Below the pieces are notes generated by a model, which was not told the origin of the DNA, did not search any database, and worked only from the letters and a program-made list of their open reading frames with translations. This document shows, one piece after another, positions 1-64,000 of a DNA stretch of 64,000 nucleotides. Source of the stretch: Actinopolymorpha singaporensis (lineage in GTDB: Bacteria; Actinomycetota; Actinomycetes; Propionibacteriales; Actinopolymorphaceae); NCBI RefSeq assembly GCF_900104745.1, contig NZ_LT629732.1:6311981-6375980 (forward strand). Direction: 5' to 3'. Numbering within the stretch: the first letter of the stretch is position 1; the number at the start of each line of letters is the position of its first letter. Both the position numbers and the translations under genes were made by a program.

Positions 1-1592
<1,592 letters not shown>

Positions 1593-1860
1593 TCCTCCAA
1601 CCTACGCACGCACCGGCGTACTCGCCCCACCCGGCCGAGAACGTCGCGTGGTGTCGGCGCGCAGAAGCAGAATGGCGAAGTGCGTCACCAGCACCCTGAT
1701 CGCGGCCGCCTCATGGTGTCGTCAGCGATGACGCTTTCAGTCGTACGCTCAATGCCTGGCTTCGGGTAGGCGCAACCCTCCGGCTTGGCGATCGCGCAAG
1801 GCGGAGTTGACGTGAATTCCTCTTGTGGGTAAGGGTTTCCGGCGAGCATGAGCCGATCTT

Positions 1861-1880
1861 GTTCGGTAGAATCGAACGCG
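1861..1880 (+). promoter_or_regulatory. Probable leaderless promoter with a small inverted repeat
   Basis: A TAGAAT -10 hexamer (1867-1872) ends seven bases before the GTG at 1880, so transcription would begin at the start codon itself. The hexamer sits inside GTTCG-N7-CGAAC (1861-1877), an inverted repeat that would let a repressor block the promoter. No good -35 element is visible. SOS boxes near some actinobacterial DUF222/13E12 genes place the half-sites the other way round (CGAAC then GTTCG), so a LexA role is not supported. Confidence 0.4.
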
Positions 1881-3724
1881 TGAGCGATGGCGGTGAGTGC
1901 TTCGACGGCCACCTGAGCGATGAGCCCGGTGGCCGTCGGGTGCTGCCCGCGGGGTTTGCTGACCTGCCGGCGGGTCCTGGGTTGGCTGCCGCGGTGGCGG
2001 GGGTCGACGTGGCCGGGTGTAACGGGTTCGAGCTGGAGGAGTCGATCAAGGCACGGCGGCGGCTGATCTGCGGGCTGGAGGCCACCTGCCTGGCCGCGGT
2101 GAACGCGCTGGTCTACGCCGAGCCCGGCATGGTTGACGGCCCGGCCGGACGCAGTGTCACCCCGGATCCGATGACACCTGAGATCCTGGAGCCGTTGCTG
2201 GGGTGGACCGGCTACCGGGCGCACCAGTACGTGGCCCTGGCCGCCACACTGCCCCGCCTGCCGCGGGTACGTGAGGCGTTGGCCAGCGGGCAGCTGGAGC
2301 TCAACGATGTGCGGGTGATCGTGGACCGCATCACCGACGCCGAACCCGACCTGTGGGCCGCCATCGAGGACGCGATCTTCCCCAAAGTCCTGGAACTGCG
2401 TGGAGGACTACTACGGGCCAAGGTCGAGGCCGAGGTCGTCAAGGCAGACCCCGACGCCGCCGCCAAACGTCACCGCGCCGCCAGGTCCGGGCGGAACGTG
2501 GCGATCTGGCCCGCCGTCGACGGCGTCGCCGACCTCGCCATCCGCGGCCTGTCCGCAGACCAGGCCGCCGAAGCGTACGGCCACCTCGACGCCATCGCCC
2601 GCGCAGTCAAATCGTCCGGCGACACCCGCACCCTCAGCCAACTCCGCGCCGACGTCGCCGCCGCCCTACTCACCGGCACCGCCGACATCAAAGACTGCTC
2701 CATCCAAAGACAAGCCGACCAGACGCACGCCGACACCGAGCAGGAGCCGGACGAGCAGGCACAGGGTGAGACCAAGCAGGGGTGCTGTGCGGTTCACCGG
2801 TACCCCGACCACGACCTGCACAGCGCCGGATGTGACTGCGGCGACTGCGCTCCCGCCGGAACCGCAAACACCACCGCCCACTACACCCCCTGCCACTGCT
2901 CCACCGCCCACGACGCTGAAGCCCACGACGCCGCCGCGCGCGCCGCGGCCGCAGAGAATGCAACCGCTCGCACCATGGGGTCCAACACCTCCGGTCCCAA
3001 CTCCGTTCTCCCCACCGCGGCTCAGATTCCGCGGCAGAACCGCAGACCCGACGAGCCGGCCGACTCACCGCCAGATGAAACGCCACCACCCCCGCAACCC
3101 GCATCACCTACACCGCCTTCGCCGCCCTGGTCCTCCTCACAGCCGAGCTGGGGGCCGATACGAACGCGCGCCAAAGTGCAGCTGAACATCCCGCTCACCA
3201 CCCTGATAGGGCTGTCCGCCCAGCCCGGTGAGCTCGGCGGCTTCGGACCCGTCATCACCGAAGTCGCCCGCCGCATCGTCGCCAACCACCTCGACAACCC
3301 CGAAGCCAGATTCAGTGTCGGGGTCACCCACCCGGTCACCGGACGCCTACTCCACCTGCACCCCATACCGGCAAGATTCCTCCGCGGACTACAGGCAGAA
3401 CTCGTCCACGCCCGCGACCAACGCTGCGCATGGACCACCTGCAGGAGACCCGCCGCCACCTGCCACCTCGACCACAACACCGAACACCAGGACGGCGGAT
3501 CGACGTCCGTAGAGAACATCGCACCCCTGTGCCCACGCCACCACAAAGCCAAAACCGACCGCGACTGGAAACTCCACCAGACCGGACCCGGCGAACACAC
3601 CCTCACCGACCCCCACGGCCGGCACTACCACAGCCGAACACCATCCCTCACCGACCCGGCCGTCGATGACCCAGCGGTCAGCGCCACAACGGGAACGGTC
3701 GACGATGACCTACCGCCGTTCTGA
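1880..3724 (+). CDS. DUF222 / HNH endonuclease-domain protein (13E12 repeat-like)
   Basis: The N-terminal half matches the DUF222 pattern (ARRRLICGLEA, then LDHLDAIAR-like helices), and a C-terminal HNH nuclease motif lies at about residues 515-560 (C-x4-C-x5-CHLDH, PLCPRHHKAKT). The family is multicopy in actinobacteria and its function is poorly known; nuclease activity is inferred from HNH. Between the two domains, at residues about 300-360, lies an unusual segment rich in Cys and His (GCDCGDC, HYTPCHCSTAHD), followed by a Pro/Thr-rich linker. The GTG at 1880 is chosen because a TAGAAT -10 box sits at leaderless distance. An in-frame TTG at 1823 would add 19 residues but lacks a ribosome binding site. 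The gene is divergent from the YyaL gene. Confidence 0.8.
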   Translation: MSDGGECFDGHLSDEPGGRRVLPAGFADLPAGPGLAAAVAGVDVAGCNGFELEESIKARRRLICGLEATCLAAVNALVYAEPGMVDGPAGRSVTPDPMTPEILEPLLGWTGYRAHQYVALAATLPRLPRVREALASGQLELNDVRVIVDRITDAEPDLWAAIEDAIFPKVLELRGGLLRAKVEAEVVKADPDAAAKRHRAARSGRNVAIWPAVDGVADLAIRGLSADQAAEAYGHLDAIARAVKSSGDTRTLSQLRADVAAALLTGTADIKDCSIQRQADQTHADTEQEPDEQAQGETKQGCCAVHRYPDHDLHSAGCDCGDCAPAGTANTTAHYTPCHCSTAHDAEAHDAAARAAAAENATARTMGSNTSGPNSVLPTAAQIPRQNRRPDEPADSPPDETPPPPQPASPTPPSPPWSSSQPSWGPIRTRAKVQLNIPLTTLIGLSAQPGELGGFGPVITEVARRIVANHLDNPEARFSVGVTHPVTGRLLHLHPIPARFLRGLQAELVHARDQRCAWTTCRRPAATCHLDHNTEHQDGGSTSVENIAPLCPRHHKAKTDRDWKLHQTGPGEHTLTDPHGRHYHSRTPSLTDPAVDDPAVSATTGTVDDDLPPF

Positions 3725-3752
3725 GGAGAGGCATGCCCGACGGCTGACTCGC

Positions 3753-5723
3753 CTAGGAGATGAAGTACTGCTCCGGCATCGTCGGCCCGGGACCGGGATA
3801 CATCCACCCGTTGAGCAACGACTTCGGAACGTTGTGGAAGTTGTTGCGCACGATGGCGTAGCCCTTGGGCGGCAGCACGGTCCCGATCGCGTAGAACTGC
3901 TCCCTGGCGATCTTCAGGATCTGCATGAAGATCTCGTTCCGCCCGTCGGCGTCCGGCGTCGTCATCAGCTTGCGGTACAGCTCCATCTGCTGCAGCGCCG
4001 CGCTGGGTGGCTTCTGCTTCGGCGTGGTGTTGTTGAACCAGTTCGCCCAGGGGATCGCGTAGTTGGACTCGCCGCTGAACGGGAAGTACCACCGCGGATC
4101 GAGGATCGCGTCGGCGAGGCCGCCGTCACCACCCCACACGTTGGCGTCCTGGGAGTTCGCCGTCTTACGGTCGTACATCAGCGTACGGTCGATGCCGTTG
4201 ACGCGGATGTTCACGCCGACCTCCTGCCAGTACTTCCGTACCAGCTCCATCCCGTCGGTCCACAGCGCCGACGGGACGGCGACGTCGACCTGGAACGAGA
4301 TCGGCTTGCCGTCCGGGCCGAGCCGGACGCCGTTGGCGCCGCGCTTGTAGCCGGCCCGGTCGAGATGCTTGTTGGCCAGCGCGACGTCGTACTCCGTGTA
4401 CTGCGTGGCGAGTTCCTCGTCGTGGTAGTCCGACTCGGGCCGTGACGCAGCCTGCCACGGTTGGCCCTGCCGCTGGAAGACCGCGCTGATCATCTCCTTG
4501 CGGTCGATGGCGTGTGACAGCCCGATCCGGAAGTCGCGGTTCTGGAAGACCTCACGCAGCGCGGCGTTCTTGTGAGCCAGGTTGAGCGCGATGATCAGGT
4601 TGTTCATCGAGCTGCCGGTCTCGGGTACGAAGTGGAACTCCCCCTTGTCCCGGCCGGCGGCGAGAACCGGCTTGTTCTGCGGGGTGTTGATCGTCCGCTC
4701 CTGCATGTCCAGCTCGCCGTTGACAGCCTTGAGGACCATCGTCTCCTCGTTGTTGATGACGTTGAAGACCACGCGGTCGATGTAGGGCAGCTGCGATCCC
4801 TCGGTGTCGACCTTCCAGTAGTACGGGTTGCGTTCGGCCACCATGCGCGAGCCGGTGCCGAGCGCGTCCTTGACGACCCAGCCGGTGATCCTCGGCAGCC
4901 CGACGTGGTTCCAGGGATCGGCCATCGCGCCGAACAGGTCTATCCAGTTGTCGAACTTCCGCTTCTTCGCGAGCGTGGCGACCTCGGGGTTGTACTTCTT
5001 GTGGAACTGCTCGAGGTAGTGGCGCGGCTTGTTGGTGAGCCCCTCGCCCGCGGGCTGGGCGATGTTCGCCAGGAAGAGCCCGTTGGGCGCGCTGAAGACG
5101 AACTTCACGGTGACGTCGTCGATCTTCTCCAGCCTGCCCGGCTTGCCGCCGGTGACCAGCCACGTCGGCGGCTGCGGGTTGAGCTCCTTGTTCATGAAGA
5201 CGTCGTCGTAGGCGAAGACGATGTCGTCGGCGGTGAACGGCTTGCCGTCCGACCACTTCATGCCGGCCCGCAGCCGGAAGGTGAACTCCGCGCCCGTCGG
5301 GTCGGTCTCGACCGACTCGGCGATGTTGGGGATCGGCTTCGTCCAGCCCGGATCCCAGTTGACCAACTGCTCGTACCCCACGGTCCGGTACGCCCAGGCC
5401 GTGTCGCCCGGCCCCAGCAGTGCGGTCCGCCAGTCCCCGCCGTAGGTGCCGAGCTTCTCGACCGGTTTGATCACCCGTGGCTTCTTCGGCAGCCGCTGCC
5501 CGAGCGGAGGAAGGTTCCCCGCCTTCACCTGGGCGGCCAGGTCGGGTGCCTGCTTGCTCCGCGGGCCGCCACCGGCGCCGCCGCTCCTGCCGGCCTTGCC
5601 GGTGGGATCGGTGGACAGCAGGCTGCATCCCGACAGGGACAGCACCGTGACAGCGCCGCCTCCCCACGCCAGCAGGTCACGCCGGCTCATGCGCCGGGAC
5701 TCGTCGTCGTACCGGATGCCCAT
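3753..5723 (-). CDS. Family-5 extracellular solute-binding lipoprotein (Tat signal)
   Basis: This 656-residue protein carries a twin-arginine lipoprotein signal: SRRMSRRDLLAW, a hydrophobic run, then the lipobox LSGC. The mature part holds SBP_bac_5 (oligopeptide/oligosaccharide ABC importer) features: YGGDWRTALLGP, IAESVETDPTGAEFTFRLR, GMKWSDGKPFTADDIVFAYD and FRIGLSHAIDR. It would be exported folded, anchored to the membrane outer face, and deliver a peptide or sugar to a permease. No permease or ATPase gene lies nearby, so it is an orphan here and its ligand cannot be read. ATG at 5723 has GGGAG eight bases upstream. An in-frame ATG at 5795 adds 24 residues but has no ribosome binding site and would bury the Tat signal. 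Confidence 0.88.
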   Translation of the reverse strand: MGIRYDDESRRMSRRDLLAWGGGAVTVLSLSGCSLLSTDPTGKAGRSGGAGGGPRSKQAPDLAAQVKAGNLPPLGQRLPKKPRVIKPVEKLGTYGGDWRTALLGPGDTAWAYRTVGYEQLVNWDPGWTKPIPNIAESVETDPTGAEFTFRLRAGMKWSDGKPFTADDIVFAYDDVFMNKELNPQPPTWLVTGGKPGRLEKIDDVTVKFVFSAPNGLFLANIAQPAGEGLTNKPRHYLEQFHKKYNPEVATLAKKRKFDNWIDLFGAMADPWNHVGLPRITGWVVKDALGTGSRMVAERNPYYWKVDTEGSQLPYIDRVVFNVINNEETMVLKAVNGELDMQERTINTPQNKPVLAAGRDKGEFHFVPETGSSMNNLIIALNLAHKNAALREVFQNRDFRIGLSHAIDRKEMISAVFQRQGQPWQAASRPESDYHDEELATQYTEYDVALANKHLDRAGYKRGANGVRLGPDGKPISFQVDVAVPSALWTDGMELVRKYWQEVGVNIRVNGIDRTLMYDRKTANSQDANVWGGDGGLADAILDPRWYFPFSGESNYAIPWANWFNNTTPKQKPPSAALQQMELYRKLMTTPDADGRNEIFMQILKIAREQFYAIGTVLPPKGYAIVRNNFHNVPKSLLNGWMYPGPGPTMPEQYFIS

Positions 5724-5959
5724 GGCCACTCCCTGCTCTCGCGTCCGTCCTCGACACGTCGCCAGGACGGCCAACCGGGTCGACACGGTCGACATTCTGG
5801 GAATGCGCTTACCAAGGGTTCACAAGATCGCACACGGCGCTGTCGGCCGCCACGGACCGACTCCGAAGCGTCCTGCTCCGGTCACCCGTTCGGTCCCGGG
5901 TTCGGTGCGCCCGGGCGAGCCGGAAGAGCGGTGTCGGTGGCGGCGGATAGCCTGCGGGC

Positions 5960-7084
5960 GTGGAAGAAGACCGTGGCACCCGCGCGCCGCGGCCGGGCCG
6001 GGGCACGCCCCGGGCGTACGACCTGTACACCGGCGACGTCGCCCGCGCCTACGCGCGCTGGCCTACCCCGACGACGATCATCAGCGACGGCGCCTACGGC
6101 GTACGCGGGTTCCACGGCGACACGACCGGCCCCGAAGGACTCGTCGAGTGGTACCGCCCGCACGTGCAGGCCTGGTCGGCGGCCGCACATCCGTCCACCA
6201 CGCTGTGGGTGTGGAACACCGAGGTGGGCTGGGCAACCATCCACCCGCTGCTGGTCGAGCACGGCTGGGAGTACGTCCAGACCATCACCTGGGACAAGGG
6301 GATCGCCCACGTCGCCGGCAACGTCAACGGCAAGACGATCCGCAGGTTTCCGGTGGTGTCGGAGGTCTGCGTGCTCTACCAGCGCAGGTTCGCGATCGAC
6401 ACCCCCGACGGCCCGATGCCGGTGCGCCGATGGCTGCGGCACGAGTGGGTGCGCAGCGGCCTGCCGCTCTACCGTGCCAACGAGGCCTGTGGCGTACGCA
6501 ACGCCGCCACGCGCAAGTACCTCACCCAGGACTGGCTGTGGTACTGGCCGCCCGGTGAGATGTTCGAGAAGCTCGCGACGTACGCCAACGAGCGCGGCGC
6601 CCGCACCGGCTGGCCCTACTTCAGCCTCGACGGCGAGACCGTCGTCACCGCGAAGGAGTGGGACGGCCTGCGTTACCGCTGGAACCACCAGCACGGCCTC
6701 ACCAACATCTGGCACCGCGGGCCGCTGCACGACGACGAGCGCCTCAAGGGGACGCTGCGCCGGGCCGCCCCGCGCGTCTACAAGCCCACCGCGGGCAGTT
6801 CCGCCCATCTCAACCAGAAGCCGCTGGAGTTCATGGAGCGGCTGGTCCGGGCGGTGACCGAGCCTGGTGACGTGGTGTGGGAGCCGTTCGGGGGGCTGGC
6901 GTCCGGCTCGGTCGCGGCGGTCGCCCTGGGCCGGCGCGCCTACGTGGCCGAACGCGACAAGGGCTTCGCGAAGCTCGCCCGGGAGCGGCTCCGGGTCGCC
7001 GACGCCACCGCCGACCCGGCCGCGGAGGAGGCCGCCGTACCCGCCGAACACCACCGCAGAGCAGCCACACAGGAGGCACCGTGA
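5960..7084 (+). CDS. Putative beta-class DNA N4/N6 methyltransferase
   Basis: The protein has 374 residues. A catalytic-loop-like motif IISDGAYGV (SDGAY in place of DPPY, residues about 42-46) comes first. The SAM-binding motif I equivalent, VWEPFGGLASGS, lies near residue 308, preceded by the typical NQKPLEFMERLV stretch. That order (IV before I) defines the beta class of amino-methyltransferases (N6-adenine or N4-cytosine). The central 150 residues probably hold target recognition; the site cannot be predicted. The stop overlaps the next gene's GTG by four bases (GTGA), so the two are translationally coupled, and the neighbour looks like a nuclease. Start GTG at 5960; no clear ribosome binding site is visible. 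Confidence 0.8.
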   Translation: MEEDRGTRAPRPGRGTPRAYDLYTGDVARAYARWPTPTTIISDGAYGVRGFHGDTTGPEGLVEWYRPHVQAWSAAAHPSTTLWVWNTEVGWATIHPLLVEHGWEYVQTITWDKGIAHVAGNVNGKTIRRFPVVSEVCVLYQRRFAIDTPDGPMPVRRWLRHEWVRSGLPLYRANEACGVRNAATRKYLTQDWLWYWPPGEMFEKLATYANERGARTGWPYFSLDGETVVTAKEWDGLRYRWNHQHGLTNIWHRGPLHDDERLKGTLRRAAPRVYKPTAGSSAHLNQKPLEFMERLVRAVTEPGDVVWEPFGGLASGSVAAVALGRRAYVAERDKGFAKLARERLRVADATADPAAEEAAVPAEHHRRAATQEAP

Positions 7085-8133
7085 CCGCCGGACCCCCCGC
7101 ACCCGGCACGCACCGTGGCGCCGGTGATCGGACGGGCGGGCTCGGGGCAGGCGGCGACCCCGACGTGGAGGCCGCCGCGGAGGCGGACGGGCTGTTCGCC
7201 GCCGAGCCGGAGATACTCGGGCCGGGCGCGCCCGCCGAGCCCGATCTCGACCCCGACGACCCGCTGACCCACCTGCAGGCCAGGTTGCGCACCCTGCTGC
7301 TCGGGCTGCCGGCCTACTTCGAGTTCAGCAACCACGTCGCCGGCGTCAACGCCACCGACCTGCACAGCCTCAACACCCTGCTGGGCACTTCCATCGAGGG
7401 CCAGGTGGTGAAGGCGCTCAATCAGCAGCGTCCGCTGTGGGACCCGGACAACGACTGGCTGGGGTACACCTTCGAACGCCAGTCCCAGCGGTTTCCAGAC
7501 GTACGCCTGGTCCGCAAGGGCTCGGCAGGCGGGCCCACGATCGCACTCGGCATCGAGCTGAAGGGCTGGTTCCTGCTGGCCAAGGAGGGCGAGCCGAGCT
7601 TCCGCTTCACCACCACGGCGGGCGCCTGCGCAGACCACGACCTGCTGGTCGTCGTGCCGTGGTACCTCGACAACGTCCTGTCCGGCTCCCCCGTGGCCGC
7701 GCAGCCCTACGTCGCGTCCGCGCGCTGGGCCGCCGACTACCGCACCTACTACTGGCAGCACGCACGCGACGCCGCGCGCGGCACCGACCGCGCGATCCAC
7801 CATCCCCCCGACGCGCGGCCCTACCCCGCCCGGGACGCCCAGATCGCCGACGTGCCCGCCTACGACGGCGGGAAGAACTTCGGCCGGGTCGCCCGGGTGC
7901 GGGGAATGATGGACGAGTTCATCCGAGCCTCGCACGAGCTGGAGGTGCTCGGCATCCGGATCCAGGACTGGTACCGCTTCCTGCGCATCCACAGCGACCA
8001 GGCCGACCCCGACCAGGTGTCGGAGCTGGTCCAACGCGACCTGCGCCGGACGCTGCGCGGGCGATCGGCCGCCGCGGCGGCGGAGGCGGTGCGAGCCGTC
8101 CGCACCCTCGGCGACGTGTTCGGCTCCCGCTAG
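7081..8133 (+). CDS. Putative PD-(D/E)XK restriction endonuclease partner of the methylase
   Basis: After about 65 disordered residues comes an alpha/beta domain. FPDVRLV (Asp140) is followed by GIELKGW (Glu159, Lys161), giving the D-x18-E-x-K arrangement of PD-(D/E)XK nucleases. Next is a strand-rich segment LLVVVPWYLDN typical of the core sheet. Total length is 350 residues, suitable for a type II enzyme. I do not recognise a named isoschizomer. The GTG start overlaps the methylase stop, and this coupling plus the motif are the reasons for calling a restriction-modification pair. The alternative is a non-restriction nuclease in a defence or mobile cassette. No specificity subunit or helicase follows. 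Confidence 0.65.
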   Translation: MTAGPPAPGTHRGAGDRTGGLGAGGDPDVEAAAEADGLFAAEPEILGPGAPAEPDLDPDDPLTHLQARLRTLLLGLPAYFEFSNHVAGVNATDLHSLNTLLGTSIEGQVVKALNQQRPLWDPDNDWLGYTFERQSQRFPDVRLVRKGSAGGPTIALGIELKGWFLLAKEGEPSFRFTTTAGACADHDLLVVVPWYLDNVLSGSPVAAQPYVASARWAADYRTYYWQHARDAARGTDRAIHHPPDARPYPARDAQIADVPAYDGGKNFGRVARVRGMMDEFIRASHELEVLGIRIQDWYRFLRIHSDQADPDQVSELVQRDLRRTLRGRSAAAAAEAVRAVRTLGDVFGSR

Positions 8134-8246
8134 GCGCCGGCACAGCCTCATCCGGTGATCCGGGTGTAGACCTCGCCGCCCGTTCCGGATCGGCGTTCCG
8201 TGGCCGAGAGTGGGCGGAGAGTGGGGCGGCTCACACGGGGAGCAGG

Positions 8247-8274
8247 TTGATCACATACCTGGCTGGGGTATGGT
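8247..8274 (+). promoter_or_regulatory. Candidate csoR promoter with inverted repeat
   Basis: TTGATC (8247-8252) and TATGGT (8269-8274) are separated by 16 bases and can serve as -35/-10 elements. A six-base inverted repeat CATACC-N7-GGTATG spans 8254-8272, across the spacer and -10, and may be a second repressor site. Hexamer matches are partial, so this is a proposal. Confidence 0.4.
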
Positions 8275-8292
8275 GGAGAACGCGCGACGAGA

Positions 8293-8307
8293 TACCCCTT
8301 GGGGGTA
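8293..8307 (+). promoter_or_regulatory. CsoR operator
   Basis: TACCCC-TTG-GGGGTA is a perfect six-base inverted repeat with a three-base spacer, closely resembling known CsoR/RcnR-family operators (G/C-tract flanked by TA). It lies 14 bases before the csoR ATG, downstream of the proposed promoter. Apo-CsoR would bind here and release on Cu(I), giving autoregulation of the whole copper operon. Confidence 0.75.
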
Positions 8308-8321
8308 GCAGGGAGACTGTC

Positions 8322-8744
8322 ATGGCCAGCACGCCACCGTCCCGCCGGTCCAGGCCCGGCAAGTCCAGCGACGCGGACGTACACCCCGTTACGGACACAA
8401 CGGATGCGGCGGACGTCATCGCCGCCGACGTCCCGACTCCCAGCCCGCACGCAGGTCACCGGCCGCCGGGTTACCTCGACCAGAAGGACGCGCACCTCAA
8501 GCGGCTGCGCCGGATCGAGGGCCAGATCCGCGGCCTGCAGCGCCAGGTGGAGAACGACACGTACTGCATCGACGTTCTCACCCAGGTGTCGGCCGCGACC
8601 CGGGCGCTGGAGTCGTTCGCGCTCGGACTGCTGGACGAACATCTCGCCCACTGCGTGAGCGAGGCGCTGTCCAGCGGCGACCAGGACGCGCAGGCCAAGG
8701 TCAAGGAGGCCTCGGCCGCCATCGCCCGCCTCGTCCGTTCCTGA
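8322..8744 (+). CDS. csoR: Copper-sensing transcriptional repressor CsoR
   Basis: The C-terminal 90 residues are a DUF156/CsoR all-helical domain (HLKRLRRIEGQIRGLQRQVE). The Cu(I) ligands are all present: Cys82, His107 and Cys111, with the 25- and 4-residue spacing of the characterised family (C36-H61-C65 in M. tuberculosis). About 45 extra disordered N-terminal residues precede the domain. CsoR represses until Cu(I) binds. A textbook operator lies just upstream and the copper chaperone and pump genes follow. ATG at 8322 has GGGAG upstream. Confidence 0.93.
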   Translation: MASTPPSRRSRPGKSSDADVHPVTDTTDAADVIAADVPTPSPHAGHRPPGYLDQKDAHLKRLRRIEGQIRGLQRQVENDTYCIDVLTQVSAATRALESFALGLLDEHLAHCVSEALSSGDQDAQAKVKEASAAIARLVRS

Positions 8745-8818
8745 ACCAGGCTCAAACCCCGTACACAAACCTCCGTACACACCCGCATCCCGAACCCAGA
8801 ACGCAGAAGGAGACTCCT

Positions 8819-9043
8819 GTGGCGCTCACCTCGACCTACACCGTGTCCGGCATGACCTGCGAGCACTGCGTGGCAGCCGTCACCAGTGAACTCAAGGCCG
8901 TCGACGGTGTCTCCGACGTCTCGGTCGACCTCGTGCCCGGCGGGAACTCCACCGTCAGCGTGACCAGCAGCACCGAGGTGTCGCCCGAGGCCGTCGCCGA
9001 GGCCCTGGACGAGGCGGGAGACTACCGCCTCGTCACCTCGTGA
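8819..9043 (+). CDS. copZ: Copper chaperone (heavy-metal-associated domain), CopZ-like
   Basis: A single 74-residue HMA domain carries the metal-binding GMTCEHC loop near residues 11-17. It would pick up cytosolic Cu(I) and pass it to the P-type ATPase encoded next. AAGGAG sits well placed before the GTG start. The stop overlaps the copA GTG by four bases, indicating coupled translation. It is the second gene of the csoR-copZ-copA operon. Confidence 0.92.
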
Positions 9044-11415
9044 GCACGGGCGCGCCGGTCACGACCGGCGCACCCGCCCCCGACGCGGCCCGCGAGCCGG
9101 GGACCCGCGACGTCGAACTTCTCATCGGCGGGATGACCTGCGCCTCCTGCGCCGCCCGGGTGGAGAAGAAGCTGAACAAGCTGGACGGCGTGGTGGCCAC
9201 GGTCAACTACGCCACCGAGAAGGCGAAGGTCAGCGCACCTGAGACGGTGACCACCGATGATCTGGTCGGAGTCGTCGAGGCCACCGGCTACACCGCAACC
9301 CTGCCTGTCCCGCCCGCGCCGTCGCCGGCCGCCGGCGACGGCGCGGCGACCGGGGCCGGCTCCCCCACGGCGTCACCGGCCGAGGCAGACCCGACCCGGG
9401 CCCTGCGTACCCGCCTGCTGACCAGCGCGGCCCTCGCCCTTCCGGTGGTCGTGCTCGGGATGGTGCCGCCGCTGCAGTTCACCAACTGGCAGTGGCTGGC
9501 GCTCGCCCTCGCCTCGCCCGTGGCGGTGTGGGGGGCGTGGCCGTTCCACAAGGCGGCCTGGACCAACCTGCGGCACGGCGCGGCGACGATGGACACGCTG
9601 ATCTCGCTGGGCGTGGGCGCTGCCTACCTCTGGTCGCTGTACGCGCTGTTCCTCGGTACGGCCGGCACCCCCGGCATGCGGATGGAGTTCTCGCTGCTGC
9701 CCCGGCAGGGGTCCGGCGCGGACGAGATCTACCTCGAGGTTGCCGCGGCGGTGACGACGTTCATCCTCGCCGGCCGGTACGCCGAGGCGCGGGCGAAAAG
9801 GCGTTCCGGCGCCGCGCTGCGGGCGTTGCTCGAGCTCGGCGCCAAGGAGGTCACGGTCGTACGGGACGGGGTGGAGACCCGGATCCCGGTCGACCGGCTC
9901 GGTGTCGGCGACACGTTCGTCGTACGCCCCGGCGAGAAGGTCGCCACCGACGGCGTGGTCGTGGACGGTGCCTCCGCGGTGGATGCGTCCATGCTCACCG
10001 GCGAGTCGGTTCCGGTCGACGTGCGCCCCGGCGACAACGTCGTCGGAGCCACCGTGAACGCCGGCGGCCGGCTGGTCGTACGCGCCACCCGCGTGGGATC
10101 CGACACCCAGCTCGCCCAGCTCGCCCGGCTCGTCGAGGACGCGCAGAACGGCAAAGCCCGCGTCCAACGGCTCGCCGACCGGGTGTCCGGCATCTTCGTC
10201 CCGGTGGTGATCGTGCTCGCGGTCGCGACGTTCGGGCTGTGGCTCGGCGCCGGCGGCGGGGTGACCGCGGCCTTCACGGCGGCGGTCGCGGTCCTCATCA
10301 TCGCCTGCCCCTGCGCACTCGGACTGGCAACCCCCACCGCGCTGATGGTGGGCACCGGCCGCGGCGCACAGCTCGGCATCGTGATCAAGGGTCCGCAGGT
10401 GCTCGAGTCGACCCGCCGGGTGGACACCATCGTGCTGGACAAGACGGGCACGGTGACGACCGGGCAGATGAGCCTGGCCGACGTGCTCCCCGCCTCACCG
10501 ACCACCGAGCACGAACTACTGCGGCTGGCGGCCGCGGTCGAGCACGCCTCCGAACACCCGATCGCCCAGGCGGTGGTCACCGGCGCCCGCGAACGCGGCA
10601 CCGAACCCGTCGCGGTGACCGACTTCCGCAACACCGAGGGACTCGGGGTGTCCGGCCGGGTCGACGGCATCGCAGGGGCCGGCGGGGCTGACGGCGCTGA
10701 CGGCTCGTTCGTCCGGGCCGGCCGGCTGAGCTGGCTGCGCACCGAGGGAGTCGAGGAGCCGGCGGAGGAGTTGCGGGCAGGCGCGGAGCGGGCCGAGGCC
10801 TCCGGGCGTACGCCGATCTGGGTCGCCGTGGGAAACCGGGTCGCGGGTGTGCTGGTCGTCGCCGACACGGTCAAGCCGACCTCCGCTGCCGCGGTGGCGG
10901 ACTTCCGGGCGCTGGGGCTGCGGCCGGTGCTGCTCACCGGCGACAACGCCCGCGCCGCCCGGGCGGTGGCGGCCGAGGTGGGGATCGCCGCCGACGACGT
11001 ACGGGCGGAGGTGCTGCCCGCCGACAAGGTGGCAGCTGTCCGTGCCCTGCAGGAGTCCGGCGCGGTGGTCGCCATGGTCGGCGACGGCGTGAACGACGCG
11101 GCCGCGCTGGCGCAGGCCGACCTCGGGATCGCGATGGGCTCGGGCAGCGACGTCGCCATCGAGGCGTCCGACCTGACCCTAGCCCGCGGCGACCTGCGGG
11201 TGGCCGCGGACGCGATCCGGCTGTCGCGTTCGACGCTGCGCACGATCCAGGGCAACCTGTTCTGGGCGTTCGCGTACAACGTCGCCGCGCTGCCGCTGGC
11301 CGCGCTGGGGTTCCTCAACCCGCTGGTCGCGGGGGCGGCGATGGCGTTCAGCTCCGTGTTCGTGGTGACCAACAGCCTGCGGCTGCGCCGGTTCACGCCC
11401 AGGGCGAGCGCCTAG
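9040..11415 (+). CDS. copA: Copper-exporting P1B-type ATPase
   Basis: The 791-residue pump has one N-terminal HMA domain (GMTCASC at residues about 30-36) and the P1B membrane helices. The ion-path CPC motif is near residue 423 ([14 protein letters not shown]). The phosphorylation site DKTGT is near 467, the nucleotide-domain HP near 505, and the hinge GDGVND near 681. CPC with HMA and a CsoR/CopZ operon assigns Cu(I) export (CopA/CtpV type) rather than Zn/Cd. The stop codon TAG shares a CTAG tetramer with the stop of the convergent downstream gene. Confidence 0.95.
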
Positions 11416-12578
11416 GGTCTGTCGAGGGGGCCGCCCCGCACGGCGAGGTCGGCGAGCTCGACCAGGAAGTCACCACAGGCCACCCACAGCGGGGCAGCCT
11501 CCTCGATCGGCCGGCCGTTCAGCGTGGTGCGGCCCTGGGCCACCACAGCGGGAATCGCCGGGGCCAGCCAGCCGTACTTCGCGGCGGCCCCGGCGGCGAC
11601 CATCCGCCGAACCTCGGCCGGCTCCGCCGGCCCGTCCGATCCCGACCAGCCGGCCGCGGCCAGCCCGTCGGCGTACCCGGCCACCAGCGTCTCGAACAGC
11701 TCCGGCAGCTTCGACGGCGGCAGGTGGAAGTCGGTCACCGCGTCGACGACCAGGTTGCCGAGGTCCTCTCCCAGGGCGCCGACCCCTGCGAACGCCCAGT
11801 CGATCACCACGGTCCGCCCGGCCACGTCGAACAGGTTGCGCGGGTGGAAGTCGAGCTGGCACAGCGTGCGCGGCAGCCCGTCCACCACGTCGAGCAGCCG
11901 GTGGCGGGCCGCCCACAGCGCCTGGAACGCGGGCACCCGGTCGGCCGGGACGAGCCGCCGCACCAGTGGAGGCGACCAGACCCGCGGGTCGGTGGGATCG
12001 GCGTCCGCGGCACTCCGGGCGGCGCGGCGGTCGACGTACGTCCGCAGCCAGCCCCGGCTCATCCACGGGCGGTCCAGCACGGGTTCGCCGGCCAGGTGCT
12101 CGCGGGCCAGGTGTCCCTGCACCTGCCCGAGGTGTTCGGCCGCCTGCCGGTAGCGCGGCAGCGCCCAGGTCGACCCCTCGCAGCCGGCGACGTCCTCCAT
12201 CCAGATCGCGAGCGTGCCGTCGGGACCGGGGACGACGCCGTAGCACGCCGGTGCACGCAGGTCGCCGGGCAGTGAGCCCAGCAGGCCGTCGGCGAACGCG
12301 TCCGCCTCCCGCCGCCAGTGGAACGGGTGCGCCGGGTCGTCCTCCGAACGCCACACCGACAGCCCGCCGTGCACGACGTGGCGGAGCACCTTGACCACGG
12401 CCGACCAGTCCGCTCCGCGCACCCGCCAGATGCCGACGGTGGCGATGCCGTCCACGGCGGGCCCGGCCAGCGGGTCGATCTCGGCCGCGCGGACCTCCTC
12501 GACCGTACGCTCCAGCGCGTCGGCCACCTGGGCCGAGACCTCGAACGGCACCTCACGTCCGGCAGTCGTCGGCTCCAT
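11412..12578 (-). CDS. Aminoglycoside phosphotransferase (APH)-family kinase-like protein
   Basis: The 388-residue protein has the APH/choline-kinase catalytic loop [11 protein letters not shown] followed by [20 protein letters not shown], the metal-binding Asp motif. Substrate is unknown; members phosphorylate antibiotics, sugars or small alcohols, and resistance should not be assumed. It lies 42 bases downstream of the rhamnonate dehydratase gene on the same strand and may be co-transcribed, though a pathway role is unproven. No ribosome binding site is evident before ATG 12578. Its stop overlaps copA's stop tail to tail. Confidence 0.8.
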
Positions 12579-12620
12579 GCGGACAAGTGTCCAGGAGGCC
12601 CTGACCGCACGGGAGACAGG

Positions 12621-13799
12621 TCAGTGCGTGTAGGGGCGGTGCAGCGCGCACTCGGGATTCAGCCGTACGCCGAACCCCGGAGTCTCCGGCACCCGCAGCC
12701 GCCCGCCCACCGGAACCGGCTCGTCCAGCAGCAGCGGGTGGAACATCGGCACCACCTCCGTGGCCTGCGGATGCATCATCAGGAACTCCGAGAACGGGCT
12801 GTTCCGCCGGGTGAGCACGAAGTGGTAGGAGTACACGCTCGAACCGTGCGGGATCACCGGGACGCCGTGCGCGTCGGCGAGGGCGCTGATCCGGGCGAGC
12901 TCGGTGATGCCGCCGCACCAGTTCACGTCCGGCTGGATCATGTCGGCGCAGCCCATCTCCAGCAGCAGGCGGAAGCCGAACCTCGTCCACTCGTGTTCGC
13001 CGGTGGTGACCCACATGCCCGTCGGCACCCGGCGCCGAAGCTCGGCGTAACCCCAGTAGTCGTCGGGCGGCAGCGCCTCCTCGATCCAGCGCAGGCCGAA
13101 CTCCGCCGACCGCTGGGCGAGCCGGGTGGCGTAGTCGAGGTCGAGCGACATCCAGCAGTCCCAGCTGAGGAAGAAGTCCTCGCTCACCCGTTCGCGCATC
13201 GAGGCCAGCTTGTCGAGGTTGGCCCGTAGACCCTCAGGACCCTCGGCCGGCCCGTGCTGCAAGGGCAGCTTGCCTCCGACGAAGCCGAGCTTCTCCGCGA
13301 TGTCGGGGCGAGCGCCGGTCGCGTAGAAGACGAGTTCGTCGCGGACGGGCCCGCCGAGCAGGGCGTAAACCGGTTCTTGACGGATCTTGCCCAGCAGGTC
13401 GTACATCGCGAGGTCCACGGCGCTGATGCAGTTGACCGCGATTCCCTTGCGGCCGTAGTACAGCGTCGAGGCGTACATCTGGTCCCAGATCTTCTCGATC
13501 GAGGTGACCGGGGCGCCCTCCACGAAGCGGGCAAGATGCTTCTCCACGATGTACGCCCCGGGTTCGCCGGCCGTCGTGGTCGCGAACCCGACCGTTCCGT
13601 CGTCGGCCTCCACCTCGACCACGAGGGTGCCGAGCACGTTGAGCCCGAACTTCTGCCGGCTGTCGCGATAGTCGGGGTAGTACGCCATCGGCGTGGCCAC
13701 GTGGTCGTCGATCCAGTGCTGCTCTGCCTGGTCGTGGTAGTCCGCGCCACCGCCGCGCACGACGTACGCGCGGACCTCACGTACCTTCGGCATCGCCAT
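12621..13799 (-). CDS. rhmD: L-rhamnonate dehydratase (enolase superfamily)
   Basis: The sequence follows E. coli RhmD closely by recall. Shared blocks include DYHDQ-x4-HWIDDH, ATPM, FGLNVLGTLVVEVEA, FYATGARPD, the WDCWMS metal strand, RWIEEALPP, TTGEHEWT, MIQPDVNWCGG, VIPHGSSVYSYH, and the C-terminal RPYTH. The enzyme removes water from L-rhamnonate to give 2-keto-3-deoxy-L-rhamnonate. ATG at 13799 is chosen because GGGGA lies nine bases upstream and it yields the family-typical MAMPKVREVRA start. It is divergent from an IclR regulator that heads the other pathway genes. Confidence 0.88.
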   Translation of the reverse strand: MAMPKVREVRAYVVRGGGADYHDQAEQHWIDDHVATPMAYYPDYRDSRQKFGLNVLGTLVVEVEADDGTVGFATTTAGEPGAYIVEKHLARFVEGAPVTSIEKIWDQMYASTLYYGRKGIAVNCISAVDLAMYDLLGKIRQEPVYALLGGPVRDELVFYATGARPDIAEKLGFVGGKLPLQHGPAEGPEGLRANLDKLASMRERVSEDFFLSWDCWMSLDLDYATRLAQRSAEFGLRWIEEALPPDDYWGYAELRRRVPTGMWVTTGEHEWTRFGFRLLLEMGCADMIQPDVNWCGGITELARISALADAHGVPVIPHGSSVYSYHFVLTRRNSPFSEFLMMHPQATEVVPMFHPLLLDEPVPVGGRLRVPETPGFGVRLNPECALHRPYTH

Positions 13800-13886
13800 C
13801 GCACTCACTCCCCTTCGTGCCAAGGGCGGACACGAGCCCTGGTCTCAGGTCACCTGTCGGCGTAGGTTATGCGCAGTTTCGGCTCG

Positions 13887-13902
13887 GTGAACCCGAGTTC
13901 AC
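13887..13902 (+). promoter_or_regulatory. Candidate IclR-family operator in the divergent promoter region
   Basis: GTGAAC-CCGA-GTTCAC is a perfect 16-base dyad centred between rhmD (start 13799, minus) and the IclR gene (start 13936, plus). Its position would let one regulator dimer control both directions. A partially overlapping CTCGG-N5-CCGAG dyad also exists. Assignment to this regulator is inference from position. Confidence 0.5.
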
Positions 13903-13935
13903 GTATCCGAACGATCGCGTCCGGAGGCGTACCCC

Positions 13936-14742
13936 GTGACCGACCCGACCACCGGCGCAGTGAAGTCGGCCGAACGCACCCTCGCGATTCTTGAGCTGCT
14001 CACCCGGCACGAGGAGCCGCTCACGTTCACCGCGATCGCGCAGACCCTGCGTTATCCGCGTTCCAGCCTGCACGGGCTGCTGCGGACGCTGGTGGAGCGG
14101 GGCTGGGCGGAGTTCGACGCCGACCAGCGCTGCTACTCCCTCGGCCTTCGCACGCTGGAGGCCGGCAACGCCTACACGCGCACGCTCGGGCTGGTCGAAC
14201 GCGCACTGCCGTTGATGGAACGCATCAGGGACACCATCGACGAGACGGTCCAGCTGGCGGTGCTCGACGGAGTGCACAACGTCTACGTGGCCAAGGTCGA
14301 CGGGCGCCAGACCCTCACCCTCGCGTCCGAAGTCGGCCGCCGGCTGCCCGCTCACGCCACCGGGGTCGGGAAGGTGCTGCTGGCCGGGCTTCCCCGCGAC
14401 GACCTCGAGGCGCGCCTGCCCGCGGGTCCGCTGCCGTCGTTCACCCGGCACACGGTGACCGACAAGGCGAGGTTGCTCGGTCAGCTGCGCACCGTGGCCC
14501 GGCGCGGGTTCGCCGTGGACAACGAGGAGTACACCCTCGGCATCCGCTGTGTCGCCGTGCCGGTGTACGACGTCAGCCGGCGGACCGTCGCAGCGCTCAG
14601 CGTGTCCGTCCCGGCGATCCGGTGCACACCTGCCCACCGGGAGAACGCCCACCGGCTGCTGACCGAGGCGGCGCACCGGCTGTCGGCCGAGTTGGGCTAC
14701 GAACGCCGGCACCGGGCCGGACCGACCCTTGAGGAGTGGTGA
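13936..14742 (+). CDS. IclR-family transcriptional regulator
   Basis: The protein has 268 residues. An N-terminal winged helix (SAERTLAILELLTRHEEPLT, SSLHGLLRTLVERGW) is followed by the IclR ligand-binding domain (LPAHATGVGKVLLAGL, GFAVDNEEYTLGIRCVAVPV). It probably binds a rhamnose-pathway intermediate and controls both the divergent rhmD and the genes downstream. GTG 13936 has GGAGG eight bases upstream. Its stop overlaps or abuts the following MBL-fold gene, so the three plus-strand genes form one transcript. Confidence 0.88.
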   Translation: MTDPTTGAVKSAERTLAILELLTRHEEPLTFTAIAQTLRYPRSSLHGLLRTLVERGWAEFDADQRCYSLGLRTLEAGNAYTRTLGLVERALPLMERIRDTIDETVQLAVLDGVHNVYVAKVDGRQTLTLASEVGRRLPAHATGVGKVLLAGLPRDDLEARLPAGPLPSFTRHTVTDKARLLGQLRTVARRGFAVDNEEYTLGIRCVAVPVYDVSRRTVAALSVSVPAIRCTPAHRENAHRLLTEAAHRLSAELGYERRHRAGPTLEEW

Positions 14743-14747
14743 CCGCC

Positions 14748-15521
14748 ATGAGTGAGTTCCGCGTCGACGTGCTGCCCCTCGGCCGGGGTGACGTGCCCGG
14801 GCCGGAGCTGTTCTGGATGAGCGGCTGGGACGAGTGGCACACGCTGTTGTTCCAGTCTGTCCTGCTGCGCGGTGACGGTGTCACGGCGCTGGTCAACACC
14901 GGCCCGGCACGCGACCTCGAACCCATGAACGCCCACTGGGAGAAGGTGCTCGGCGCGCGTGCCCGGATGCGGCGCGAGCCCGGTGAGTTCGTCGTCGACC
15001 AGCTGGCGAGGTTCGGTCTCGCTCCCGAGGACGTCACCCACGTCGTCCTCACGCCGCTGCAGCTCTACACGGTGAGCAACGTCGCGTTGTTCACCAACGC
15101 ACGGATCTGTGTCGCCGAACGCGGCTGGGTACACTTCCACACCACGCACGCGCACCCACACGACAACCGGGCGACATCCCTGCCCGACGACGTGCTCGTC
15201 CACCTGGTGACCGAGGCCTGGCCGCGGGTGCGGCTGCTCGCCGACGAGGACGAGCTCGCGCCCGGCCTGCGCACGTGGTGGAGCGGCGTACACCACCGTG
15301 CATCGGTCGTGGTGGAGGCGGACACCCCGCGTGGTGTGGTGGCGATCTCGGACAGCTTCTTCGTGCTGGACAATGTGGAGAAGAACATCCCGATCGGGAT
15401 CAACGAGAACATGTACGAGGCGATCGCCGCCTACGAGCGGGTACGCCGCACCGCCGACGTGATCGTGCCGCTGTACGACCCCCGTAACCTCGAACGCTTC
15501 GCCGGCGGGAGGGTCGCATGA
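14748..15521 (+). CDS. Metallo-beta-lactamase-fold protein lacking the HxHxDH motif
   Basis: The protein has 257 residues and the overall layout of a lactonase-type MBL protein. However, the place of the metal motif (normally THxHxDHxG) reads TPLQLYTVSN, near residues 101-110, so the His and Asp ligands are gone. Later elements are partly kept (GVHHRAS, then VVAISDSF). By context it sits where a rhamnono-lactonase would act, between dehydrogenase and dehydratase. Catalysis by the usual binuclear centre is not expected, so it may be non-catalytic or use another mechanism. ATG 14748 is preferred, with GAGGAG 11 bases upstream. GTG 14739 would give a 4-base overlap with the IclR stop. Confidence 0.75.
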   Translation: MSEFRVDVLPLGRGDVPGPELFWMSGWDEWHTLLFQSVLLRGDGVTALVNTGPARDLEPMNAHWEKVLGARARMRREPGEFVVDQLARFGLAPEDVTHVVLTPLQLYTVSNVALFTNARICVAERGWVHFHTTHAHPHDNRATSLPDDVLVHLVTEAWPRVRLLADEDELAPGLRTWWSGVHHRASVVVEADTPRGVVAISDSFFVLDNVEKNIPIGINENMYEAIAAYERVRRTADVIVPLYDPRNLERFAGGRVA

Positions 15522-16312
15522 GCGGCGGTACGAGCGGCGGTACGAGCGGCGGTACGGAAACCCGCACGGTGCTGGTGACCGGCGCCGCCCGGGGCATCGG
15601 CCGGGCGACCGCGGCGAGGTTCGGCCGCGAGGGTGCCCGGGTCGTCGTCAACCACCCACCGGGCGAACGCGAGCACGCCGAGCAGACGGCCGCGCTGGTC
15701 CGCGAGGCGGGCGGTAGGCCGCTGCTGGTGGAGGCCGACGTCGCCGACCCGAAGGCGGTGGCGAGGATGGCCGAGGCCGTGCACGCCGAATGGGGCCCGC
15801 TGGACGTGCTGGTCAACAACGCCGGCATCTGCCCGTTCGCCGACTTCTTCGACATCGACGTGGATCTGTGGGACCGCGTGCAGCACGTCAACCTGCGTGG
15901 GGCGTTCCTGGTGACCCAGGCGTTCACCAGGGCGATGGTCGAGGCCGGACGTGGCGGCCGGGTGCTGTCGGTGTCGTCCATCTCGGCCTGGGTCGGCGGC
16001 TCCCAGCAGGTGCACTACTGCACCACCAAGGCCGGGATCAGCTCGCTGATGAAGAGCCTCGCGATCGTGCTCGGCCCGCACGGCATCACCTGCAACGCCG
16101 TGCTGCCCGGCGCGATCGCCACCGACATCAACAAGGACGACTGGAGCGACGGGACGAAGGTCGACTACTTCCGCTCGCGCATCCCGGCCGGGCGGATGGG
16201 TGAGCCAGCCGACGTCGCCGGGGTGCTGTGGCTGCTGTCCCAGCCGGAGTCGGCGTACATGAACGGTTCCGACGTGCTGGTGGACGGCGGTATGTTCGTC
16301 AACCTGCAGTAG
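15518..16312 (+). CDS. SDR oxidoreductase, probable L-rhamnose 1-dehydrogenase
   Basis: This is a 264-residue short-chain dehydrogenase. The nucleotide motif TGAARGIG is at about residues 21-28, NNAGICPF follows, and the catalytic Tyr167 and Lys171 lie in YCTTKAG. The blocks NNAGICPF, SSISAWVGG, CNAVLPGAIATDINKDD and the GMFVNLQ C-terminus match L-rhamnose 1-dehydrogenases of the non-phosphorylative pathway as I recall them. Such enzymes oxidise L-rhamnose to the lactone with NAD(P)+. The N-terminus carries three SGGT repeats encoded by a 12-base tandem repeat. ATGA overlap with the MBL gene indicates coupling. A 2-keto-3-deoxyrhamnonate dehydrogenase role is the alternative. Confidence 0.8.
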   Translation: MSGGTSGGTSGGTETRTVLVTGAARGIGRATAARFGREGARVVVNHPPGEREHAEQTAALVREAGGRPLLVEADVADPKAVARMAEAVHAEWGPLDVLVNNAGICPFADFFDIDVDLWDRVQHVNLRGAFLVTQAFTRAMVEAGRGGRVLSVSSISAWVGGSQQVHYCTTKAGISSLMKSLAIVLGPHGITCNAVLPGAIATDINKDDWSDGTKVDYFRSRIPAGRMGEPADVAGVLWLLSQPESAYMNGSDVLVDGGMFVNLQ

Positions 16313-16348
16313 CGGGCGTGACGGGACGGGGCGGGCGGGGAGGCGGGC

Positions 16349-17314
16349 GTGAGCGACATCGTGGTCGAGGAGGCGTCGGCGCGGGACGAGGCGCGCTGGC
16401 ACGCCGACTGGCTGGAGCGCCGCGGGGAACAGTGGCGCCGGCAGGGCCTGGTGGACGCCGACGTCGCGGGCCACGTGGACCGCCTGGACCGGATGCGGGC
16501 CGACACCGCGCTGCATCCGGTGTGGACGCTGCGGGCAACGGGGCCGAGCGGCGACGCGGAGACCGTGGGGTACGTCGCGGCGGGAGGCCGGACGGACCCG
16601 GCCGGCCGGCGGGCGCTCCTCTACGACATCTGGGTACGTCCGGACCTCCGCCGCCGGGGAATCGCCTCCGCGGCCCGCGCGCACGTCGAGGACTGGGCTC
16701 GGGCCAACGACCTGCCCCGGGTGGGGACAACCATCGACCCGAACGACCCCGCCCAGGCCGCGTTGTTCGGCTCGTACACCGTCACCGCCCAGCACATGCA
16801 GCGGACACTGGACGAGCCGCCCGACCTCCCCGAGGGCCTGGTCGGCCGGGCGATGACGGAGGCGGAGTTTCCGGCGTGGCGGGAGCAGGATGTCGCCGGC
16901 TACGCCGACGAGATCGCCGTCGGGCGGGCGCTGTCCCCCGAGGAGGCGCTGGCCCAGGCCAACGCGGAGTTCGACGAACTGCTGCCGGACGGGCCGGCCA
17001 CCGCGCAGCACAGCATCTGGGTGCTCGAGACCGGTGACGAGCCGCCCGGGAGGACGTACTCCGCCGTGATCTGGCTCCGGCACCACCTCGAGGCCGGCAG
17101 GGCGTTCGTCTTCGGCGTCTCGGTCGTGCCCGAACGCCGGGGCCGCGGCCTGGGCCGAGCGGTGATGCGGCTCGGCGAACGGGCGGTGCTCGCCGCGGGC
17201 GACTCGGTGCTGGCGCTGAACGTCTTCGGTCCGAACACCCCGGCGATCAACCTCTACACCAGCCTGGGCTATCACGTCACCGACCAGTCCCGCGTCCGGG
17301 AGCTCACCACCTGA
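16349..17314 (+). CDS. Tandem GNAT-domain acetyltransferase
   Basis: The 321-residue protein contains two GNAT folds. The first has acetyl-CoA loop LRRRGIASAARAHVEDWA near residues 95-112. The second has RRGRGLGRAVMRLGERAVLAAG near 265-285, followed by NTPAINLYTSLGYHVT. The substrate cannot be read. GGAGGC precedes the GTG at 16349. It lies 36 bases after the SDR gene and might ride on the same transcript, but nothing links it to rhamnose use. Confidence 0.82.
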   Translation: MSDIVVEEASARDEARWHADWLERRGEQWRRQGLVDADVAGHVDRLDRMRADTALHPVWTLRATGPSGDAETVGYVAAGGRTDPAGRRALLYDIWVRPDLRRRGIASAARAHVEDWARANDLPRVGTTIDPNDPAQAALFGSYTVTAQHMQRTLDEPPDLPEGLVGRAMTEAEFPAWREQDVAGYADEIAVGRALSPEEALAQANAEFDELLPDGPATAQHSIWVLETGDEPPGRTYSAVIWLRHHLEAGRAFVFGVSVVPERRGRGLGRAVMRLGERAVLAAGDSVLALNVFGPNTPAINLYTSLGYHVTDQSRVRELTT

Positions 17315-17354
17315 CCTCGGGTCAGGGCGGCGGCGAAGTCAGGCCACGCAGAAG

Positions 17355-17807
17355 TCAGGCCACGCAGAACTCGTTGCCTTCGGGGTCGGCGAGCACGATC
17401 CAGCGGGACCCGCCCTCCTCGTGACCCTCCCCCAGCCGGGTGGCGCCGAGGCCGCACAGCCGCTCCGCCTCCGCATCCACCCTGTCCGCCCCGACGTGCA
17501 GGTCGAGGTGCAGGCGGTTCTTGCCCTGCTTGGGTTCGGGAACGGTCTGGAAGAGGATCCGGCCGCCCTGCCCCACGCCGGTCTCGGCGTTGACCGGATG
17601 CTCGGGATCGCGGATCCCTGCGGCGGTCCGCCAGGCCAACCGCCCGTCGACCTCGACCAGGTGGTCACGGATCGGCGCGCCCTCGGCCAGCAGCGAATCG
17701 ATCAGTGGCGAGTGGTCCTCGACGACGTAGTCGAGCGCCTGCGCCCAGAAACGCGCCAGCAGGTGAGGATCGGAGCAGTCGATGCACACCTTGTATCTTA
17801 CGGCCAT
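17355..17807 (-). CDS. VOC/glyoxalase-superfamily protein
   Basis: The 150-residue protein has two beta-alpha-beta-beta-beta modules. It opens with YKVCIDCSDPHLLARFWAQAL and ends WIVLADPEGNEFCVA, the pattern of glyoxalase/bleomycin-resistance-like VOC proteins common in actinobacteria. His and Glu positions (LHLDLHV, GNEF) fit a metal site; substrate unknown. It faces the GNAT gene tail to tail. The last 16 bases, including the stop, are duplicated immediately downstream. Confidence 0.82.
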   Translation of the reverse strand: MAVRYKVCIDCSDPHLLARFWAQALDYVVEDHSPLIDSLLAEGAPIRDHLVEVDGRLAWRTAAGIRDPEHPVNAETGVGQGGRILFQTVPEPKQGKNRLHLDLHVGADRVDAEAERLCGLGATRLGEGHEEGGSRWIVLADPEGNEFCVA

Positions 17808-17865
17808 GCGCCGACCGTAGGACCCACCACCGACAGGCGCCGGCGTCCGCGTGACCCCCGGGCGG

Positions 17866-20238
17866 TCACCCGGGCAGCAACCGGATCCGGGCTTTCGCGG
17901 ACCGCTCCACCGCCGCGCGGCTGTACAGCAACGGCGCAAGCTCACCGGCCCGCCAGAGCTCGGCGAGGTCGCGGTAGTGCGGGCTGCGCGGGTCCCCGGA
18001 CTGGCCCGGGGTGTTGACGAACACCGAGTTGTCCCACTCGCCGACGTCGACCACCACCCGGGCGGACGCACCGATGGTCTGCACGAAGTCGCCCGGGAGG
18101 TACGGCGCGGCGTTCAGCGTGGTCGCGGAGCCACCGGCCGGGAACGGCCCCACGTCCAGCTTCGGGTCCAGGAAGCCCAGTGGGTGCGGCTGGTGGTTGC
18201 GGTGCAGCGCACCCCAGCTCCAACCGCGCGGGTCCGGGCCCAGCAGCTCCTCCAGGTCGGCGACCGCGGCGCGCAGCGTGCCGAGGAGCAGGTCGTCCCG
18301 GCGCCGTTCTGCCTCTCCGTCTCCCTCCCCGGACCAGACGGTGGCCGGGTCGGACAGAGCGGACCGTACGGCGGCCTGGTCGAAGGTGGGCAGGAGGGGT
18401 GGTACGCCGGGAGGGAGCACCGCCTCGGCGAAGCCGGGCAGCAGGTGGCGGGAGAACCAGACCTGGTACAACGCCGCCGCCGCGGACTCCGGCGCCTCCA
18501 CACCGTCCCAGTCGCGCAGCATCGCCAGCGCTGCCGCCAGTCGCCGGTCGCCGTTCGGGGGCAACCCGGCCACCAGCGCCAGGACCTCCCGGGTGCCCAC
18601 CGAGCACCAGTCGGTCTGCAGCCGCATCGAGTCCTCGAGGCGGTGCGGCTCGGGCCGTTCGAGCACCTCGACGATGCGCCGCTGCCGGGCGGGGTCGGAC
18701 CATTCGTACGACAGCTGCCGGTCGGCCGGGTAGTCCGGCGGCAGGTTGTACTCGTTGGCCGTGGCCACGAACCCGGCGGGCGGGTCGGCGAGGCCGGGCA
18801 GCTCCTCCGGAGCGTGGAAGCCGGTCCACTCGTAACGCCCGTCGCCGGGCACCGGCAGCAGGCCGTCCCAGCCGGTCCGCCGCGGCACCAGCCCGGCCGC
18901 CTGCCAGCCGACGTGGCCAGCGGTGTCGGCGAAGACGTGGTTCTCCCCCGGTCCGCCCCAGGCACGCAGCGCCGCCCGGAACTCCTCGCCGTCACGTGCC
19001 CGCAGGTACTCCAGACTGCCCAGGTAGGCGGCCGTGCCCGGCTCGAACCACGTGGTCCGCACGGCGTACGCACGCAGGTGTTCGGAGTCCACGTGGATCA
19101 CCGGTCCGTGGCGGGTGAACGCAAGTTCGAGTTGACACGGGTGGGCGTCGCGCACTTGCGCGGTCTCGCGTTCGATCCGCATCGACTCCCAGCCGTTGCC
19201 GTAGCGGTAGCGCGTCGGGTCGTCCGGGTCCAGGTCGTACACGTACAGGTCCACGGTGTCGATCGGGAAGATCGTGTAGCCGAACGCCACGTGGCCGTTG
19301 TGGCCGAGGGTCACTCCCGGCACCGCCGGCTCACCCGCCCCGATCACGTCCAGCCCGGGCGCGGACAGGTGCGCGAAGTACCGCAGTGAGGGTGTGGCGA
19401 ACGGCCGGTGCGGGTCACTCGCGAGGATGGGCCGGCCGGTCGCCGTACGGGAGCCGGCCACCACCCAGTTGTTGCTGCCGCCGTCGAGGTCTCTTGCCGC
19501 CGCAGCCGTCGCCCCCGCCGCCGCGGCCTTCGCCGGGTTGTCCGCGGGCAGTTCCGTGCTGAGCGGCACGCGCGAGTCGCCGGTGAACACCACCGGCGTG
19601 GTGGCGAGCTCGTACACCCGCAGCACGTCGTCGGGAAGGTCCAGGTCCAGGCCGTCGGCAAGGTGGGGTTGACGGTGCGGCCGCAGCGACTGGCGTACGA
19701 GGTCGGACTCCCAGCCACCCACGTGGGTCACCCGGGCCCGGGCCACCTCCTGCAGCAGGTTGTACGCCGTGCCGTGGCTGCGGATCCGTACGACGTCCTC
19801 CGGACTCCACCGGGCCGGCCGGTAGTCCAGCATCCCGAACTCCGGCGGCAGCTCCTCCGGATGGCGCTCCAGCCAGTCCAGGTAGGCGTTCACACCTTCG
19901 ACGAACCGGGTGACGGTGGCTCGCGCGCTCGTGCCGTACGACGCCCACTCCGCGTCGAGGTCGCCGCGGTACAGGAAAAGCCGGGCCGCCCGGTCGCGTT
20001 CGAGGTGGTCCGGCCCGAAGGCCTCGGCGAGCCGCCCCAGCCCCCGCCGGCGCCACAGGTCGATCTGGAACAGCCGGTCCCGGGCGGCGTTGAAGCCCTG
20101 GGCGAAGAACACGTCGTCGGCGCTCTCGGCGTAGATGTGCGGAACTCCCCAGGTGTCCACGACGATCTCCACCGGTGCGGACAGTCCGGACACGGCCTCG
20201 ACCGATCGCTCTTCGCAGGTCTCGCTGACGTCGCTCAC
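17866..20238 (-). CDS. Penicillin acylase-family Ntn-hydrolase
   Basis: The 790-residue protein shows the family opening (VDTWGVPHIYAES, DDVFFAQGFNAARDRLFQIDLWRRRG). The autoproteolytic Ser of GGSNNWVVAG is near residue 254, followed by ILASDPHRPF and GHNGHVAFGYT. The precursor is presumably cleaved before that Ser into two chains. Family members hydrolyse amide bonds in penicillins, acyl-homoserine lactones or related amides; the true substrate here is unknown. No export signal is visible from the GTG at 20238. It is divergent from the archease gene, 193 bases away. Confidence 0.88.
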   Translation of the reverse strand: MSDVSETCEERSVEAVSGLSAPVEIVVDTWGVPHIYAESADDVFFAQGFNAARDRLFQIDLWRRRGLGRLAEAFGPDHLERDRAARLFLYRGDLDAEWASYGTSARATVTRFVEGVNAYLDWLERHPEELPPEFGMLDYRPARWSPEDVVRIRSHGTAYNLLQEVARARVTHVGGWESDLVRQSLRPHRQPHLADGLDLDLPDDVLRVYELATTPVVFTGDSRVPLSTELPADNPAKAAAAGATAAAARDLDGGSNNWVVAGSRTATGRPILASDPHRPFATPSLRYFAHLSAPGLDVIGAGEPAVPGVTLGHNGHVAFGYTIFPIDTVDLYVYDLDPDDPTRYRYGNGWESMRIERETAQVRDAHPCQLELAFTRHGPVIHVDSEHLRAYAVRTTWFEPGTAAYLGSLEYLRARDGEEFRAALRAWGGPGENHVFADTAGHVGWQAAGLVPRRTGWDGLLPVPGDGRYEWTGFHAPEELPGLADPPAGFVATANEYNLPPDYPADRQLSYEWSDPARQRRIVEVLERPEPHRLEDSMRLQTDWCSVGTREVLALVAGLPPNGDRRLAAALAMLRDWDGVEAPESAAAALYQVWFSRHLLPGFAEAVLPPGVPPLLPTFDQAAVRSALSDPATVWSGEGDGEAERRRDDLLLGTLRAAVADLEELLGPDPRGWSWGALHRNHQPHPLGFLDPKLDVGPFPAGGSATTLNAAPYLPGDFVQTIGASARVVVDVGEWDNSVFVNTPGQSGDPRSPHYRDLAELWRAGELAPLLYSRAAVERSAKARIRLLPG

Positions 20239-20431
20239 GGGTCCGATTGTCCCGTCCCTGTCGAACGGGTTCCCGGCCGCAGCGCGTTCCGTCCGGAGCA
20301 GGCCGCGAAATTCCCGACGCCTGGGCCCGCGCGGTGCACACCGCGCAGGAACGTGGTCGCGTAGCGTGCGCAGCGAGGACGTGACCGGCACCGGCCGGCC
20401 ACAGGCGACCAGTCGCGCCGGAGGGACGACG

Positions 20432-20848
20432 ATGCAGCCCGGACACCGCAGCGTCCCGCACACCGCGGACGCCCGGATCGAGGCCTGGGCGGCGACCCGG
20501 GAGGCCTGTGTGGCCGAGGCCGTCACCGCGATGGTGGAGACGTTCGCCGACACCTCGGCTGCCCGGCCGACCGACTCCGCGAGCTTCGAGGTGACCGCCG
20601 ACACCGACGAGGACCTCCTGGTCGCCGTGCTGGACGAGGTCGTCTACCTCCTCGACACCGCCGACGTGATCCCGCTCGCGACCCGGGTCGAGCCCGCGCT
20701 GGAGGAGGGGTACGACGTGCACTTCGAGGTGACCGATATCGGCGAGGTGGAGCTGGTCGGCGCGGTCCCGAAGGCCGTCTCGCTGCACGGCCTGCGGTTC
20801 GAGCAGGGTCCCGAAGGCTGGACCTGCGCAGTCACCCTCGACGTCTGA
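20432..20848 (+). CDS. Archease, RtcB activator
   Basis: The protein has 138 residues with the archease pattern: PHTADARIEAWAATREACVAEA at the N-terminus, then DEDLLVAVLDEVVYLLDT and GWTCAVTLDV. Archease promotes guanylylation and multiple turnover of the RNA ligase RtcB, and the rtcB gene lies tail to tail on the opposite strand just downstream. GGAGGG precedes ATG 20432. Although the reading frame extends further upstream, that part overlaps the divergent gene's 5' region and lacks similarity. Confidence 0.88.
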   Translation: MQPGHRSVPHTADARIEAWAATREACVAEAVTAMVETFADTSAARPTDSASFEVTADTDEDLLVAVLDEVVYLLDTADVIPLATRVEPALEEGYDVHFEVTDIGEVELVGAVPKAVSLHGLRFEQGPEGWTCAVTLDV

Positions 20849-20889
20849 ACCGCCGGTGCCGCACCGCCCCGGCGCACGCGGCGGCGACC

Positions 20890-22353
20890 TCAGCCCTTGA
20901 CCACCCCGACCGGAACCAGCCGGGCCACCGCCCGCGCCAGCCCCGCACCCTCGGCCGCCTCGACCACCGCGTCGATGTCCTTGTACGCCTCGGGCATCTC
21001 CTCGGCCAGCCCCCGCCAGGACGCACCGCGTACGGCGATCCCCCGGCTCTCCAGCAGCTGGCGAAGCTCCTGGCCCCGGACGGCCTTCGCCGCCTGGTGC
21101 CGGCTGAGAGTGCGGCCCGCGCCGTGGCAGGTGGACGCGAACGCCGGCCCGCCCGGCACACCGGTGAGGACGTACGACGCCGTGCCCATCGACCCCGGGA
21201 TCAGCACCGGCTGGCCCACGTCCGGCAGGTCGCGCAGGTCGGCCGGCAGGTCGGGATGACCAGGCGGCAACGCCCGGGTCGCGCCCTTGCGGTGCACGCA
21301 CAGGCGCCGCGGTGCGCCGGCCGCTCCCGCCCCTCCGGCAACCCGGTGGGTCTCCACCTTGGCCAGGTTGTGGGAGATGTCGTAGACCAGGTCCAGCCCG
21401 GCGCCGGTGAGGCGTTCGAACACCCCGCGCGCGGCCTGGCCGAGCAACTGCCGGTTGGCCCGGGCGTAGTTGGCGGCCGACGCCATCGCCCGCAGGTAGG
21501 CCCGCCCGGGATCGGAGTCGACGGGCACGCACGCCAGCTGGCGGTCGGGCACCGTGATGCCGAAGCCTGCCATCGCCTGCTCCATCGCGCGCACGTGGTC
21601 GGTGCAGATCTGGTGGCCGAGGCCGCGCGAACCGCAATGGATCATCACGCACACCTGGCCGGCCCGCAGCCCGTACGCCTCCGCGGCCGCCTGGTCGCGG
21701 ACCGCGTCGACGACCTGCACCTCCAGGAAGTGGTTGCCCGAACCAAGGCTGCCCAACTGGTGCAAGCCGCGCTTGACAGCGCGTTCGCTCAGCGCGGCCG
21801 GGTCGGCGTCGTCGACCGCGCCGAAGTCCTCACACCTGTCAAGGTCGCGTTGCACGCCGTGCCCCTGTTCGACGGCGTACCTCGCGCCGGACGCCAGCAC
21901 CTTCGCGAGTTGGCCGGCCCCGGACAGTTCCCACACCGCCCCCTTGCCCATGCCACGGGGCGTCGACCGGCTCAGTCCGTCCAGCACCGCTTCCTTCCTC
22001 GGCGCGAAGTCCGCCGCGTCGACGTCGGCCGCGTACAGCCGCACGCCGCAGGAGATGTCGAACCCGACACCCCCCGGGGACACCACGCCGCCCTCGGCGA
22101 TGTCGGTGGCGGCCACGCCGCCGATCGGGAAACCGTAGCCCCAGTGCACGTCCGGCATGGCGTACGACGCGTCCACGATCCCCGGCAGCGTGGCCACATC
22201 AGCCACCTGCTGCAGCGCCTGGTCCCCGCCCACCTCGGGCAGCAGCCCCGGTGAGGCGAACACCACGCCGGGCACGCGCATCCGGCCGGTGGGCTCGATC
22301 TGATAGCGGTACGGCGTCTCCTGGACCAGTGCGGGTACGCGTGCCTGGGTCAC
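20890..22353 (-). CDS. rtcB: RNA-splicing ligase RtcB
   Basis: The 487-residue protein has the RtcB blocks: [15 protein letters not shown] (metal Asp/Cys), [52 protein letters not shown] and [15 protein letters not shown] (GMP-accepting His). It joins 2',3'-cyclic phosphate or 3'-phosphate RNA ends to 5'-OH ends using GTP and Mn2+. GTG 22353 overlaps the PolX stop (GTGA), so PolX and RtcB are coupled. Its activator archease is encoded convergently 41 bases away. Together they form an RNA-repair set, possibly for cleaved tRNA or rRNA. Confidence 0.95.
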
Positions 22354-24209
22354 GGCTTCTCCCGTCCTTTCCGTCCTTTGCGCAGAAACGTCCGAAGCCT
22401 GCGCAGCGGCCAGGTGTTGATCACGTCGCCGGCCGTCAGCCAGCCCCGCTGGGCGGTGCCCACGCCGTACCTCAGGTAGTCCAGGTGGGCGACCGCGTGC
22501 GCGTCGGTGTCGACGGCGAACTTCACCCCGTGGCGGCGGGCGGCCAGGAGGTGCTCGTCGTTCAGGTCCAGCCGGTCCGGTGAGGCGTTCACCTCCAGCG
22601 CGGTGCCGGTGTCCGCACACGCCTCGTACACCGCCTCGAGGTCCACGTCGATCGGCTGCCGGTGGCCGATCAGCCGTGCCGTCGGGTGCCCGATCACGTT
22701 GACGTGCGGGTTCTCGCAGGCCCGGACCAGCCGACGGGTGAGTTGCGCCCTGGTCTGGTTGAAGTGGGAGTGCACGGACGCGACGCAGATGTCGAACCCG
22801 GCAAGGAAGTCCGCCGGCCAGTCGACCTCGCCGTCGGGGTCGATGTTGAGTTCGGTGCCGTGCAGCAGGGTGAGGTGGGGGTAGCGCTTCGCCAGAGCGT
22901 GCAACTGCTCGCGCTGGGCGAGCATCTTCTCGTCCGTCATCCGCTGCATGTAGAGATTCGGCGCGTGGTCGGTGACCGCGTAGTAGTCGTAGCCCCGCTC
23001 GGCTGCCGCGGCCACCATCTCGGTCATCGGCGCGACCCCGTCGGTGAGGTCTGTGTGGGTGTGCAGGTCGCCGCGGATGTCCTGTTCGGTCACGACGTCG
23101 GGCAGCGTGCCGTCGCGGGCGGCCTCGATCTCGCCACGGTCCTCCCGCAGGGTCGGCGGAATCCAGGGCAGCCCGATCCGGGCGTACACCTCCTGCTCCG
23201 ACTTCGACACCACCAACTCGCCGGCCTCGGGAGGTCCGGACTCCTCGGCCGGCTCGGTCGGCTCGGTCGACTCGGCCGGCGGCCCTTCCCCACTTGCCGG
23301 CTCGCCTGTCAACGTTGCCTTGCGCCGGTGCCTGCGCTGCGCCGGCGGGACGGTGAACAGGCCGTACTCGGACAACTTGAGGTCCTGGCGTACCGCGATC
23401 TCGCGGGTACGCACGTTGTGCGCCTTGGACCCGGTGAAGTACTGCAACGCCGCACCCCACGACTCCGGGGGTACGACCCGCAGGTCGACCTGCATCCCCG
23501 CCGTGGTGCGAACCGACGTCTTGGTGTCGCCGTGCGCGATCACCTCCGACACCAGCGACAGTCCGGTCAGAGCCTTCATCAGCGACCTTGGTTTGGTCGA
23601 CGCGGCGAGGATGTCCAGGTCGCCGACAGTCTCACGCATCCGGCGCAGCGACCCGGCGTAGGTGCAGCGCTCGCACTGCGGCAGCGCGGACAGCGCGGCG
23701 ACGACCTCCTCGGCGAGTTCCATGGCCACGTCCAGCGTGACCCGCCCACCGGCCTGGCGGAGCAGGGTGATGCCGTGCCGGAGATTCTCCTCGGTCCTGG
23801 GCCCGAAGCCCTTCAAGCCCCTCAGGCGCCCCGCGTCCAGCGCGTCGAGCAGGTCCTGCACGGAGGCGATGCCGCGTTCGTCGTACAGCATCATCGCCTT
23901 GCGCGGGCCGAGCGTCGGAATCTGCGTCAGCTCGCGTACGCCGGCCGGAATCCGCGCACGCAGCCGCTCGACCTCCTCGATTCGGCCGGTTCGGAAGTAC
24001 TCGACCACCTTCGCCGCGATCGAGTCACCGACGTTGGGGATCTCGCGCAGGCCGGCGGCGTCGAGCGTGGACACGTCGAGGTGGTGCCCGGCGACCGAGC
24101 GCGCGGCCTTCTCGTAGACCCGCGCCCGGTAGGGGGCGCCACCGGTGATCGCCACCAGGTCCGCGTATTCCTGCAGGAGCGCGCCCACCTGCTCGTTCGG
24201 TCGCGCCAT
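22350..24209 (-). CDS. polX: DNA polymerase X / PHP-domain protein
   Basis: The 619-residue protein has the bacterial PolX layout. Helix-hairpin-helix repeats ([49 protein letters not shown]) lead into a nucleotidyltransferase core with [16 protein letters not shown] near residues 185-200. A C-terminal PHP phosphoesterase starts with [13 protein letters not shown] charged linker rich in E/P/T separates the halves. PolX proteins fill gaps in base-excision repair and the PHP domain gives 3'-5' exonuclease activity. It is the upstream member of the PolX-RtcB overlap pair. ATG 24209. Confidence 0.92.
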
Positions 24210-24236
24210 GCCTTCGAGTCTAGGGCGGGAGGGTGC

Positions 24237-26138
24237 CTATTCCACGAAGTTGATGCCGCGCAGGAACGTACGCGCCACGGGTCCCGCGTCCTTGCCGCCC
24301 CCGCCGCCGTCCTCGACCAGCACCGCGAACGCGATGTCGCCGCGGTAGCCGATCATCCAGGCGTGGGTGCGCGGCGGGTCGTCACTGCCGTACTCCGCCG
24401 TCCCGGTCTTGGCGTAGACGTCCGGGCCGGGCAGGTCCAACTGCCTGGCGGAGCCGGTCGCCACCACCGCCCGCATCAGCCCTCGCATCTGGTCGACCAG
24501 TTCGGCCGGCAGCCTGTCGCCCGCGGGACCGCCGGGCGCCACGTCGGGCAGGAGCACCGGTTTGTACGGCCGTCCGGCGTCCACCGTCGCGGCGACCAGG
24601 GCCATGCCCAGCGGGCTCATCAGCACCCGCCCCTGCCCGATCATGCCGGCGGCGCGGTCGACCAGGTCGCGGGGCTCGGGCACCGAACCGGAGTAGGCCG
24701 GCAGCCCGAGCTTCCAGTTCGTGCCGATGCCGAACCGCTCGGCCATCGCCACCAGGTCCCCGTCGTCCAGGTCGCGGGCGCGGTCGACCACCGTGGTGTT
24801 GCACGAGTGCGCGAACGCTTCGGTCATCGGGCCGTCGGGCAGCGAGAAGCCGTAGGCGTTCTTGAAATGCTTGCCGCCCACGGACGTGGTGGCCGGACAG
24901 GTCACCGTGTCGCCGGGACGCAGCCCGCCCGCCAGCAGGGCGGACACCGACACCACCTTGAACGTCGAGCCGGGCGGGTAGCGGCCGACGAAGGCACGGT
25001 TGTACGACGTCACGCCGGGGCCGTTGGCGGCGGCGAGCACCTCACCGGTGCCAGCCCGTACGGCCACCAGGGCGGTCGGCTTGGCCTGGCCGGCGACCGC
25101 GTCCTCGGCGGCGTTCTGCACGTCCTGGTCGAGCGTCGTCCGCAGAGGTCTGCCCGGCTTCGCGGTCTGCGAGAACACCGTGGCCACCCTCTGGTCGCCG
25201 GAAGTGCGCACCACGTCGATCCGGCCGCCGGGGGTGCCGGCCAACCGGGTCTGGTACGCCGCCTGCAGCCCGCTCGCGCCCACCGCGTCGCTGTCCATCG
25301 CGAGCGGGCCCGCACCCTTCAGCGAGTCCGCGGTCGCCGGCGCGACGACGCCGAGCACGCCGCGGGCGAACGACGACGACGGCCCGAGCGACATGATGTC
25401 CTCGCGGGTCACCACGCCGGGGATGGCGTCCAGCCGGGCCCGCTCCTTCTGGTAGGCGGGCTCGCGCAGGGTCAGCACGTCGACGAAGTACGTCGGGCCG
25501 GCGGCCTCTGCCCGCCTGCGCAGGGCGTCCGGGTCGATGTCGAGCACCTGCTGCAGCTTGGCGTAGGTGACGTCCGGCTCGACCCGGCGCGGCTCCACCC
25601 CCACCCGGACGACCGGAGTCTGCTTGGTCAGCGGCTTGCCCGACCGGTCCAGGATGGACGCCCGGGTCGGCAGCTCGCGTTCACGACGGAGCGCCGTGCC
25701 CGCCGCGAGCTTCGGGTGGAACGTCTCCGGCGTCCACCACACCTTCCACCTGCCCTGGTCGTCCTCGCGTACCTGCGCGGTGGTGGCGTAGCGCCACGTG
25801 CCCAGACCGGCCAGGTCGTGGGTGACGGTCAGGGGCTGGCGGCAGACCTTCCCGTCCGCCTTCAGCTTCGCGGCCTGGTCGCTGTCGAGGCAGGTCAGCT
25901 CGCCGGCCGGGCGTACGGACGTCTTCCGTGCCCGAACCGCCTTGGTGTCCGCCGCCACGTCACGGCTCGCGGCCCTCGCCGTGCGCGGATCGACCGTGGA
26001 GCCGAGCTCGCCGGACGACCACGCCGCGGCGAACGCCCGGGCCGCCCGGGACGCCTCGTCCGGCGGTCCCGGCGAGCAGCCCGCCGCGGCCGCCAGTGCT
26101 GTGAGCGCGGCCACCGCCGCCGCCAGGCGTGTACGCAT
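24237..26138 (-). CDS. Lipoprotein class B penicillin-binding protein (MecA-like N-terminus)
   Basis: This 633-residue protein has a lipoprotein signal (AALTALAAAAGC). An NTF2-like MecA_N domain follows, then the PBP dimerisation domain (LPTRASILDRSGKPL). The transpeptidase domain carries SxxK at PGSTFK (near 391), SxN at SCN, and KTGTAE near 577. It would cross-link peptidoglycan outside the membrane. The lipid anchor in place of a transmembrane helix matches actinobacterial PBPs of the PbpA/low-affinity type. The stop lies 27 bases past the PolX start region on the same strand. Confidence 0.92.
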   Translation of the reverse strand: MRTRLAAAVAALTALAAAAGCSPGPPDEASRAARAFAAAWSSGELGSTVDPRTARAASRDVAADTKAVRARKTSVRPAGELTCLDSDQAAKLKADGKVCRQPLTVTHDLAGLGTWRYATTAQVREDDQGRWKVWWTPETFHPKLAAGTALRRERELPTRASILDRSGKPLTKQTPVVRVGVEPRRVEPDVTYAKLQQVLDIDPDALRRRAEAAGPTYFVDVLTLREPAYQKERARLDAIPGVVTREDIMSLGPSSSFARGVLGVVAPATADSLKGAGPLAMDSDAVGASGLQAAYQTRLAGTPGGRIDVVRTSGDQRVATVFSQTAKPGRPLRTTLDQDVQNAAEDAVAGQAKPTALVAVRAGTGEVLAAANGPGVTSYNRAFVGRYPPGSTFKVVSVSALLAGGLRPGDTVTCPATTSVGGKHFKNAYGFSLPDGPMTEAFAHSCNTTVVDRARDLDDGDLVAMAERFGIGTNWKLGLPAYSGSVPEPRDLVDRAAGMIGQGRVLMSPLGMALVAATVDAGRPYKPVLLPDVAPGGPAGDRLPAELVDQMRGLMRAVVATGSARQLDLPGPDVYAKTGTAEYGSDDPPRTHAWMIGYRGDIAFAVLVEDGGGGGKDAGPVARTFLRGINFVE

Positions 26139-26197
26139 GAGATCCCCCGTCGCGCTGCGTCGCTACCAGTCAGGTGCCAGGAGTCAGTCGGTGAAGG

Positions 26198-27007
26198 TCA
26201 GTCGAGTGCCCAGTCGACCGGCTCCCCGCCCTGCTCGGCCAGCAGGGCGTTGGCCCGGCTGAACGGCCGGGAACCGAAGAAGCCGCGGTCGGCCGACATC
26301 GGGCTGGGGTGCGCCGACTCGATCCTGGGCACCTTGCCCAGCAACGGCCGCAGGCTCTGTGCGTCCCGGCCCCACAGGATCGCGACCAACGGGGTCTCCC
26401 GGGCCACCAGCGCCCGGATGGCCTGGTCGGTGACGGCCTCCCATCCCTTGCCGCGGTGGGCGGCGGGGCGGCCGGGCTCGACGGTGAGCGAACGGTTGAG
26501 CAGCAGGATCCCGCGCCGCGACCAGGGCGACAGGTCGCCGTTGGACGGCTGCGGAAGGCCGAGGTCGGCGGCGTACTCGCGGTAGATGTTGCTCAGGCTG
26601 CGCGGGATCGGCCGCACATGGGGCGCCACCGAGAAGCTCAGTCCCACGGCGTGTCCCGGCGTGGGATAGGGATCCTGGCCGACGATGAGGACCCGCACGT
26701 CGGCGAACGGCTGCTGGAACGCCCGCAGGACGTCGGGGCCGGACGGGAGGTAACGTCGCCCGGCGGCGAGCTCGGCACGCAGGAAGTCGCCCATCGCCGC
26801 GATCTGGCCGGCGACCGGGGCCAGGGCATCCTCCCAGCCGGCGGCCACCAACTCGGCCAGCGAGCCGCGGCCCTGGGTGGCTCGCGGCGCAGTCTTGGGC
26901 GTGATGCCGGTGCCCTCGGTGATGCCCGTGTCCTCGGTGGCGATGTCCTGGGTGGTACCGCTGCCTTCGGCGACGCCACTCAGCTCCGCCTGGGCCACTT
27001 CGCTCAT
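26198..27007 (-). CDS. ung: Uracil-DNA glycosylase, family 1
   Basis: The 269-residue enzyme has the water-activating motif [16 protein letters not shown] near residue 107 and the HPSP loop ([20 protein letters not shown]) near 232. It removes uracil from DNA, starting base-excision repair. The first 45 residues are an extra Thr/Gly/Glu-rich tail with repeated TEG/TGI units and no similarity to the core. GGAGGT sits before ATG 27007. Same strand as the PBP and PolX genes. Confidence 0.95.
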
Positions 27008-27259
27008 GCCTACCTCCTCGGCTGTCGCTGGACCCGGCCCGCCCCCGCTGCGCTGACCGAGCCTATGGGACCGCACCGACACCACCGGATCCACCCGCCG
27101 CGCCGGTCGAGCGAGGCCCCGCATCCCCCCGGCGGCGTTGTCGTGGTCGCGCGTGGAACACCGATACGCGGGTCCTCCGCCTTGCCGGACGGGCGCGGCT
27201 CCTTCGCTCACTACTCGACCCTGATCGGGGAGAGCGGCTGGGGGTCATATGTTGACGCC

Positions 27260-28066
27260 ATGACGAGGATCGCCGACTCCGTACCACCACGCGGTGCGTT
27301 GGACCCGCCTACCTACGCCGCTTTCATCCGGGCCGAGGGTGCCCGGCTGCTGGCGGCGTACGAGACCGGACCGGCGTCCGCCCGCGTACCCGCCTGCCCG
27401 GAGTGGACCCTCACCGACCTGGTTGCGCACACCGGACGGGTGCACCGGTGGGCGGCGGAGATCGTGCGGACCAGCGAGTTTCCCGGTGGCGGGTCGGACA
27501 CCGTACCCGGCCCGGACGGCTCCGAGCTGGGACCGTGGTACGCCGAGTCCGTCGAGCTGCTGCTCGACCGGCTGGCCGCGACCGACCCCGCCCAGCCGAC
27601 CTGGGTGTTCGGCGACGGCGGCACCGCGGAGTTCTGGTCCCGACGCCAGGCCCACGAGGTGTGCGTCCACCGTGTCGACGCCGAACTCGCGATCGGTCTC
27701 CGGCCAGTCGTCGACCCCGACCTGGCCGCCGACGGGGTGGGCGAGGTCGTGGAGGTGATGATGCCGAGGTCGCAGCGCTTCGGGCCCCATCGGCTCGTCG
27801 CGCCGGTGCTGCTGAGGTGTACCGACCACGCCGGCCGCTGGCTGGTGAGCCCTCCGGCCGAGCCGGGCGGAGTGCCGGTCGGAACCGGCCCCGCGCTCAC
27901 CGACGCCGAAGCGGCCTCCGCGGCCGCGACCGTCGCGGGAACAGCCGGCGACCTGCTGCTCGCGCTGTGGCGGCGGCTGCCGGCCGACGAACTCGGCCGA
28001 CGGCTCACCGTCGAAGGTGACCACGCGGCGGCCAGGGCCGCGCTCGACGCCCGAGTGGTCCCCTGA
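27260..28066 (+). CDS. Maleylpyruvate isomerase-family (MDMPI) protein
   Basis: The 268-residue protein starts with the DinB-like MDMPI helix bundle (FIRAEGARLLAAYETG, CPEWTLTDLVAHTGRVHRWAAE, FWSRRQAHEVCVHRVDAE). The three His positions expected for a divalent metal are present. A C-terminal MDMPI_C-like domain follows. Relatives use mycothiol as cofactor in isomerisation or transfer reactions; the substrate here is not known. A mycothiol S-conjugate amidase gene lies nearby. ATG 27260 is divergent from ung across 252 bases. Confidence 0.82.
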   Translation: MTRIADSVPPRGALDPPTYAAFIRAEGARLLAAYETGPASARVPACPEWTLTDLVAHTGRVHRWAAEIVRTSEFPGGGSDTVPGPDGSELGPWYAESVELLLDRLAATDPAQPTWVFGDGGTAEFWSRRQAHEVCVHRVDAELAIGLRPVVDPDLAADGVGEVVEVMMPRSQRFGPHRLVAPVLLRCTDHAGRWLVSPPAEPGGVPVGTGPALTDAEAASAAATVAGTAGDLLLALWRRLPADELGRRLTVEGDHAAARAALDARVVP

Positions 28067-28132
28067 CCAGCTGATCCGCTGAGCCGCAACTCGGCGGATC
28101 AGCCGGTCAGGTAGGCCGGTGGGGTCAGCCGA

Positions 28133-28432
28133 TCAGCGGCGGCGGTCCTCCGCGCCGGACTGGTCCGGGCCGGGCCGGCCGTCGTCCGCGGTGTCGCCCG
28201 GGCCGTCGATCGGTCCCGGCCGGTCACCGCCGGCGGGCGGTTGCCCGGGTCCCGGACGGCGGCGCGGGTTGGGCTCCTCGAACCGCACCTTGCGCAACTG
28301 TTTGTTCATGTTGCGCCACAACAGCACCGTCGCGACACCGATCGCCGCGATCACCACGAAGCCGAGCAGGCCGGGACCCACCCACGCCGAGTCGTCCTGC
28401 GGCGCGGCCGCCTGGACGATCATGTACAGCAC
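28133..28432 (-). CDS. Small single-helix membrane protein downstream of mca
   Basis: The 99-residue protein has one transmembrane helix (GPGLLGFVVIAAIGVATVLL, residues about 19-38), a basic cytosolic stretch (NMNKQLRKVRF), and a disordered Pro/Gly/Asp tail. GTG 28432 has GGAGAAGG eight bases upstream; ATG 28423 is an in-frame alternative. It follows mca by 93 bases on the same strand, an arrangement that I recall seeing in other actinobacteria. Function unknown. Confidence 0.72.
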   Translation of the reverse strand: MLYMIVQAAAPQDDSAWVGPGLLGFVVIAAIGVATVLLWRNMNKQLRKVRFEEPNPRRRPGPGQPPAGGDRPGPIDGPGDTADDGRPGPDQSGAEDRRR

Positions 28433-28525
28433 TGGACGTACCTTCTCCCACCTGGGTGTTCATGGACCGCGACACGCGCACGGGCCCGTCAGACGATTGT
28501 CGCAGCCCTGGGCGGGGGCACGCCC

Positions 28526-29461
28526 TCAGGAGGCCTCCGGCGCGAGCCGCCCGGCGCTGTGCGGGGTGGGTGCGTCCTCGGGGAGATCGCGCAGCCCCGC
28601 GAACAGGTCGTCCTCGGGAACGGGCGCCTCCACCAGGCTGCGAGCCAGTTCGTAGTCCTCGGTCGGCCAGGCGGCGACGTGCACCTCCAGCGGGCAGGCG
28701 AACCACGGCCCCTCGGGGTCGATCTGGGTGGCGTGCGCGAGCAGCGCCTTGTCGCGGACCGGGAAGTAGTCCGAACACGGCACCCGAGTGGTCACCCTGG
28801 CGGCGTGCGCCGGGTCGGGCTTCCACTCCTTCAGCCGCTCGGCGTAGGGCGACTCGAGTCCCCGGCGCACCATCTCGTCGTGCAGCGCCTTGGTGCGCTC
28901 CCAGTGGAACGAGTGGTGGTAGTAGAGCTTGAGCGGGTGCCACGGCTCGCCGGCCTCGGGATAGGCGTCGGGATCACCGGCCGCCTCCCACGCGGCGATG
29001 GTGACGTTGTGGCACATGATGTGGTCCGGGTGCGGATATCCGCCGTTCTCGTCGTAGGTCGTCACGACGTGCGGACGGAACTCGCGCATCACCCGCACCA
29101 GCGCGCTGGCGGACTCCTCCACCGGCGTCGCCGCGAACGATCCCTCCGGCAGCGGAGCCGGATTGTCGCCCTCGGGGAAACCGGAGTCGACGAAACCGAG
29201 CCATTCCTGCCGGATGCCCAGGATCTCCCGTGCCCGGTCCATCTCCTGCCGGCGGATCTCGGCGAGATTCTCCAGGACATCGGGCCGGTCCATGTGCGGG
29301 TTGAGAATCGATCCGCGCTCTCCGCCTGTGCAGGTCACGACCAGGACCTCGACCCCCTCCGCGACGTAACGGGCGGTGGTGGCGGCCCCCTTGCTCGACT
29401 CGTCGTCGGGGTGAGCGTGCACGTGCATCAGCCGTAGCGGCGCGGGTGCGGTGGAAGGCAC
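28526..29461 (-). CDS. mca: Mycothiol S-conjugate amidase
   Basis: The 311-residue zinc hydrolase opens with [18 protein letters not shown] and continues with [19 protein letters not shown], and [14 protein letters not shown], the LmbE/PIG-L fold. The SSKGAA block and length fit Mca rather than the deacetylase MshB. Mca splits mycothiol conjugates into a mercapturic acid and GlcN-Ins, which is detoxification in mycothiol-using actinobacteria. GTG 29461 has GGAG nine bases upstream. An upstream in-frame start would add 19 unsupported residues. Divergent from greA. Confidence 0.93.
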
Positions 29462-29711
29462 CGTAGTTTTCTCCTCTGTCCGGCGGCGCGGGTTGCAAAA
29501 TTTGCGCGCGACCACCATGGTGGCTCAGACCACCGACATTCTTCTCACCGACCTCGACGTACCGACGTGGGATGGCCGGGAGAGCCGCGCGTTGTTAGCC
29601 TGATAGGTCAGTCCGTACAGTTCCGGACACGCACCGAGAGCGCACCGGCGCGAAACGACCAGGTTCTTTCCGAATGACCGAAGTGCCCCCGCATGACCAA
29701 GGAGCAAAGCT

Positions 29712-30218
29712 GTGACGCAGTCGACCGACGAGAACGTCATCTGGCTCACGCAGGACGCCTACGACCGTCTGAAGGCGGAGTTGGACCATCTCACGGGTAC
29801 TGTGCGCGCGGAGCTCGCCAGGAGGATCGGTGAAGCCCGCGACGAGGGTGACCTGCGGGAGAACGGCGGCTACCACGCCGCGAAGGAGGAGCAGGGAAAG
29901 GTCGAGGCGCAGATCCGCAAACTGCAGGACATGCTGCGCCGCGCCCGGGTGGGTGCCACGCCGGCGGACGACGGGATCGTCGAGCCGGGCATGAAGGTGA
30001 CCATTCGCTTCCAGGGCGACGACGACACCGAGACGTTCGTGCTCGGCTCGCGTGAGCTGCTGTCACTGGACTCCTCGGTCGACCTGGAGGTCTACTCCCC
30101 CGAGTCGCCGCTCGGCCGCGCCATCAGCGGCAAGCGCAAGGGCGACCAGGCGACCTACTCCGCCCCCAACGGCCGCAGCGTCACGGTGGAGATCGTCGAC
30201 GCCGTGCCCTTCGGCTGA
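29712..30218 (+). CDS. greA: Transcription elongation factor GreA
   Basis: The 168-residue protein has the N-terminal coiled coil with the tip motif ARDEGDLRENGGYHAAKEEQ, whose acidic residues activate RNA polymerase cleavage of backtracked RNA. A C-terminal FKBP-like domain (SPLGRAISGKRKGDQATYSAP) follows. AAGGAG precedes GTG 29712. A strong hairpin terminator lies 50 bases after the stop. Confidence 0.95.
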   Translation: MTQSTDENVIWLTQDAYDRLKAELDHLTGTVRAELARRIGEARDEGDLRENGGYHAAKEEQGKVEAQIRKLQDMLRRARVGATPADDGIVEPGMKVTIRFQGDDDTETFVLGSRELLSLDSSVDLEVYSPESPLGRAISGKRKGDQATYSAPNGRSVTVEIVDAVPFG

Positions 30219-30267
30219 GCACCGGCTGGGCATCAGCCCGTCGACCGGGCCGCCGCCCGGACAGCGA

Positions 30268-30306
30268 GAACCCACGATGCGCGGTGACGCCGCGCATCGT
30301 GGGTTC
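30268..30306. terminator. Strong bidirectional hairpin terminator
   Basis: A perfect 17-base stem (arms 30268-30284 and 30290-30306) closes a five-base loop. There is no U-run, as often in high-GC actinobacteria. It lies between greA and the convergent DUF2089 gene and can serve both. Confidence 0.85.
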
Positions 30307-30356
30307 CTTCGTACGCACTCCGGGGGTTGCCCCGGCTGGAGTTGCCGCCGCCGTCG

Positions 30357-30809
30357 CTAACCGACCTGGCGGAGCCGGTCGGCGGCGGCATCCACGTCGA
30401 TCTCGCCCCGGGCGAGCATCGCCAGGACGTCCTCCCGGCTCTGCTCCGGCTCGTTCGGAACTGCCGGTGCGGAAGGAGCGGGCGGCGAACCGGCGCCTTC
30501 CAGACCCAGCTTGGCCAGCAGGTCGGCGTAACGCTGCCGGGCCGTCGGATAGCTCACGCCGAGGTGCCGTTCCACCTCCCGCATGTTGCCGCGCGAGACC
30601 AGGAAGACGCGTAGCAGGTCGCGTTCTGCGTCGGTCAGGCCGCAGAACCCGCATGACTCGAACACTCCCGACAGTTCGCTCGCGCACGCGTCGCAGCTCA
30701 GCCGGGTCACCTGCAGACCGGCACCGCAGACGGGACAGTCGCGTGGCGGCCGGTGCGCATGGGCGGAGGGATGTCTCGGGTATCCACCCGTGCCGTACGC
30801 CATGCTCAC
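30357..30809 (-). CDS. DUF2089-type zinc-ribbon/HTH regulator
   Basis: This 150-residue protein has an N-terminal zinc ribbon (CPVCG then CDAC, with a further CGFC). A helix-turn-helix (NMREVERHLGVSYPTARQRY) follows, and a SHOCT-like helical hairpin closes it (SREDVLAMLARGEIDVDAAA). It is probably a DNA-binding regulator. GTG 30809 overlaps the stop of the upstream DUF4097 gene (GTGA). The neighbour also carries a SHOCT-like hairpin, suggesting they work together, as DUF2089/DUF4097 pairs often co-occur. Confidence 0.8.
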   Translation of the reverse strand: MSMAYGTGGYPRHPSAHAHRPPRDCPVCGAGLQVTRLSCDACASELSGVFESCGFCGLTDAERDLLRVFLVSRGNMREVERHLGVSYPTARQRYADLLAKLGLEGAGSPPAPSAPAVPNEPEQSREDVLAMLARGEIDVDAAADRLRQVG

Positions 30810-32002
30810 GGCGCCTGCTTGACGGTCGCCATCCCCATCACGACTTCCAGGTCGAGCTGGCCGTCACCGCTACCGATCACGTGCTCGTCCCGGTCGGCGC
30901 CCGGCGGCTCCCACTGGACCCGGCCGAGCTGGACGTCGGGGCGCACCCGCACGCTCGAACCCGGCAGCAACCGCAGCTGCAGAGAGCCGGACTCCGCCCG
31001 CAACCGCGACTTGCCCCGGTGGATGCGTCCCTCCACCTGCGCCGAACCCGCCTGCACGAGCACGTCGATCGGACCCTCCACGTCGCGGACCCGAGCGGAG
31101 CCACCGGTGACCCGCACCTGCTCCAGGCTCGGGATGCGTTCGGCGTTGACGCTGCCCGCGGTGACCTCGACCTCCACCGCCAGGCTCGGGTTGACGCGTA
31201 CGGAGAGCTCGCGTCCGAGGTCGAAGACCCGCTCCTGCACGTCGCGCAGTGACCGGGTGCGCATCAGGGTGAAGCCGTCCAGGGACGCCCCGAACTCGCC
31301 CTCGCTGGTGACGACCAGGGTGTCGCCCTCCTGTCGTACGACGTGCGGACCGTCGACCGCGACCGTCGAGACGAACGGCTCGCCGATGATCCGGACCCGC
31401 CGCCCGACGGCGCGAACCCGCACCCGGCTGGTCGGCTCGGCCGCGGAGGTCGTGGGCAGTGTCCGCTGCTCCGACGTGCCGGCGCCGGGCCCACCCGACG
31501 CCTTCGCCCCGGCCGAGGTCGCTCCGCTTCCGGACGGAGCGGACCCGGCGTCGGCGGTCCGGCGGGCCTCGTCCAGCCGGGCGGCGGCCTCCTCCGGGCC
31601 GAGCCGGCCGGCCGCGACGTCGGCCAGGATCCGGCGTACGGGATCGTCGCCCTCCGGCATCGGAGTGGGGGGCGTGGAAGCTGCGGGGGGCTCGGTAGTG
31701 GGGTACTCGCCGTTGCCGTGCGGCCCGGCCGCGTGCTCGGCGGCCCGGATCGCGTCCCCGGTGGCGGACTGCGCCTGCTCCGCGCGTTCTGCCGCCTCCC
31801 GCTGGCGGCGTTCGGCCTCGGCGCGCACCTGCTCGGCCACCGGGTCCGGCGTGGCAGCGGGACCATCGTGGCCGTCGTGGGTCTCGTGGCCGGCATGGGA
31901 CCCGTGCCCCTGCGAGGTGGAGGCGGGCTCGTCGCGGTGGGTCGGAACGGCGTCGGTGGCCTCGGCCCAGGGGTCCGATTCGGAAGGTGTGTTCTCAGGC
32001 AT
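30806..32002 (-). CDS. DUF4097 beta-helix (putative adhesin-like) protein
   Basis: Of 398 residues, the first 190 are disordered and rich in Ala, His, Glu and Thr. They contain one SHOCT-like helix pair (DPVRRILADVAAGRLGPEEA). The last 200 are repeating short beta strands (SVRVNPSLAVEVEVTAGSVN, VRVTGGSARVRDVEGPIDVL) typical of DUF4097. No signal peptide is present, so it appears cytoplasmic. Role unknown; the coupled DUF2089 regulator suggests an envelope- or stress-linked module. ATG 32002 may be leaderless. Confidence 0.78.
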   Translation of the reverse strand: MPENTPSESDPWAEATDAVPTHRDEPASTSQGHGSHAGHETHDGHDGPAATPDPVAEQVRAEAERRQREAAERAEQAQSATGDAIRAAEHAAGPHGNGEYPTTEPPAASTPPTPMPEGDDPVRRILADVAAGRLGPEEAAARLDEARRTADAGSAPSGSGATSAGAKASGGPGAGTSEQRTLPTTSAAEPTSRVRVRAVGRRVRIIGEPFVSTVAVDGPHVVRQEGDTLVVTSEGEFGASLDGFTLMRTRSLRDVQERVFDLGRELSVRVNPSLAVEVEVTAGSVNAERIPSLEQVRVTGGSARVRDVEGPIDVLVQAGSAQVEGRIHRGKSRLRAESGSLQLRLLPGSSVRVRPDVQLGRVQWEPPGADRDEHVIGSGDGQLDLEVVMGMATVKQAP

Positions 32003-32008
32003 GGGTCG

Positions 32009-32037
32009 ATTCCACTCCGCCCGTCATGGAGTGTCAA
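32009..32037 (-). promoter_or_regulatory. Probable leaderless promoter of the DUF4097-DUF2089 pair
   Basis: On the minus strand, a perfect -35 TTGACA (32032-32037) and TGGAAT (32009-32014) are 17 bases apart. The -10 ends six bases before the ATG at 32002, so the transcript would begin at or within a base of the start codon, and no ribosome binding site is present. Confidence 0.5.
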
Positions 32038-32066
32038 GGCCGACTTTATAGATCCTGAATACTGAC

Positions 32067-33365
32067 CTACGAAAAGTTGACCGTGTAGCCGGCCGATCGC
32101 AGTCGGTGCAGAATCTCCTCCCGATGCTGCTTCCCCCGCGTCTCCAGTTGCAGGGCCACGTCGACGTCGCCGAGGTGCAGGCCGGCGCCCGTCCGCTGGT
32201 GTACGACGTCCAGGACGTTCGCGTCCACCTCGGCGAGCTTGCTCAGGAGTGCGGCCAGCCCGCCCGGCTGGTCGGGCACGCACACCCGCAGCGACATGTA
32301 CCTACCGGCGGCGATCATCCCGTGGCGCAGCACCCGCATCAGCAGCAAGGGATCGATGTTCCCTCCGGACAGCACCGCCACCACCGGTGGCTCGAACGCG
32401 CCCGGGGCGTCCAGCGCCGCCGCGACGGCCGCTGCCCCGGCGGGCTCGACCAGCAGCTTGCCGCGTTCCAGGAGCAGCAGCAGCGACCGCGACAGTGACT
32501 CCTCCGAGACGGTGATCACCCCGGCCACCCAGCGCCGGACGACCTCGAACGGCACCCCGCCCGGGCAGCCGACCGCGATCCCGTCGGCCATCGTCTGCAT
32601 CCGCTCCACCGGGACCGGCCGCCCGGCTGCGAGCGACGGTGGGTAGGCAGCCGCGCCGGCCGCCTGTACCCCGACGACCCGCGCCTTCGAGCCGCGCCCG
32701 GCCAGCGCCGCCGCCACCCCGGCCACCAGTCCGCCGCCGCCCGTCGACACCAGAACGGTCGCGACGTCCGGGCACTGCTCCAGGATCTCCAGGCCGAGCG
32801 TGCCCTGGCCGGCCAGGATGTCGGCGTGGTCGAACGGGTGGATGAACACCGCCCCGGTCTCCTGGGCGTACTGCCGGGCGGCGACCAGCGCCTCGTCGAT
32901 GGTGTGGCCGTGGAACCGCACGTCGGCGCCGTAGGAGCGGGTGGCCTCCTCCTTCGGGATGGGCGCGCCGACCGGCATGAACACCGTTGCCCGGGTGTCC
33001 AGCAGCCGGGCGGCGAGCGCGACTCCCTGCGCGTGGTTGCCCGCACTGGCCGCCACCACCCCGCGGGCGCGTTCCTCCTGGCTCAACCGGGAGATTCGCA
33101 CGTACGCGCCGCGGATCTTGAACGATCCGGCCCGCTGGAGGTTCTCGCACTTCAGGTGCACCGGCCCGCCCACCCGGTCCGCCAGCCAGCGCGACGCTTC
33201 CATCGGCGTGGTCCGGGCGACCCCACGCAGGGTGCGTTCGGCGTCCTCGATGTCGGCGAGCAGGGCACCGAGGTCGGGCCCGCCGTCCGGGGCGGGGTCG
33301 CGGCTGTCGCCGGAGCGGTTGTCGGGGCGGTTCCCGGGGCTGTTGTCGGGGCCGGCAGCGGTCAT
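32067..33365 (-). CDS. ilvA: Threonine ammonia-lyase (PLP fold II, ACT-like tail)
   Basis: The 432-residue enzyme carries the PLP lysine in AGSFKIRGAY (near 83) and ASAGNHAQGVA. The glycine-rich phosphate loop is STGGGGLVAGVAAAL, and VEPAGAAAVAAAL follows. A C-terminal ACT-like regulatory domain (SLRVCVPDQPGGLAALLSKL) completes it. It deaminates L-threonine to 2-oxobutanoate; the ACT type covers both biosynthetic and catabolic forms, and no ilv genes are adjacent. About 35 disordered residues precede the domain from ATG 33365. Divergent from the P450 gene. Confidence 0.9.
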   Translation of the reverse strand: MTAAGPDNSPGNRPDNRSGDSRDPAPDGGPDLGALLADIEDAERTLRGVARTTPMEASRWLADRVGGPVHLKCENLQRAGSFKIRGAYVRISRLSQEERARGVVAASAGNHAQGVALAARLLDTRATVFMPVGAPIPKEEATRSYGADVRFHGHTIDEALVAARQYAQETGAVFIHPFDHADILAGQGTLGLEILEQCPDVATVLVSTGGGGLVAGVAAALAGRGSKARVVGVQAAGAAAYPPSLAAGRPVPVERMQTMADGIAVGCPGGVPFEVVRRWVAGVITVSEESLSRSLLLLLERGKLLVEPAGAAAVAAALDAPGAFEPPVVAVLSGGNIDPLLLMRVLRHGMIAAGRYMSLRVCVPDQPGGLAALLSKLAEVDANVLDVVHQRTGAGLHLGDVDVALQLETRGKQHREEILHRLRSAGYTVNFS

Positions 33366-33484
33366 GGCCGCAGTCTGACACCAGATCGGCAGTCCGCCGC
33401 CTCCCCGGCCCGCACGCCGGGCGCGCAGTCGGCCCGGCCGGGCCGTCTGCGCGCCCGGCAGCCGGAAACCACGTAGAAAAGAGC

Positions 33485-34960
33485 ATGGCCACCAGCCCTC
33501 CGTCCGACCGCACCGACGAGCCACGCGGCGACGGGCGTCCGCTGCGTCGCGGACCGCACCGGCGTCCGGGCGGGCCCGGCAGGGTGGCCCGGCCGCCGGG
33601 TCCGCCCGGTGCGCTGCTGTACGCCGGACTCGCCCTGCACCGTGAGCCGCCGGCGTACTTCCTCCGGATCGCCCGCAGACATCCCCGGCTGGCCCACCTG
33701 CGGCTCGGCGGCGAACACGTCTACGTCCTCAGCCATCCCGACCTGGTACACGAACTCTTCGTCACCAGGGGCCGGGACCTGCGCAAGGGCCGGACGCTGG
33801 AGCGGATCCGGATGCTTCTGGGCGAAGGCCTGCTCACCAGCGAGGGCGAGTGGCACCGCTCCCAGCGGCGGCTGGTCCAGCCCGCGCTGCAGGGCGACCG
33901 GCTTCGCGCGTACGCGCCGGTGATGGTGCGGGCGGCGCGCGACCGCGCGGCCGGCTGGCGGGACGGTCTGCAGGTCGACCTGGCCCGGGAGATGTCCGCG
34001 CTGACGGTGGCGGTGGTGGGTGAGGCGTTGTTCGGCACCGACCTGCGGGACCGGAGCGACGAGGTGGCCGACGCGCTGGGTGAGCTGATGGACGGGTTCT
34101 CGCGGCGGATGCTGCCGGGTGCCGACCTGCTGCTGTCGGTGCCCAGCCGCGGCCGGGCGAGGCTTTTCGCCGCCGTCGACCGCCTCGACGCGCTGGTGCG
34201 GGGCATGATCGCCGAACGCCGCCGCCGTCCGCTCGGCTCCGACCTGCTGTCCACGCTGCTCGAGGCGTCGGCCGACGACGGCACTGCCGTACGGGACGAG
34301 GTGATGACGCTGCTCCTGGCCGGGCACGAGACCACGGCGAGCGCACTGTCGTGGACGTGGTGGCTGCTGGACCGGAACCCGGAGGCGGCGGCCTGGCTGC
34401 GCGCCGAGGTCGACGCCGTGGCCGCCGACCCCGCCCGGCTGACCTACGCCGACCTGGACCGGCTGCCGCGGACGCGGGCCGTACTGGCGGAGGCGATGCG
34501 GCTCTATCCCCCGTCGTGGATCCTCGGCCGGCGCACTCTCGCGGACGTGGAACTCGACGGCTGGACGCTGCCCGCGGGGTCGTTGTGCGTGACCAGCCAG
34601 TACGCCCTGCACCGTGACCCGCGGTTCTGGGCGGCCCCGGACGCGTTCGCGCCCGCACGCTGGATCGGCCGCGACGGGGCGTTCGGGGAGGGCGTGCCGG
34701 GCCAGCCGCGGGCGGCGTACCTGCCGTTCGGGGTGGGTGCCCGGATCTGCGTCGGGCTGGGCTTCGCCTGGACCGAGGGGGTGCTCGTGCTCGCCACGCT
34801 CGCCCGCCGGTGGGCGCCCCAGGTCGCGCCGGGGCACCGGGTCAGGCCGCAGGCGGCGGTCACCCTGCGGCCGAACGGAGGCATGCCGGTCGTACTCCAC
34901 GAGCGCTCCCCGGGCACCGGGCGGCACCACGGTGAGCGAGGTTCGAGCGGCCCTCGGTAA
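33485..34960 (+). CDS. Cytochrome P450 monooxygenase
   Basis: The 491-residue haem enzyme shows the I-helix motif LLLAGHETTASAL (near 280), ExxR in LAEAMRLYPPSW (near 337), and the haem loop FGVGARICVG with the thiolate Cys near 422. Layout resembles bacterial CYP4/CYP102-like class proteins. Substrate unknown and no ferredoxin or reductase gene is adjacent. The first 45 residues are Arg/Pro-rich and probably disordered. It lies just before a MarR-efflux pair, but that operator separates it from them. Confidence 0.9.
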   Translation: MATSPPSDRTDEPRGDGRPLRRGPHRRPGGPGRVARPPGPPGALLYAGLALHREPPAYFLRIARRHPRLAHLRLGGEHVYVLSHPDLVHELFVTRGRDLRKGRTLERIRMLLGEGLLTSEGEWHRSQRRLVQPALQGDRLRAYAPVMVRAARDRAAGWRDGLQVDLAREMSALTVAVVGEALFGTDLRDRSDEVADALGELMDGFSRRMLPGADLLLSVPSRGRARLFAAVDRLDALVRGMIAERRRRPLGSDLLSTLLEASADDGTAVRDEVMTLLLAGHETTASALSWTWWLLDRNPEAAAWLRAEVDAVAADPARLTYADLDRLPRTRAVLAEAMRLYPPSWILGRRTLADVELDGWTLPAGSLCVTSQYALHRDPRFWAAPDAFAPARWIGRDGAFGEGVPGQPRAAYLPFGVGARICVGLGFAWTEGVLVLATLARRWAPQVAPGHRVRPQAAVTLRPNGGMPVVLHERSPGTGRHHGERGSSGPR

Positions 34961-34963
34961 TAG

Positions 34964-35003
34964 TTGCATGGCGCATGCAAGCCCGTATACTTGCGGGGTG
35001 CAA
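34964..35003 (+). promoter_or_regulatory. MarR operator and leaderless promoter
   Basis: TTGCATG-GCG-CATGCAA (34964-34980) is a perfect 7-base-arm palindrome. Its first six bases also form a -35 (TTGCAT), with TATACT (34986-34991) 16 bases later as -10. The -10 ends six bases before the GTG at 34998, giving a leaderless start. A second, shorter repeat TTGC-N5-GCAA (34991-35003) covers the start codon. MarR bound to either would block RNA polymerase. Confidence 0.65.
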
Positions 35004-35477
35004 GCAACTGGCAGTCCCGCCCACACCGGCGGACCCACCACCGCCTCCCCGGCGCCGGAGACGTTGCTGGTCGCCCTGATGCGGTTGGTGCGCCTGGTAA
35101 AGCGCGGAAATGACGCGCCGATCGAACCCGCTCTGCATTACGTTCTTCACACCGTCGCGTGTTCGGGCCCGACCCGGCTGTCCGATCTCGCCGGTCAGGT
35201 GCAACTCGACGTGTCGACCGTGAGCCGGCACGTCCGGGCGCTGGAGACCTCCGGTTACCTCGGACGGGCCAGCGATCCCGACGACCGCAGGGCCGCCCTG
35301 GTCTCGGTCACCGAGACCGGCAACCGCGTCCTGGAGGAGGCGGCCGCCCGCAGGCGCGCCCGGCTCGACGCGGTGCTGTCCCAGTGGCCGGCCGACGACG
35401 TACAGACCCTCGGGCGACTGCTCGACCAACTCGCCAAGGACCTGGAGGCCGAGACGTCCACGCCGCCTGGGCCCTGA
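34998..35477 (+). CDS. MarR-family transcriptional regulator
   Basis: The 159-residue protein has the MarR winged helix: LSDLAGQVQLDVSTVSRHVR as recognition region and SDPDDRRAALVSVTETG as the wing. Ligand unknown; such regulators respond to phenolics or drugs. GTG 34998 is supported by a leaderless-spaced promoter and a palindromic operator directly over it. The efflux gene follows on the same strand, so autoregulated efflux control is likely. Confidence 0.85.
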   Translation: MQATGSPAHTGGPTTASPAPETLLVALMRLVRLVKRGNDAPIEPALHYVLHTVACSGPTRLSDLAGQVQLDVSTVSRHVRALETSGYLGRASDPDDRRAALVSVTETGNRVLEEAAARRRARLDAVLSQWPADDVQTLGRLLDQLAKDLEAETSTPPGP

Positions 35478-35607
35478 CCCGGAGGACGCCGCCATGGCCG
35501 CCCCAAGACCTCACCGACCCAAAGCGAACTCACCTGCGCGCCACCGCGCGCCCGTCACCAGGCACTGGTTCACCAGGCAACACCAAGTCACACGGAGTGC
35601 TGTTTCG

Positions 35608-37218
35608 ATGAGCGAACCCCAACGCGGGCCGTCGGCCGGCGCGGGAACCACCCCCGCGGCCACCGACGGCCCCTCCTACCTGTCCCACCGGCAGATCCTG
35701 ATCACCCTCGGCGGCCTGATGGCCGGGATGCTGCTCGCCGCGCTCGACCAGAGCATCGTCGGTACGGCGCTGCCCCGCATCGTCAGCGACCTCGGCGGGC
35801 TGGACAAGCTGTCCTGGGTGGTCACGGCGTACCTCCTGACCTCCACCGCCTCCACCCCGCTGTGGGGAAAGATCTCCGACCTGTACGGCCGCCGGCTGAT
35901 CTTCCAGGCGGCGATCGGCACCTTCCTGGTCGGCTCGGTGCTGGCCGCCCTCGCGCAGAACATGCCCGAACTGGTGGCGTTCCGGGCGATCCAGGGGCTC
36001 GGCGGCGGCGGCCTGATGGCCCTGGCCTTCGCCACCATCGGCGACATCATCCCGCCGCGTGAGCGCGGCCGGTACCAGGGCTACTTCGGTGCCGTGTTCG
36101 GCATCTCCAGCGTCGCCGGGCCGCTGCTCGGCGGCTGGTTCACCGACGGCCCCGGCTGGCGGTGGATCTTCTGGATCAACCTGCCGATCGGCATCGCGGC
36201 GCTGGTCGTGACGACGTACGCCCTGCGGATGCCCACCGTCCGCCGCAACCACCAGATCGACTACCTCGGCGCCGCCACGATCGTCGCCTCGGTCTCCTCG
36301 ATCCTGCTGTACCTGTCCTGGCGTGGGCAGTCGTACGGCTGGACCGAGGGCGGGGCGCTGGCCCTGCTCGGCGCCGGCATCGCCCTCGCGGTGGTGTTCG
36401 TGTTCGTCGAGTCCCGGGCCTCCGAGCCGATCCTTCCGCTGCGGTTGTTCCGCAACTCGGTGTTCACGATCAGCAACGTCTTCGGCCTGATCGCCGGGTT
36501 CGTGATGTTCGGCGCGATCATCTACCTCCCGCTCTACCTGCAGGTGGTGCACGGGCTGTCGCCCACCGCGTCCGGACTGGCGATGCTGCCGATGGTGGCC
36601 GGTATCTTCACGTCCTCGATCGGGTCGGGCCGGCTGATCAGCAAGACCGGCCGGTACAAGATCTACCCGATCCTGGGTGCGCTGTTCATGGCGCTCGCGG
36701 TGTGGCTGCTGTCGCGGCTGAGCTCGGGATCCTCGATGTGGACGATCGGGGCCTACCAGTACGTCCTCGGTTTCGGCCTGGGCCTCACCATGCAGACGAT
36801 CATGACGGCGGTGCAGAACTCCGTGCACTTCCGCGACATGGGCACCGCGACGAGCGCGACGACGTTCTTCCGGAGCATGGGTGGCGCACTCGGCACAGCA
36901 GTGTTCGGCGCGATCCTCACCAGCCGGCTGGGTACCCACCTGGCGGAGGTTCTGCCGCCGGCGGCGGCCGCCAAGATCCCGGCCGGCGCGGTGGAGAACG
37001 TCACCGCGATCCAGAAGCTCCCGCCGGAGCTGAAGGCGCCGGTGATCGAGGCGTTCGTCCGTACGCTGCACGACGTGTTCCTCACCGGTGCGCCGTTCGC
37101 ACTCGTGGCGATGGTGGTCGCGTTGTTCCTCAAGGAGCTTCCACTGGCCACCGGGCACCCGCCGGTGGAGGGCACCGGCGAGGTCGAGGCGGAGTTCGCC
37201 CCGAGCGCCACGCACTGA
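35608..37218 (+). CDS. DHA2-family drug/proton antiporter (14 TM, EmrB/QacA type)
   Basis: The protein has 536 residues and 14 predicted membrane helices. DHA2 signatures are present: ALDQSIVGTALPRIVSDLGG in helix 1, LWGKISDLYGRR (motif A), and FRAIQGLGGGGLMALAF (motif B). It would export hydrophobic compounds using the proton gradient under the adjacent MarR repressor. An ATG at 35494 has a better ribosome binding site (GGAGGA). The 38 codons it would add use many codons rare in this genome (AGA, AAA, TCA, ACA, GTT), so ATG 35608 is preferred. A hairpin terminator follows. Confidence 0.88.
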   Translation: MSEPQRGPSAGAGTTPAATDGPSYLSHRQILITLGGLMAGMLLAALDQSIVGTALPRIVSDLGGLDKLSWVVTAYLLTSTASTPLWGKISDLYGRRLIFQAAIGTFLVGSVLAALAQNMPELVAFRAIQGLGGGGLMALAFATIGDIIPPRERGRYQGYFGAVFGISSVAGPLLGGWFTDGPGWRWIFWINLPIGIAALVVTTYALRMPTVRRNHQIDYLGAATIVASVSSILLYLSWRGQSYGWTEGGALALLGAGIALAVVFVFVESRASEPILPLRLFRNSVFTISNVFGLIAGFVMFGAIIYLPLYLQVVHGLSPTASGLAMLPMVAGIFTSSIGSGRLISKTGRYKIYPILGALFMALAVWLLSRLSSGSSMWTIGAYQYVLGFGLGLTMQTIMTAVQNSVHFRDMGTATSATTFFRSMGGALGTAVFGAILTSRLGTHLAEVLPPAAAAKIPAGAVENVTAIQKLPPELKAPVIEAFVRTLHDVFLTGAPFALVAMVVALFLKELPLATGHPPVEGTGEVEAEFAPSATH

Positions 37219-37250
37219 GCAGCGAGTACGACAAGCAGGCAGGACAACCC

Positions 37251-37283
37251 GAAGGAGCCCCGGCGGTCAGCCGGGGCTCCTTC
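37251..37283. terminator. Hairpin terminator between convergent genes
   Basis: Perfect 13-base arms GAAGGAGCCCCGG (37251-37263) and its complement (37271-37283) enclose a seven-base loop. It lies 32 bases after the efflux gene and 24 bases from the stop of the convergent AI-2E family gene, so it can stop both transcripts. Confidence 0.8.
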
Positions 37284-37307
37284 GTCGTACGCGGGGACCG
37301 CCGCGTC

Positions 37308-38846
37308 TCACCTGTCGGCGCGCGGCTCGTCCGGCGGGGGTGGCTCCTCACCCGGGCCGGACGCTTCCTCACCGGGTGGCGGAGAGGTCGTCGCCTCCGG
37401 CGGAGGCACCTCTCCGGGCGGCGGCACCTCTCCGGGCGGCGGCACCTCCGAGGCCGACGGCACCTCGCCGGAAGGCGTCTCACCGGCGGGCGGCGTCTGT
37501 GCCGGAGGTCCGCCCGGGCCGGTGGCCGGCTCCGCCGCACCCCCTCCCGGTGTGTCCGGCGGTCCGGTCCGCGGGGTTCCCGGTGTCCCCGTGCGCCGGG
37601 TCCGTGAGTCTGCGGCGACGCTGCGCACGACGCCGTTCGTCACCGCGACCAGCGGCACGGCGAACAACGCTCCCCCGATGCCGAACAGGTAGCCTCCGGC
37701 CGCGATCGCCAGCAGGATCGCCATCGGATGCAGTCGCACGAACCGTCCCATCAGGAACGGCTGCAGCAGATGCGCCTCCATCTGCTGGACGGCGAGCACC
37801 CCCGCCAGCATCAGCGCCGCCGTGACCGGGCCCCGCGCCACCAGCGCCACCAGCACCGCCACGGAGCCGGACACGAAGGCACCCACCAGCGGCACGAACG
37901 AGGCCAGGAACACCAGCACACCGATCGGCAGCGCGAACGGGACGCGGAGGACCACCGCCACGAGCGTGATGCCCACCGCGTCCACCAGGGCGACCAGGAC
38001 GGTCGCGCGAACGAAAGCGGTCAGGGACACCCAGCCCTGCCGGGCGGCCGCGTCGACGCGTTCCCACCCCCCGCGCGGAAGCAGGCGGACCAGCCAGGCC
38101 CAGATGCGTTCACCCTCGTACAGGAAGAAGTACGTCGTGAACAACGCGATGAAGAACCCGGCGACGACGTGGCCGAGTGTCGTGCCGACCTGCAGCGCAC
38201 CGGCGGTGACCTGCTTGGTGGACAGGGCCTTGCCGAGGTTCTTGAACGCCCGGTTGATCTCCTCCTGCGACACGTGGAACGGACCGTGGACCAGCCACGA
38301 CTGGATCTCGCCGACACCGCTGACGACCTGTTTGTACAGCCCCTGGTAGCCGACCGCGATCTGCTGACCCACCAGCGTGAGCAGCCCGAAGACGACGACG
38401 AAGAGTGCGAGCAGGGTGAGGAACGCCGCCAGGCTGCGCGGAACGGCCTTGCTGATCACCCCGGTGGCCGGCACCAGCAACGCCGTCACCAGGATCGCGA
38501 TGAAGACGGGCACCACGACGACGCTGAGTTCGATCAGCACGTAGCCGACGACCAGCCCGCCCGCCACGAGCAACAACAGCCGCCACGTCCACTCGCTGGC
38601 CACCCGGAGTCCGTGCGGAACGACCTCCGCGTGGTCCGCGGGGTGCTCGCCCTGGGCTGCCGGTTCGGGGCCGGCCTCCGGGTCGGCCTGGCCGGCCTGG
38701 TCGCGGGCCCCGGAGCGACTCGTCCGCAGACGGCGGACGGCACTCAGCAACCGGCTGCGCGGCCGGCCGCCGGCAGCGCCGGCCGCACCGGTCGTTCCCG
38801 CGGCGCCTTCACCGGACTCCGTGCCCCCACCGTCGTTGATCACCAC
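37308..38846 (-). CDS. AI-2E transporter-family membrane protein
   Basis: The 512-residue protein has seven or eight membrane helices in the AI-2E (PerM) pattern: LIELSVVVVPVFIAILVTALL, FALPIGVLVFLASFVPLVGA, and MEAHLLQPFLMGRFVRLHPMA. A basic disordered N-terminus (about 80 residues) and a long Pro/Glu-rich tail flank them. The tail holds PPPGEV repeats encoded by 18-base DNA repeats near 37400-37450. Family members move varied small solutes or ions; quorum-signal export should not be assumed. GTG 38846, with GTG 38843 as alternative. Downstream of the ROK gene by 88 bases. Confidence 0.85.
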   Translation of the reverse strand: MVINDGGGTESGEGAAGTTGAAGAAGGRPRSRLLSAVRRLRTSRSGARDQAGQADPEAGPEPAAQGEHPADHAEVVPHGLRVASEWTWRLLLLVAGGLVVGYVLIELSVVVVPVFIAILVTALLVPATGVISKAVPRSLAAFLTLLALFVVVFGLLTLVGQQIAVGYQGLYKQVVSGVGEIQSWLVHGPFHVSQEEINRAFKNLGKALSTKQVTAGALQVGTTLGHVVAGFFIALFTTYFFLYEGERIWAWLVRLLPRGGWERVDAAARQGWVSLTAFVRATVLVALVDAVGITLVAVVLRVPFALPIGVLVFLASFVPLVGAFVSGSVAVLVALVARGPVTAALMLAGVLAVQQMEAHLLQPFLMGRFVRLHPMAILLAIAAGGYLFGIGGALFAVPLVAVTNGVVRSVAADSRTRRTGTPGTPRTGPPDTPGGGAAEPATGPGGPPAQTPPAGETPSGEVPSASEVPPPGEVPPPGEVPPPEATTSPPPGEEASGPGEEPPPPDEPRADR

Positions 38847-38934
38847 GGGTTCCTACCCGATGAACGAAGGCGACAACATGCCCGTCCGGGGTCCGCCGGC
38901 TCGGTCGGTGTTCCGGACGGCACCGCGGCCACCA

Positions 38935-39918
38935 TCAGTCGGCGGACCAGTAGCGGTCGCCGCGCAGGATGAATCCCGCGGCGCCGACGATGCCGGCGTC
39001 CTGGTCGAGGATGGGCCGTTCCACCTTCACGTGGCGGGTGAACTCCATCCGGGCGTACTCCCGCAGGGTGCGTTCCAGCGGATCGAACAGCAGGGGCCCG
39101 ACCTGGGAGACCCCGCCGCCGAGCACGACGCGTTCGACGTCACACAGCGCGACCGCGGACGCGATGCCCAGGCCGAGTGCCCAGCCGGCCCGCTCGAACG
39201 CTGCCCGGGCCACCTTGTGGTCGGCCCGGGCGTCGTCGGCGAGGTCCCGGGCGTTCGCCGTCGGGTCGTTCGGCCGCCAGCCCTGCTCACGGGCCCAGGC
39301 CGCGAGACCCGGTCCGCGCGCGAACGCCTCGACGCAGCCGCGGGAGCCGCAGCCGCACGGCGGGCCCTGCGGGTCGACGACCATGTGCCCCACGTGCCCG
39401 GCGTTGCCGCTGCCGCCGTCGATCAGCCGGCCGCCGAGGATCAGGCCGCCGCCCACCCCGGTGGACACGACCATGCCGAGCATGTTGGCAACGCCCCGTC
39501 CCGCGCCCTGCCAGTGCTCGGCCACCACGACGGCCACGGCGTCGTTGTGCACCCGGACCGGCAGGCCGGGGTACGCCGCGGCCAGCCGGGCGCGCAGCGG
39601 GAAGTCCCGCCACGGCAGCAGGTTGACCGGGGAGACCGCGCCCTCCGGCCAGCGCATCGGCCCCCCGCAGCCCACGCCGACTCCCTGGATCGCCGGGCGG
39701 CCGGCGGCGTCCAGTACCGATTCGCACAGAGCGTGCAGGCGCGCCCAGATGGCGTCCGCGTCGTCGTCGTGGCTGGCCAGCGTCGGCGCGCGATCGCTCA
39801 CGAGTACCCGGCCGTCGGCGTCGACCACGCCGGCGGCGATCTTGGTCCCGCCGATGTCGACGGCGAGAACGGGTTCGGTACGTGCGTCTGCCGGGTGGCC
39901 GGCTTCCAGGTCGGTCAT
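38935..39918 (-). CDS. ROK-family sugar kinase (glucokinase-like)
   Basis: The 327-residue kinase begins with the ATP-binding LAVDIGGTKIAAGVVD. It has the catalytic HNDAVAVVVAEH region, GNAGHVGHMVVDPQGPPCGC, and the ROK zinc signature CGCGSRGCVEAF, where His and three Cys bind zinc. It lacks a DNA-binding domain, so it is a kinase rather than a repressor. Glucose is the commonest substrate of such proteins; N-acetyl sugars are possible. ATG 39918 gives the conserved short N-terminus. Confidence 0.88.
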   Translation of the reverse strand: MTDLEAGHPADARTEPVLAVDIGGTKIAAGVVDADGRVLVSDRAPTLASHDDDADAIWARLHALCESVLDAAGRPAIQGVGVGCGGPMRWPEGAVSPVNLLPWRDFPLRARLAAAYPGLPVRVHNDAVAVVVAEHWQGAGRGVANMLGMVVSTGVGGGLILGGRLIDGGSGNAGHVGHMVVDPQGPPCGCGSRGCVEAFARGPGLAAWAREQGWRPNDPTANARDLADDARADHKVARAAFERAGWALGLGIASAVALCDVERVVLGGGVSQVGPLLFDPLERTLREYARMEFTRHVKVERPILDQDAGIVGAAGFILRGDRYWSAD

Positions 39919-40076
39919 GCACGCATCTTGCCCGGTCCCTTGCCAACGCCGGACATGAGGACGAAGCTTCGGCGCAGCGGCCTCCATGACCCGTCAGGCC
40001 GAGTGACCGGCGCCGGCATCGACGGCGACCGGCGTTCTGGGCCGACACGGGTCGGCGCGACGAGGAGGCTTCGCGC

Positions 40077-41189
40077 ATGCAGTGGTACGACGGCCCCACC
40101 AGGCCCGACCGTCAGCCACCGCCTGTCAGCGACCGTCCTCCACCGGCCGCGGGATCCCGATCCGGACGCCGGCCGTACGCGGACGCCTCCCCCTACGCCG
40201 GCTCCCGCGACCGTGATCCCCGCGGCCGGCAGGCGTCCGGCGGGGACCCGTACGCACGTCCGGCGTCCGGGGAAGGGACGGACGCCGACGTCGCCGAGGT
40301 CGGCTCACCCCGCCGTCGCCTCCCGCGCTGGGTGCGGTTCAGCCTGGCCGTCGCAACCGCCCTCGTGGTCGGCTGGCTGGCGCTGACCCGGCTCACCGCG
40401 CCCGACGCGGACGTCCGGGCGGCCCGACCGCGGTTCCCCGACAACTTCACCACCCAGGTCGACGTCACGGTCCGGAGCCGGGTCGGTGACCCGCAGGTCG
40501 TCCTGCCGCCGCGGCCGCCGGCGTTGCCCGGCCTGGAGTTCGCCGGCACGAACGGCGAGGCCGGCCCGACGGTCCAGGGACGCATGGAGTGGCGGTCGAT
40601 CGAGGTGCCGGGGCACGGGCAGCGTGGCTTCTCGCTGTACTGGAAGGTGCGGGACTGCGCAGACGCCCTGGCCGCCGGCGAGCGCGAGGTCGCCGTCCCG
40701 CTGAGGGTGGTCGGTGCCCGCGGCGCGGGCAGCACGCTCCGGCTGTCCGTCGGCGTGCAGCGCGACCTGCTGCCCTCGGTCTGTACGACCGACCAGGACG
40801 CCGGCCGACCCCGACTGGTGGCGGCCGGCCCGGTCAGGGGCGCGGGCCGCGACACGTTGCAGGTGCTCGTCACCGTGCAGAACGTCGGCGGCCGGCCGCT
40901 GACCTACCGCGACACCGTGGTCACCGCCGACTCCTCGCTGCGAGTGCTGTCCCTCAGCGGCGACTCGGCCCGCCCGGACGCCGTGGGACAGGACCAACCG
41001 AGACTGGTGCCGGTGGGCGAGGAGCGAACCATCCCGCTGGTGTTCCACGCCAACGACTGCCGGGTCCCGGTGGACAGCGCCGCCGCGGTGACGATGCGCT
41101 TCGCCGGGCAGCCGGGCCGGCCGGTGGAGCTGCCGGTCAGGCTGGCCGACAACTGGGAGAACTTCCTCGGCGTCTGTGCCGGCCCCTGA
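40077..41189 (+). CDS. Single-pass membrane protein of unknown function
   Basis: The 370-residue protein has an 80-residue disordered N-terminus rich in Pro, Arg, Asp and Tyr. One membrane helix (FSLAVATALVVGWLAL, residues about 88-103) follows, then a 260-residue extracytoplasmic region that looks all-beta. Cys in VRDCADAL, SVCTTD, NDCRVP and GVCAGP could make disulphides. I recognise no family. GAGGAGG lies before ATG 40077. It ends six bases from the convergent pseudo-AAA gene. Confidence 0.75.
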   Translation: MQWYDGPTRPDRQPPPVSDRPPPAAGSRSGRRPYADASPYAGSRDRDPRGRQASGGDPYARPASGEGTDADVAEVGSPRRRLPRWVRFSLAVATALVVGWLALTRLTAPDADVRAARPRFPDNFTTQVDVTVRSRVGDPQVVLPPRPPALPGLEFAGTNGEAGPTVQGRMEWRSIEVPGHGQRGFSLYWKVRDCADALAAGEREVAVPLRVVGARGAGSTLRLSVGVQRDLLPSVCTTDQDAGRPRLVAAGPVRGAGRDTLQVLVTVQNVGGRPLTYRDTVVTADSSLRVLSLSGDSARPDAVGQDQPRLVPVGEERTIPLVFHANDCRVPVDSAAAVTMRFAGQPGRPVELPVRLADNWENFLGVCAGP

Positions 41190-41195
41190 GGACCC

Positions 41196-43472
41196 TCAGC
41201 GCCCGACCTCGGCGTCGGCGGGCTCGGCGTCGGCGGGCTCGGCGTCGGCGGGCTCGGCGTCGGCGGGCTCGGCGTCGGCCGGCTCGGCGTCGGCGGTCGG
41301 CAGGTCGACGACATCGACCAACGGCGAGTTCGCCCGGTTCGTCCGCCGGCGGGCGGCGGCGACCGCGAGGTCGGCCAGCCGGGTGGCCAGTCCGGCGTTG
41401 CGCCTCTCCTCGACCGGCTGTGCGTTCCGGACGGACTCCCCTGGCTCCGTCCCGGCAGCCGAGCCCGAACGCGACGTCACCGACGCCCGGGTCGCGGCCA
41501 GCAGGTCGCCGGCCGCCAGGAGCGCGTCGGGTGTCGTGGTCGCCCCGCGCCGGTCGAGCGCGCGGCCGAACAGCACGGCGAAGTCGCCGGCCGCGAACTC
41601 GCGAGTACGCACCACCCGCCACCAGGCCGCCAGGGACGGGCTGGCGTGGACCAGCCGGCGGTAGCCGTCCGGGCCGCCGAACGCGACGAGCTGCACGCGA
41701 GCGCCGTGTGCGCTGATCAGCCGGTGCAGTTCCTGCGCCAGCGGCCGGCCGATCCGCTCGTAACTCACCAGCCGGTCGAGTCCGTCGATGGCGATCAGGC
41801 GTTCGCCGTCGCAGCCCTCCACCCGGTCCCGGAGCTGGGCGACCGCGCTGTCGGCGTCCAGCGGGGCGAACTGCTCGTGGTGGAGCCACACCGCGGTTCC
41901 GTCGAAGCCGCGCAGGGTCATCAGCCGGGCGAGCACGTCGACCGCGAGGTCGGCGCCCACGTCCGGCGGCCCGGTCACCAGCAGCCGGAGGTCCTGGGCG
42001 GGCATGTCCACGAGTTCTCGGAGCACCGCGACCAGAGCCGGCTGCCCCACGATCCGGTCGATCATCGCGGTCGCCTGGGCCAGCGCCGAGGCCCGGGCGC
42101 ACACCGGTCCGCCCGCGGGTGCGGGGAGGGATCGGGCGGACCGGTCCGACGCGTCGTCCGGCCCCTCGTTCGGGCCCTCGTTCGGCCCCTCGTTCGGCCC
42201 CGTCGCCTCACCGGGCCCCTCGCTGCCGGACACCTCAGCCGGAACGAGCGCCCCCGCCGCGTTCCGGCGTACCTCACCGTTGCTGTGCCCGACCGGCGGG
42301 AAAACGTCTTCCGTGGCGAGCCAGGCGGGCGCTGCCACCACGCCGGTGAGTGGATGGCGCACCCGCCGGACCCGGAACAGCCGGCGTACGTCGTCCTGGA
42401 ACTCCCCCACCGGAACCAGACACGACTCGGGCGTCACCGCGTCGCCGGGCAGACCCTGGACCACGCCGGTCAGCCGGACCGCGAGGTCCAGCCAGGTCCT
42501 GGCCACGCCGAACTCCCCGGCCACCAGCGCCCGGGCCAGCCAGGACCGCACCTGAGCCCGCCACGCGTCGGCGTCCCACGTCCGCACGTCCTCCGGAAGC
42601 CGGGCGCCCACCTGCGCGTACAGGTCAGCGCGTACGCCGACGGCGAGCTCGGGCGGCACGGTGGTGAGCCCGGCCTGCACCAGCAGGCGGGAGAACGCGG
42701 TGCAGACGTCGTCCCCGCCCGGTACGGCGGCGATGAGAAGCTCGTGCGCCGCGCACCAGCCGTCGACGATCCAGCTCAGGTAGCCGACGTTGCCGGTGAG
42801 TTCGGGCAGGGCGGCCACGAGGTCGTCCCCGGCCGAGTCCGCCCAGCGTTCCCGCAGCCGGGCCCATCCCGACGGCAGACTCGGCGCGGAGAGGGTGGCC
42901 TCCACCAGGTCGTGGTCGGCCGCGGCGTGTTCGTACAGCCTCAGCAGGCCCTGCCGCCGGGTCTCCAGGGACTCGATCCCCTCCAGCGCCCGCAGGATCT
43001 CCACGGTCAGCTCCCACGCCAGCCGGCGAAGGCCGCGGTCGCCGCCGGCTGCCCGGAACAGTTCACCGCCCGGCGGACGCCACGAAGCTGCGGGGGCCAC
43101 CCACCCGGCGTACGGGTCACCCGGCGCGTCCCCGCCCCGACCGGCTGCCGTGCCACCGGCGTGGTGCGACCTCACCAGGTCGTGCTCCAGCCGCAGCCAG
43201 GACCCGGAGCGGACCGCGACGTCACCGCAGAGGAAGGCGGTGATGCCGAGCACGTCGGCGACCACGGCCGGCACCGGCGTACGGAGCTGCGGATGCTCGT
43301 CGAGGACCAGCAGCGCCGCGCGCGGGTCCTCGGCCAGCGCGTCCACGCGTTCGGCCAGCTCCGCGACCAGGCCGTCCGGGACCTGCCACCTGCCCCACGA
43401 GTACAGGTCGAACACCGACTCCTCGCGGAACATCGCCTCGAGGGCGCCGTGTGCCCGGGCGTTGGTCTGCAC
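41196..43472 (-). CDS. Uncharacterised protein with a degenerate AAA+ core and tandem repeats
   Basis: The 758-residue protein has a long helical N-terminal half of unknown fold. A linker with GPNE repeats follows, then a region resembling the AAA+ core of CbxX/EccA proteins (IVGQPALVAVLRELV, LLVTGPPDVGADLAVDVL near 499, LIAIDGLDRL near 557). The Walker A Lys/Thr are replaced (GPPDVGAD instead of GPPGTGKT) and the Walker B Glu is Gly, so ATP hydrolysis is unlikely. The tail is five or six DAEPA units. GTG 43472 has GGAGGA six bases upstream. An in-frame start at 43592 would add 40 residues without a ribosome binding site. Function unknown. Confidence 0.7.
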   Translation of the reverse strand: MQTNARAHGALEAMFREESVFDLYSWGRWQVPDGLVAELAERVDALAEDPRAALLVLDEHPQLRTPVPAVVADVLGITAFLCGDVAVRSGSWLRLEHDLVRSHHAGGTAAGRGGDAPGDPYAGWVAPAASWRPPGGELFRAAGGDRGLRRLAWELTVEILRALEGIESLETRRQGLLRLYEHAAADHDLVEATLSAPSLPSGWARLRERWADSAGDDLVAALPELTGNVGYLSWIVDGWCAAHELLIAAVPGGDDVCTAFSRLLVQAGLTTVPPELAVGVRADLYAQVGARLPEDVRTWDADAWRAQVRSWLARALVAGEFGVARTWLDLAVRLTGVVQGLPGDAVTPESCLVPVGEFQDDVRRLFRVRRVRHPLTGVVAAPAWLATEDVFPPVGHSNGEVRRNAAGALVPAEVSGSEGPGEATGPNEGPNEGPNEGPDDASDRSARSLPAPAGGPVCARASALAQATAMIDRIVGQPALVAVLRELVDMPAQDLRLLVTGPPDVGADLAVDVLARLMTLRGFDGTAVWLHHEQFAPLDADSAVAQLRDRVEGCDGERLIAIDGLDRLVSYERIGRPLAQELHRLISAHGARVQLVAFGGPDGYRRLVHASPSLAAWWRVVRTREFAAGDFAVLFGRALDRRGATTTPDALLAAGDLLAATRASVTSRSGSAAGTEPGESVRNAQPVEERRNAGLATRLADLAVAAARRRTNRANSPLVDVVDLPTADAEPADAEPADAEPADAEPADAEPADAEVGR
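41211..41300. repeat. 15-base coding tandem repeat
   Basis: Six consecutive 15-base units (five near-identical, GGCGTCGGCGGGCTC) encode the DAEPA repeats at the C-terminus of the minus-strand pseudo-AAA gene. Copy number could vary between strains by slippage. Confidence 0.85.
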
Positions 43473-43675
43473 TGGTGGTCCTCCGGCTTCCGGGCACGCC
43501 AGGTGGCCGGGCGTCGGGCGAACCTCGGCCGGGACAGGGACCGAGACCGCGGAAAGGAACAAGATCGCGCGCAGCCTAGCGGAGTCGATCACGAACTCCC
43601 ACTGTGTGATCGCGTGCCGAACACCTCGACCGAAGGGCCTTTGCAGGACACCGCCGCGGGGCAGGTTTCCTCCTG

Positions 43676-44524
43676 GTGACCAACGACATGAACCCGACTC
43701 GCGCAGGCGGCTCCGGACCGGTCAGGGTCGGGCCGATCGAGGACCCGGCGCGACTGCCCGAGGCGGTCGAGCTCTACCGGACGGTCCTGGAGCTGCGGCC
43801 CGGCGACCCGGCGGTGAGCCCGCGGCTGCTCGCCGGGCTGCCCCGCAACGGCGGCTCGGTGATCGGCGCGTACGCCGGGGACACGCTGGTGGGATTCGCG
43901 TACGGCTACGTCGGCCGGGACTCCGTGACCGGGGAGGTCTACCACTACTCCCAGGCCGCCGTGGTCGGCCGGGACTGGCAGGGACGAGGGGTCGGGCGGG
44001 CGCTGAAGCAGGGCCAGCGGGAGTACGTCCTGGCCACCGGGCTCACCCGGATGCGCTGGGCCTACGACCCGGTCCGTGCCCGCAACGCGCACTTCAACCT
44101 GGACGTGCTGGGCGCGCGGGGCCGGTGGTTCGTCCGCGACCTCTACGGCCCGGACAGGCGTGAACCGGGCCGTGGAGGTCCCGCCGAGCCCACCGACCGG
44201 CTGGTCGTGGAGTGGGACCTGGCCGGCGCTCCGTCGCCGGTCCCAGGCCTGGCCGTGGACCTGCCTGCGGACCGGCTGCCGGCGTGGGGCGAGACGGCAC
44301 CGGCCGGGGACGACCTGCTTCTCGGCGTACCACGCACGTGGTCGCGGACGGAGCCGGAGCCGGGCAGGGCGGCGCGGGTTCGCGCCGGAGTCCGCCATGC
44401 GCTGGAGTCCGCACTGGGCCAGGGGTACGTCGCGGTGTCGTGCGGTGCGCTGTCCCCGTCCTCCGGTACCAGGGGCGACGCCCGCGCCGACACCGCGTAC
44501 TACCGGCTTCGCCGCGACGTCTGA
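43676..44524 (+). CDS. GNAT acetyltransferase, COG3375-like
   Basis: The 282-residue protein has the acetyl-CoA loop VVGRDWQGRGVGRALKQGQR near residues 98-117. LTRMRWAYDPVRARNAHFNL follows, which is characteristic of the COG3375 predicted acetyltransferases. Substrate unknown. GTG 43676 has no clear ribosome binding site; ATG 43688 is an in-frame alternative. Divergent from the pseudo-AAA gene over 203 bases. Confidence 0.8.
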   Translation: MTNDMNPTRAGGSGPVRVGPIEDPARLPEAVELYRTVLELRPGDPAVSPRLLAGLPRNGGSVIGAYAGDTLVGFAYGYVGRDSVTGEVYHYSQAAVVGRDWQGRGVGRALKQGQREYVLATGLTRMRWAYDPVRARNAHFNLDVLGARGRWFVRDLYGPDRREPGRGGPAEPTDRLVVEWDLAGAPSPVPGLAVDLPADRLPAWGETAPAGDDLLLGVPRTWSRTEPEPGRAARVRAGVRHALESALGQGYVAVSCGALSPSSGTRGDARADTAYYRLRRDV

Positions 44525-44559
44525 ACACGCCGGGCCGGTGGGCCGGTCGGCCCCCCGTC

Positions 44560-45429
44560 TCAGCCGACCGAGCGCAGCTTGGGCAGGATCTCGGCGACCT
44601 GCTCCGCCCGCGCCACGGCGTCGTCGCCGCGCACCACGACGATCACCTCGCCGATACCGACCCCGGCGTACGCCTCGGCCTGCCGCAGCAGGTGGTCGGT
44701 GCCCTCGTCGGCGCGGATCTGGACCGTGCGGCGGATCTGCGCCGGGTCGCGGCCGACGTCGTGGCAGTGCCGGTCGAGCACACCGGACAGTTCGGCGATC
44801 TCCTCGACGGAGCCGCCGGCGGCGTTCCAGGCGTCGGCGTACTGCGCGACGATCCGCAGGGTGCGCCTGCGACCGCTCCCGCCGATCCACAGCGGCGGCC
44901 CCGGCTTCTGCACCGGCTTGGGGTTGGCCAGCGCGTCGGTGAGGTCGTAGTGCTCACCGTGGAAGGTGGTCTTCGGCTCGGTCCACAGCGACCTGATCAC
45001 CTGGCAGGCCTCCTCGAACCGGTCGAGGCGGCCCTTCACACTGCCCAGATCGATGCCGAGCATGGTGTGCTCGATCTCCGCCCATGCCGCGCCGAGGCCG
45101 AACTCCAGCCGGCCGCCGGACAGGTGGTCGACGGTCACCGCCATCTTCGCCAGCACGGCGGGATGGCGGTAGGTGACGCCGGTGACCATGCAGCCGATCC
45201 GCACCCGCTGCGTACCCTCGGCCATCGCCGCGAGCAGCGTCCAGCCCTCGAAGACGTCGCCCTCCGGTTCGCCGTGGATGGCGGCGAAGTGGTCGAAGTT
45301 CCAGCAGCTGTCGAAGCCGGCCTGGTCGGCCAGCTGCCACACGCGGCGCAGGTGGTCGACGGTGGTGTTCTGGGGCGCGAGCTTGACACCGACCCGCAGG
45401 CCCGAAGAGTTCTCCGCGACAGAAGTCAT
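44560..45429 (-). CDS. LLM-class F420-dependent oxidoreductase
   Basis: The 289-residue luciferase-like TIM barrel contains WQLADQAGFDSCWNFDHF, IGCMVTGVTYRHPAVLAKMA, VDHLSGGRLEFGLGAAW and PPLWIGGSGRRRTLRIVAQY. These fit the F420-using subgroup found throughout actinobacteria. Substrate unknown. It begins nine bases after the MutL-like gene stop, so the MazG-like, MutL-like and LLM genes appear to form one operon. Confidence 0.88.
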   Translation of the reverse strand: MTSVAENSSGLRVGVKLAPQNTTVDHLRRVWQLADQAGFDSCWNFDHFAAIHGEPEGDVFEGWTLLAAMAEGTQRVRIGCMVTGVTYRHPAVLAKMAVTVDHLSGGRLEFGLGAAWAEIEHTMLGIDLGSVKGRLDRFEEACQVIRSLWTEPKTTFHGEHYDLTDALANPKPVQKPGPPLWIGGSGRRRTLRIVAQYADAWNAAGGSVEEIAELSGVLDRHCHDVGRDPAQIRRTVQIRADEGTDHLLRQAEAYAGVGIGEVIVVVRGDDAVARAEQVAEILPKLRSVG

Positions 45430-45438
45430 GCGCCAGTC

Positions 45439-46887
45439 TTACCGCGCCGGGCCCCGAACGGGCGAGGGCGGCGTTCCCGTTTCCGGTCGTACCGCCTGCG
45501 CCAGCCGGGCGGCCAGTGCGGCGGCCGCGCCGGGGTGGTCTGGCGCCAACAGGCCGACGGCCGCGAGCACGTAGTCGCGGTCCACCGCGAGCTCCGGGCG
45601 CTCGGGAACCATCCGGCCGTGCCCGCCGGCTCCGGCCAGCCCGGTCGCCACGACCCTTCGGGCGACCACGGGATCCACGTGCCGCAGCAGGCCGCCCGAA
45701 CCCACCAGCAGCCCCACCGCGCGCAGGTCCTTGCCGGCGCGGTCGACCGTCGGCCCGGCCGGGCCGGTGACCACCTGGGACCGTCCGGCGTGCCGGCGCA
45801 GGGCCAGCTTGACGGCGAGTTCTGCCAGGCGTATGTCGACGTCAAGATCAGCTTGCTCCGTGGCGACGTACCCGGGATCCTCCTTGCGGCGTTCGGCCTC
45901 CGCCCGCAGCGTCGTGACGTCCGGCCCGGTTCCCGCTTCGCCCGCCTCGTCGAGCAAACCGGCCTTGACGGCTGCTCGAACGATCTCCGGCGCGTTCCAC
46001 CTCAGACCCAGATCGCCCTCGACGGTACGGCTGACCGGCAGCGTGGCGACGACCTCGCGGCCCAGTCCGGCGTCCTCCGGATCGGGTTCGACCACGGAGT
46101 GCACGTCCGTGGTGGCCCCGCCGACGTCCACCACGACCACGCCCGGCACGTTGCAGGCGCGGGCCAGCACCTCCACTCCGCGCAGTACCAGGTCGGGGGT
46201 GGCACCCACGACGAAGCGGGCGAACTCCTCCCGCCGGGACAGGTGCTTGCCGCCGATCACGTGCCGGACGAACATCTCCCGGATCGCGGCCCTGGCCGGG
46301 TCCGGGCACACCACGCCGATGCGCGGCAGGACGTTGTCGGTGACCACCGCCGCGACCCCGGCGTCGGCAAGCACGCCGGCGACCTCCGCGCCGCAGGCCG
46401 CGTTGCCGGCCACGACGACCGGGGCGGTCGAGGGCGCGGCTGCCAGTGCCCGCGCGTTGGCCCGCAGGACCGCGGTGTTGCCGCCGTCGGTGCCGCCGGC
46501 CAGCAGGACCAGGTCCGGCGCCGTCGCCGCCATCGCGATCGCCGCGGCGGGGTCCAGGACACCGGCCGCCACGTGGACCACCCGGCCGCCGGAGGAGGTG
46601 GCGACACGCTCGCCGGCCTCGACCGTCACCAGTCGCTCGTTGCCGACGACCGCGATCCGCAGCCCGCCGCCGGCGCTCGAGCATGCTCGCACCGGCCAGG
46701 TCGGCTCCTCACCGGTCACCGTCGCGAGGTCGGCACGCAGCAGGTCCAGCGCCTCCATCAGGTCGGTGCCGATGGTCGTGCGCCGGCTGCCGGTGGCGAC
46801 CAGCTCCCCGGTCGAGACGTCGACCAGGGCAGCCTTGGTGAAGGTCGACCCGAAGTCGACGCACAGGATCCGCGTAGGGCCGGTCAC
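45439..46887 (-). CDS. MutL/GlmL-type ASKHA ATPase (mutase-associated)
   Basis: The 482-residue protein has an actin-like ATPase fold: phosphate 1 loop LCVDFGSTFTKAALVDV, LLAGGTDGGNTAVL, and VVVVDVGGATTDVHSVV. It matches the glutamate mutase L (MutL) family of accessory proteins, which are usually encoded with B12-dependent aminomutases. No mutase gene is in this window, so the partner is unknown. GTG 46887 overlaps the MazG-like stop (GTGA). The name is unrelated to the mismatch-repair MutL. Confidence 0.82.
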   Translation of the reverse strand: MTGPTRILCVDFGSTFTKAALVDVSTGELVATGSRRTTIGTDLMEALDLLRADLATVTGEEPTWPVRACSSAGGGLRIAVVGNERLVTVEAGERVATSSGGRVVHVAAGVLDPAAAIAMAATAPDLVLLAGGTDGGNTAVLRANARALAAAPSTAPVVVAGNAACGAEVAGVLADAGVAAVVTDNVLPRIGVVCPDPARAAIREMFVRHVIGGKHLSRREEFARFVVGATPDLVLRGVEVLARACNVPGVVVVDVGGATTDVHSVVEPDPEDAGLGREVVATLPVSRTVEGDLGLRWNAPEIVRAAVKAGLLDEAGEAGTGPDVTTLRAEAERRKEDPGYVATEQADLDVDIRLAELAVKLALRRHAGRSQVVTGPAGPTVDRAGKDLRAVGLLVGSGGLLRHVDPVVARRVVATGLAGAGGHGRMVPERPELAVDRDYVLAAVGLLAPDHPGAAAALAARLAQAVRPETGTPPSPVRGPAR

Positions 46888-47243
46888 GACACCTCCGACG
46901 ACGGCTCCGTCAGCCGGGCGGTGATCGCCTCCTCCAGCTCCCCGACCGTACGCCGGAACTCCGTGTCCAGGTCGACGTCGTACAGCTTGGCGAGCACCAG
47001 CACCGACCACAGGCAGTCGGCCAGCTCGTGGTGCAGCACCTCCCTGCCACCCGGCATCTCCCGAGCACCTTCCTGGGCCATCACCAGCTTGGCCAGGTCA
47101 CCCACGTCGCCGACGAAGCCGAGCATGAACTCCTCGCGGTTCCACGTACGCCCGCGCTCCTTGTGGTTGAGCTCGTCGTAGAGAGCGTGCACCCACATCG
47201 CGTGTTCGGTGAGCTGGTCGAGATTCAGCCGGTCGCCGGTCAT
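46884..47243 (-). CDS. MazG-like nucleotide pyrophosphohydrolase-fold protein
   Basis: The 119-residue all-helical protein has the MazG/HisE pattern GFVGDVGDLAKLV and LHHELADCLWSVLVLAKLYDVDL. Asp replaces some of the usual metal-binding Glu residues in the first motif (GDVGD for ExGE), so activity may be changed. Its stop overlaps the start of the MutL-type ATPase, an unusual pairing. Nucleotide clean-up is the family role; here it is inference. Confidence 0.75.
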   Translation of the reverse strand: MTGDRLNLDQLTEHAMWVHALYDELNHKERGRTWNREEFMLGFVGDVGDLAKLVMAQEGAREMPGGREVLHHELADCLWSVLVLAKLYDVDLDTEFRRTVGELEEAITARLTEPSSEVS

Positions 47244-47273
47244 CGGCTCAGCGTAGTTGCACCCAGGTCGGAG

Positions 47274-48148
47274 CTACCTCCATCTCCGTGTTCGCGGGTC
47301 CCACTGACTGTTGGCAACGGTCCCTGCCAGAGCGGGGTCGGCAAACGCGATCAGCGCGCCGAGCAGATCGAGAAAGGACGACGGTAGGCGGTCGTCCAAG
47401 CCCTGTTTGCGTCGCCAGGCAGACCACCGTGCCTGGGCCAGTGCGGCGTACCCGTCGAGGACGTCGACAAGCGGCAACAACTCCGCGTGGCGATACGCCG
47501 CGACCTCGGCGATGGCGCCCTGTAGTTCGGCTCCCCCTACAGGATGAAGCCCCGTAAGGAGGTAGAGGTCGGCGAAGTCGCGCCACCGCGTGTTGACGGT
47601 GCCGCGTTGCAGTGCGGTGGTGATCTTCTCCGCGTAGACCATGGGCAACGGATAGCCAGGCAGGGCGATCTTCCCACCGAGGAGCCTGGGCAGTTCGACG
47701 ATTCGTGGATCCGGCCAGATCGGGTCGCCGATATTGATGTCGACGTGCAAGCTGAGCTTTGCACTGGCCAGGGTCGCGGTCAGCGTTACGCGCACGCCGC
47801 TGTACTCGTCATCGTCCCGGATGACCTCTGCCGTTGCGGCGGCAGTGTCGAAACGTAGTCCGTCGTCAACAGATACTGCTGCTATGTCACGCACGAGCTG
47901 CAGCACGTCCCCGAGCTCTCCGCTGATCGCTTCGGACGGCGGGCGTTGTAGGCGGCAAGGAGTACGCCGCCCTTGAGCACCAACTTGTCGGCGTGCCGGG
48001 AGATGGTGAGGCGAATGAGGAAGCCCTCGAGGGCGTAGAGCTGGTGCAGTTCGTCGGTGGGGCGATGCTGGGTGCGGGCGAGGTTCTGCAGGTCCAGATA
48101 TGCGCGGCCGTCGACGGTGGCTCGGGTGGGCCGGCGGAGAACGGTCAT
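47274..48148 (-). pseudogene. Decayed AbiEii-type toxin (nucleotidyltransferase), frameshifted
   Basis: Two reading frames together make one AbiEii/DUF1814 protein. The first (from ATG 48148) ends KLVLKGGVLLAAYNARRP and then runs out of frame to a stop. The second resumes as AISGELGDVLQLVRDIAAV and continues to 47274 with the conserved IGDPIWPDPRIVELPRLLGG and NTRWRDFADLYLLTG blocks. The join near 47932 lacks the expected T-x-D-I-D-L-Q segment, that is, the catalytic Asp pair of the nucleotidyltransferase. A deletion of about 20 or more bases therefore removed the active site and shifted frame. ATGA overlap with the antitoxin is intact. Confidence 0.85.
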
Positions 48149-48753
48149 TGCAGTATCTCCAGGGTGTCGCGCAACGCCGGTTCGGCCTGGGGGAACGACT
48201 GGGCCACCCTCAGGAGTGTTGCGGGCTGCGCGCCGCGACGTCTCAGCCAGCGGCGTAGTGCCTCTACTGCCACCTCGGGTCCTTCGACGTGGCGGAGCCG
48301 GAAGACGTCGATGATGCAGCGCTCCGGGCTGTACAGCCCAATGCTTGTCTGCGCGGTCAGCGCCAGTTCGTCGCGGCCGATGGTGAAGGTGTTCGGGGCG
48401 AAAGCATGCCAGCTGACCGGCGCCTCTACGCGCGGCGGCCGCCGTCCCCGGGGAAGAGCGACGTCGATGCGAGGCGGTATGACGTCGCTCAGCCCGTGCT
48501 GTGCCAGCGCGGTCGTCAGGCAGAGCGTCGCCTGTGGCGCTCGGTACGCGATCTCCAGCAGGTCCGGATCACCCTCGGCCGCCGCGTCGACCCGGCGGAA
48601 CAGGCCGCGCCCGAGTTGTTCGATATCTCCCGCATCACGCAGCGCGTACAGTCTCCTGTCCGAGAGGCCGCCCGCCCGCGCCTCGGAGTAGGTGAACGTC
48701 GCCGGCAAACCAGCGAGGATGTCTGCTGTGGCTGGCTCGGTCGATCGCGCCAT
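48145..48753 (-). CDS. AbiEi-type antitoxin / autorepressor
   Basis: The 202-residue protein starts with a winged helix (FTYSEARAGGLSDRRLYALRD, DAGDIEQLGRGLFRRVD). The AbiEi C-terminal domain follows (ALAQHGLSDVIPPRIDVALPRG, YSPERCIIDVFRLRH). In AbiE systems this protein represses its own operon by binding inverted repeats and counters the AbiEii nucleotidyltransferase. Here the toxin is broken, leaving the antitoxin intact. ATG 48753 directly follows a 17-base operator arm, so no ribosome binding site exists and the message may be leaderless or nearly so. Confidence 0.85.
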   Translation of the reverse strand: MARSTEPATADILAGLPATFTYSEARAGGLSDRRLYALRDAGDIEQLGRGLFRRVDAAAEGDPDLLEIAYRAPQATLCLTTALAQHGLSDVIPPRIDVALPRGRRPPRVEAPVSWHAFAPNTFTIGRDELALTAQTSIGLYSPERCIIDVFRLRHVEGPEVAVEALRRWLRRRGAQPATLLRVAQSFPQAEPALRDTLEILQ

Positions 48754-48800
48754 GGAGGAAACCGTATACAGGTCCGGGGGGTGTGTATACGGTTTCCTCC
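48754..48800. promoter_or_regulatory. AbiEi inverted-repeat operator
   Basis: Two perfect 17-base arms (GGAGGAAACCGTATACA at 48754-48770 and its complement at 48784-48800) are separated by 13 bases, with GTATAC inside each arm. The near arm abuts the antitoxin ATG. This matches the paired inverted repeats bound cooperatively by AbiEi in studied AbiE systems; the exact site here is inference. Confidence 0.8.
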
Positions 48801-48819
48801 GCGCGAGGAAGCGGCGGCC

Positions 48820-49971
48820 CTAGCCGAGGGCCTGGGCGAGGTCCTGCAGCAGGTCGTCGGCAGTCTCGATGCCGACCGAGAGCCGCACCAGGTCGTCGGG
48901 CACCTCCAGCGGTGAGCCCGCCGCGCTGGCGTGCGTCATCCGGCCCGGGTGCTCGATCAGCGACTCGATGCCGCCCAGCGACTCGGCGAGGGTGAACACC
49001 CGGGTGCGCTCGCAGACCTCGGCAGCCGCCGCGGCGCCCTCGGCGTGCCGGAACGACACGATGCCGCCGTACCGCCGCATCTGTTTGGCCGCGACCTCGT
49101 GGCCCGCGTGCTCGGGCAGCCCGGGGTAGAGCACCCGGCCGACCTTCGGGTGGGCCTGCAGGAACGAAGCGATCCGCTCGGCGTTGTCGCAGTGGCGTTC
49201 CATCCGTACGGCAAGGGTCTTCAGCCCGCGCAGCACCAGCCACGAATCGAACGGCCCGGCCACCGCGCCCATTGAGTTCTGGTGGAACGCCAGCCGCTCG
49301 CCGAGTTCGGCGTTGTTGGTGACCAGCGCACCGCCGACGACGTCGGAGTGCCCGCCGCAGTACTTCGTCGTCGAGTGCACGACCACGTCGGCGCCCAGGG
49401 TGAGCGGCTGCTGGAGGTACGGCGAGGCGAACGTGTTGTCGACGACCAGCAGCGCACCGGCCTCGTGCGCGACGTCTGCCAGGGCCCCGATGTCGGCGAC
49501 CGAGAGCAGCGGGTTCGTCGGCGTCTCCACCCACACCACTGAGGTGGGCCGGGCCTGGACGGCCGCCCGGACCGCCGTCACGTCGGACACGTGCGCCGGC
49601 GTGTGCTCGACCCCCCAGGGCTGGGCGACCTTCGAGAAGAGCCGGTAGGTGCCGCCGTAGGCGTCGTTGGGGATGACCACGTGGTCGCCGGGCCGGCAGA
49701 CGCTGCGCAGCAGGGTGTCCTCGGCGGCCATGCCGCTGGCGAACGCGAACCCGCGTACTCCCTGCTCCAGCGCGGCCAGGCACTCCTCCAGCGCCGCGCG
49801 GGTGGGGTTCTGCGTACGTGAGTACTCGTAGCCCTGCCGGGGCCGCCCAACGCCATCCTGCGCGTAGGTGCTGGTGGCGAAGATCGGCGTGATCACCGCG
49901 CCTGTTGCCGAGTCGGGCTCCTGACCTGCGTGGATGGCCTGGGTCTCGAAGCCGCGGTGCTGCTCGTTCAT
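48820..49971 (-). CDS. metB: Cystathionine gamma-synthase-family PLP enzyme
   Basis: The 383-residue enzyme has ETQAIHAGQEPDSATGAV, PIFATSTYAQ, YEYSRTQNPTRAALE, FASGMAAEDTLL, and the PLP lysine in HSTTKYCGGHSDVVGG near 201. These mark the Cys/Met metabolism family. Cystathionine gamma-synthase (succinyl- or acetylhomoserine plus cysteine) is the common actinobacterial call; cystathionine gamma-lyase is the alternative. ATG 49971 overlaps the YczE-like stop (ATGA). Confidence 0.85.
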   Translation of the reverse strand: MNEQHRGFETQAIHAGQEPDSATGAVITPIFATSTYAQDGVGRPRQGYEYSRTQNPTRAALEECLAALEQGVRGFAFASGMAAEDTLLRSVCRPGDHVVIPNDAYGGTYRLFSKVAQPWGVEHTPAHVSDVTAVRAAVQARPTSVVWVETPTNPLLSVADIGALADVAHEAGALLVVDNTFASPYLQQPLTLGADVVVHSTTKYCGGHSDVVGGALVTNNAELGERLAFHQNSMGAVAGPFDSWLVLRGLKTLAVRMERHCDNAERIASFLQAHPKVGRVLYPGLPEHAGHEVAAKQMRRYGGIVSFRHAEGAAAAAEVCERTRVFTLAESLGGIESLIEHPGRMTHASAAGSPLEVPDDLVRLSVGIETADDLLQDLAQALG

Positions 49972-50762
49972 GGTCCCGAGGCTATCCGGGACGGCTCCGG
50001 CAGGCGGGGACCAGGCCGGGTCGGCACGGTGAGTCGCGGCAGCAGCGCGTGCACGAGCGGGCCGATCCCGAGCGCGTACACCACCGTGCCGACACCGACG
50101 GTGCCGCCGAGCAGCCAGCCGATGGCGAGGACGACCACCTCGATGGAGGTCCGGACAACCCGGACCGATCCGCCGGTACGCCCCACGAGGCCGGTCATCA
50201 GGCCGTCCCGCGGTCCCGGCCCGAGGCGGGCACCGATGTAGGCCGCGGTGGCGACGGCGTTCAGGACCACCCCGCCGAGCATGAACGCGATCCGGGCGGC
50301 CAGCGGGTCCGGGGCCGGCAGCACCGCGAGGGTGAGGTCGACCGCCACCCCGACGAGGAGCGCGTTGCTCACCGTGCCCAGCCCGGGCCACTGGCGCAGC
50401 GGGATCCAGGCCAGCAGGACGACCAGGCTGACCAGGATGACGATCGTCCCGAACGACAGCGGCATCCGTACGGCCAGGCCCTGGTGGAAGACGTCCCACG
50501 GGTCCAGGCCGAGGTCGCCGCGGATCATCAACGCCATCGAGACGCCGTACAACGCGAGGCCGGCGTACAACTGGGGCAGTCGGCGTCCCAGCCGGCCGGT
50601 GCGCAGCGCGCCCAGCGGACCGGACGCATCCCTGGGCTGCCGGTCATGATCCCCGGGCTCGGCATGATCGTTGGGTGGCTGGGCCTGATCTCTGGGCGGC
50701 TGGACCTGATCTCTGGGCGGCTGGACCTGATCTCTGGGCGGCTGGGCCTGATCGTTGGGCAC
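49968..50762 (-). CDS. YczE/YitT-like integral membrane protein
   Basis: The 264-residue protein has five or six membrane helices: LYAGLALYGVSMALMI, then RGDLGLDPWDVFHQGLA, which is the family signature, SFGTIVILVSLVVLLAWIPL and later VVLAIGWLLGGTVGVGTVVY. Function of the family is unknown. The first 40 residues are a hydrophilic DQ-x-QPPR repeat array. GTG 50762 has AGGA seven bases upstream; GTG 50780 is an alternative. It overlaps the cystathionine synthase gene start. Confidence 0.75.
   Translation of the reverse strand: MPNDQAQPPRDQVQPPRDQVQPPRDQAQPPNDHAEPGDHDRQPRDASGPLGALRTGRLGRRLPQLYAGLALYGVSMALMIRGDLGLDPWDVFHQGLAVRMPLSFGTIVILVSLVVLLAWIPLRQWPGLGTVSNALLVGVAVDLTLAVLPAPDPLAARIAFMLGGVVLNAVATAAYIGARLGPGPRDGLMTGLVGRTGGSVRVVRTSIEVVVLAIGWLLGGTVGVGTVVYALGIGPLVHALLPRLTVPTRPGPRLPEPSRIASGP
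50665..50762. repeat. 21-base coding tandem repeat
   Basis: Four full 21-base units plus a 14-base partial (50665-50685, 50686-50706, 50707-50727, 50728-50748, 50749-50762) encode DQVQPPR-type heptads at the N-terminus of the YczE-like protein. Two units are identical. Confidence 0.85.
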
Positions 50763-50947
50763 CGTCCGATCCTGCGCCACGCCCGCCCGCGAGTTCCACC
50801 GGGTTCCACGGGGGCGAGCGCGGCGGCGCGGATGCCCCTGTGTCCCGGTCGGGGAATTCGGCACCTGCGGGCCCGCGTTGAGCAGGACGGGGAATCGCGT
50901 CCGGAACCCCGTCGAGTACGCAGGTCGCAGCGAGGAGAGGGTGGCCC

Positions 50948-51586
50948 ATGAGCTTGTTCCGCCGTAAGGCCGAGATGCCCAGCCCGGAGAACGCACTGCC
51001 CGGCCGGCCCGAGCGCCCCTTCACCGTCGCGGAGCGCCACCTCGTACTCGGCACCCCGCTGGAGGGGCCCGTACCCGACGGCCACGAGGTCGCGTTGTTC
51101 GGCCTCGGCTGCTTCTGGGGCGCCGAGGAGATCTACTGGCAGCTGCCCGGCGTGTGGTCCACCTCGGTCGGGTACGCCGGCGGCATCACCCCGAACCCGA
51201 CGTACGAGGAGGTCTGCTCCGGCCGCACCGGGCACACCGAGGCCGTTCGCGTGGTCTACGACCCCGCACGGGTGTCGTACGCCGACCTGGTGAAGACGTT
51301 CTTCACGGTGCACGACCCGACCCAGGGGATGCGCCAGGGCAACGACATCGGCACGCAGTACCGCTCGGCGATCTACTACACGACGCCGGAGCAGGCAGAG
51401 GTCGCCGAGCAGTTGCGCACGGCGTACGGCAAGGCGATCGCCGACCGCGGGTACGGCGAGATCACGACCGAGATCGCGCCGGCGCCGACGTACTACCTCG
51501 CGGAGGACGGGCACCAGCAGTACCTGGCGAAGAACCCGCACGGCTACCGCTGCCACGCCAACACCGGCGTACCGTTCCCCGCGTGA
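50948..51586 (+). CDS. msrA: Peptide methionine sulfoxide reductase MsrA
   Basis: The 212-residue enzyme has the catalytic [15 protein letters not shown] (Cys near 54), [25 protein letters not shown], and [14 protein letters not shown]. It reduces methionine-S-sulfoxide in proteins. The C-terminal Cys (GYRCHANTG) can resolve the disulphide. GAGGAGAGGG precedes ATG 50948. Divergent from the YczE-like gene. Confidence 0.95.
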
Positions 51587-51636
51587 TCGGCGCCGCGTGA
51601 TCGGCGCCGCGTGATCCGCGCCGCATGGTCGGCTCC
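51581..51636. repeat. 14-base tandem repeat after msrA
   Basis: Four units follow one another: two identical GCGTGATCGGCGCC (51581-51594, 51595-51608), one with one change (51609-51622), and one with three changes (51623-51636). The first overlaps the msrA stop codon. Each of the first two holds the palindrome GGCGCC. Confidence 0.8.
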
Positions 51637-51719
51637 GGGTGATCCTGTCGATTCCGCGTCCCGCCGTTCGTCGAGGGGGTGACGGCGGACACCTGGTCCG
51701 CCAGGCGGGAGGAGCAGTC

Positions 51720-52079
51720 ATGGCCGAGTACCTCATCTACTTCAACCAGCAGTGGGTCGGTGACCACTCCGAGGAGTGGTTCCGCGGGCGAGGTCCGCTC
51801 GCCCGGGCGGTCGTGGAGGAGATGAAGGCCGCCGGCGTGTTGGTGTTCACCGGGGGGCTGGAGGAGGAAACCGAGGATGCCTTCAGCGCCGACGCGACCA
51901 GCGGCACCCTGTTGATCACCGACGGGCCCTACGTGGAGACCAAGGAGTTCCTGGGCGGGCTTGCCATCGTGGACGTGGCCGACGACGAGGCGGCCAAGCT
52001 GTGGGCCGGCAAGATCGCGGAGGCGTGCGGCTGGCCTCAGGAGGTACGCCGCTTCAAGTCGCGGGCACAATCCTCGTGA
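51720..52079 (+). CDS. YCII-related / DGPF-type protein
   Basis: The 119-residue ferredoxin-like alpha/beta protein contains VVEEMKAAGVLVFTGGLEEE and ITDGPYVETKEFLGGLAIVDV, close to the YCII/DGPF (PhnB-like) proteins often found near ECF sigma factors. Function unknown. GGAGGAG lies before ATG 51720. Confidence 0.82.
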   Translation: MAEYLIYFNQQWVGDHSEEWFRGRGPLARAVVEEMKAAGVLVFTGGLEEETEDAFSADATSGTLLITDGPYVETKEFLGGLAIVDVADDEAAKLWAGKIAEACGWPQEVRRFKSRAQSS

Positions 52080-52249
52080 TCGAGCCGCGGTCGGCCCGCT
52101 TCACGCAGGTGAGGACCCTGCTGAGGCAGTGGCGCCTACGGGCAATGGCCTACGCCCGGCCCGGGTATCGGGAGGCGATCCAGGACGGCATCGAAGGCCG
52201 GGAAGATGCCTTTGTCCGCTACATCCCGCCAGACTGGGTGGCGGGTTGA
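52076..52249 (+). CDS. Possible 57-residue small protein
   Basis: GTG 52076 overlaps the YCII stop (GTGA). The frame encodes a basic N-terminus then RPGYREAIQDGIEGREDAF and stops at 52249. Codon choice is less biased than in neighbours and I know no family. It may be a coupled small protein or a remnant. Confidence 0.3.
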   Translation: MIEPRSARFTQVRTLLRQWRLRAMAYARPGYREAIQDGIEGREDAFVRYIPPDWVAG

Positions 52250-52345
52250 CGCACGGTAGCGTCAGCCTGGCGACAGACGGGCGTAGAGGCTCGCCAAGCA
52301 GCGCTTCTCACGTACTCCCGCACTGAACCCTGGCGAGCAGGCGAC

Positions 52346-52383
52346 GGTCGGGCGGCGGCGAGTGAGCACGCCGCCGCCCGACC
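52346..52383. terminator. Hairpin terminator
   Basis: Perfect 15-base arms (52346-52360 and 52369-52383) surround an eight-base loop. The hairpin sits between the YCII region and the convergent small gene at 52399, serving either side. Confidence 0.8.
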
Positions 52384-52398
52384 GGCAGACCGGGCGAG

Positions 52399-52737
52399 CT
52401 AGCGGCGAGCGGCTGCGGCGGGGACGGGCGCCTTCGTTGCCTTGCCCGTCTCGGAGCCCGCACCCGGGGCCGCGCCGGCCTGAGTGGCCGCCTCGGCCGC
52501 CTCCGCCCCCTTGGCTACGGGGCAGCCGGACCGCTGTGCCTTCGCGATCACCTCGAACTCCCCGGGGAAGAGCACGGTGTAACGGACGTCACCGTCCGCG
52601 CCGAGGTCGATCAGATAGGACCGGTCGGGCTTGTCGTGGGTGTCGAAGACGACTCCCTGGGTGCCGGTTTCGATGACCTGGAAACCGCTGCGGATCTCAA
52701 CCGTGGTGCGTATTCGGTCTCCGAGTGCAACCTTCAT
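52399..52737 (-). CDS. Small beta-rich protein of unknown function
   Basis: The 112-residue protein has a beta-rich front half (VALGDRIRTTVEIRSGFQVI, GVVFDTHDKPDRSYLIDL) resembling small SH3-like barrels. An Ala/Gly/Lys-rich disordered tail follows. I do not recognise the family. GGAGA precedes ATG 52737. It is divergent from the PucR-type gene across 247 bases with no other feature seen. Confidence 0.65.
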   Translation of the reverse strand: MKVALGDRIRTTVEIRSGFQVIETGTQGVVFDTHDKPDRSYLIDLGADGDVRYTVLFPGEFEVIAKAQRSGCPVAKGAEAAEAATQAGAAPGAGSETGKATKAPVPAAAARR

Positions 52738-52984
52738 GCCGTGGTCTCCTCAGGCGCGGGCCGCGGATCCCTGTTCCCTGCGCGACGGGTCGGCGTGACC
52801 GGCACGAGGCCGGTTTCGGCGACCCATCCGCCGCCGCACTGCTTCTCGTCGTGGATGGTGCCTTCCGCGTCGCGTGATCCCCGTCGCCGCCCGGCCGGCA
52901 GTCGGGGGTCCCCCGCGACGGTGATCAGTATGCAGACAATACGCCGCCGCCGCCCGCGAATCGCCTGATTTGCACGGCCCCTTT

Positions 52985-54397
52985 GTGACGGATGACAATC
53001 GCGGGGTGAACGGCGCGCCGGAGGGCCCGTGGACATCGCGGGGAGCCGCGGCGGCCCGGCGCGCCCTGGACGAGTTTGCGGCCGAGGTGCCGACCGTCGT
53101 GTTCGAGCGTCCGGAGGCCGGTTCGGCGGACCGGTCCCGCCCCCGGGCGCGTCAGCACGGCCCACCTCAGGGCGCGGGCGCCGGCCCGCAGACTCCCGGA
53201 TCACCGCCCCCAGGCAGGTCGCACGACTCGCTCGCCGGGGTGATCGAGGAGAACGTCCACCGCTACTTCCGCGCCGCGGACGAGCACCGGCTTCCCACTC
53301 GGGCCGAGCTGGCGGAGGTACGCGAGGACGCCGCCCGCCACGCCCGCGCGGACGTTCCCCTCGCCGACCTGCTCTCCGCGTACCACCTGAGCGCCCGGTC
53401 CGGCTGGGAGGAAGTCCTGTCGGCGGCCGACCAGAGCGAGCTGCGCCGGTGGAGCGAGCACCTGCTGGCCTACTTACGCTCCGTGACGGCCGCGGTCTCC
53501 AGCGGGTACGTCGAGGGGCACCAGGAGTTCCACGACGAGGAGAACACCGCCCGGCGGGCGTTGACCAAGGCGCTTCTGGCCGGCGAGCCCGCGTCCGCCC
53601 ACGCCGAGCGCGCGGGGATCAGCCTCACCACCAACCACGTGGTGCTCGTGTTCACCATCGGCGGAGCGGCCGACGTGGCCGCCGAGAAGGTCGGTCACCT
53701 GATCCAGGAGGAGCTGGACGCCTACGCCGGAACGCCCGTGCCCAGCGTTCTGGACGGGCGCCGCGGCGTCGCGCTCCTCCCCGGGCCCGGCGACACCCTG
53801 CCCTCGCTCGAGCTCGGGCTCACCTCGCTGGCCGAGCGGCTGGGCGCGGCGCTCACCGCTCCGGTCCGGGTCGGCGCCGAACGCGCGGTCGGGCTGTCCG
53901 CGATTCCGGACGCGGTGGACCAGGCCGAGGAGATAGCCCACCTTGCGTACGCCCTGGGCCGGCCGCCCGGTGCGTACGTCCTCAGCGACGTGCTGCTGGA
54001 GTACCAACTCACCCGGCCGGGACCGGGGCGGGACCGGCTGGCCCGGATCCTCGACTGTCTGGACAGGCATCCGCACCTGGTGGAGACGCTGCTCGCCTAC
54101 CAGCGCAGTGGGCACAACCGCCGCCAGGCCGCCGCCGAGCTCCACGTGCACCCGAACACCCTCGACTACCGCCTGAACCGCGTGGCGAAGCTGACCAGGC
54201 TCGATCCGGGCCGGCCGGCCGACGCCCAACTGCTGGCGGCCGCGGTGATCGCGCGCACGCCGCTGTCCGGGACTGAGCGATCAGCTTCCGCGCGGTGCGT
54301 ACATGATCACGGCCACGCCCACCAGGCAGATCGCGGCACCGAGCAGGTCCCACCGGTCCGGGCGGAACCGGTCGACGACGACTCCCCAGGCCAGTGA
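52985..54397 (+). CDS. PucR-family helix-turn-helix regulator
   Basis: About 470 residues: an N-terminal RsbRD/GGDEF-like sensor region ([38 protein letters not shown]) and a central domain precede the C-terminal PucR HTH_30 ([39 protein letters not shown]). Ligand and target unknown. Past the HTH, the last 39 codons run antisense through the 3' end of ynfA and look non-family ([13 protein letters not shown]). A frameshift that lost an earlier stop is possible. GTG 52985 or 53006 could start it; neither has a ribosome binding site. Confidence 0.8.
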
Positions 54398-54616
54398 GCC
54401 GGCCACGAAGATCCCGCCGTACGCGGCCAGGATCCGGCCGAAGTTGGGGTCCGGCTGGAGGGTGGCGACGAAGCCGTAGGCCCCCAACGCGATGACGCCG
54501 GCGCCGATCCAGAGCAGGCCGCGGTGCTCGCGGACACCCTGCCAGACCAGCCACGCACCGCCGATCTCGGCGAGTGCCGCGACCACGAACAGAATCAGGG
54601 AACGCGTCACCGTCAC
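54281..54616 (-). CDS. ynfA: YnfA-family (UPF0060) membrane protein
   Basis: The 111-residue protein has four helices with the family motifs [38 protein letters not shown] and [20 protein letters not shown]. It is related in fold to small multidrug-resistance transporters; transport substrate is unproven. GTG 54616 (or GTG 54610). Its last 117 bases overlap the PucR gene antisense. Confidence 0.88.
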
Positions 54617-54673
54617 CCGTCGGACGCTACGGCACCACGGCGCCGCACCCGAACTCCGCCGGTCTCGCGGCGC

Positions 54674-55921
54674 TCACCGGCCCTCCGCCGGGTCGACCGC
54701 GAGGCGGTACCCCCGTTTGGTGACCGTACCGACGATGTGGGAGTCCCCCAGCCGTGCCCGCAGCCGGGCGATCGCCATCTCCACCGCGTGCCCGTCGGCG
54801 CTGCGCGGCAGGGTGCGGAGCAGATCGGCCCGGGACACGACGCGGCCCGGGTGTTCGACCAGAGCCCGCAGCATCGCCATCGGCGCCGGGGCGAGCGTCC
54901 GCATCTCCCCGTCCACGACGACGGCGTGGCCGCGGATCTCCAGCCGGTGCCCGGCCACCGCGACGTGGCGGGTCCGGTGCGCGGGCAGCCGGTCGGTCAG
55001 GGTGCGCACGAGCCCGCCGAGCCGGGCACGGGCCGGTTGCAACGTCGGTACGCCGCGCCGGGCGAGCGGCCCGGCGGCCACCGGGCCAACGCAGGCGGCG
55101 AGCACCCCGCTCCGGAATGCCTCGAGCACCGCCTCCTCCTCCGCCCCCGACACCTCCAGCAACGCGGCTGCCGCCGGTGCACTGGTGAACGTGACCGCGT
55201 CGACGTAGCCGAGCTTCACCAGCTCCACCAGCCGGACCAGCGGCGTCACGTCCTCGGGCAGCACCCAGCGGTAGACGGGCACCTCGATCACCGAGGCCCC
55301 CGCGGAGCGCAGCGCCGCGACGAAGTCCGGCAGCGGCTCTCCGTGCAGTTGGACCGCGATCCGCAGGCCGCGTACGCCGGCGGACAGCAGGTGGTCGAGC
55401 ACCTCCTGGGAACACTCCGACGCAGGCGCCCACGTCTCGGTCAGGCCGGCCGCGCGGATCGCACCGCGTGCCTTCGGCCCCCTCGCGAGCAGCCGGGCGC
55501 CGGCCAGGGCGGACAGCAGCCCGTCGGCCAGGCCTGCGCTCTCCGCCGCCTCCAGCCAACCCCGGAAACCGATCCCCGTCGTGGCCACCGCGACGTCGAT
55601 GCCCTGCGCCAGGCACAGCCGAGTGGCGGCCTGCAGCGCCCGGTCGTCGGCCAGCGGAACGATCCGGATCGCCGGGGCCTCCACGACCCGTGCTCCCCGG
55701 CGTTCGAGGAGCGCGACGAGCTCCTCGCGGCGGCGGGCCGCGGTCACCCCGACGGTGAACCCGGTGAGCGGCCGCAGTTCGGTCGAGGTGTCGGGCCCGG
55801 CCCGCGGCGGCTCGGGCCCGGGCCGCGGCGGTTCAGATTCGGCCCGCGGCGGTTCGATGCTCGCCACCCTTGGCGGTGGCAGCCCCGCGGACGGGACCTC
55901 ACCCTGCTGGAACGGAGTCAT
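54674..55921 (-). CDS. HemD-like domain fused to winged-helix DNA-binding domain
   Basis: Of 415 residues, about 55-310 match uroporphyrinogen-III synthase (GFTVGVTAARRREELVALLE, DAVTFTSAPAAAALLEV). Residues 320-410 form an OmpR-type winged helix (AMLRALVEHPGRVVSRADLL, MAIARLRARLGDS, TVTKRGYRL). The same fusion is known beside nitrate/nitrite genes in mycobacteria (Rv0260c-like, by recall). It may sense a siroheme precursor and regulate, or supply siroheme for NirB. ATG overlaps the nirD stop. The N-terminus has PPR-A-E/G repeats. Confidence 0.82.
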   Translation of the reverse strand: MTPFQQGEVPSAGLPPPRVASIEPPRAESEPPRPGPEPPRAGPDTSTELRPLTGFTVGVTAARRREELVALLERRGARVVEAPAIRIVPLADDRALQAATRLCLAQGIDVAVATTGIGFRGWLEAAESAGLADGLLSALAGARLLARGPKARGAIRAAGLTETWAPASECSQEVLDHLLSAGVRGLRIAVQLHGEPLPDFVAALRSAGASVIEVPVYRWVLPEDVTPLVRLVELVKLGYVDAVTFTSAPAAAALLEVSGAEEEAVLEAFRSGVLAACVGPVAAGPLARRGVPTLQPARARLGGLVRTLTDRLPAHRTRHVAVAGHRLEIRGHAVVVDGEMRTLAPAPMAMLRALVEHPGRVVSRADLLRTLPRSADGHAVEMAIARLRARLGDSHIVGTVTKRGYRLAVDPAEGR

Positions 55922-56334
55922 GACCGATCCCCGAGGGCGATCGACACCACGCCGCCGTCACAGCGCACTGCGTACGTCGGCACGGCCACCCCCGAGGTTT
56001 CGAGGCACTGCCCCGTTCGTAGGTCGAACGCCTGCTTGAACATCGGCGAGATCAGCACGGGCACCTCGCCGACGCTGCCCACGATTCCGCGGGACAGGAC
56101 GTACGCGCCCGAGAACGGGTCACGGTTGCCCACGGCGTGGAGCTGCCCGTCGTGGGTACGGACGATCGCGACCTGCTGCGCTCCGACAAGTGCGGCGACG
56201 GGGCGCTCGGGCAGCAGGTCGGTCGCGGCACACACCGCGACCCAGGTCGGGTCCGCAGCCCTGCTCGACGCGAGATCGGTGGGCGAGGCCGTGCCCGAAG
56301 TCGTGTCCGGGGTTGCGTTCAGCACAGCTGTCAT
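55918..56334 (-). CDS. nirD: Nitrite reductase small subunit NirD
   Basis: The 138-residue Rieske-like fold lacks the Fe-S Cys/His ligands, as usual for NirD. It contains VAIVRTHDGQLHAVGNRDPF and ISPMFKQAFDLRTGQCLE. It partners NirB in NADH-dependent nitrite reduction to ammonium. Start overlaps the nirB stop and its stop overlaps the HemD-like gene. Confidence 0.92.
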   Translation of the reverse strand: MTAVLNATPDTTSGTASPTDLASSRAADPTWVAVCAATDLLPERPVAALVGAQQVAIVRTHDGQLHAVGNRDPFSGAYVLSRGIVGSVGEVPVLISPMFKQAFDLRTGQCLETSGVAVPTYAVRCDGGVVSIALGDRS

Positions 56335-58898
56335 CTGTCAACCTCTCGTTGCGTACGCGTCGCCAGGGTGGGCCCGGCGACGAGGACGGGCGCGTCGGCG
56401 GGGACCGCCTGGCCGCGTTGGGTGACGAACTCGATCGACGGATCCGGCGTTCCGGGGGCGTTGACGAACGACACGAAGCGGCCGAGCTTCTCCGGGTCGT
56501 TCAGCGTCGCCGCCCACTCGTCGCTGTAGCTGCCGACGTGGTGTTCCATCGCCGCGTCGAGGTCGGCGCAGATACCGAGCGCGTCGTCGACGATCACCGA
56601 CCGGAGGTGGTCCAGCCCACCGTCCATGCCCTCGATCCAGGCGGCGGTGCGCTGGAGCCGGTCGGCCGTTCGTACGTAGAACATCAGGAACCGGTCGATG
56701 GTGCGGACGAGGGTCTCGGTGTCCAGGTCGGTGGCGAACAGGTCCGCGTGCCGTGGGCGGAAGCCGCCGTTGCCACCCACGAAGAGGTTCCAGCCGTTCT
56801 CCGTGGCGATGACGCCGACGTCCTTGCCCCGCGCCTCGGCACACTCGCGCGCGCAACCCGACACCGCCGCCTTGATCTTGTGCGGAGAACGCAGGCCGCG
56901 GTAGCGCAACTCCAAGTTGACGGCGAGGCTGACGGAGTCCTGCACGCCGTAACGGCACCAGGTCGTACCCACGCAGGACTTCACGGTCCGGACCGCCTTG
57001 CCGTACGCGTGCCCGGACTCCATTCCCGCGTCGACCAGCCGGCGCCAGATCAGCGGCAACTGTTCCACCCGGGCGCCGAGCAGGTCGATGCGCTGGGCGC
57101 CGGTGATCTTCGTGTAGAGGTTGAAGTCACGGGCGACCTCGGCGATCACCAGCAGCTTGTCCGGAGTGATCTCCCCACCCGGGATGCGGGGAACGACGGA
57201 GTAGGTGCCGTTGCGCTGCAGGTTGGCGAGGAAGCGGTCGTTGGTGTCCTGCAACGCGGCCTGTTCGCCGTCCAGGATGTGCCCGTTGCCCAGGCTCGCC
57301 AGGATGGAGGCGATCGCGGGCTTGCAGACGTCGCAGCCCCGGCCGGTGCCGAACTCCTGCACGATCCGGGAGAAGCTGCGCAGCTCGCGTACCCGCACCA
57401 GGTCGAACAGCTCCTGGCGTGAGTACGCGAAGTGTTCGCACATCGCCCGGGACTGCTCCACGCCTGCCTGGGCGAGCAGCGTCCTCAGCAGCGGCACGCA
57501 CGACCCGCAGCCGGTGCCTGCCCGGGTGCACGCCTTCAGCCCGGCGACGTCGGTGTGGCCGTCCCCGACCGCGGTGAGGACGTCGTCCTTGGTGACGGCG
57601 TGACACGAGCACACCTGCGCACCACCCGGCAGGTCGCCCGGCACCTCACCGGAGCCGAGGAAGTCGGCCAGCTTCCCGGGCAAGGGGCCGTTGACACTGG
57701 CCCGCAGCACGGCGTACGCCGACGCGTCCCCGACCAGGATCCCGCCGAGCAGGGTCTGCGCGTCGTCGGTGAGCGCGAGCTTGGCGTAGATGCCGTGCGC
57801 CGGATCGGAGTAGACCACGTCCAGCTCACCGGCCGGCGTGCCGAAGCTCGCCACGTCCACACCGAGCAGCTTGAGCTTCGTCGAGGTGTCCGCGGCCGCG
57901 AACGTGTCGTCCCCGCCCAGCAGCCGGCCGGCCACCACCTCGGCCATCGCGTAGCCGGGCGCCACCAGGCCGTGCACCTGCCCGTCGACGTTCGCGCACT
58001 CCCCGATCGCGTAGACGGCGGGGTCGGACGTACGGCAGGTGCGGTCGACGACCACACCGCCGCGCGGGCCGACCTCGAGGCCACACGCGCGGGCGAGGTC
58101 GTCGCGAGGACGGACGCCGGCCGCGAAGACGACCGTGTCCACGTCGATGCCGGGGCCGGCCGCATCGGTGGAGCCGGCATCGGTGACACCGGCATCGGCG
58201 GCACCGGTGGCGGCGTCGGCGTCCGCGGCGAACACCATCCGCTCCACAAACCCGTCCGGCCCCGCCTGCAGGCGTTCGGTCCTCGTCGCGGTGTGCACGG
58301 TCAGGCCGAGCGCCTCGACGTGGCGGCGCAGCATCGCACCCCCGGCCTCGTCGAGCTGCATCGGCATCAACCGCGGCGCGAACTCCACCACGTGGGTGCG
58401 AAGTCCCAGCAGGCGAAGGGCGTTCGCGGCCTCAAGGCCCAGCAGGCCGCCGCCGACCACCGCGCCCGCGTGACGCCCCGCACAGTGGTCCGCGAGCGCT
58501 TCCAGGTCGTCCAACGTGCGGTAGACGAAGCAGCCGGGCAGGTCGCTGCCCGTGACCGGCGGCACGAAGGGGTACGACCCGGTGGCCAGCACCAGGGCGT
58601 CGTACCGATACTCACCCCGGGCGGTGGTGACCACCCGGCGGACCCGGTCTACCGACAGCGCGGGCTCTCCCAGCCGCAGGGTGACCTCCGCGGCGTCGTC
58701 GTAGAACCCTTCGGGCACCAGGGAGAGCTCCTCCGCCGACGTGCCGGTGAAGTACGCCGACAGGCCAACGCGGTCGTACGCGGGGCGGCTCTCCTCGGCG
58801 AGCACCGTCACCTCCCACCGGCCCTCGGTGTCCCGGGCACGCAACGCCTCCACGAACCGCTGCCCCACCATGCCGTTGCCGACGACGACGAGCTTCAT
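56331..58898 (-). CDS. nirB: NADH-dependent nitrite reductase large subunit NirB
   Basis: The 855-residue enzyme has an N-terminal FAD/NADH domain (LVVVGNGMVGQRFVEAL) and a BFD-like 2Fe-2S domain (CSCHAVTKDDVL, GCGSCVP near 425-465). The siroheme/4Fe-4S domain carries CVGTTWCRYG and SGCARECAEA near 641 and 683. It reduces nitrite to ammonium in the cytoplasm. An Ala/Asp-rich insert of about 25 residues interrupts the FAD domain near 225-250. Confidence 0.95.
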   Translation of the reverse strand: MKLVVVGNGMVGQRFVEALRARDTEGRWEVTVLAEESRPAYDRVGLSAYFTGTSAEELSLVPEGFYDDAAEVTLRLGEPALSVDRVRRVVTTARGEYRYDALVLATGSYPFVPPVTGSDLPGCFVYRTLDDLEALADHCAGRHAGAVVGGGLLGLEAANALRLLGLRTHVVEFAPRLMPMQLDEAGGAMLRRHVEALGLTVHTATRTERLQAGPDGFVERMVFAADADAATGAADAGVTDAGSTDAAGPGIDVDTVVFAAGVRPRDDLARACGLEVGPRGGVVVDRTCRTSDPAVYAIGECANVDGQVHGLVAPGYAMAEVVAGRLLGGDDTFAAADTSTKLKLLGVDVASFGTPAGELDVVYSDPAHGIYAKLALTDDAQTLLGGILVGDASAYAVLRASVNGPLPGKLADFLGSGEVPGDLPGGAQVCSCHAVTKDDVLTAVGDGHTDVAGLKACTRAGTGCGSCVPLLRTLLAQAGVEQSRAMCEHFAYSRQELFDLVRVRELRSFSRIVQEFGTGRGCDVCKPAIASILASLGNGHILDGEQAALQDTNDRFLANLQRNGTYSVVPRIPGGEITPDKLLVIAEVARDFNLYTKITGAQRIDLLGARVEQLPLIWRRLVDAGMESGHAYGKAVRTVKSCVGTTWCRYGVQDSVSLAVNLELRYRGLRSPHKIKAAVSGCARECAEARGKDVGVIATENGWNLFVGGNGGFRPRHADLFATDLDTETLVRTIDRFLMFYVRTADRLQRTAAWIEGMDGGLDHLRSVIVDDALGICADLDAAMEHHVGSYSDEWAATLNDPEKLGRFVSFVNAPGTPDPSIEFVTQRGQAVPADAPVLVAGPTLATRTQREVDR

Positions 58899-60343
58899 GC
58901 GACCACCTCCTCCGGCGCGGGGGTGTGCGCCGGGCCGGCGGACAGCGCGGCGACGAACCCCTCGATGGTGTCGCGGCAGCCGCCGCAACCTGTACTTGCG
59001 CGGGTGACCCGCGCGACCTCCTCGGTGGTACGGGCGCCGGCCAGCCAGGCGGTGGCGATGCCGCCGGCGGTGACGCCGTTGCACCGGCACAGCGTGTCCC
59101 CGGCGGCGGGCACACCCGGCGACCCGTTCGCGGCCGGCCCCGTCCCGGGGCGGGCGAACAGCAGCGACCGGGCGTCCACCGGCACCGGCGCGTCCCGGTC
59201 GAACAACTGCGTGACCGTGCCGACGCTGGGGTTGTCGCCGAGCATGATCGCCCCGACCAGTCGGCGTTCGCGGATGAGCACCTTCTGGTACACGAGCCGT
59301 GCCGGGTCGGCGAAGGTCACCACCTCGGTGGCCTCGTCGCGCACGTGCGGGTCACCCATCGTGGCCAGGTCGACGCCGGGCGCCTTGAGCCGGGTGACCA
59401 GCCGCGACCCGGCGTACGTCCCACCGTGTCCGGCGACCACTCCAGCGGCCACTCTGGCCTGTTCCCACGCCGGTGCGACCAGGCCGTACACCTGTCCGCG
59501 GTGTTCGGCGCAGTCGCCCAGAGCGTGGATGGCCGGGTCGGACGTACGCATCAGGTCGTCCACCACGATCCCCCGGCCGGTACGCAAGCCGGCCCTGACA
59601 GCGAGGCCGATGTCGGCCCGAACGCCACACGCGACCACCAGCAGGTCGGCCGGAAGCCGGGTGCCGTCCTCCAGCACGACACCGCGCACCCGGCCGTCCT
59701 CGTCTCCGACCACCGCAACCGTCGCGGCCTCGACCAGCACCTCGACCCCGAGCCCGGCGAGCGTGCTGGTGAGGATGCGACTGGCGTCAAGGTCGAGTTG
59801 GCGCTCCATCAGATGACCGCGGGCATGCACCACGCGGGCCCGCAGTCCCCGCCGGGCAAGGCCGCGGGCGGCCTCCAGGCCGAGCAGCCCGCCACCGAGC
59901 ACAACGACGTCGCGGGCGCCGCGCGCCGCGGCCAGGATCCGCCGGCAGTCGGCGAGGGTCCGGAACACCGCCGCCCCCTCGACGAGCGAGCCGTCGTCGC
60001 GGCACAGGCCCTTCACCGCGGGGACGACCGGCCGGCTCCCGGTGGCGAGCACCAGCGCGTCGTACCGCGTCCGGCTCCCGTCGTCGGCACACACCACGCG
60101 GCGGTCCCGGTCGATCGCGGTGACGGTGACCCCGGCGCGCAGGTCCAGCGCCCCGGACGGCTCGGGCAGCGCCAGGTCGTCCGGCGTGAGCCGTCCGGCC
60201 AGCAGCTCCGGCAGCAGGACCCGGTTGTACGCCCGGCCGGGCTCGGCGCCGAAGACGACCAGCGGACGGTGCGGGTCGAGGGTTCGCAGGTCGGCCGCGA
60301 ACCTCGTACCGGCCATGCCGTTGCCCACCACCACGACGCTCAT
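58895..60343 (-). CDS. FAD/2Fe-2S electron-transfer protein for nitrate reductase (NasC/NasB type)
   Basis: The 482-residue protein has FAD and NAD(P) Rossmann folds (VVVVGNGMAGTRFAADL, VVVLGGGLLGLEAARGLA, HALGDCAEHRGQ). A C-terminal BFD-type 2Fe-2S motif follows (LCRCNGVTAG, STGCGGCRDT). It would pass electrons from NAD(P)H to NasA. The frame stays open far upstream, but the real start is ATG 60343, overlapping the nasA stop. Its own stop overlaps nirB. Confidence 0.88.
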   Translation of the reverse strand: MSVVVVGNGMAGTRFAADLRTLDPHRPLVVFGAEPGRAYNRVLLPELLAGRLTPDDLALPEPSGALDLRAGVTVTAIDRDRRVVCADDGSRTRYDALVLATGSRPVVPAVKGLCRDDGSLVEGAAVFRTLADCRRILAAARGARDVVVLGGGLLGLEAARGLARRGLRARVVHARGHLMERQLDLDASRILTSTLAGLGVEVLVEAATVAVVGDEDGRVRGVVLEDGTRLPADLLVVACGVRADIGLAVRAGLRTGRGIVVDDLMRTSDPAIHALGDCAEHRGQVYGLVAPAWEQARVAAGVVAGHGGTYAGSRLVTRLKAPGVDLATMGDPHVRDEATEVVTFADPARLVYQKVLIRERRLVGAIMLGDNPSVGTVTQLFDRDAPVPVDARSLLFARPGTGPAANGSPGVPAAGDTLCRCNGVTAGGIATAWLAGARTTEEVARVTRASTGCGGCRDTIEGFVAALSAGPAHTPAPEEVVA

Positions 60344-62511
60344 CGGGCCGCCTCCGGCCTCTCGTGCAGGGCGCTCCCCACGGCGCTGCACACGGGTTCC
60401 AGCCGGACCGCGCAGACCTTGAACTCCGGCATCCGCGACGTGGGGTCCAGTGCCGGGTTGGTGAGGACGTTGGCCCGGCCGGCACCCGGCCAGTGGAACG
60501 GCATGAACACCGTGTCCACCCGGATCGTGTCGGTCAGCCGGGCCGGTGCAACGGCGACGCCTCGCCGGCTGACCACCCGTACGTCGTCTCCTTCCGCGAT
60601 GCCGTGGCGTTCGGCCAGCACCGGATGCACCTCCACGAACGGACCCGGCGCGGCCTGCACAAGCGCGGAGACCCGCCTGGTCTGGGCACCGCTCTGGTAC
60701 TGCGCGAGCACCCGGCCGGTGGTGAGGTAGACCGGGTACGCCGCGTCCACGTCCTCCACCGCCGGACGGTGCTCGACCGGTACGAACCTCGCCCTGCCGT
60801 CCGGTGTGGCGAAGCGGTCCAGGAACATCCGCGGCGTCCCCGGGTGTGCGGGCGTCGGGCACGGCCAGAAGACACCGCCCTCGGCGTCGATGCGCTCGTA
60901 GCTGATGCCCGCGTAGTCTGCGGGACCGCCTGCGCCGGCCCGGCCGAGTTCGGCGAAGACGCGTGCGGGTTCGGTCTCCACGACCGGCCCACGGCCCAGC
61001 GCGGCGGCGAGCCCGGCCATGATCTCCAGGTCGGTGCGCACCTGTCCGGGCGGCGGGCGCAGCCGGCGGCGCCGGATCACCCTTCCCTCCAGGTTGGTCA
61101 TGGTGCCGTCCTCCTCCGCCCACTGGGCGCTGGGCAGCACCACGTCGGCGAGGTCGGCGGTTTCCGAACGCACCAGGTCGGCGACCACGAGCAGGTCGAG
61201 GTCGGCCAGGCGTTCCTCCATCCGCGCGGCCGCGGGCGCCGACACGACCGGGTTCGTGCCGAACACCAGCAGGACACGAGGCCCGCCCGGCCGGCCGAGG
61301 GAGTCCAGGAGTTCGTACGCGCTCGGACCGGGGCCGGGCAGGACGGCCGGGTCCACACCCCAGACAGCGGCGACGTGCGCGCGGGCGGCCGGGTCGTCGA
61401 TGCGGCGGTAGCCGGGCAACTGGTCGGCCTTCTGCCCGTGCTCGCGCCCGCCCTGCCCGTTGCCCTGCCCGGTGAGGCAGCCGTATCCCGAGCCCGGCGT
61501 TCCCGGCAGTCCCAGTGCCAAGGCCAGGTTGACGAACGCCGTCACCGTGTCGGTTCCCTTGGCGTGCTGTTCCGCGCCGCGGCCGGTGAGCACCATCGCC
61601 CTGCCGGCGGTGGCCAGCAGCCGCACCGCCTCCCGTTGCTGGGCCACCGGCACGCCGGTGATCCGCTCGACGCGTTCGGGCCAGTAGCTCATCACGATCG
61701 GCCGGACGTCGGCCAGGCCGTTCGTGCGCGCCGCGACGTACTCGGTGTCGGCGTACCCCTCGACCAGTGCGACGTGCAGCATGCCCAGCGCGAGCGCGAG
61801 ATCGGTGCCCGGTGTGGGCTGCAGGTGCAGCCGGGCCCGCTCGGCCGTCGGCGTACGCCGCGGGTCGACGACGATCAGCCCACCGGTGTCGGGTCGCGGT
61901 GCGGTGAGCACGCGCAGGAACGGCGGCATGGTCTCCGCCGAATTGCCACCGACGAGCAGCACCACGTCGGCCGCGGCGATGTCGCCCAGCGGGAACGGCA
62001 GACCGCGGTCCAGCCCGAACGCCCGGTTGGCGGCCGCAGCCGCCGACGACATGCAGAACCTGCCGTTGTAGTCGATGTTCGGCGTACGCAGGACGGTCCG
62101 GGCGAACTTCCCCAGCATGTAGGCCTTCTCGTTCGTCAGCCCACCACCGCCGAGCACCGCCACGCCGCCTGGCCCGTGCTCGGCCTGCACCCGCGTGATC
62201 GCCGCGGCGACGGTGCCGAACGCCCCCTCCCACGACGCGGGCACGAGCGCCTCGTCCCGCGACGCCCGCACCATCGGCGTGCGCAGCCGCTGTGGGGAGG
62301 TGAGGAGTTCGGCCGCCGTCCAGCCCTTCTGGCACAGGGCGGCGGCGTTGTCCCCGTGTGCGCGGGGCGCCACCAGAACTTCCCCTGAATCCGGCCCGGA
62401 GTCCGGCGCGGCACTCAGTTCCATCCCGCACTGCAGGGCGCAGTACGGACAGTGCGTCGCCACCGCCGCGGAATCGGACATGTCGTCGAGCCTGCGGTCC
62501 CACCGTTTCAC
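60340..62511 (-). CDS. nasA: Assimilatory nitrate reductase catalytic subunit
   Basis: The 723-residue molybdopterin enzyme opens with the 4Fe-4S motif CPYCALQC, with its fourth Cys in LCQKGW. It has the bis-MGD blocks NYNGRFCMSS-like (IDYNGRFCMSSAAAAAN), GGNSAETMPP, TGRGAEQHAKGTD and a C-terminal dinucleotide-binding domain (YLTTGRVLAQYQSG). It reduces nitrate to nitrite in the cytoplasm. GTG 62511 with GAGGGGA upstream is preferred over ATG 62481. Confidence 0.92.
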   Translation of the reverse strand: MKRWDRRLDDMSDSAAVATHCPYCALQCGMELSAAPDSGPDSGEVLVAPRAHGDNAAALCQKGWTAAELLTSPQRLRTPMVRASRDEALVPASWEGAFGTVAAAITRVQAEHGPGGVAVLGGGGLTNEKAYMLGKFARTVLRTPNIDYNGRFCMSSAAAAANRAFGLDRGLPFPLGDIAAADVVLLVGGNSAETMPPFLRVLTAPRPDTGGLIVVDPRRTPTAERARLHLQPTPGTDLALALGMLHVALVEGYADTEYVAARTNGLADVRPIVMSYWPERVERITGVPVAQQREAVRLLATAGRAMVLTGRGAEQHAKGTDTVTAFVNLALALGLPGTPGSGYGCLTGQGNGQGGREHGQKADQLPGYRRIDDPAARAHVAAVWGVDPAVLPGPGPSAYELLDSLGRPGGPRVLLVFGTNPVVSAPAAARMEERLADLDLLVVADLVRSETADLADVVLPSAQWAEEDGTMTNLEGRVIRRRRLRPPPGQVRTDLEIMAGLAAALGRGPVVETEPARVFAELGRAGAGGPADYAGISYERIDAEGGVFWPCPTPAHPGTPRMFLDRFATPDGRARFVPVEHRPAVEDVDAAYPVYLTTGRVLAQYQSGAQTRRVSALVQAAPGPFVEVHPVLAERHGIAEGDDVRVVSRRGVAVAPARLTDTIRVDTVFMPFHWPGAGRANVLTNPALDPTSRMPEFKVCAVRLEPVCSAVGSALHERPEAAR

Positions 62512-62568
62512 GCCTGGGTCCCCTCTGTTTCGGGTCTGCTAACGGCCGCTCACCGATCCCCGGATCGC

Positions 62569-63936
62569 TCAGACCGCCGCCTCGGCCAGGCTCGGCATCC
62601 GAGCGACCAGCAACTGCCGGCGCAGGTAGCACCACCACGTCACGCCGAGACAGAGTGCGTAGAACGCGGCGTACGCGAGGACCGCCGTGGCGACCGATCC
62701 GGTCGCGCCGAGCGAGGCGCCGTACGCCCGCGGGATCAGGAACCCGCCGAACGCGCCGACCGCGGAGATGATCCCGACCGCCGCGCCGGCCTCGGTCAGC
62801 GCCGTCCGCCGGGCGCCGGCGATCCCCGCCCGCTCGTCCCGATCGCCCTGCCGGGCGAAGATCGCCGGAACCATGCGGTACGTCGAGCCGTTCCCGACGC
62901 CGCTGGCCACGAAGAGCACCGCGAACGCCGTGACGAACAACCCCAGCGACCCGGAGTTCACCGCGACCAGCAGGACCGCCATCCCGGCCACCATCGCCGC
63001 GAAGACCGCGCAGGTGACCCGGGCGCCGCCCCAGCGGTCGGCCAGCCAGCCGCCGACCGGCCGTACCAGCGACCCCACCAGGGCGCCGAGGAACGCGTAC
63101 TTCGTCGCACCCGAGTCCGGGAACACGGTCTTCGCCAGCAGCGGATACGCCGCCGAGTAGCCGATGAACGAACCGAACGTCCCGATGTAGAGCAGCGACA
63201 TCACCCACGTGTGCGGACGCTTGGCCGCCGCCAGCTGCCCCCGGACCGGCGCCTTCGAGACGGTGAGGTTGTCCATGCAGAACCACGCGAGCACCGCCGA
63301 CGCCACGATCAGCGGCACCCACATCAGCCCGGCGTAGGCGAGTGTCCCCGCTCCCGCGCCGAGCACGACCGGCACCAGGAACTGCACCGTGCTGGTGCCG
63401 AGGTTCCCGCCGGCGGCGTTCAGGCCGAGGCCGAGCCCCTTGGCGCGTTCGGGAAAGAAGAACGAGATGTTGGTCATCGAGGAGGCGAAGTTCCCGCCGC
63501 CGAACCCGGCCGCGGCGGCGACGAGCAGGAACACCCAGTACGGCGTGGCCGGGTCGCTCACCGCGAGCGCCATCGCCACCGTCGGCACCAGCAACAGCAG
63601 CGCGCTCACCACGGTCCAGTTGCGGCCGCCGAACCTCGGCACCGCGAAGGTGTACGGCAACCGCAACAGCGAGCCGACCAGGCTGGGCAGTGCGACCAGC
63701 CAGAACAGCTGGTCGACGGAGAACGCGAAACCGGCCGCCGGCAACGCGACGACGGTCACGCTCCACACGAGCCAGACCGAGAACGCGAGGTGCTCGGCGA
63801 ACACCGACACCAGGAGGTTGCGGGTCGCCACCCGGCGGCCGGTGCGCTGCCAGAACGCCGCGTCCTCCGGCTCCCACCGGTCGATCCACCGGGCTCCGAG
63901 CCGGCTCCTGGTTCTCGGCGTCTGCGTTGTGCTCAC
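62569..63936 (-). CDS. narK: Nitrate/nitrite transporter, NarK family
   Basis: This 455-residue MFS protein has 12 helices. NarK signature segments are GFGGGNFASSMTNISFFFPE and GLGLNAAGGNLGTSTVQF (the two Gly-rich nitrate motifs), plus the conserved Arg in LLRLPYTFAVPRFGG. It imports nitrate for the reductases encoded downstream, 57 bases away. GTG 63936. The 64 bases upstream to the window end presumably hold part of its promoter; no confident operator was found there. Confidence 0.9.
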   Translation of the reverse strand: MSTTQTPRTRSRLGARWIDRWEPEDAAFWQRTGRRVATRNLLVSVFAEHLAFSVWLVWSVTVVALPAAGFAFSVDQLFWLVALPSLVGSLLRLPYTFAVPRFGGRNWTVVSALLLLVPTVAMALAVSDPATPYWVFLLVAAAAGFGGGNFASSMTNISFFFPERAKGLGLGLNAAGGNLGTSTVQFLVPVVLGAGAGTLAYAGLMWVPLIVASAVLAWFCMDNLTVSKAPVRGQLAAAKRPHTWVMSLLYIGTFGSFIGYSAAYPLLAKTVFPDSGATKYAFLGALVGSLVRPVGGWLADRWGGARVTCAVFAAMVAGMAVLLVAVNSGSLGLFVTAFAVLFVASGVGNGSTYRMVPAIFARQGDRDERAGIAGARRTALTEAGAAVGIISAVGAFGGFLIPRAYGASLGATGSVATAVLAYAAFYALCLGVTWWCYLRRQLLVARMPSLAEAAV

Positions 63937-64000
63937 GGCGTCCTCCCACGACGGCGCCCACGGCGGGGCGCGGTTACCGGTCGTGGTGACGGTAGGAAGG

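Follow-up and report, generated by a model that had tools for sequence, protein, structure and literature searches.

The described proteins closest to the product of gene 41196-43472 are the AAA+ ATPases of the SpoVK-CbbX-EccA clade. According to a source on this clade (PMC10659427), these proteins have a bihelical hairpin upstream of Walker A, the apex of which is said to bind adenine, and the dipeptide GY at sensor 1. The characterised members serve a dedicated target or context; in the clade, the N-terminal domain is believed to bring in a single dedicated client for the ATPase to remodel (PMC10659427).

Three members of the clade are useful for comparison. The window protein (the window being the whole stretch of 64,000 nucleotides of the soil actinobacterium Actinopolymorpha singaporensis that we analysed) resembles the Rubisco activase CbbX (CfxQ/CbxX) in its AAA+ core; CbbX is its best fold match, and there is a profile match to the CbxX domains of its relatives. 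In contrast to CbbX, it lacks the Walker A Lys/Thr, the Walker B Glu, the GY, the arginine finger, the sensor-2 Arg and the full hairpin. It also has an extra helical N-terminal domain and lies outside a cbb operon, the CbbX of the same genome being encoded elsewhere beside Rubisco. EccA of type VII secretion belongs to the same AAA+ clade and has the same layout, an N-terminal domain followed by AAA, according to PMC10659427, but the window gene is outside a secretion locus, its motor residues are lost, and no EccA was found over the cut-off in the eight genomes of its family. The same source places SpoVK, the dedicated chaperone of MurG, in this clade and proposes that its N-domain recruits one client (PMC10659427). 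In sporulating Firmicutes SpoVK works as an active ATPase, whereas the window protein is devoid of the catalytic residues. Neither the NCBIfam equivalog model of CbbX nor the NCBIfam model of EccA matched the window protein. Inactive AAA+ domains are known inside larger machines, e.g., clamp loaders or Sir3. In the literature searched, mainly open-access papers without their supplements, we found no protein of the CbxX/EccA clade described as motorless or as carrying a pseudo-AAA.

Our main reading, to which we give a probability of about 0.6, is that the gene product is a non-catalytic protein, used for binding or as a scaffold, that was made by the loss of the motor from a dedicated AAA+ chaperone. 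Nearly all of the defining catalytic features are absent; hence, judging from its residues, the window protein should not be classified with the ATPases of the SpoVK-CbbX-EccA clade.

The gene and its product

The host genome is a single contig of 6.4 Mb. The gene was found in all eight genomes of Actinopolymorphaceae (f1; the other families are named by group code), which represent three genera, and its reading frame was open in all of them. The original prediction of a protein with lost Walker motifs and two repeat arrays describes a real ORF: it has a ribosome-binding site and a GTG start at 43472, in a region that is also kept in relatives, it is found in 8/8 genomes, and its dN/dS is well below 1 in both domains. 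Searches of the window protein against Pfam and NCBIfam produced only sub-threshold AAA matches, and a sequence search of the PDB produced no match.

Table 1. Positions in the window of gene 41196-43472, its parts and its convergent neighbour.
Feature	Coordinates	Strand	Basis
Whole gene, 758 aa: N-half, linker, pseudo-AAA, DAEPA tail	41196..43472	-	
Ribosome-binding site GGAGG, upstream of the GTG start (43470-43472)	43480..43484	-	sequence
Helical N-terminal domain, residues 3-377, common to motor-bearing CbxX-type proteins	42342..43466	-	
Low-constraint linker between N-half and pseudo-AAA	42102..42341	-	dN/dS 0.69-0.94 vs L059-L061
Pseudo-AAA domain, residues 458-727, SpoVK-CbbX-EccA type	41292..42101	-	
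Degenerate Walker A, GPPDVGAD, without Lys and without Ser/Thr	41949..41972	-	
Asp-Gly of the degenerate Walker B (IAIDGLD), Asp kept, Glu replaced by Gly	41781..41786	-	
Low-confidence insert in the pseudo-AAA before the sensor-2 helix	41406..41468	-	model pLDDT <50, alignment
12-bp tandem array, 4.0 copies, 91% match, GPNE repeats in the linker	42154..42201	-	
15-bp tandem array, 5.9 copies, 97% match, DAEPA tail	41208..41296	-	
Convergent neighbour, 370 aa, one hydrophobic segment (about residues 86-104), four Cys	40077..41189	+	

The N-terminal half had been described as large, unknown and helical. Its model was indeed all-helical and had no significant match in the PDB; the model is poor (pLDDT 52), and helical character is all that it tells. 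Fold searches with this poor model gave no match in Foldseek at E < 0.001 and a best Z of 4.9 in VIA. Compared with the TPR N-terminal domain of EccA, the N-half thus showed helices in a poor model and no significant fold match.

Both repeat arrays reported earlier, including the DAEPA repeats of the C-terminus, are present. Neither is kept in the relatives L060 and L061, and they are therefore species-level expansions. The linker has 84 to 659 residues in f1 (n = 8) vs 8 to 319 (median 44) in the family f20 (n = 35); since these ranges overlap, the longer linker of f1 is only a tendency. According to the alignment, the insert of the pseudo-AAA is present in the closest relatives only.

Relatives, domain order and the probable loss of the motor

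Among 117 genomes, 28 had a match to the window protein. The N-half and the AAA part were both matched in the eight f1 genomes, and other members of the order were matched by the N-half only, with 23-31% identity. A 22-row profile of the N-domain had matches in 11 of 394 genomes of the class. The protein search of genome contigs returned 28 loci, of which only L031-L033 were taken into the analysis; the others matched just the tail end (query residues from 664 on) and were set aside. Outside f1 the N-half is fused to ATPase domains of the CbxX/CfxQ type. Of these domains, 21 of 21 tested match the models of SpoVK, CbbX and EccA, and the solved structures nearest to the CbxX-type domains of the relatives are CbbX and EccA1. 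The N-domain of the window protein aligns and groups with those of these proteins (36-row alignment, tree). The analysis defines an actinobacterial family of N-domain/CbxX proteins that is so far without a name.

The f20 proteins L102-L105 and L107 carry the degenerate domain of the window protein after their N-domain, and one or two CbxX domains follow it. Judging from the grouping of L033 with f20 rows, f20 appears to include Streptomonospora. The profile of the f1 pseudo-AAA matched the degenerate domains of these five proteins with E-values of 1e-36 to 1e-51, vs 6e-8 or weaker for the other CbxX domains tested. A 13-row pseudo-AAA profile had strong matches (E < 1e-60) in 4 of 394 genomes of the class, and in 22 of 150 f20 genomes, at 36 loci. 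Several f20 genomes, among them G457, have two to four pseudo-AAA paralogues, so the pseudo-AAA family expanded in those genomes.

We read the domain order in the 36 f20 loci, in 23 homologues free of the pseudo-AAA and in the eight f1 proteins. A motor was called intact when a CbxX match carried G-x4-[GA]-K-[TS] together with a Walker B of the type VL[FL][ILV]DE. The f20 proteins share with the window protein a homologous N-domain and a homologous pseudo-AAA in the same order, but differ in that the pseudo-AAA is followed by one or two CbxX domains, of which one or both are intact. The intact motor was in the same ORF in 35 of the 36 loci. In the remaining one (L243, G581:C40:12000-22500) the part with the N-domain and the pseudo-AAA stops, and the motor part is encoded in a different frame, in the adjacent ORF; it is the sole such f20 locus, and the split is either a gene fission or a sequencing error. 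One f20 locus at a contig edge, L260, has no N-domain, its pseudo-AAA alone being joined to the motor. All 23 pseudo-free homologues had at least one intact motor. An intact motor of the CbxX/EccA type was thus found in 59 of 59 homologous loci outside f1 (adjacent in one), 36 of which carry the pseudo-AAA before the motor, vs none of the eight f1 proteins, which have the N-domain and the pseudo-AAA only.

Both trees speak for a common origin of the pair formed by N-domain and pseudo-AAA. All 13 pseudo-AAA tested formed one clade in the AAA tree of 62 domains (support 100/100), and in the N-domain tree of 36 proteins f1 grouped with exactly the five pseudo-AAA-bearing f20 proteins that the tree includes (95/91). 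The position of L107 depends on the tree: the N-domains place it as the sister of f1 (85/73), the AAA domains with f20 (97/86). The 30 later f20 loci and L108 are in neither tree. From these patterns, the motor was probably lost in f1, whose relatives have an intact motor after the pseudo-AAA. The ancestor would have had the order N-domain, pseudo-AAA, motor, and the motor would have been lost once, i.e., in one event on the unrooted tree. The history may also be the reverse, with motors fused onto an N-domain/pseudo-AAA ancestor in f20.

Searched against the eight f1 genomes, the CbxX profile had one strong CbxX-type match in each, and no motor of the N-domain/CbxX family was found elsewhere in them. 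This match is CbbX beside Rubisco in the genome of the window (G000) and an EccA-like protein in G007; in the six others (G001-G006) it is taken as CbbX from its size and score, the neighbours having been read in G000 only and the protein in G006. The window protein might form part of a hetero-oligomer as a non-catalytic subunit, with the pseudo-AAA packed against CbbX, an EccA-like protein or another AAA+ motor that would supply the ATPase activity in trans, and the pseudo-AAA is in cis or beside a motor in 36/36 f20 loci, so it evolved next to one. We regard such a subunit as unlikely, given that the eight genomes do not seem to share one CbxX-type motor (CbbX having been read in two and inferred in five more, and the eighth having an EccA-like protein), that CbbX has its own substrate, Rubisco, and that the residues meeting the site of a neighbour decayed too, the arginine finger and the sensor-2 Arg each being kept in one of eight proteins.

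In the triple-AAA relatives L033, L106, L109 and L110 the middle CbxX domain passes the motif test and the first and third fail it, in 4/4 proteins. Hence, AAA tiers may have become inert more than once in the N-domain/CbxX family.

Decay of the catalytic residues

At the catalytic columns the window protein has A and D (Walker A), D-G (Walker B), GG (sensor 1), S at the Asn upstream of the arginine finger, W at the finger itself and G at the sensor-2 Arg. The catalytic Lys and Thr of Walker A, the Glu of Walker B, the Tyr of sensor 1, the arginine finger and the sensor-2 Arg are all gone, and the absence of the Walker A Lys/Thr and Walker B Glu noticed earlier holds residue by residue.

The eight f1 domains together retain the P-loop Lys once, the Ser/Thr twice, the finger Arg once and the sensor-2 Arg once; the Walker B Glu, the sensor-1 Tyr and the Asn are found in none, and the hairpin region is short in 8/8. 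The spacing between the VG motif and Walker A is 26 residues in 8/8 f1 domains vs 40 in 36/36 intact CbxX domains. The intact domains have the K, T, D, E, G-Y, N, arginine finger and sensor-2 R in 36/36 cases, although they were picked by their Walker A and Walker B motifs and those columns are therefore preselected. The f20 pseudo-AAA (n = 36) differ from the window domain: most keep the P-loop Lys (30) and the Asn (30) and all keep the sensor-2 Arg (36), whereas the finger Arg is found in 13, the Ser/Thr in one, the Walker B Glu in one and the sensor-1 Tyr in none, with a short hairpin region in 36/36.

The residues kept in f20 speak for a nucleotide-binding switch, i.e., a domain whose shape changes on binding ATP or ADP that it does not hydrolyse. 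The family member L064 even retains a canonical GPPGTGKS, so nucleotide binding may persist in some members. As an account of the window protein the switch is quite improbable, since this protein has none of the Lys, Ser/Thr, Asn, arginine finger and sensor-2 Arg, and its hairpin region is short.

More tentatively, at somewhat less than even odds, we suggest a route in two steps from a dedicated AAA+ chaperone to a motorless scaffold, with both stages visible in extant relatives: the front AAA lost hydrolysis and kept its nucleotide-holding residues, after which the f1 family dropped the motor and the last of these residues decayed, the domain still being under strong selection. The residue pattern is what would be left by such a decay. 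As f1 is one lineage, the loss of the motor and the loss of the last nucleotide residues coincide only once. If the route is correct, the inert AAA would have a binding job of its own that outlived the motor, and the residual nucleotide site would serve only the communication with the motor.

Ancestry and fold of the pseudo-AAA

Single-profile matches of the pseudo-AAA were weak and pointed to AAA_22 and RFC. In a profile-profile comparison (hhalign), the pseudo-AAA profile matched CbxX with an E-value of 1.5e-21 over 244 columns, and of 4.3e-16 over 240 columns without f20, vs 7.1e-7 over 164 columns for RuvB and 3e-7 over 53 columns for DnaX, two controls with shallower profiles (Neff about 2 vs 3 to 3.9). 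The eight f1 domains alone matched 21 CbxX domains with an E-value of 2.7e-13.

Structure prediction, suggested as a check of the original prediction, gave an AAA+ fold (pLDDT 74.9, pTM 0.62). CbbX came first in both Foldseek (E 1.4e-8) and VIA (Z 17.8), although the alignment behind the model held three CbxX domains of L033 and may favour a CbbX-like outcome. The fit to CbbX (3syk/3syl) had an rmsd of 4.7 over 244 residues, and RFC and RuvB came next, with Z of about 15 to 16 and a lower rmsd. In the AAA tree the stem of the pseudo-AAA is very long (3.57 changes per column), which makes its place inside the clade unsure.

We conclude that the pseudo-AAA most likely descends from the CbxX/EccA clade; the resemblance proposed at the outset is upheld by the profile comparison, the fold model and the motors found in all 59 homologous loci outside f1. 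It is very doubtful that the domain came from another AAA+ group (clamp-loader or RuvB-like) and was inserted after the N-domain, as the weak matches to AAA_22 and RFC and the long stem would allow, because CbxX is ahead of RuvB and DnaX by about 14 orders of magnitude (about 9 without f20) and over the whole domain, with the caveat of the shallower controls.

Selection

We compared the window gene with its close relatives L059, L060 and L061 using Nei-Gojobori counts. In this order, the dN/dS values were 0.19, 0.18 and 0.16 for the pseudo-AAA, 0.26, 0.34 and 0.29 for the N-half, and 0.83, 0.94 and 0.69 for the linker. Against the more distant L062 and L064 they were 0.19 and 0.30 for the pseudo-AAA and 0.23 and 0.40 for the N-half. 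The N-domain and the degenerate domain are under purifying selection, and the constraint is strongest in the latter, whose catalytic residues are lost. Its dN/dS of 0.12-0.34 in 15/15 pairs, together with a frame open in 8/8 genomes of three genera, contradicts the hardly credible view of the gene as a decaying remnant without function, in spite of the missing motor and catalytic residues, the expanding repeats and the drifting linker.

A probable scaffold made from a chaperone

The comparison of residues supports the loss of catalysis, and the pseudo-AAA is conserved; hence, a binding scaffold, as the original prediction had it, is the best reading. The N-domain would recruit a dedicated client, as is thought for the N-domains of this clade. 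The pseudo-AAA, on its flexible linker, would act without ATP as a module for self-assembly (oligomerisation) or docking. The protein would then bind and hold its client, or present it, instead of remodelling it.

In a protein that retains just an inert domain and a presumed client-binding half, nature has set binding apart from the work of a motor, and the motor-bearing relatives of the window protein show the likely preceding step. A general question becomes testable here: what the role of an inert AAA tier is, and why inert tiers adjacent to a motor keep residues that contact the nucleotide.

Neighbours and genomic context

The convergent neighbour 40077-41189 had been described as a protein with one helix, which agrees with its single hydrophobic segment. 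Its co-occurrence with gene 41196-43472 is true but of limited value. It adjoins the gene in 8/8 f1 genomes; yet the whole block around the two genes is syntenic, and the profile of the neighbour had no match below an E-value of 0.01 to the tested genes of f2, f3, f4 and f20. Adjacency therefore proves little, and the neighbour is a candidate partner by position only. Beyond f1, the search of 117 genomes found a single weak match, with an internal stop.

Homologues in other families have different neighbours: MsrB, chlorite dismutase, pantoate ligase, PH-domain proteins, RsfS and IMPDH, as well as roadblock/DUF742 genes and an ABC exporter (read from sequence). We saw no conserved operon around them with our home-made gene caller, which scores codon positions and missed some genes, e.g., of L108 and L128.

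The suggested link to secretion loci found no support. EccA was above the cut-off in none of the eight f1 genomes, no annotated neighbour is a T7SS gene, and two genomes with a family gene, G008 and G039, have no EccB. EccB itself was found in 8/8 f1 genomes and in 12 of the 14 genomes searched, so its association is uninformative; in the genome of the window it is at another location than the gene. The EccA-like CbxX protein of G007 is about 12 kb from a second EccB.

We also considered an anti-phage role and rejected it: PADLOC gave no match to the window protein, and relatives match the IetA and TRIP13 models in their AAA part. Nor was there a match in 72,556 plasmid records that would indicate spread by plasmids. 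Elsewhere in the genome of the window, at about 793-798 kb of G000:C1 (L127:4179-9948), lies a cbb cluster with the Rubisco large subunit, CbbX, a phosphoribulokinase-like gene and transketolase-like genes, all named by reading their sequences.
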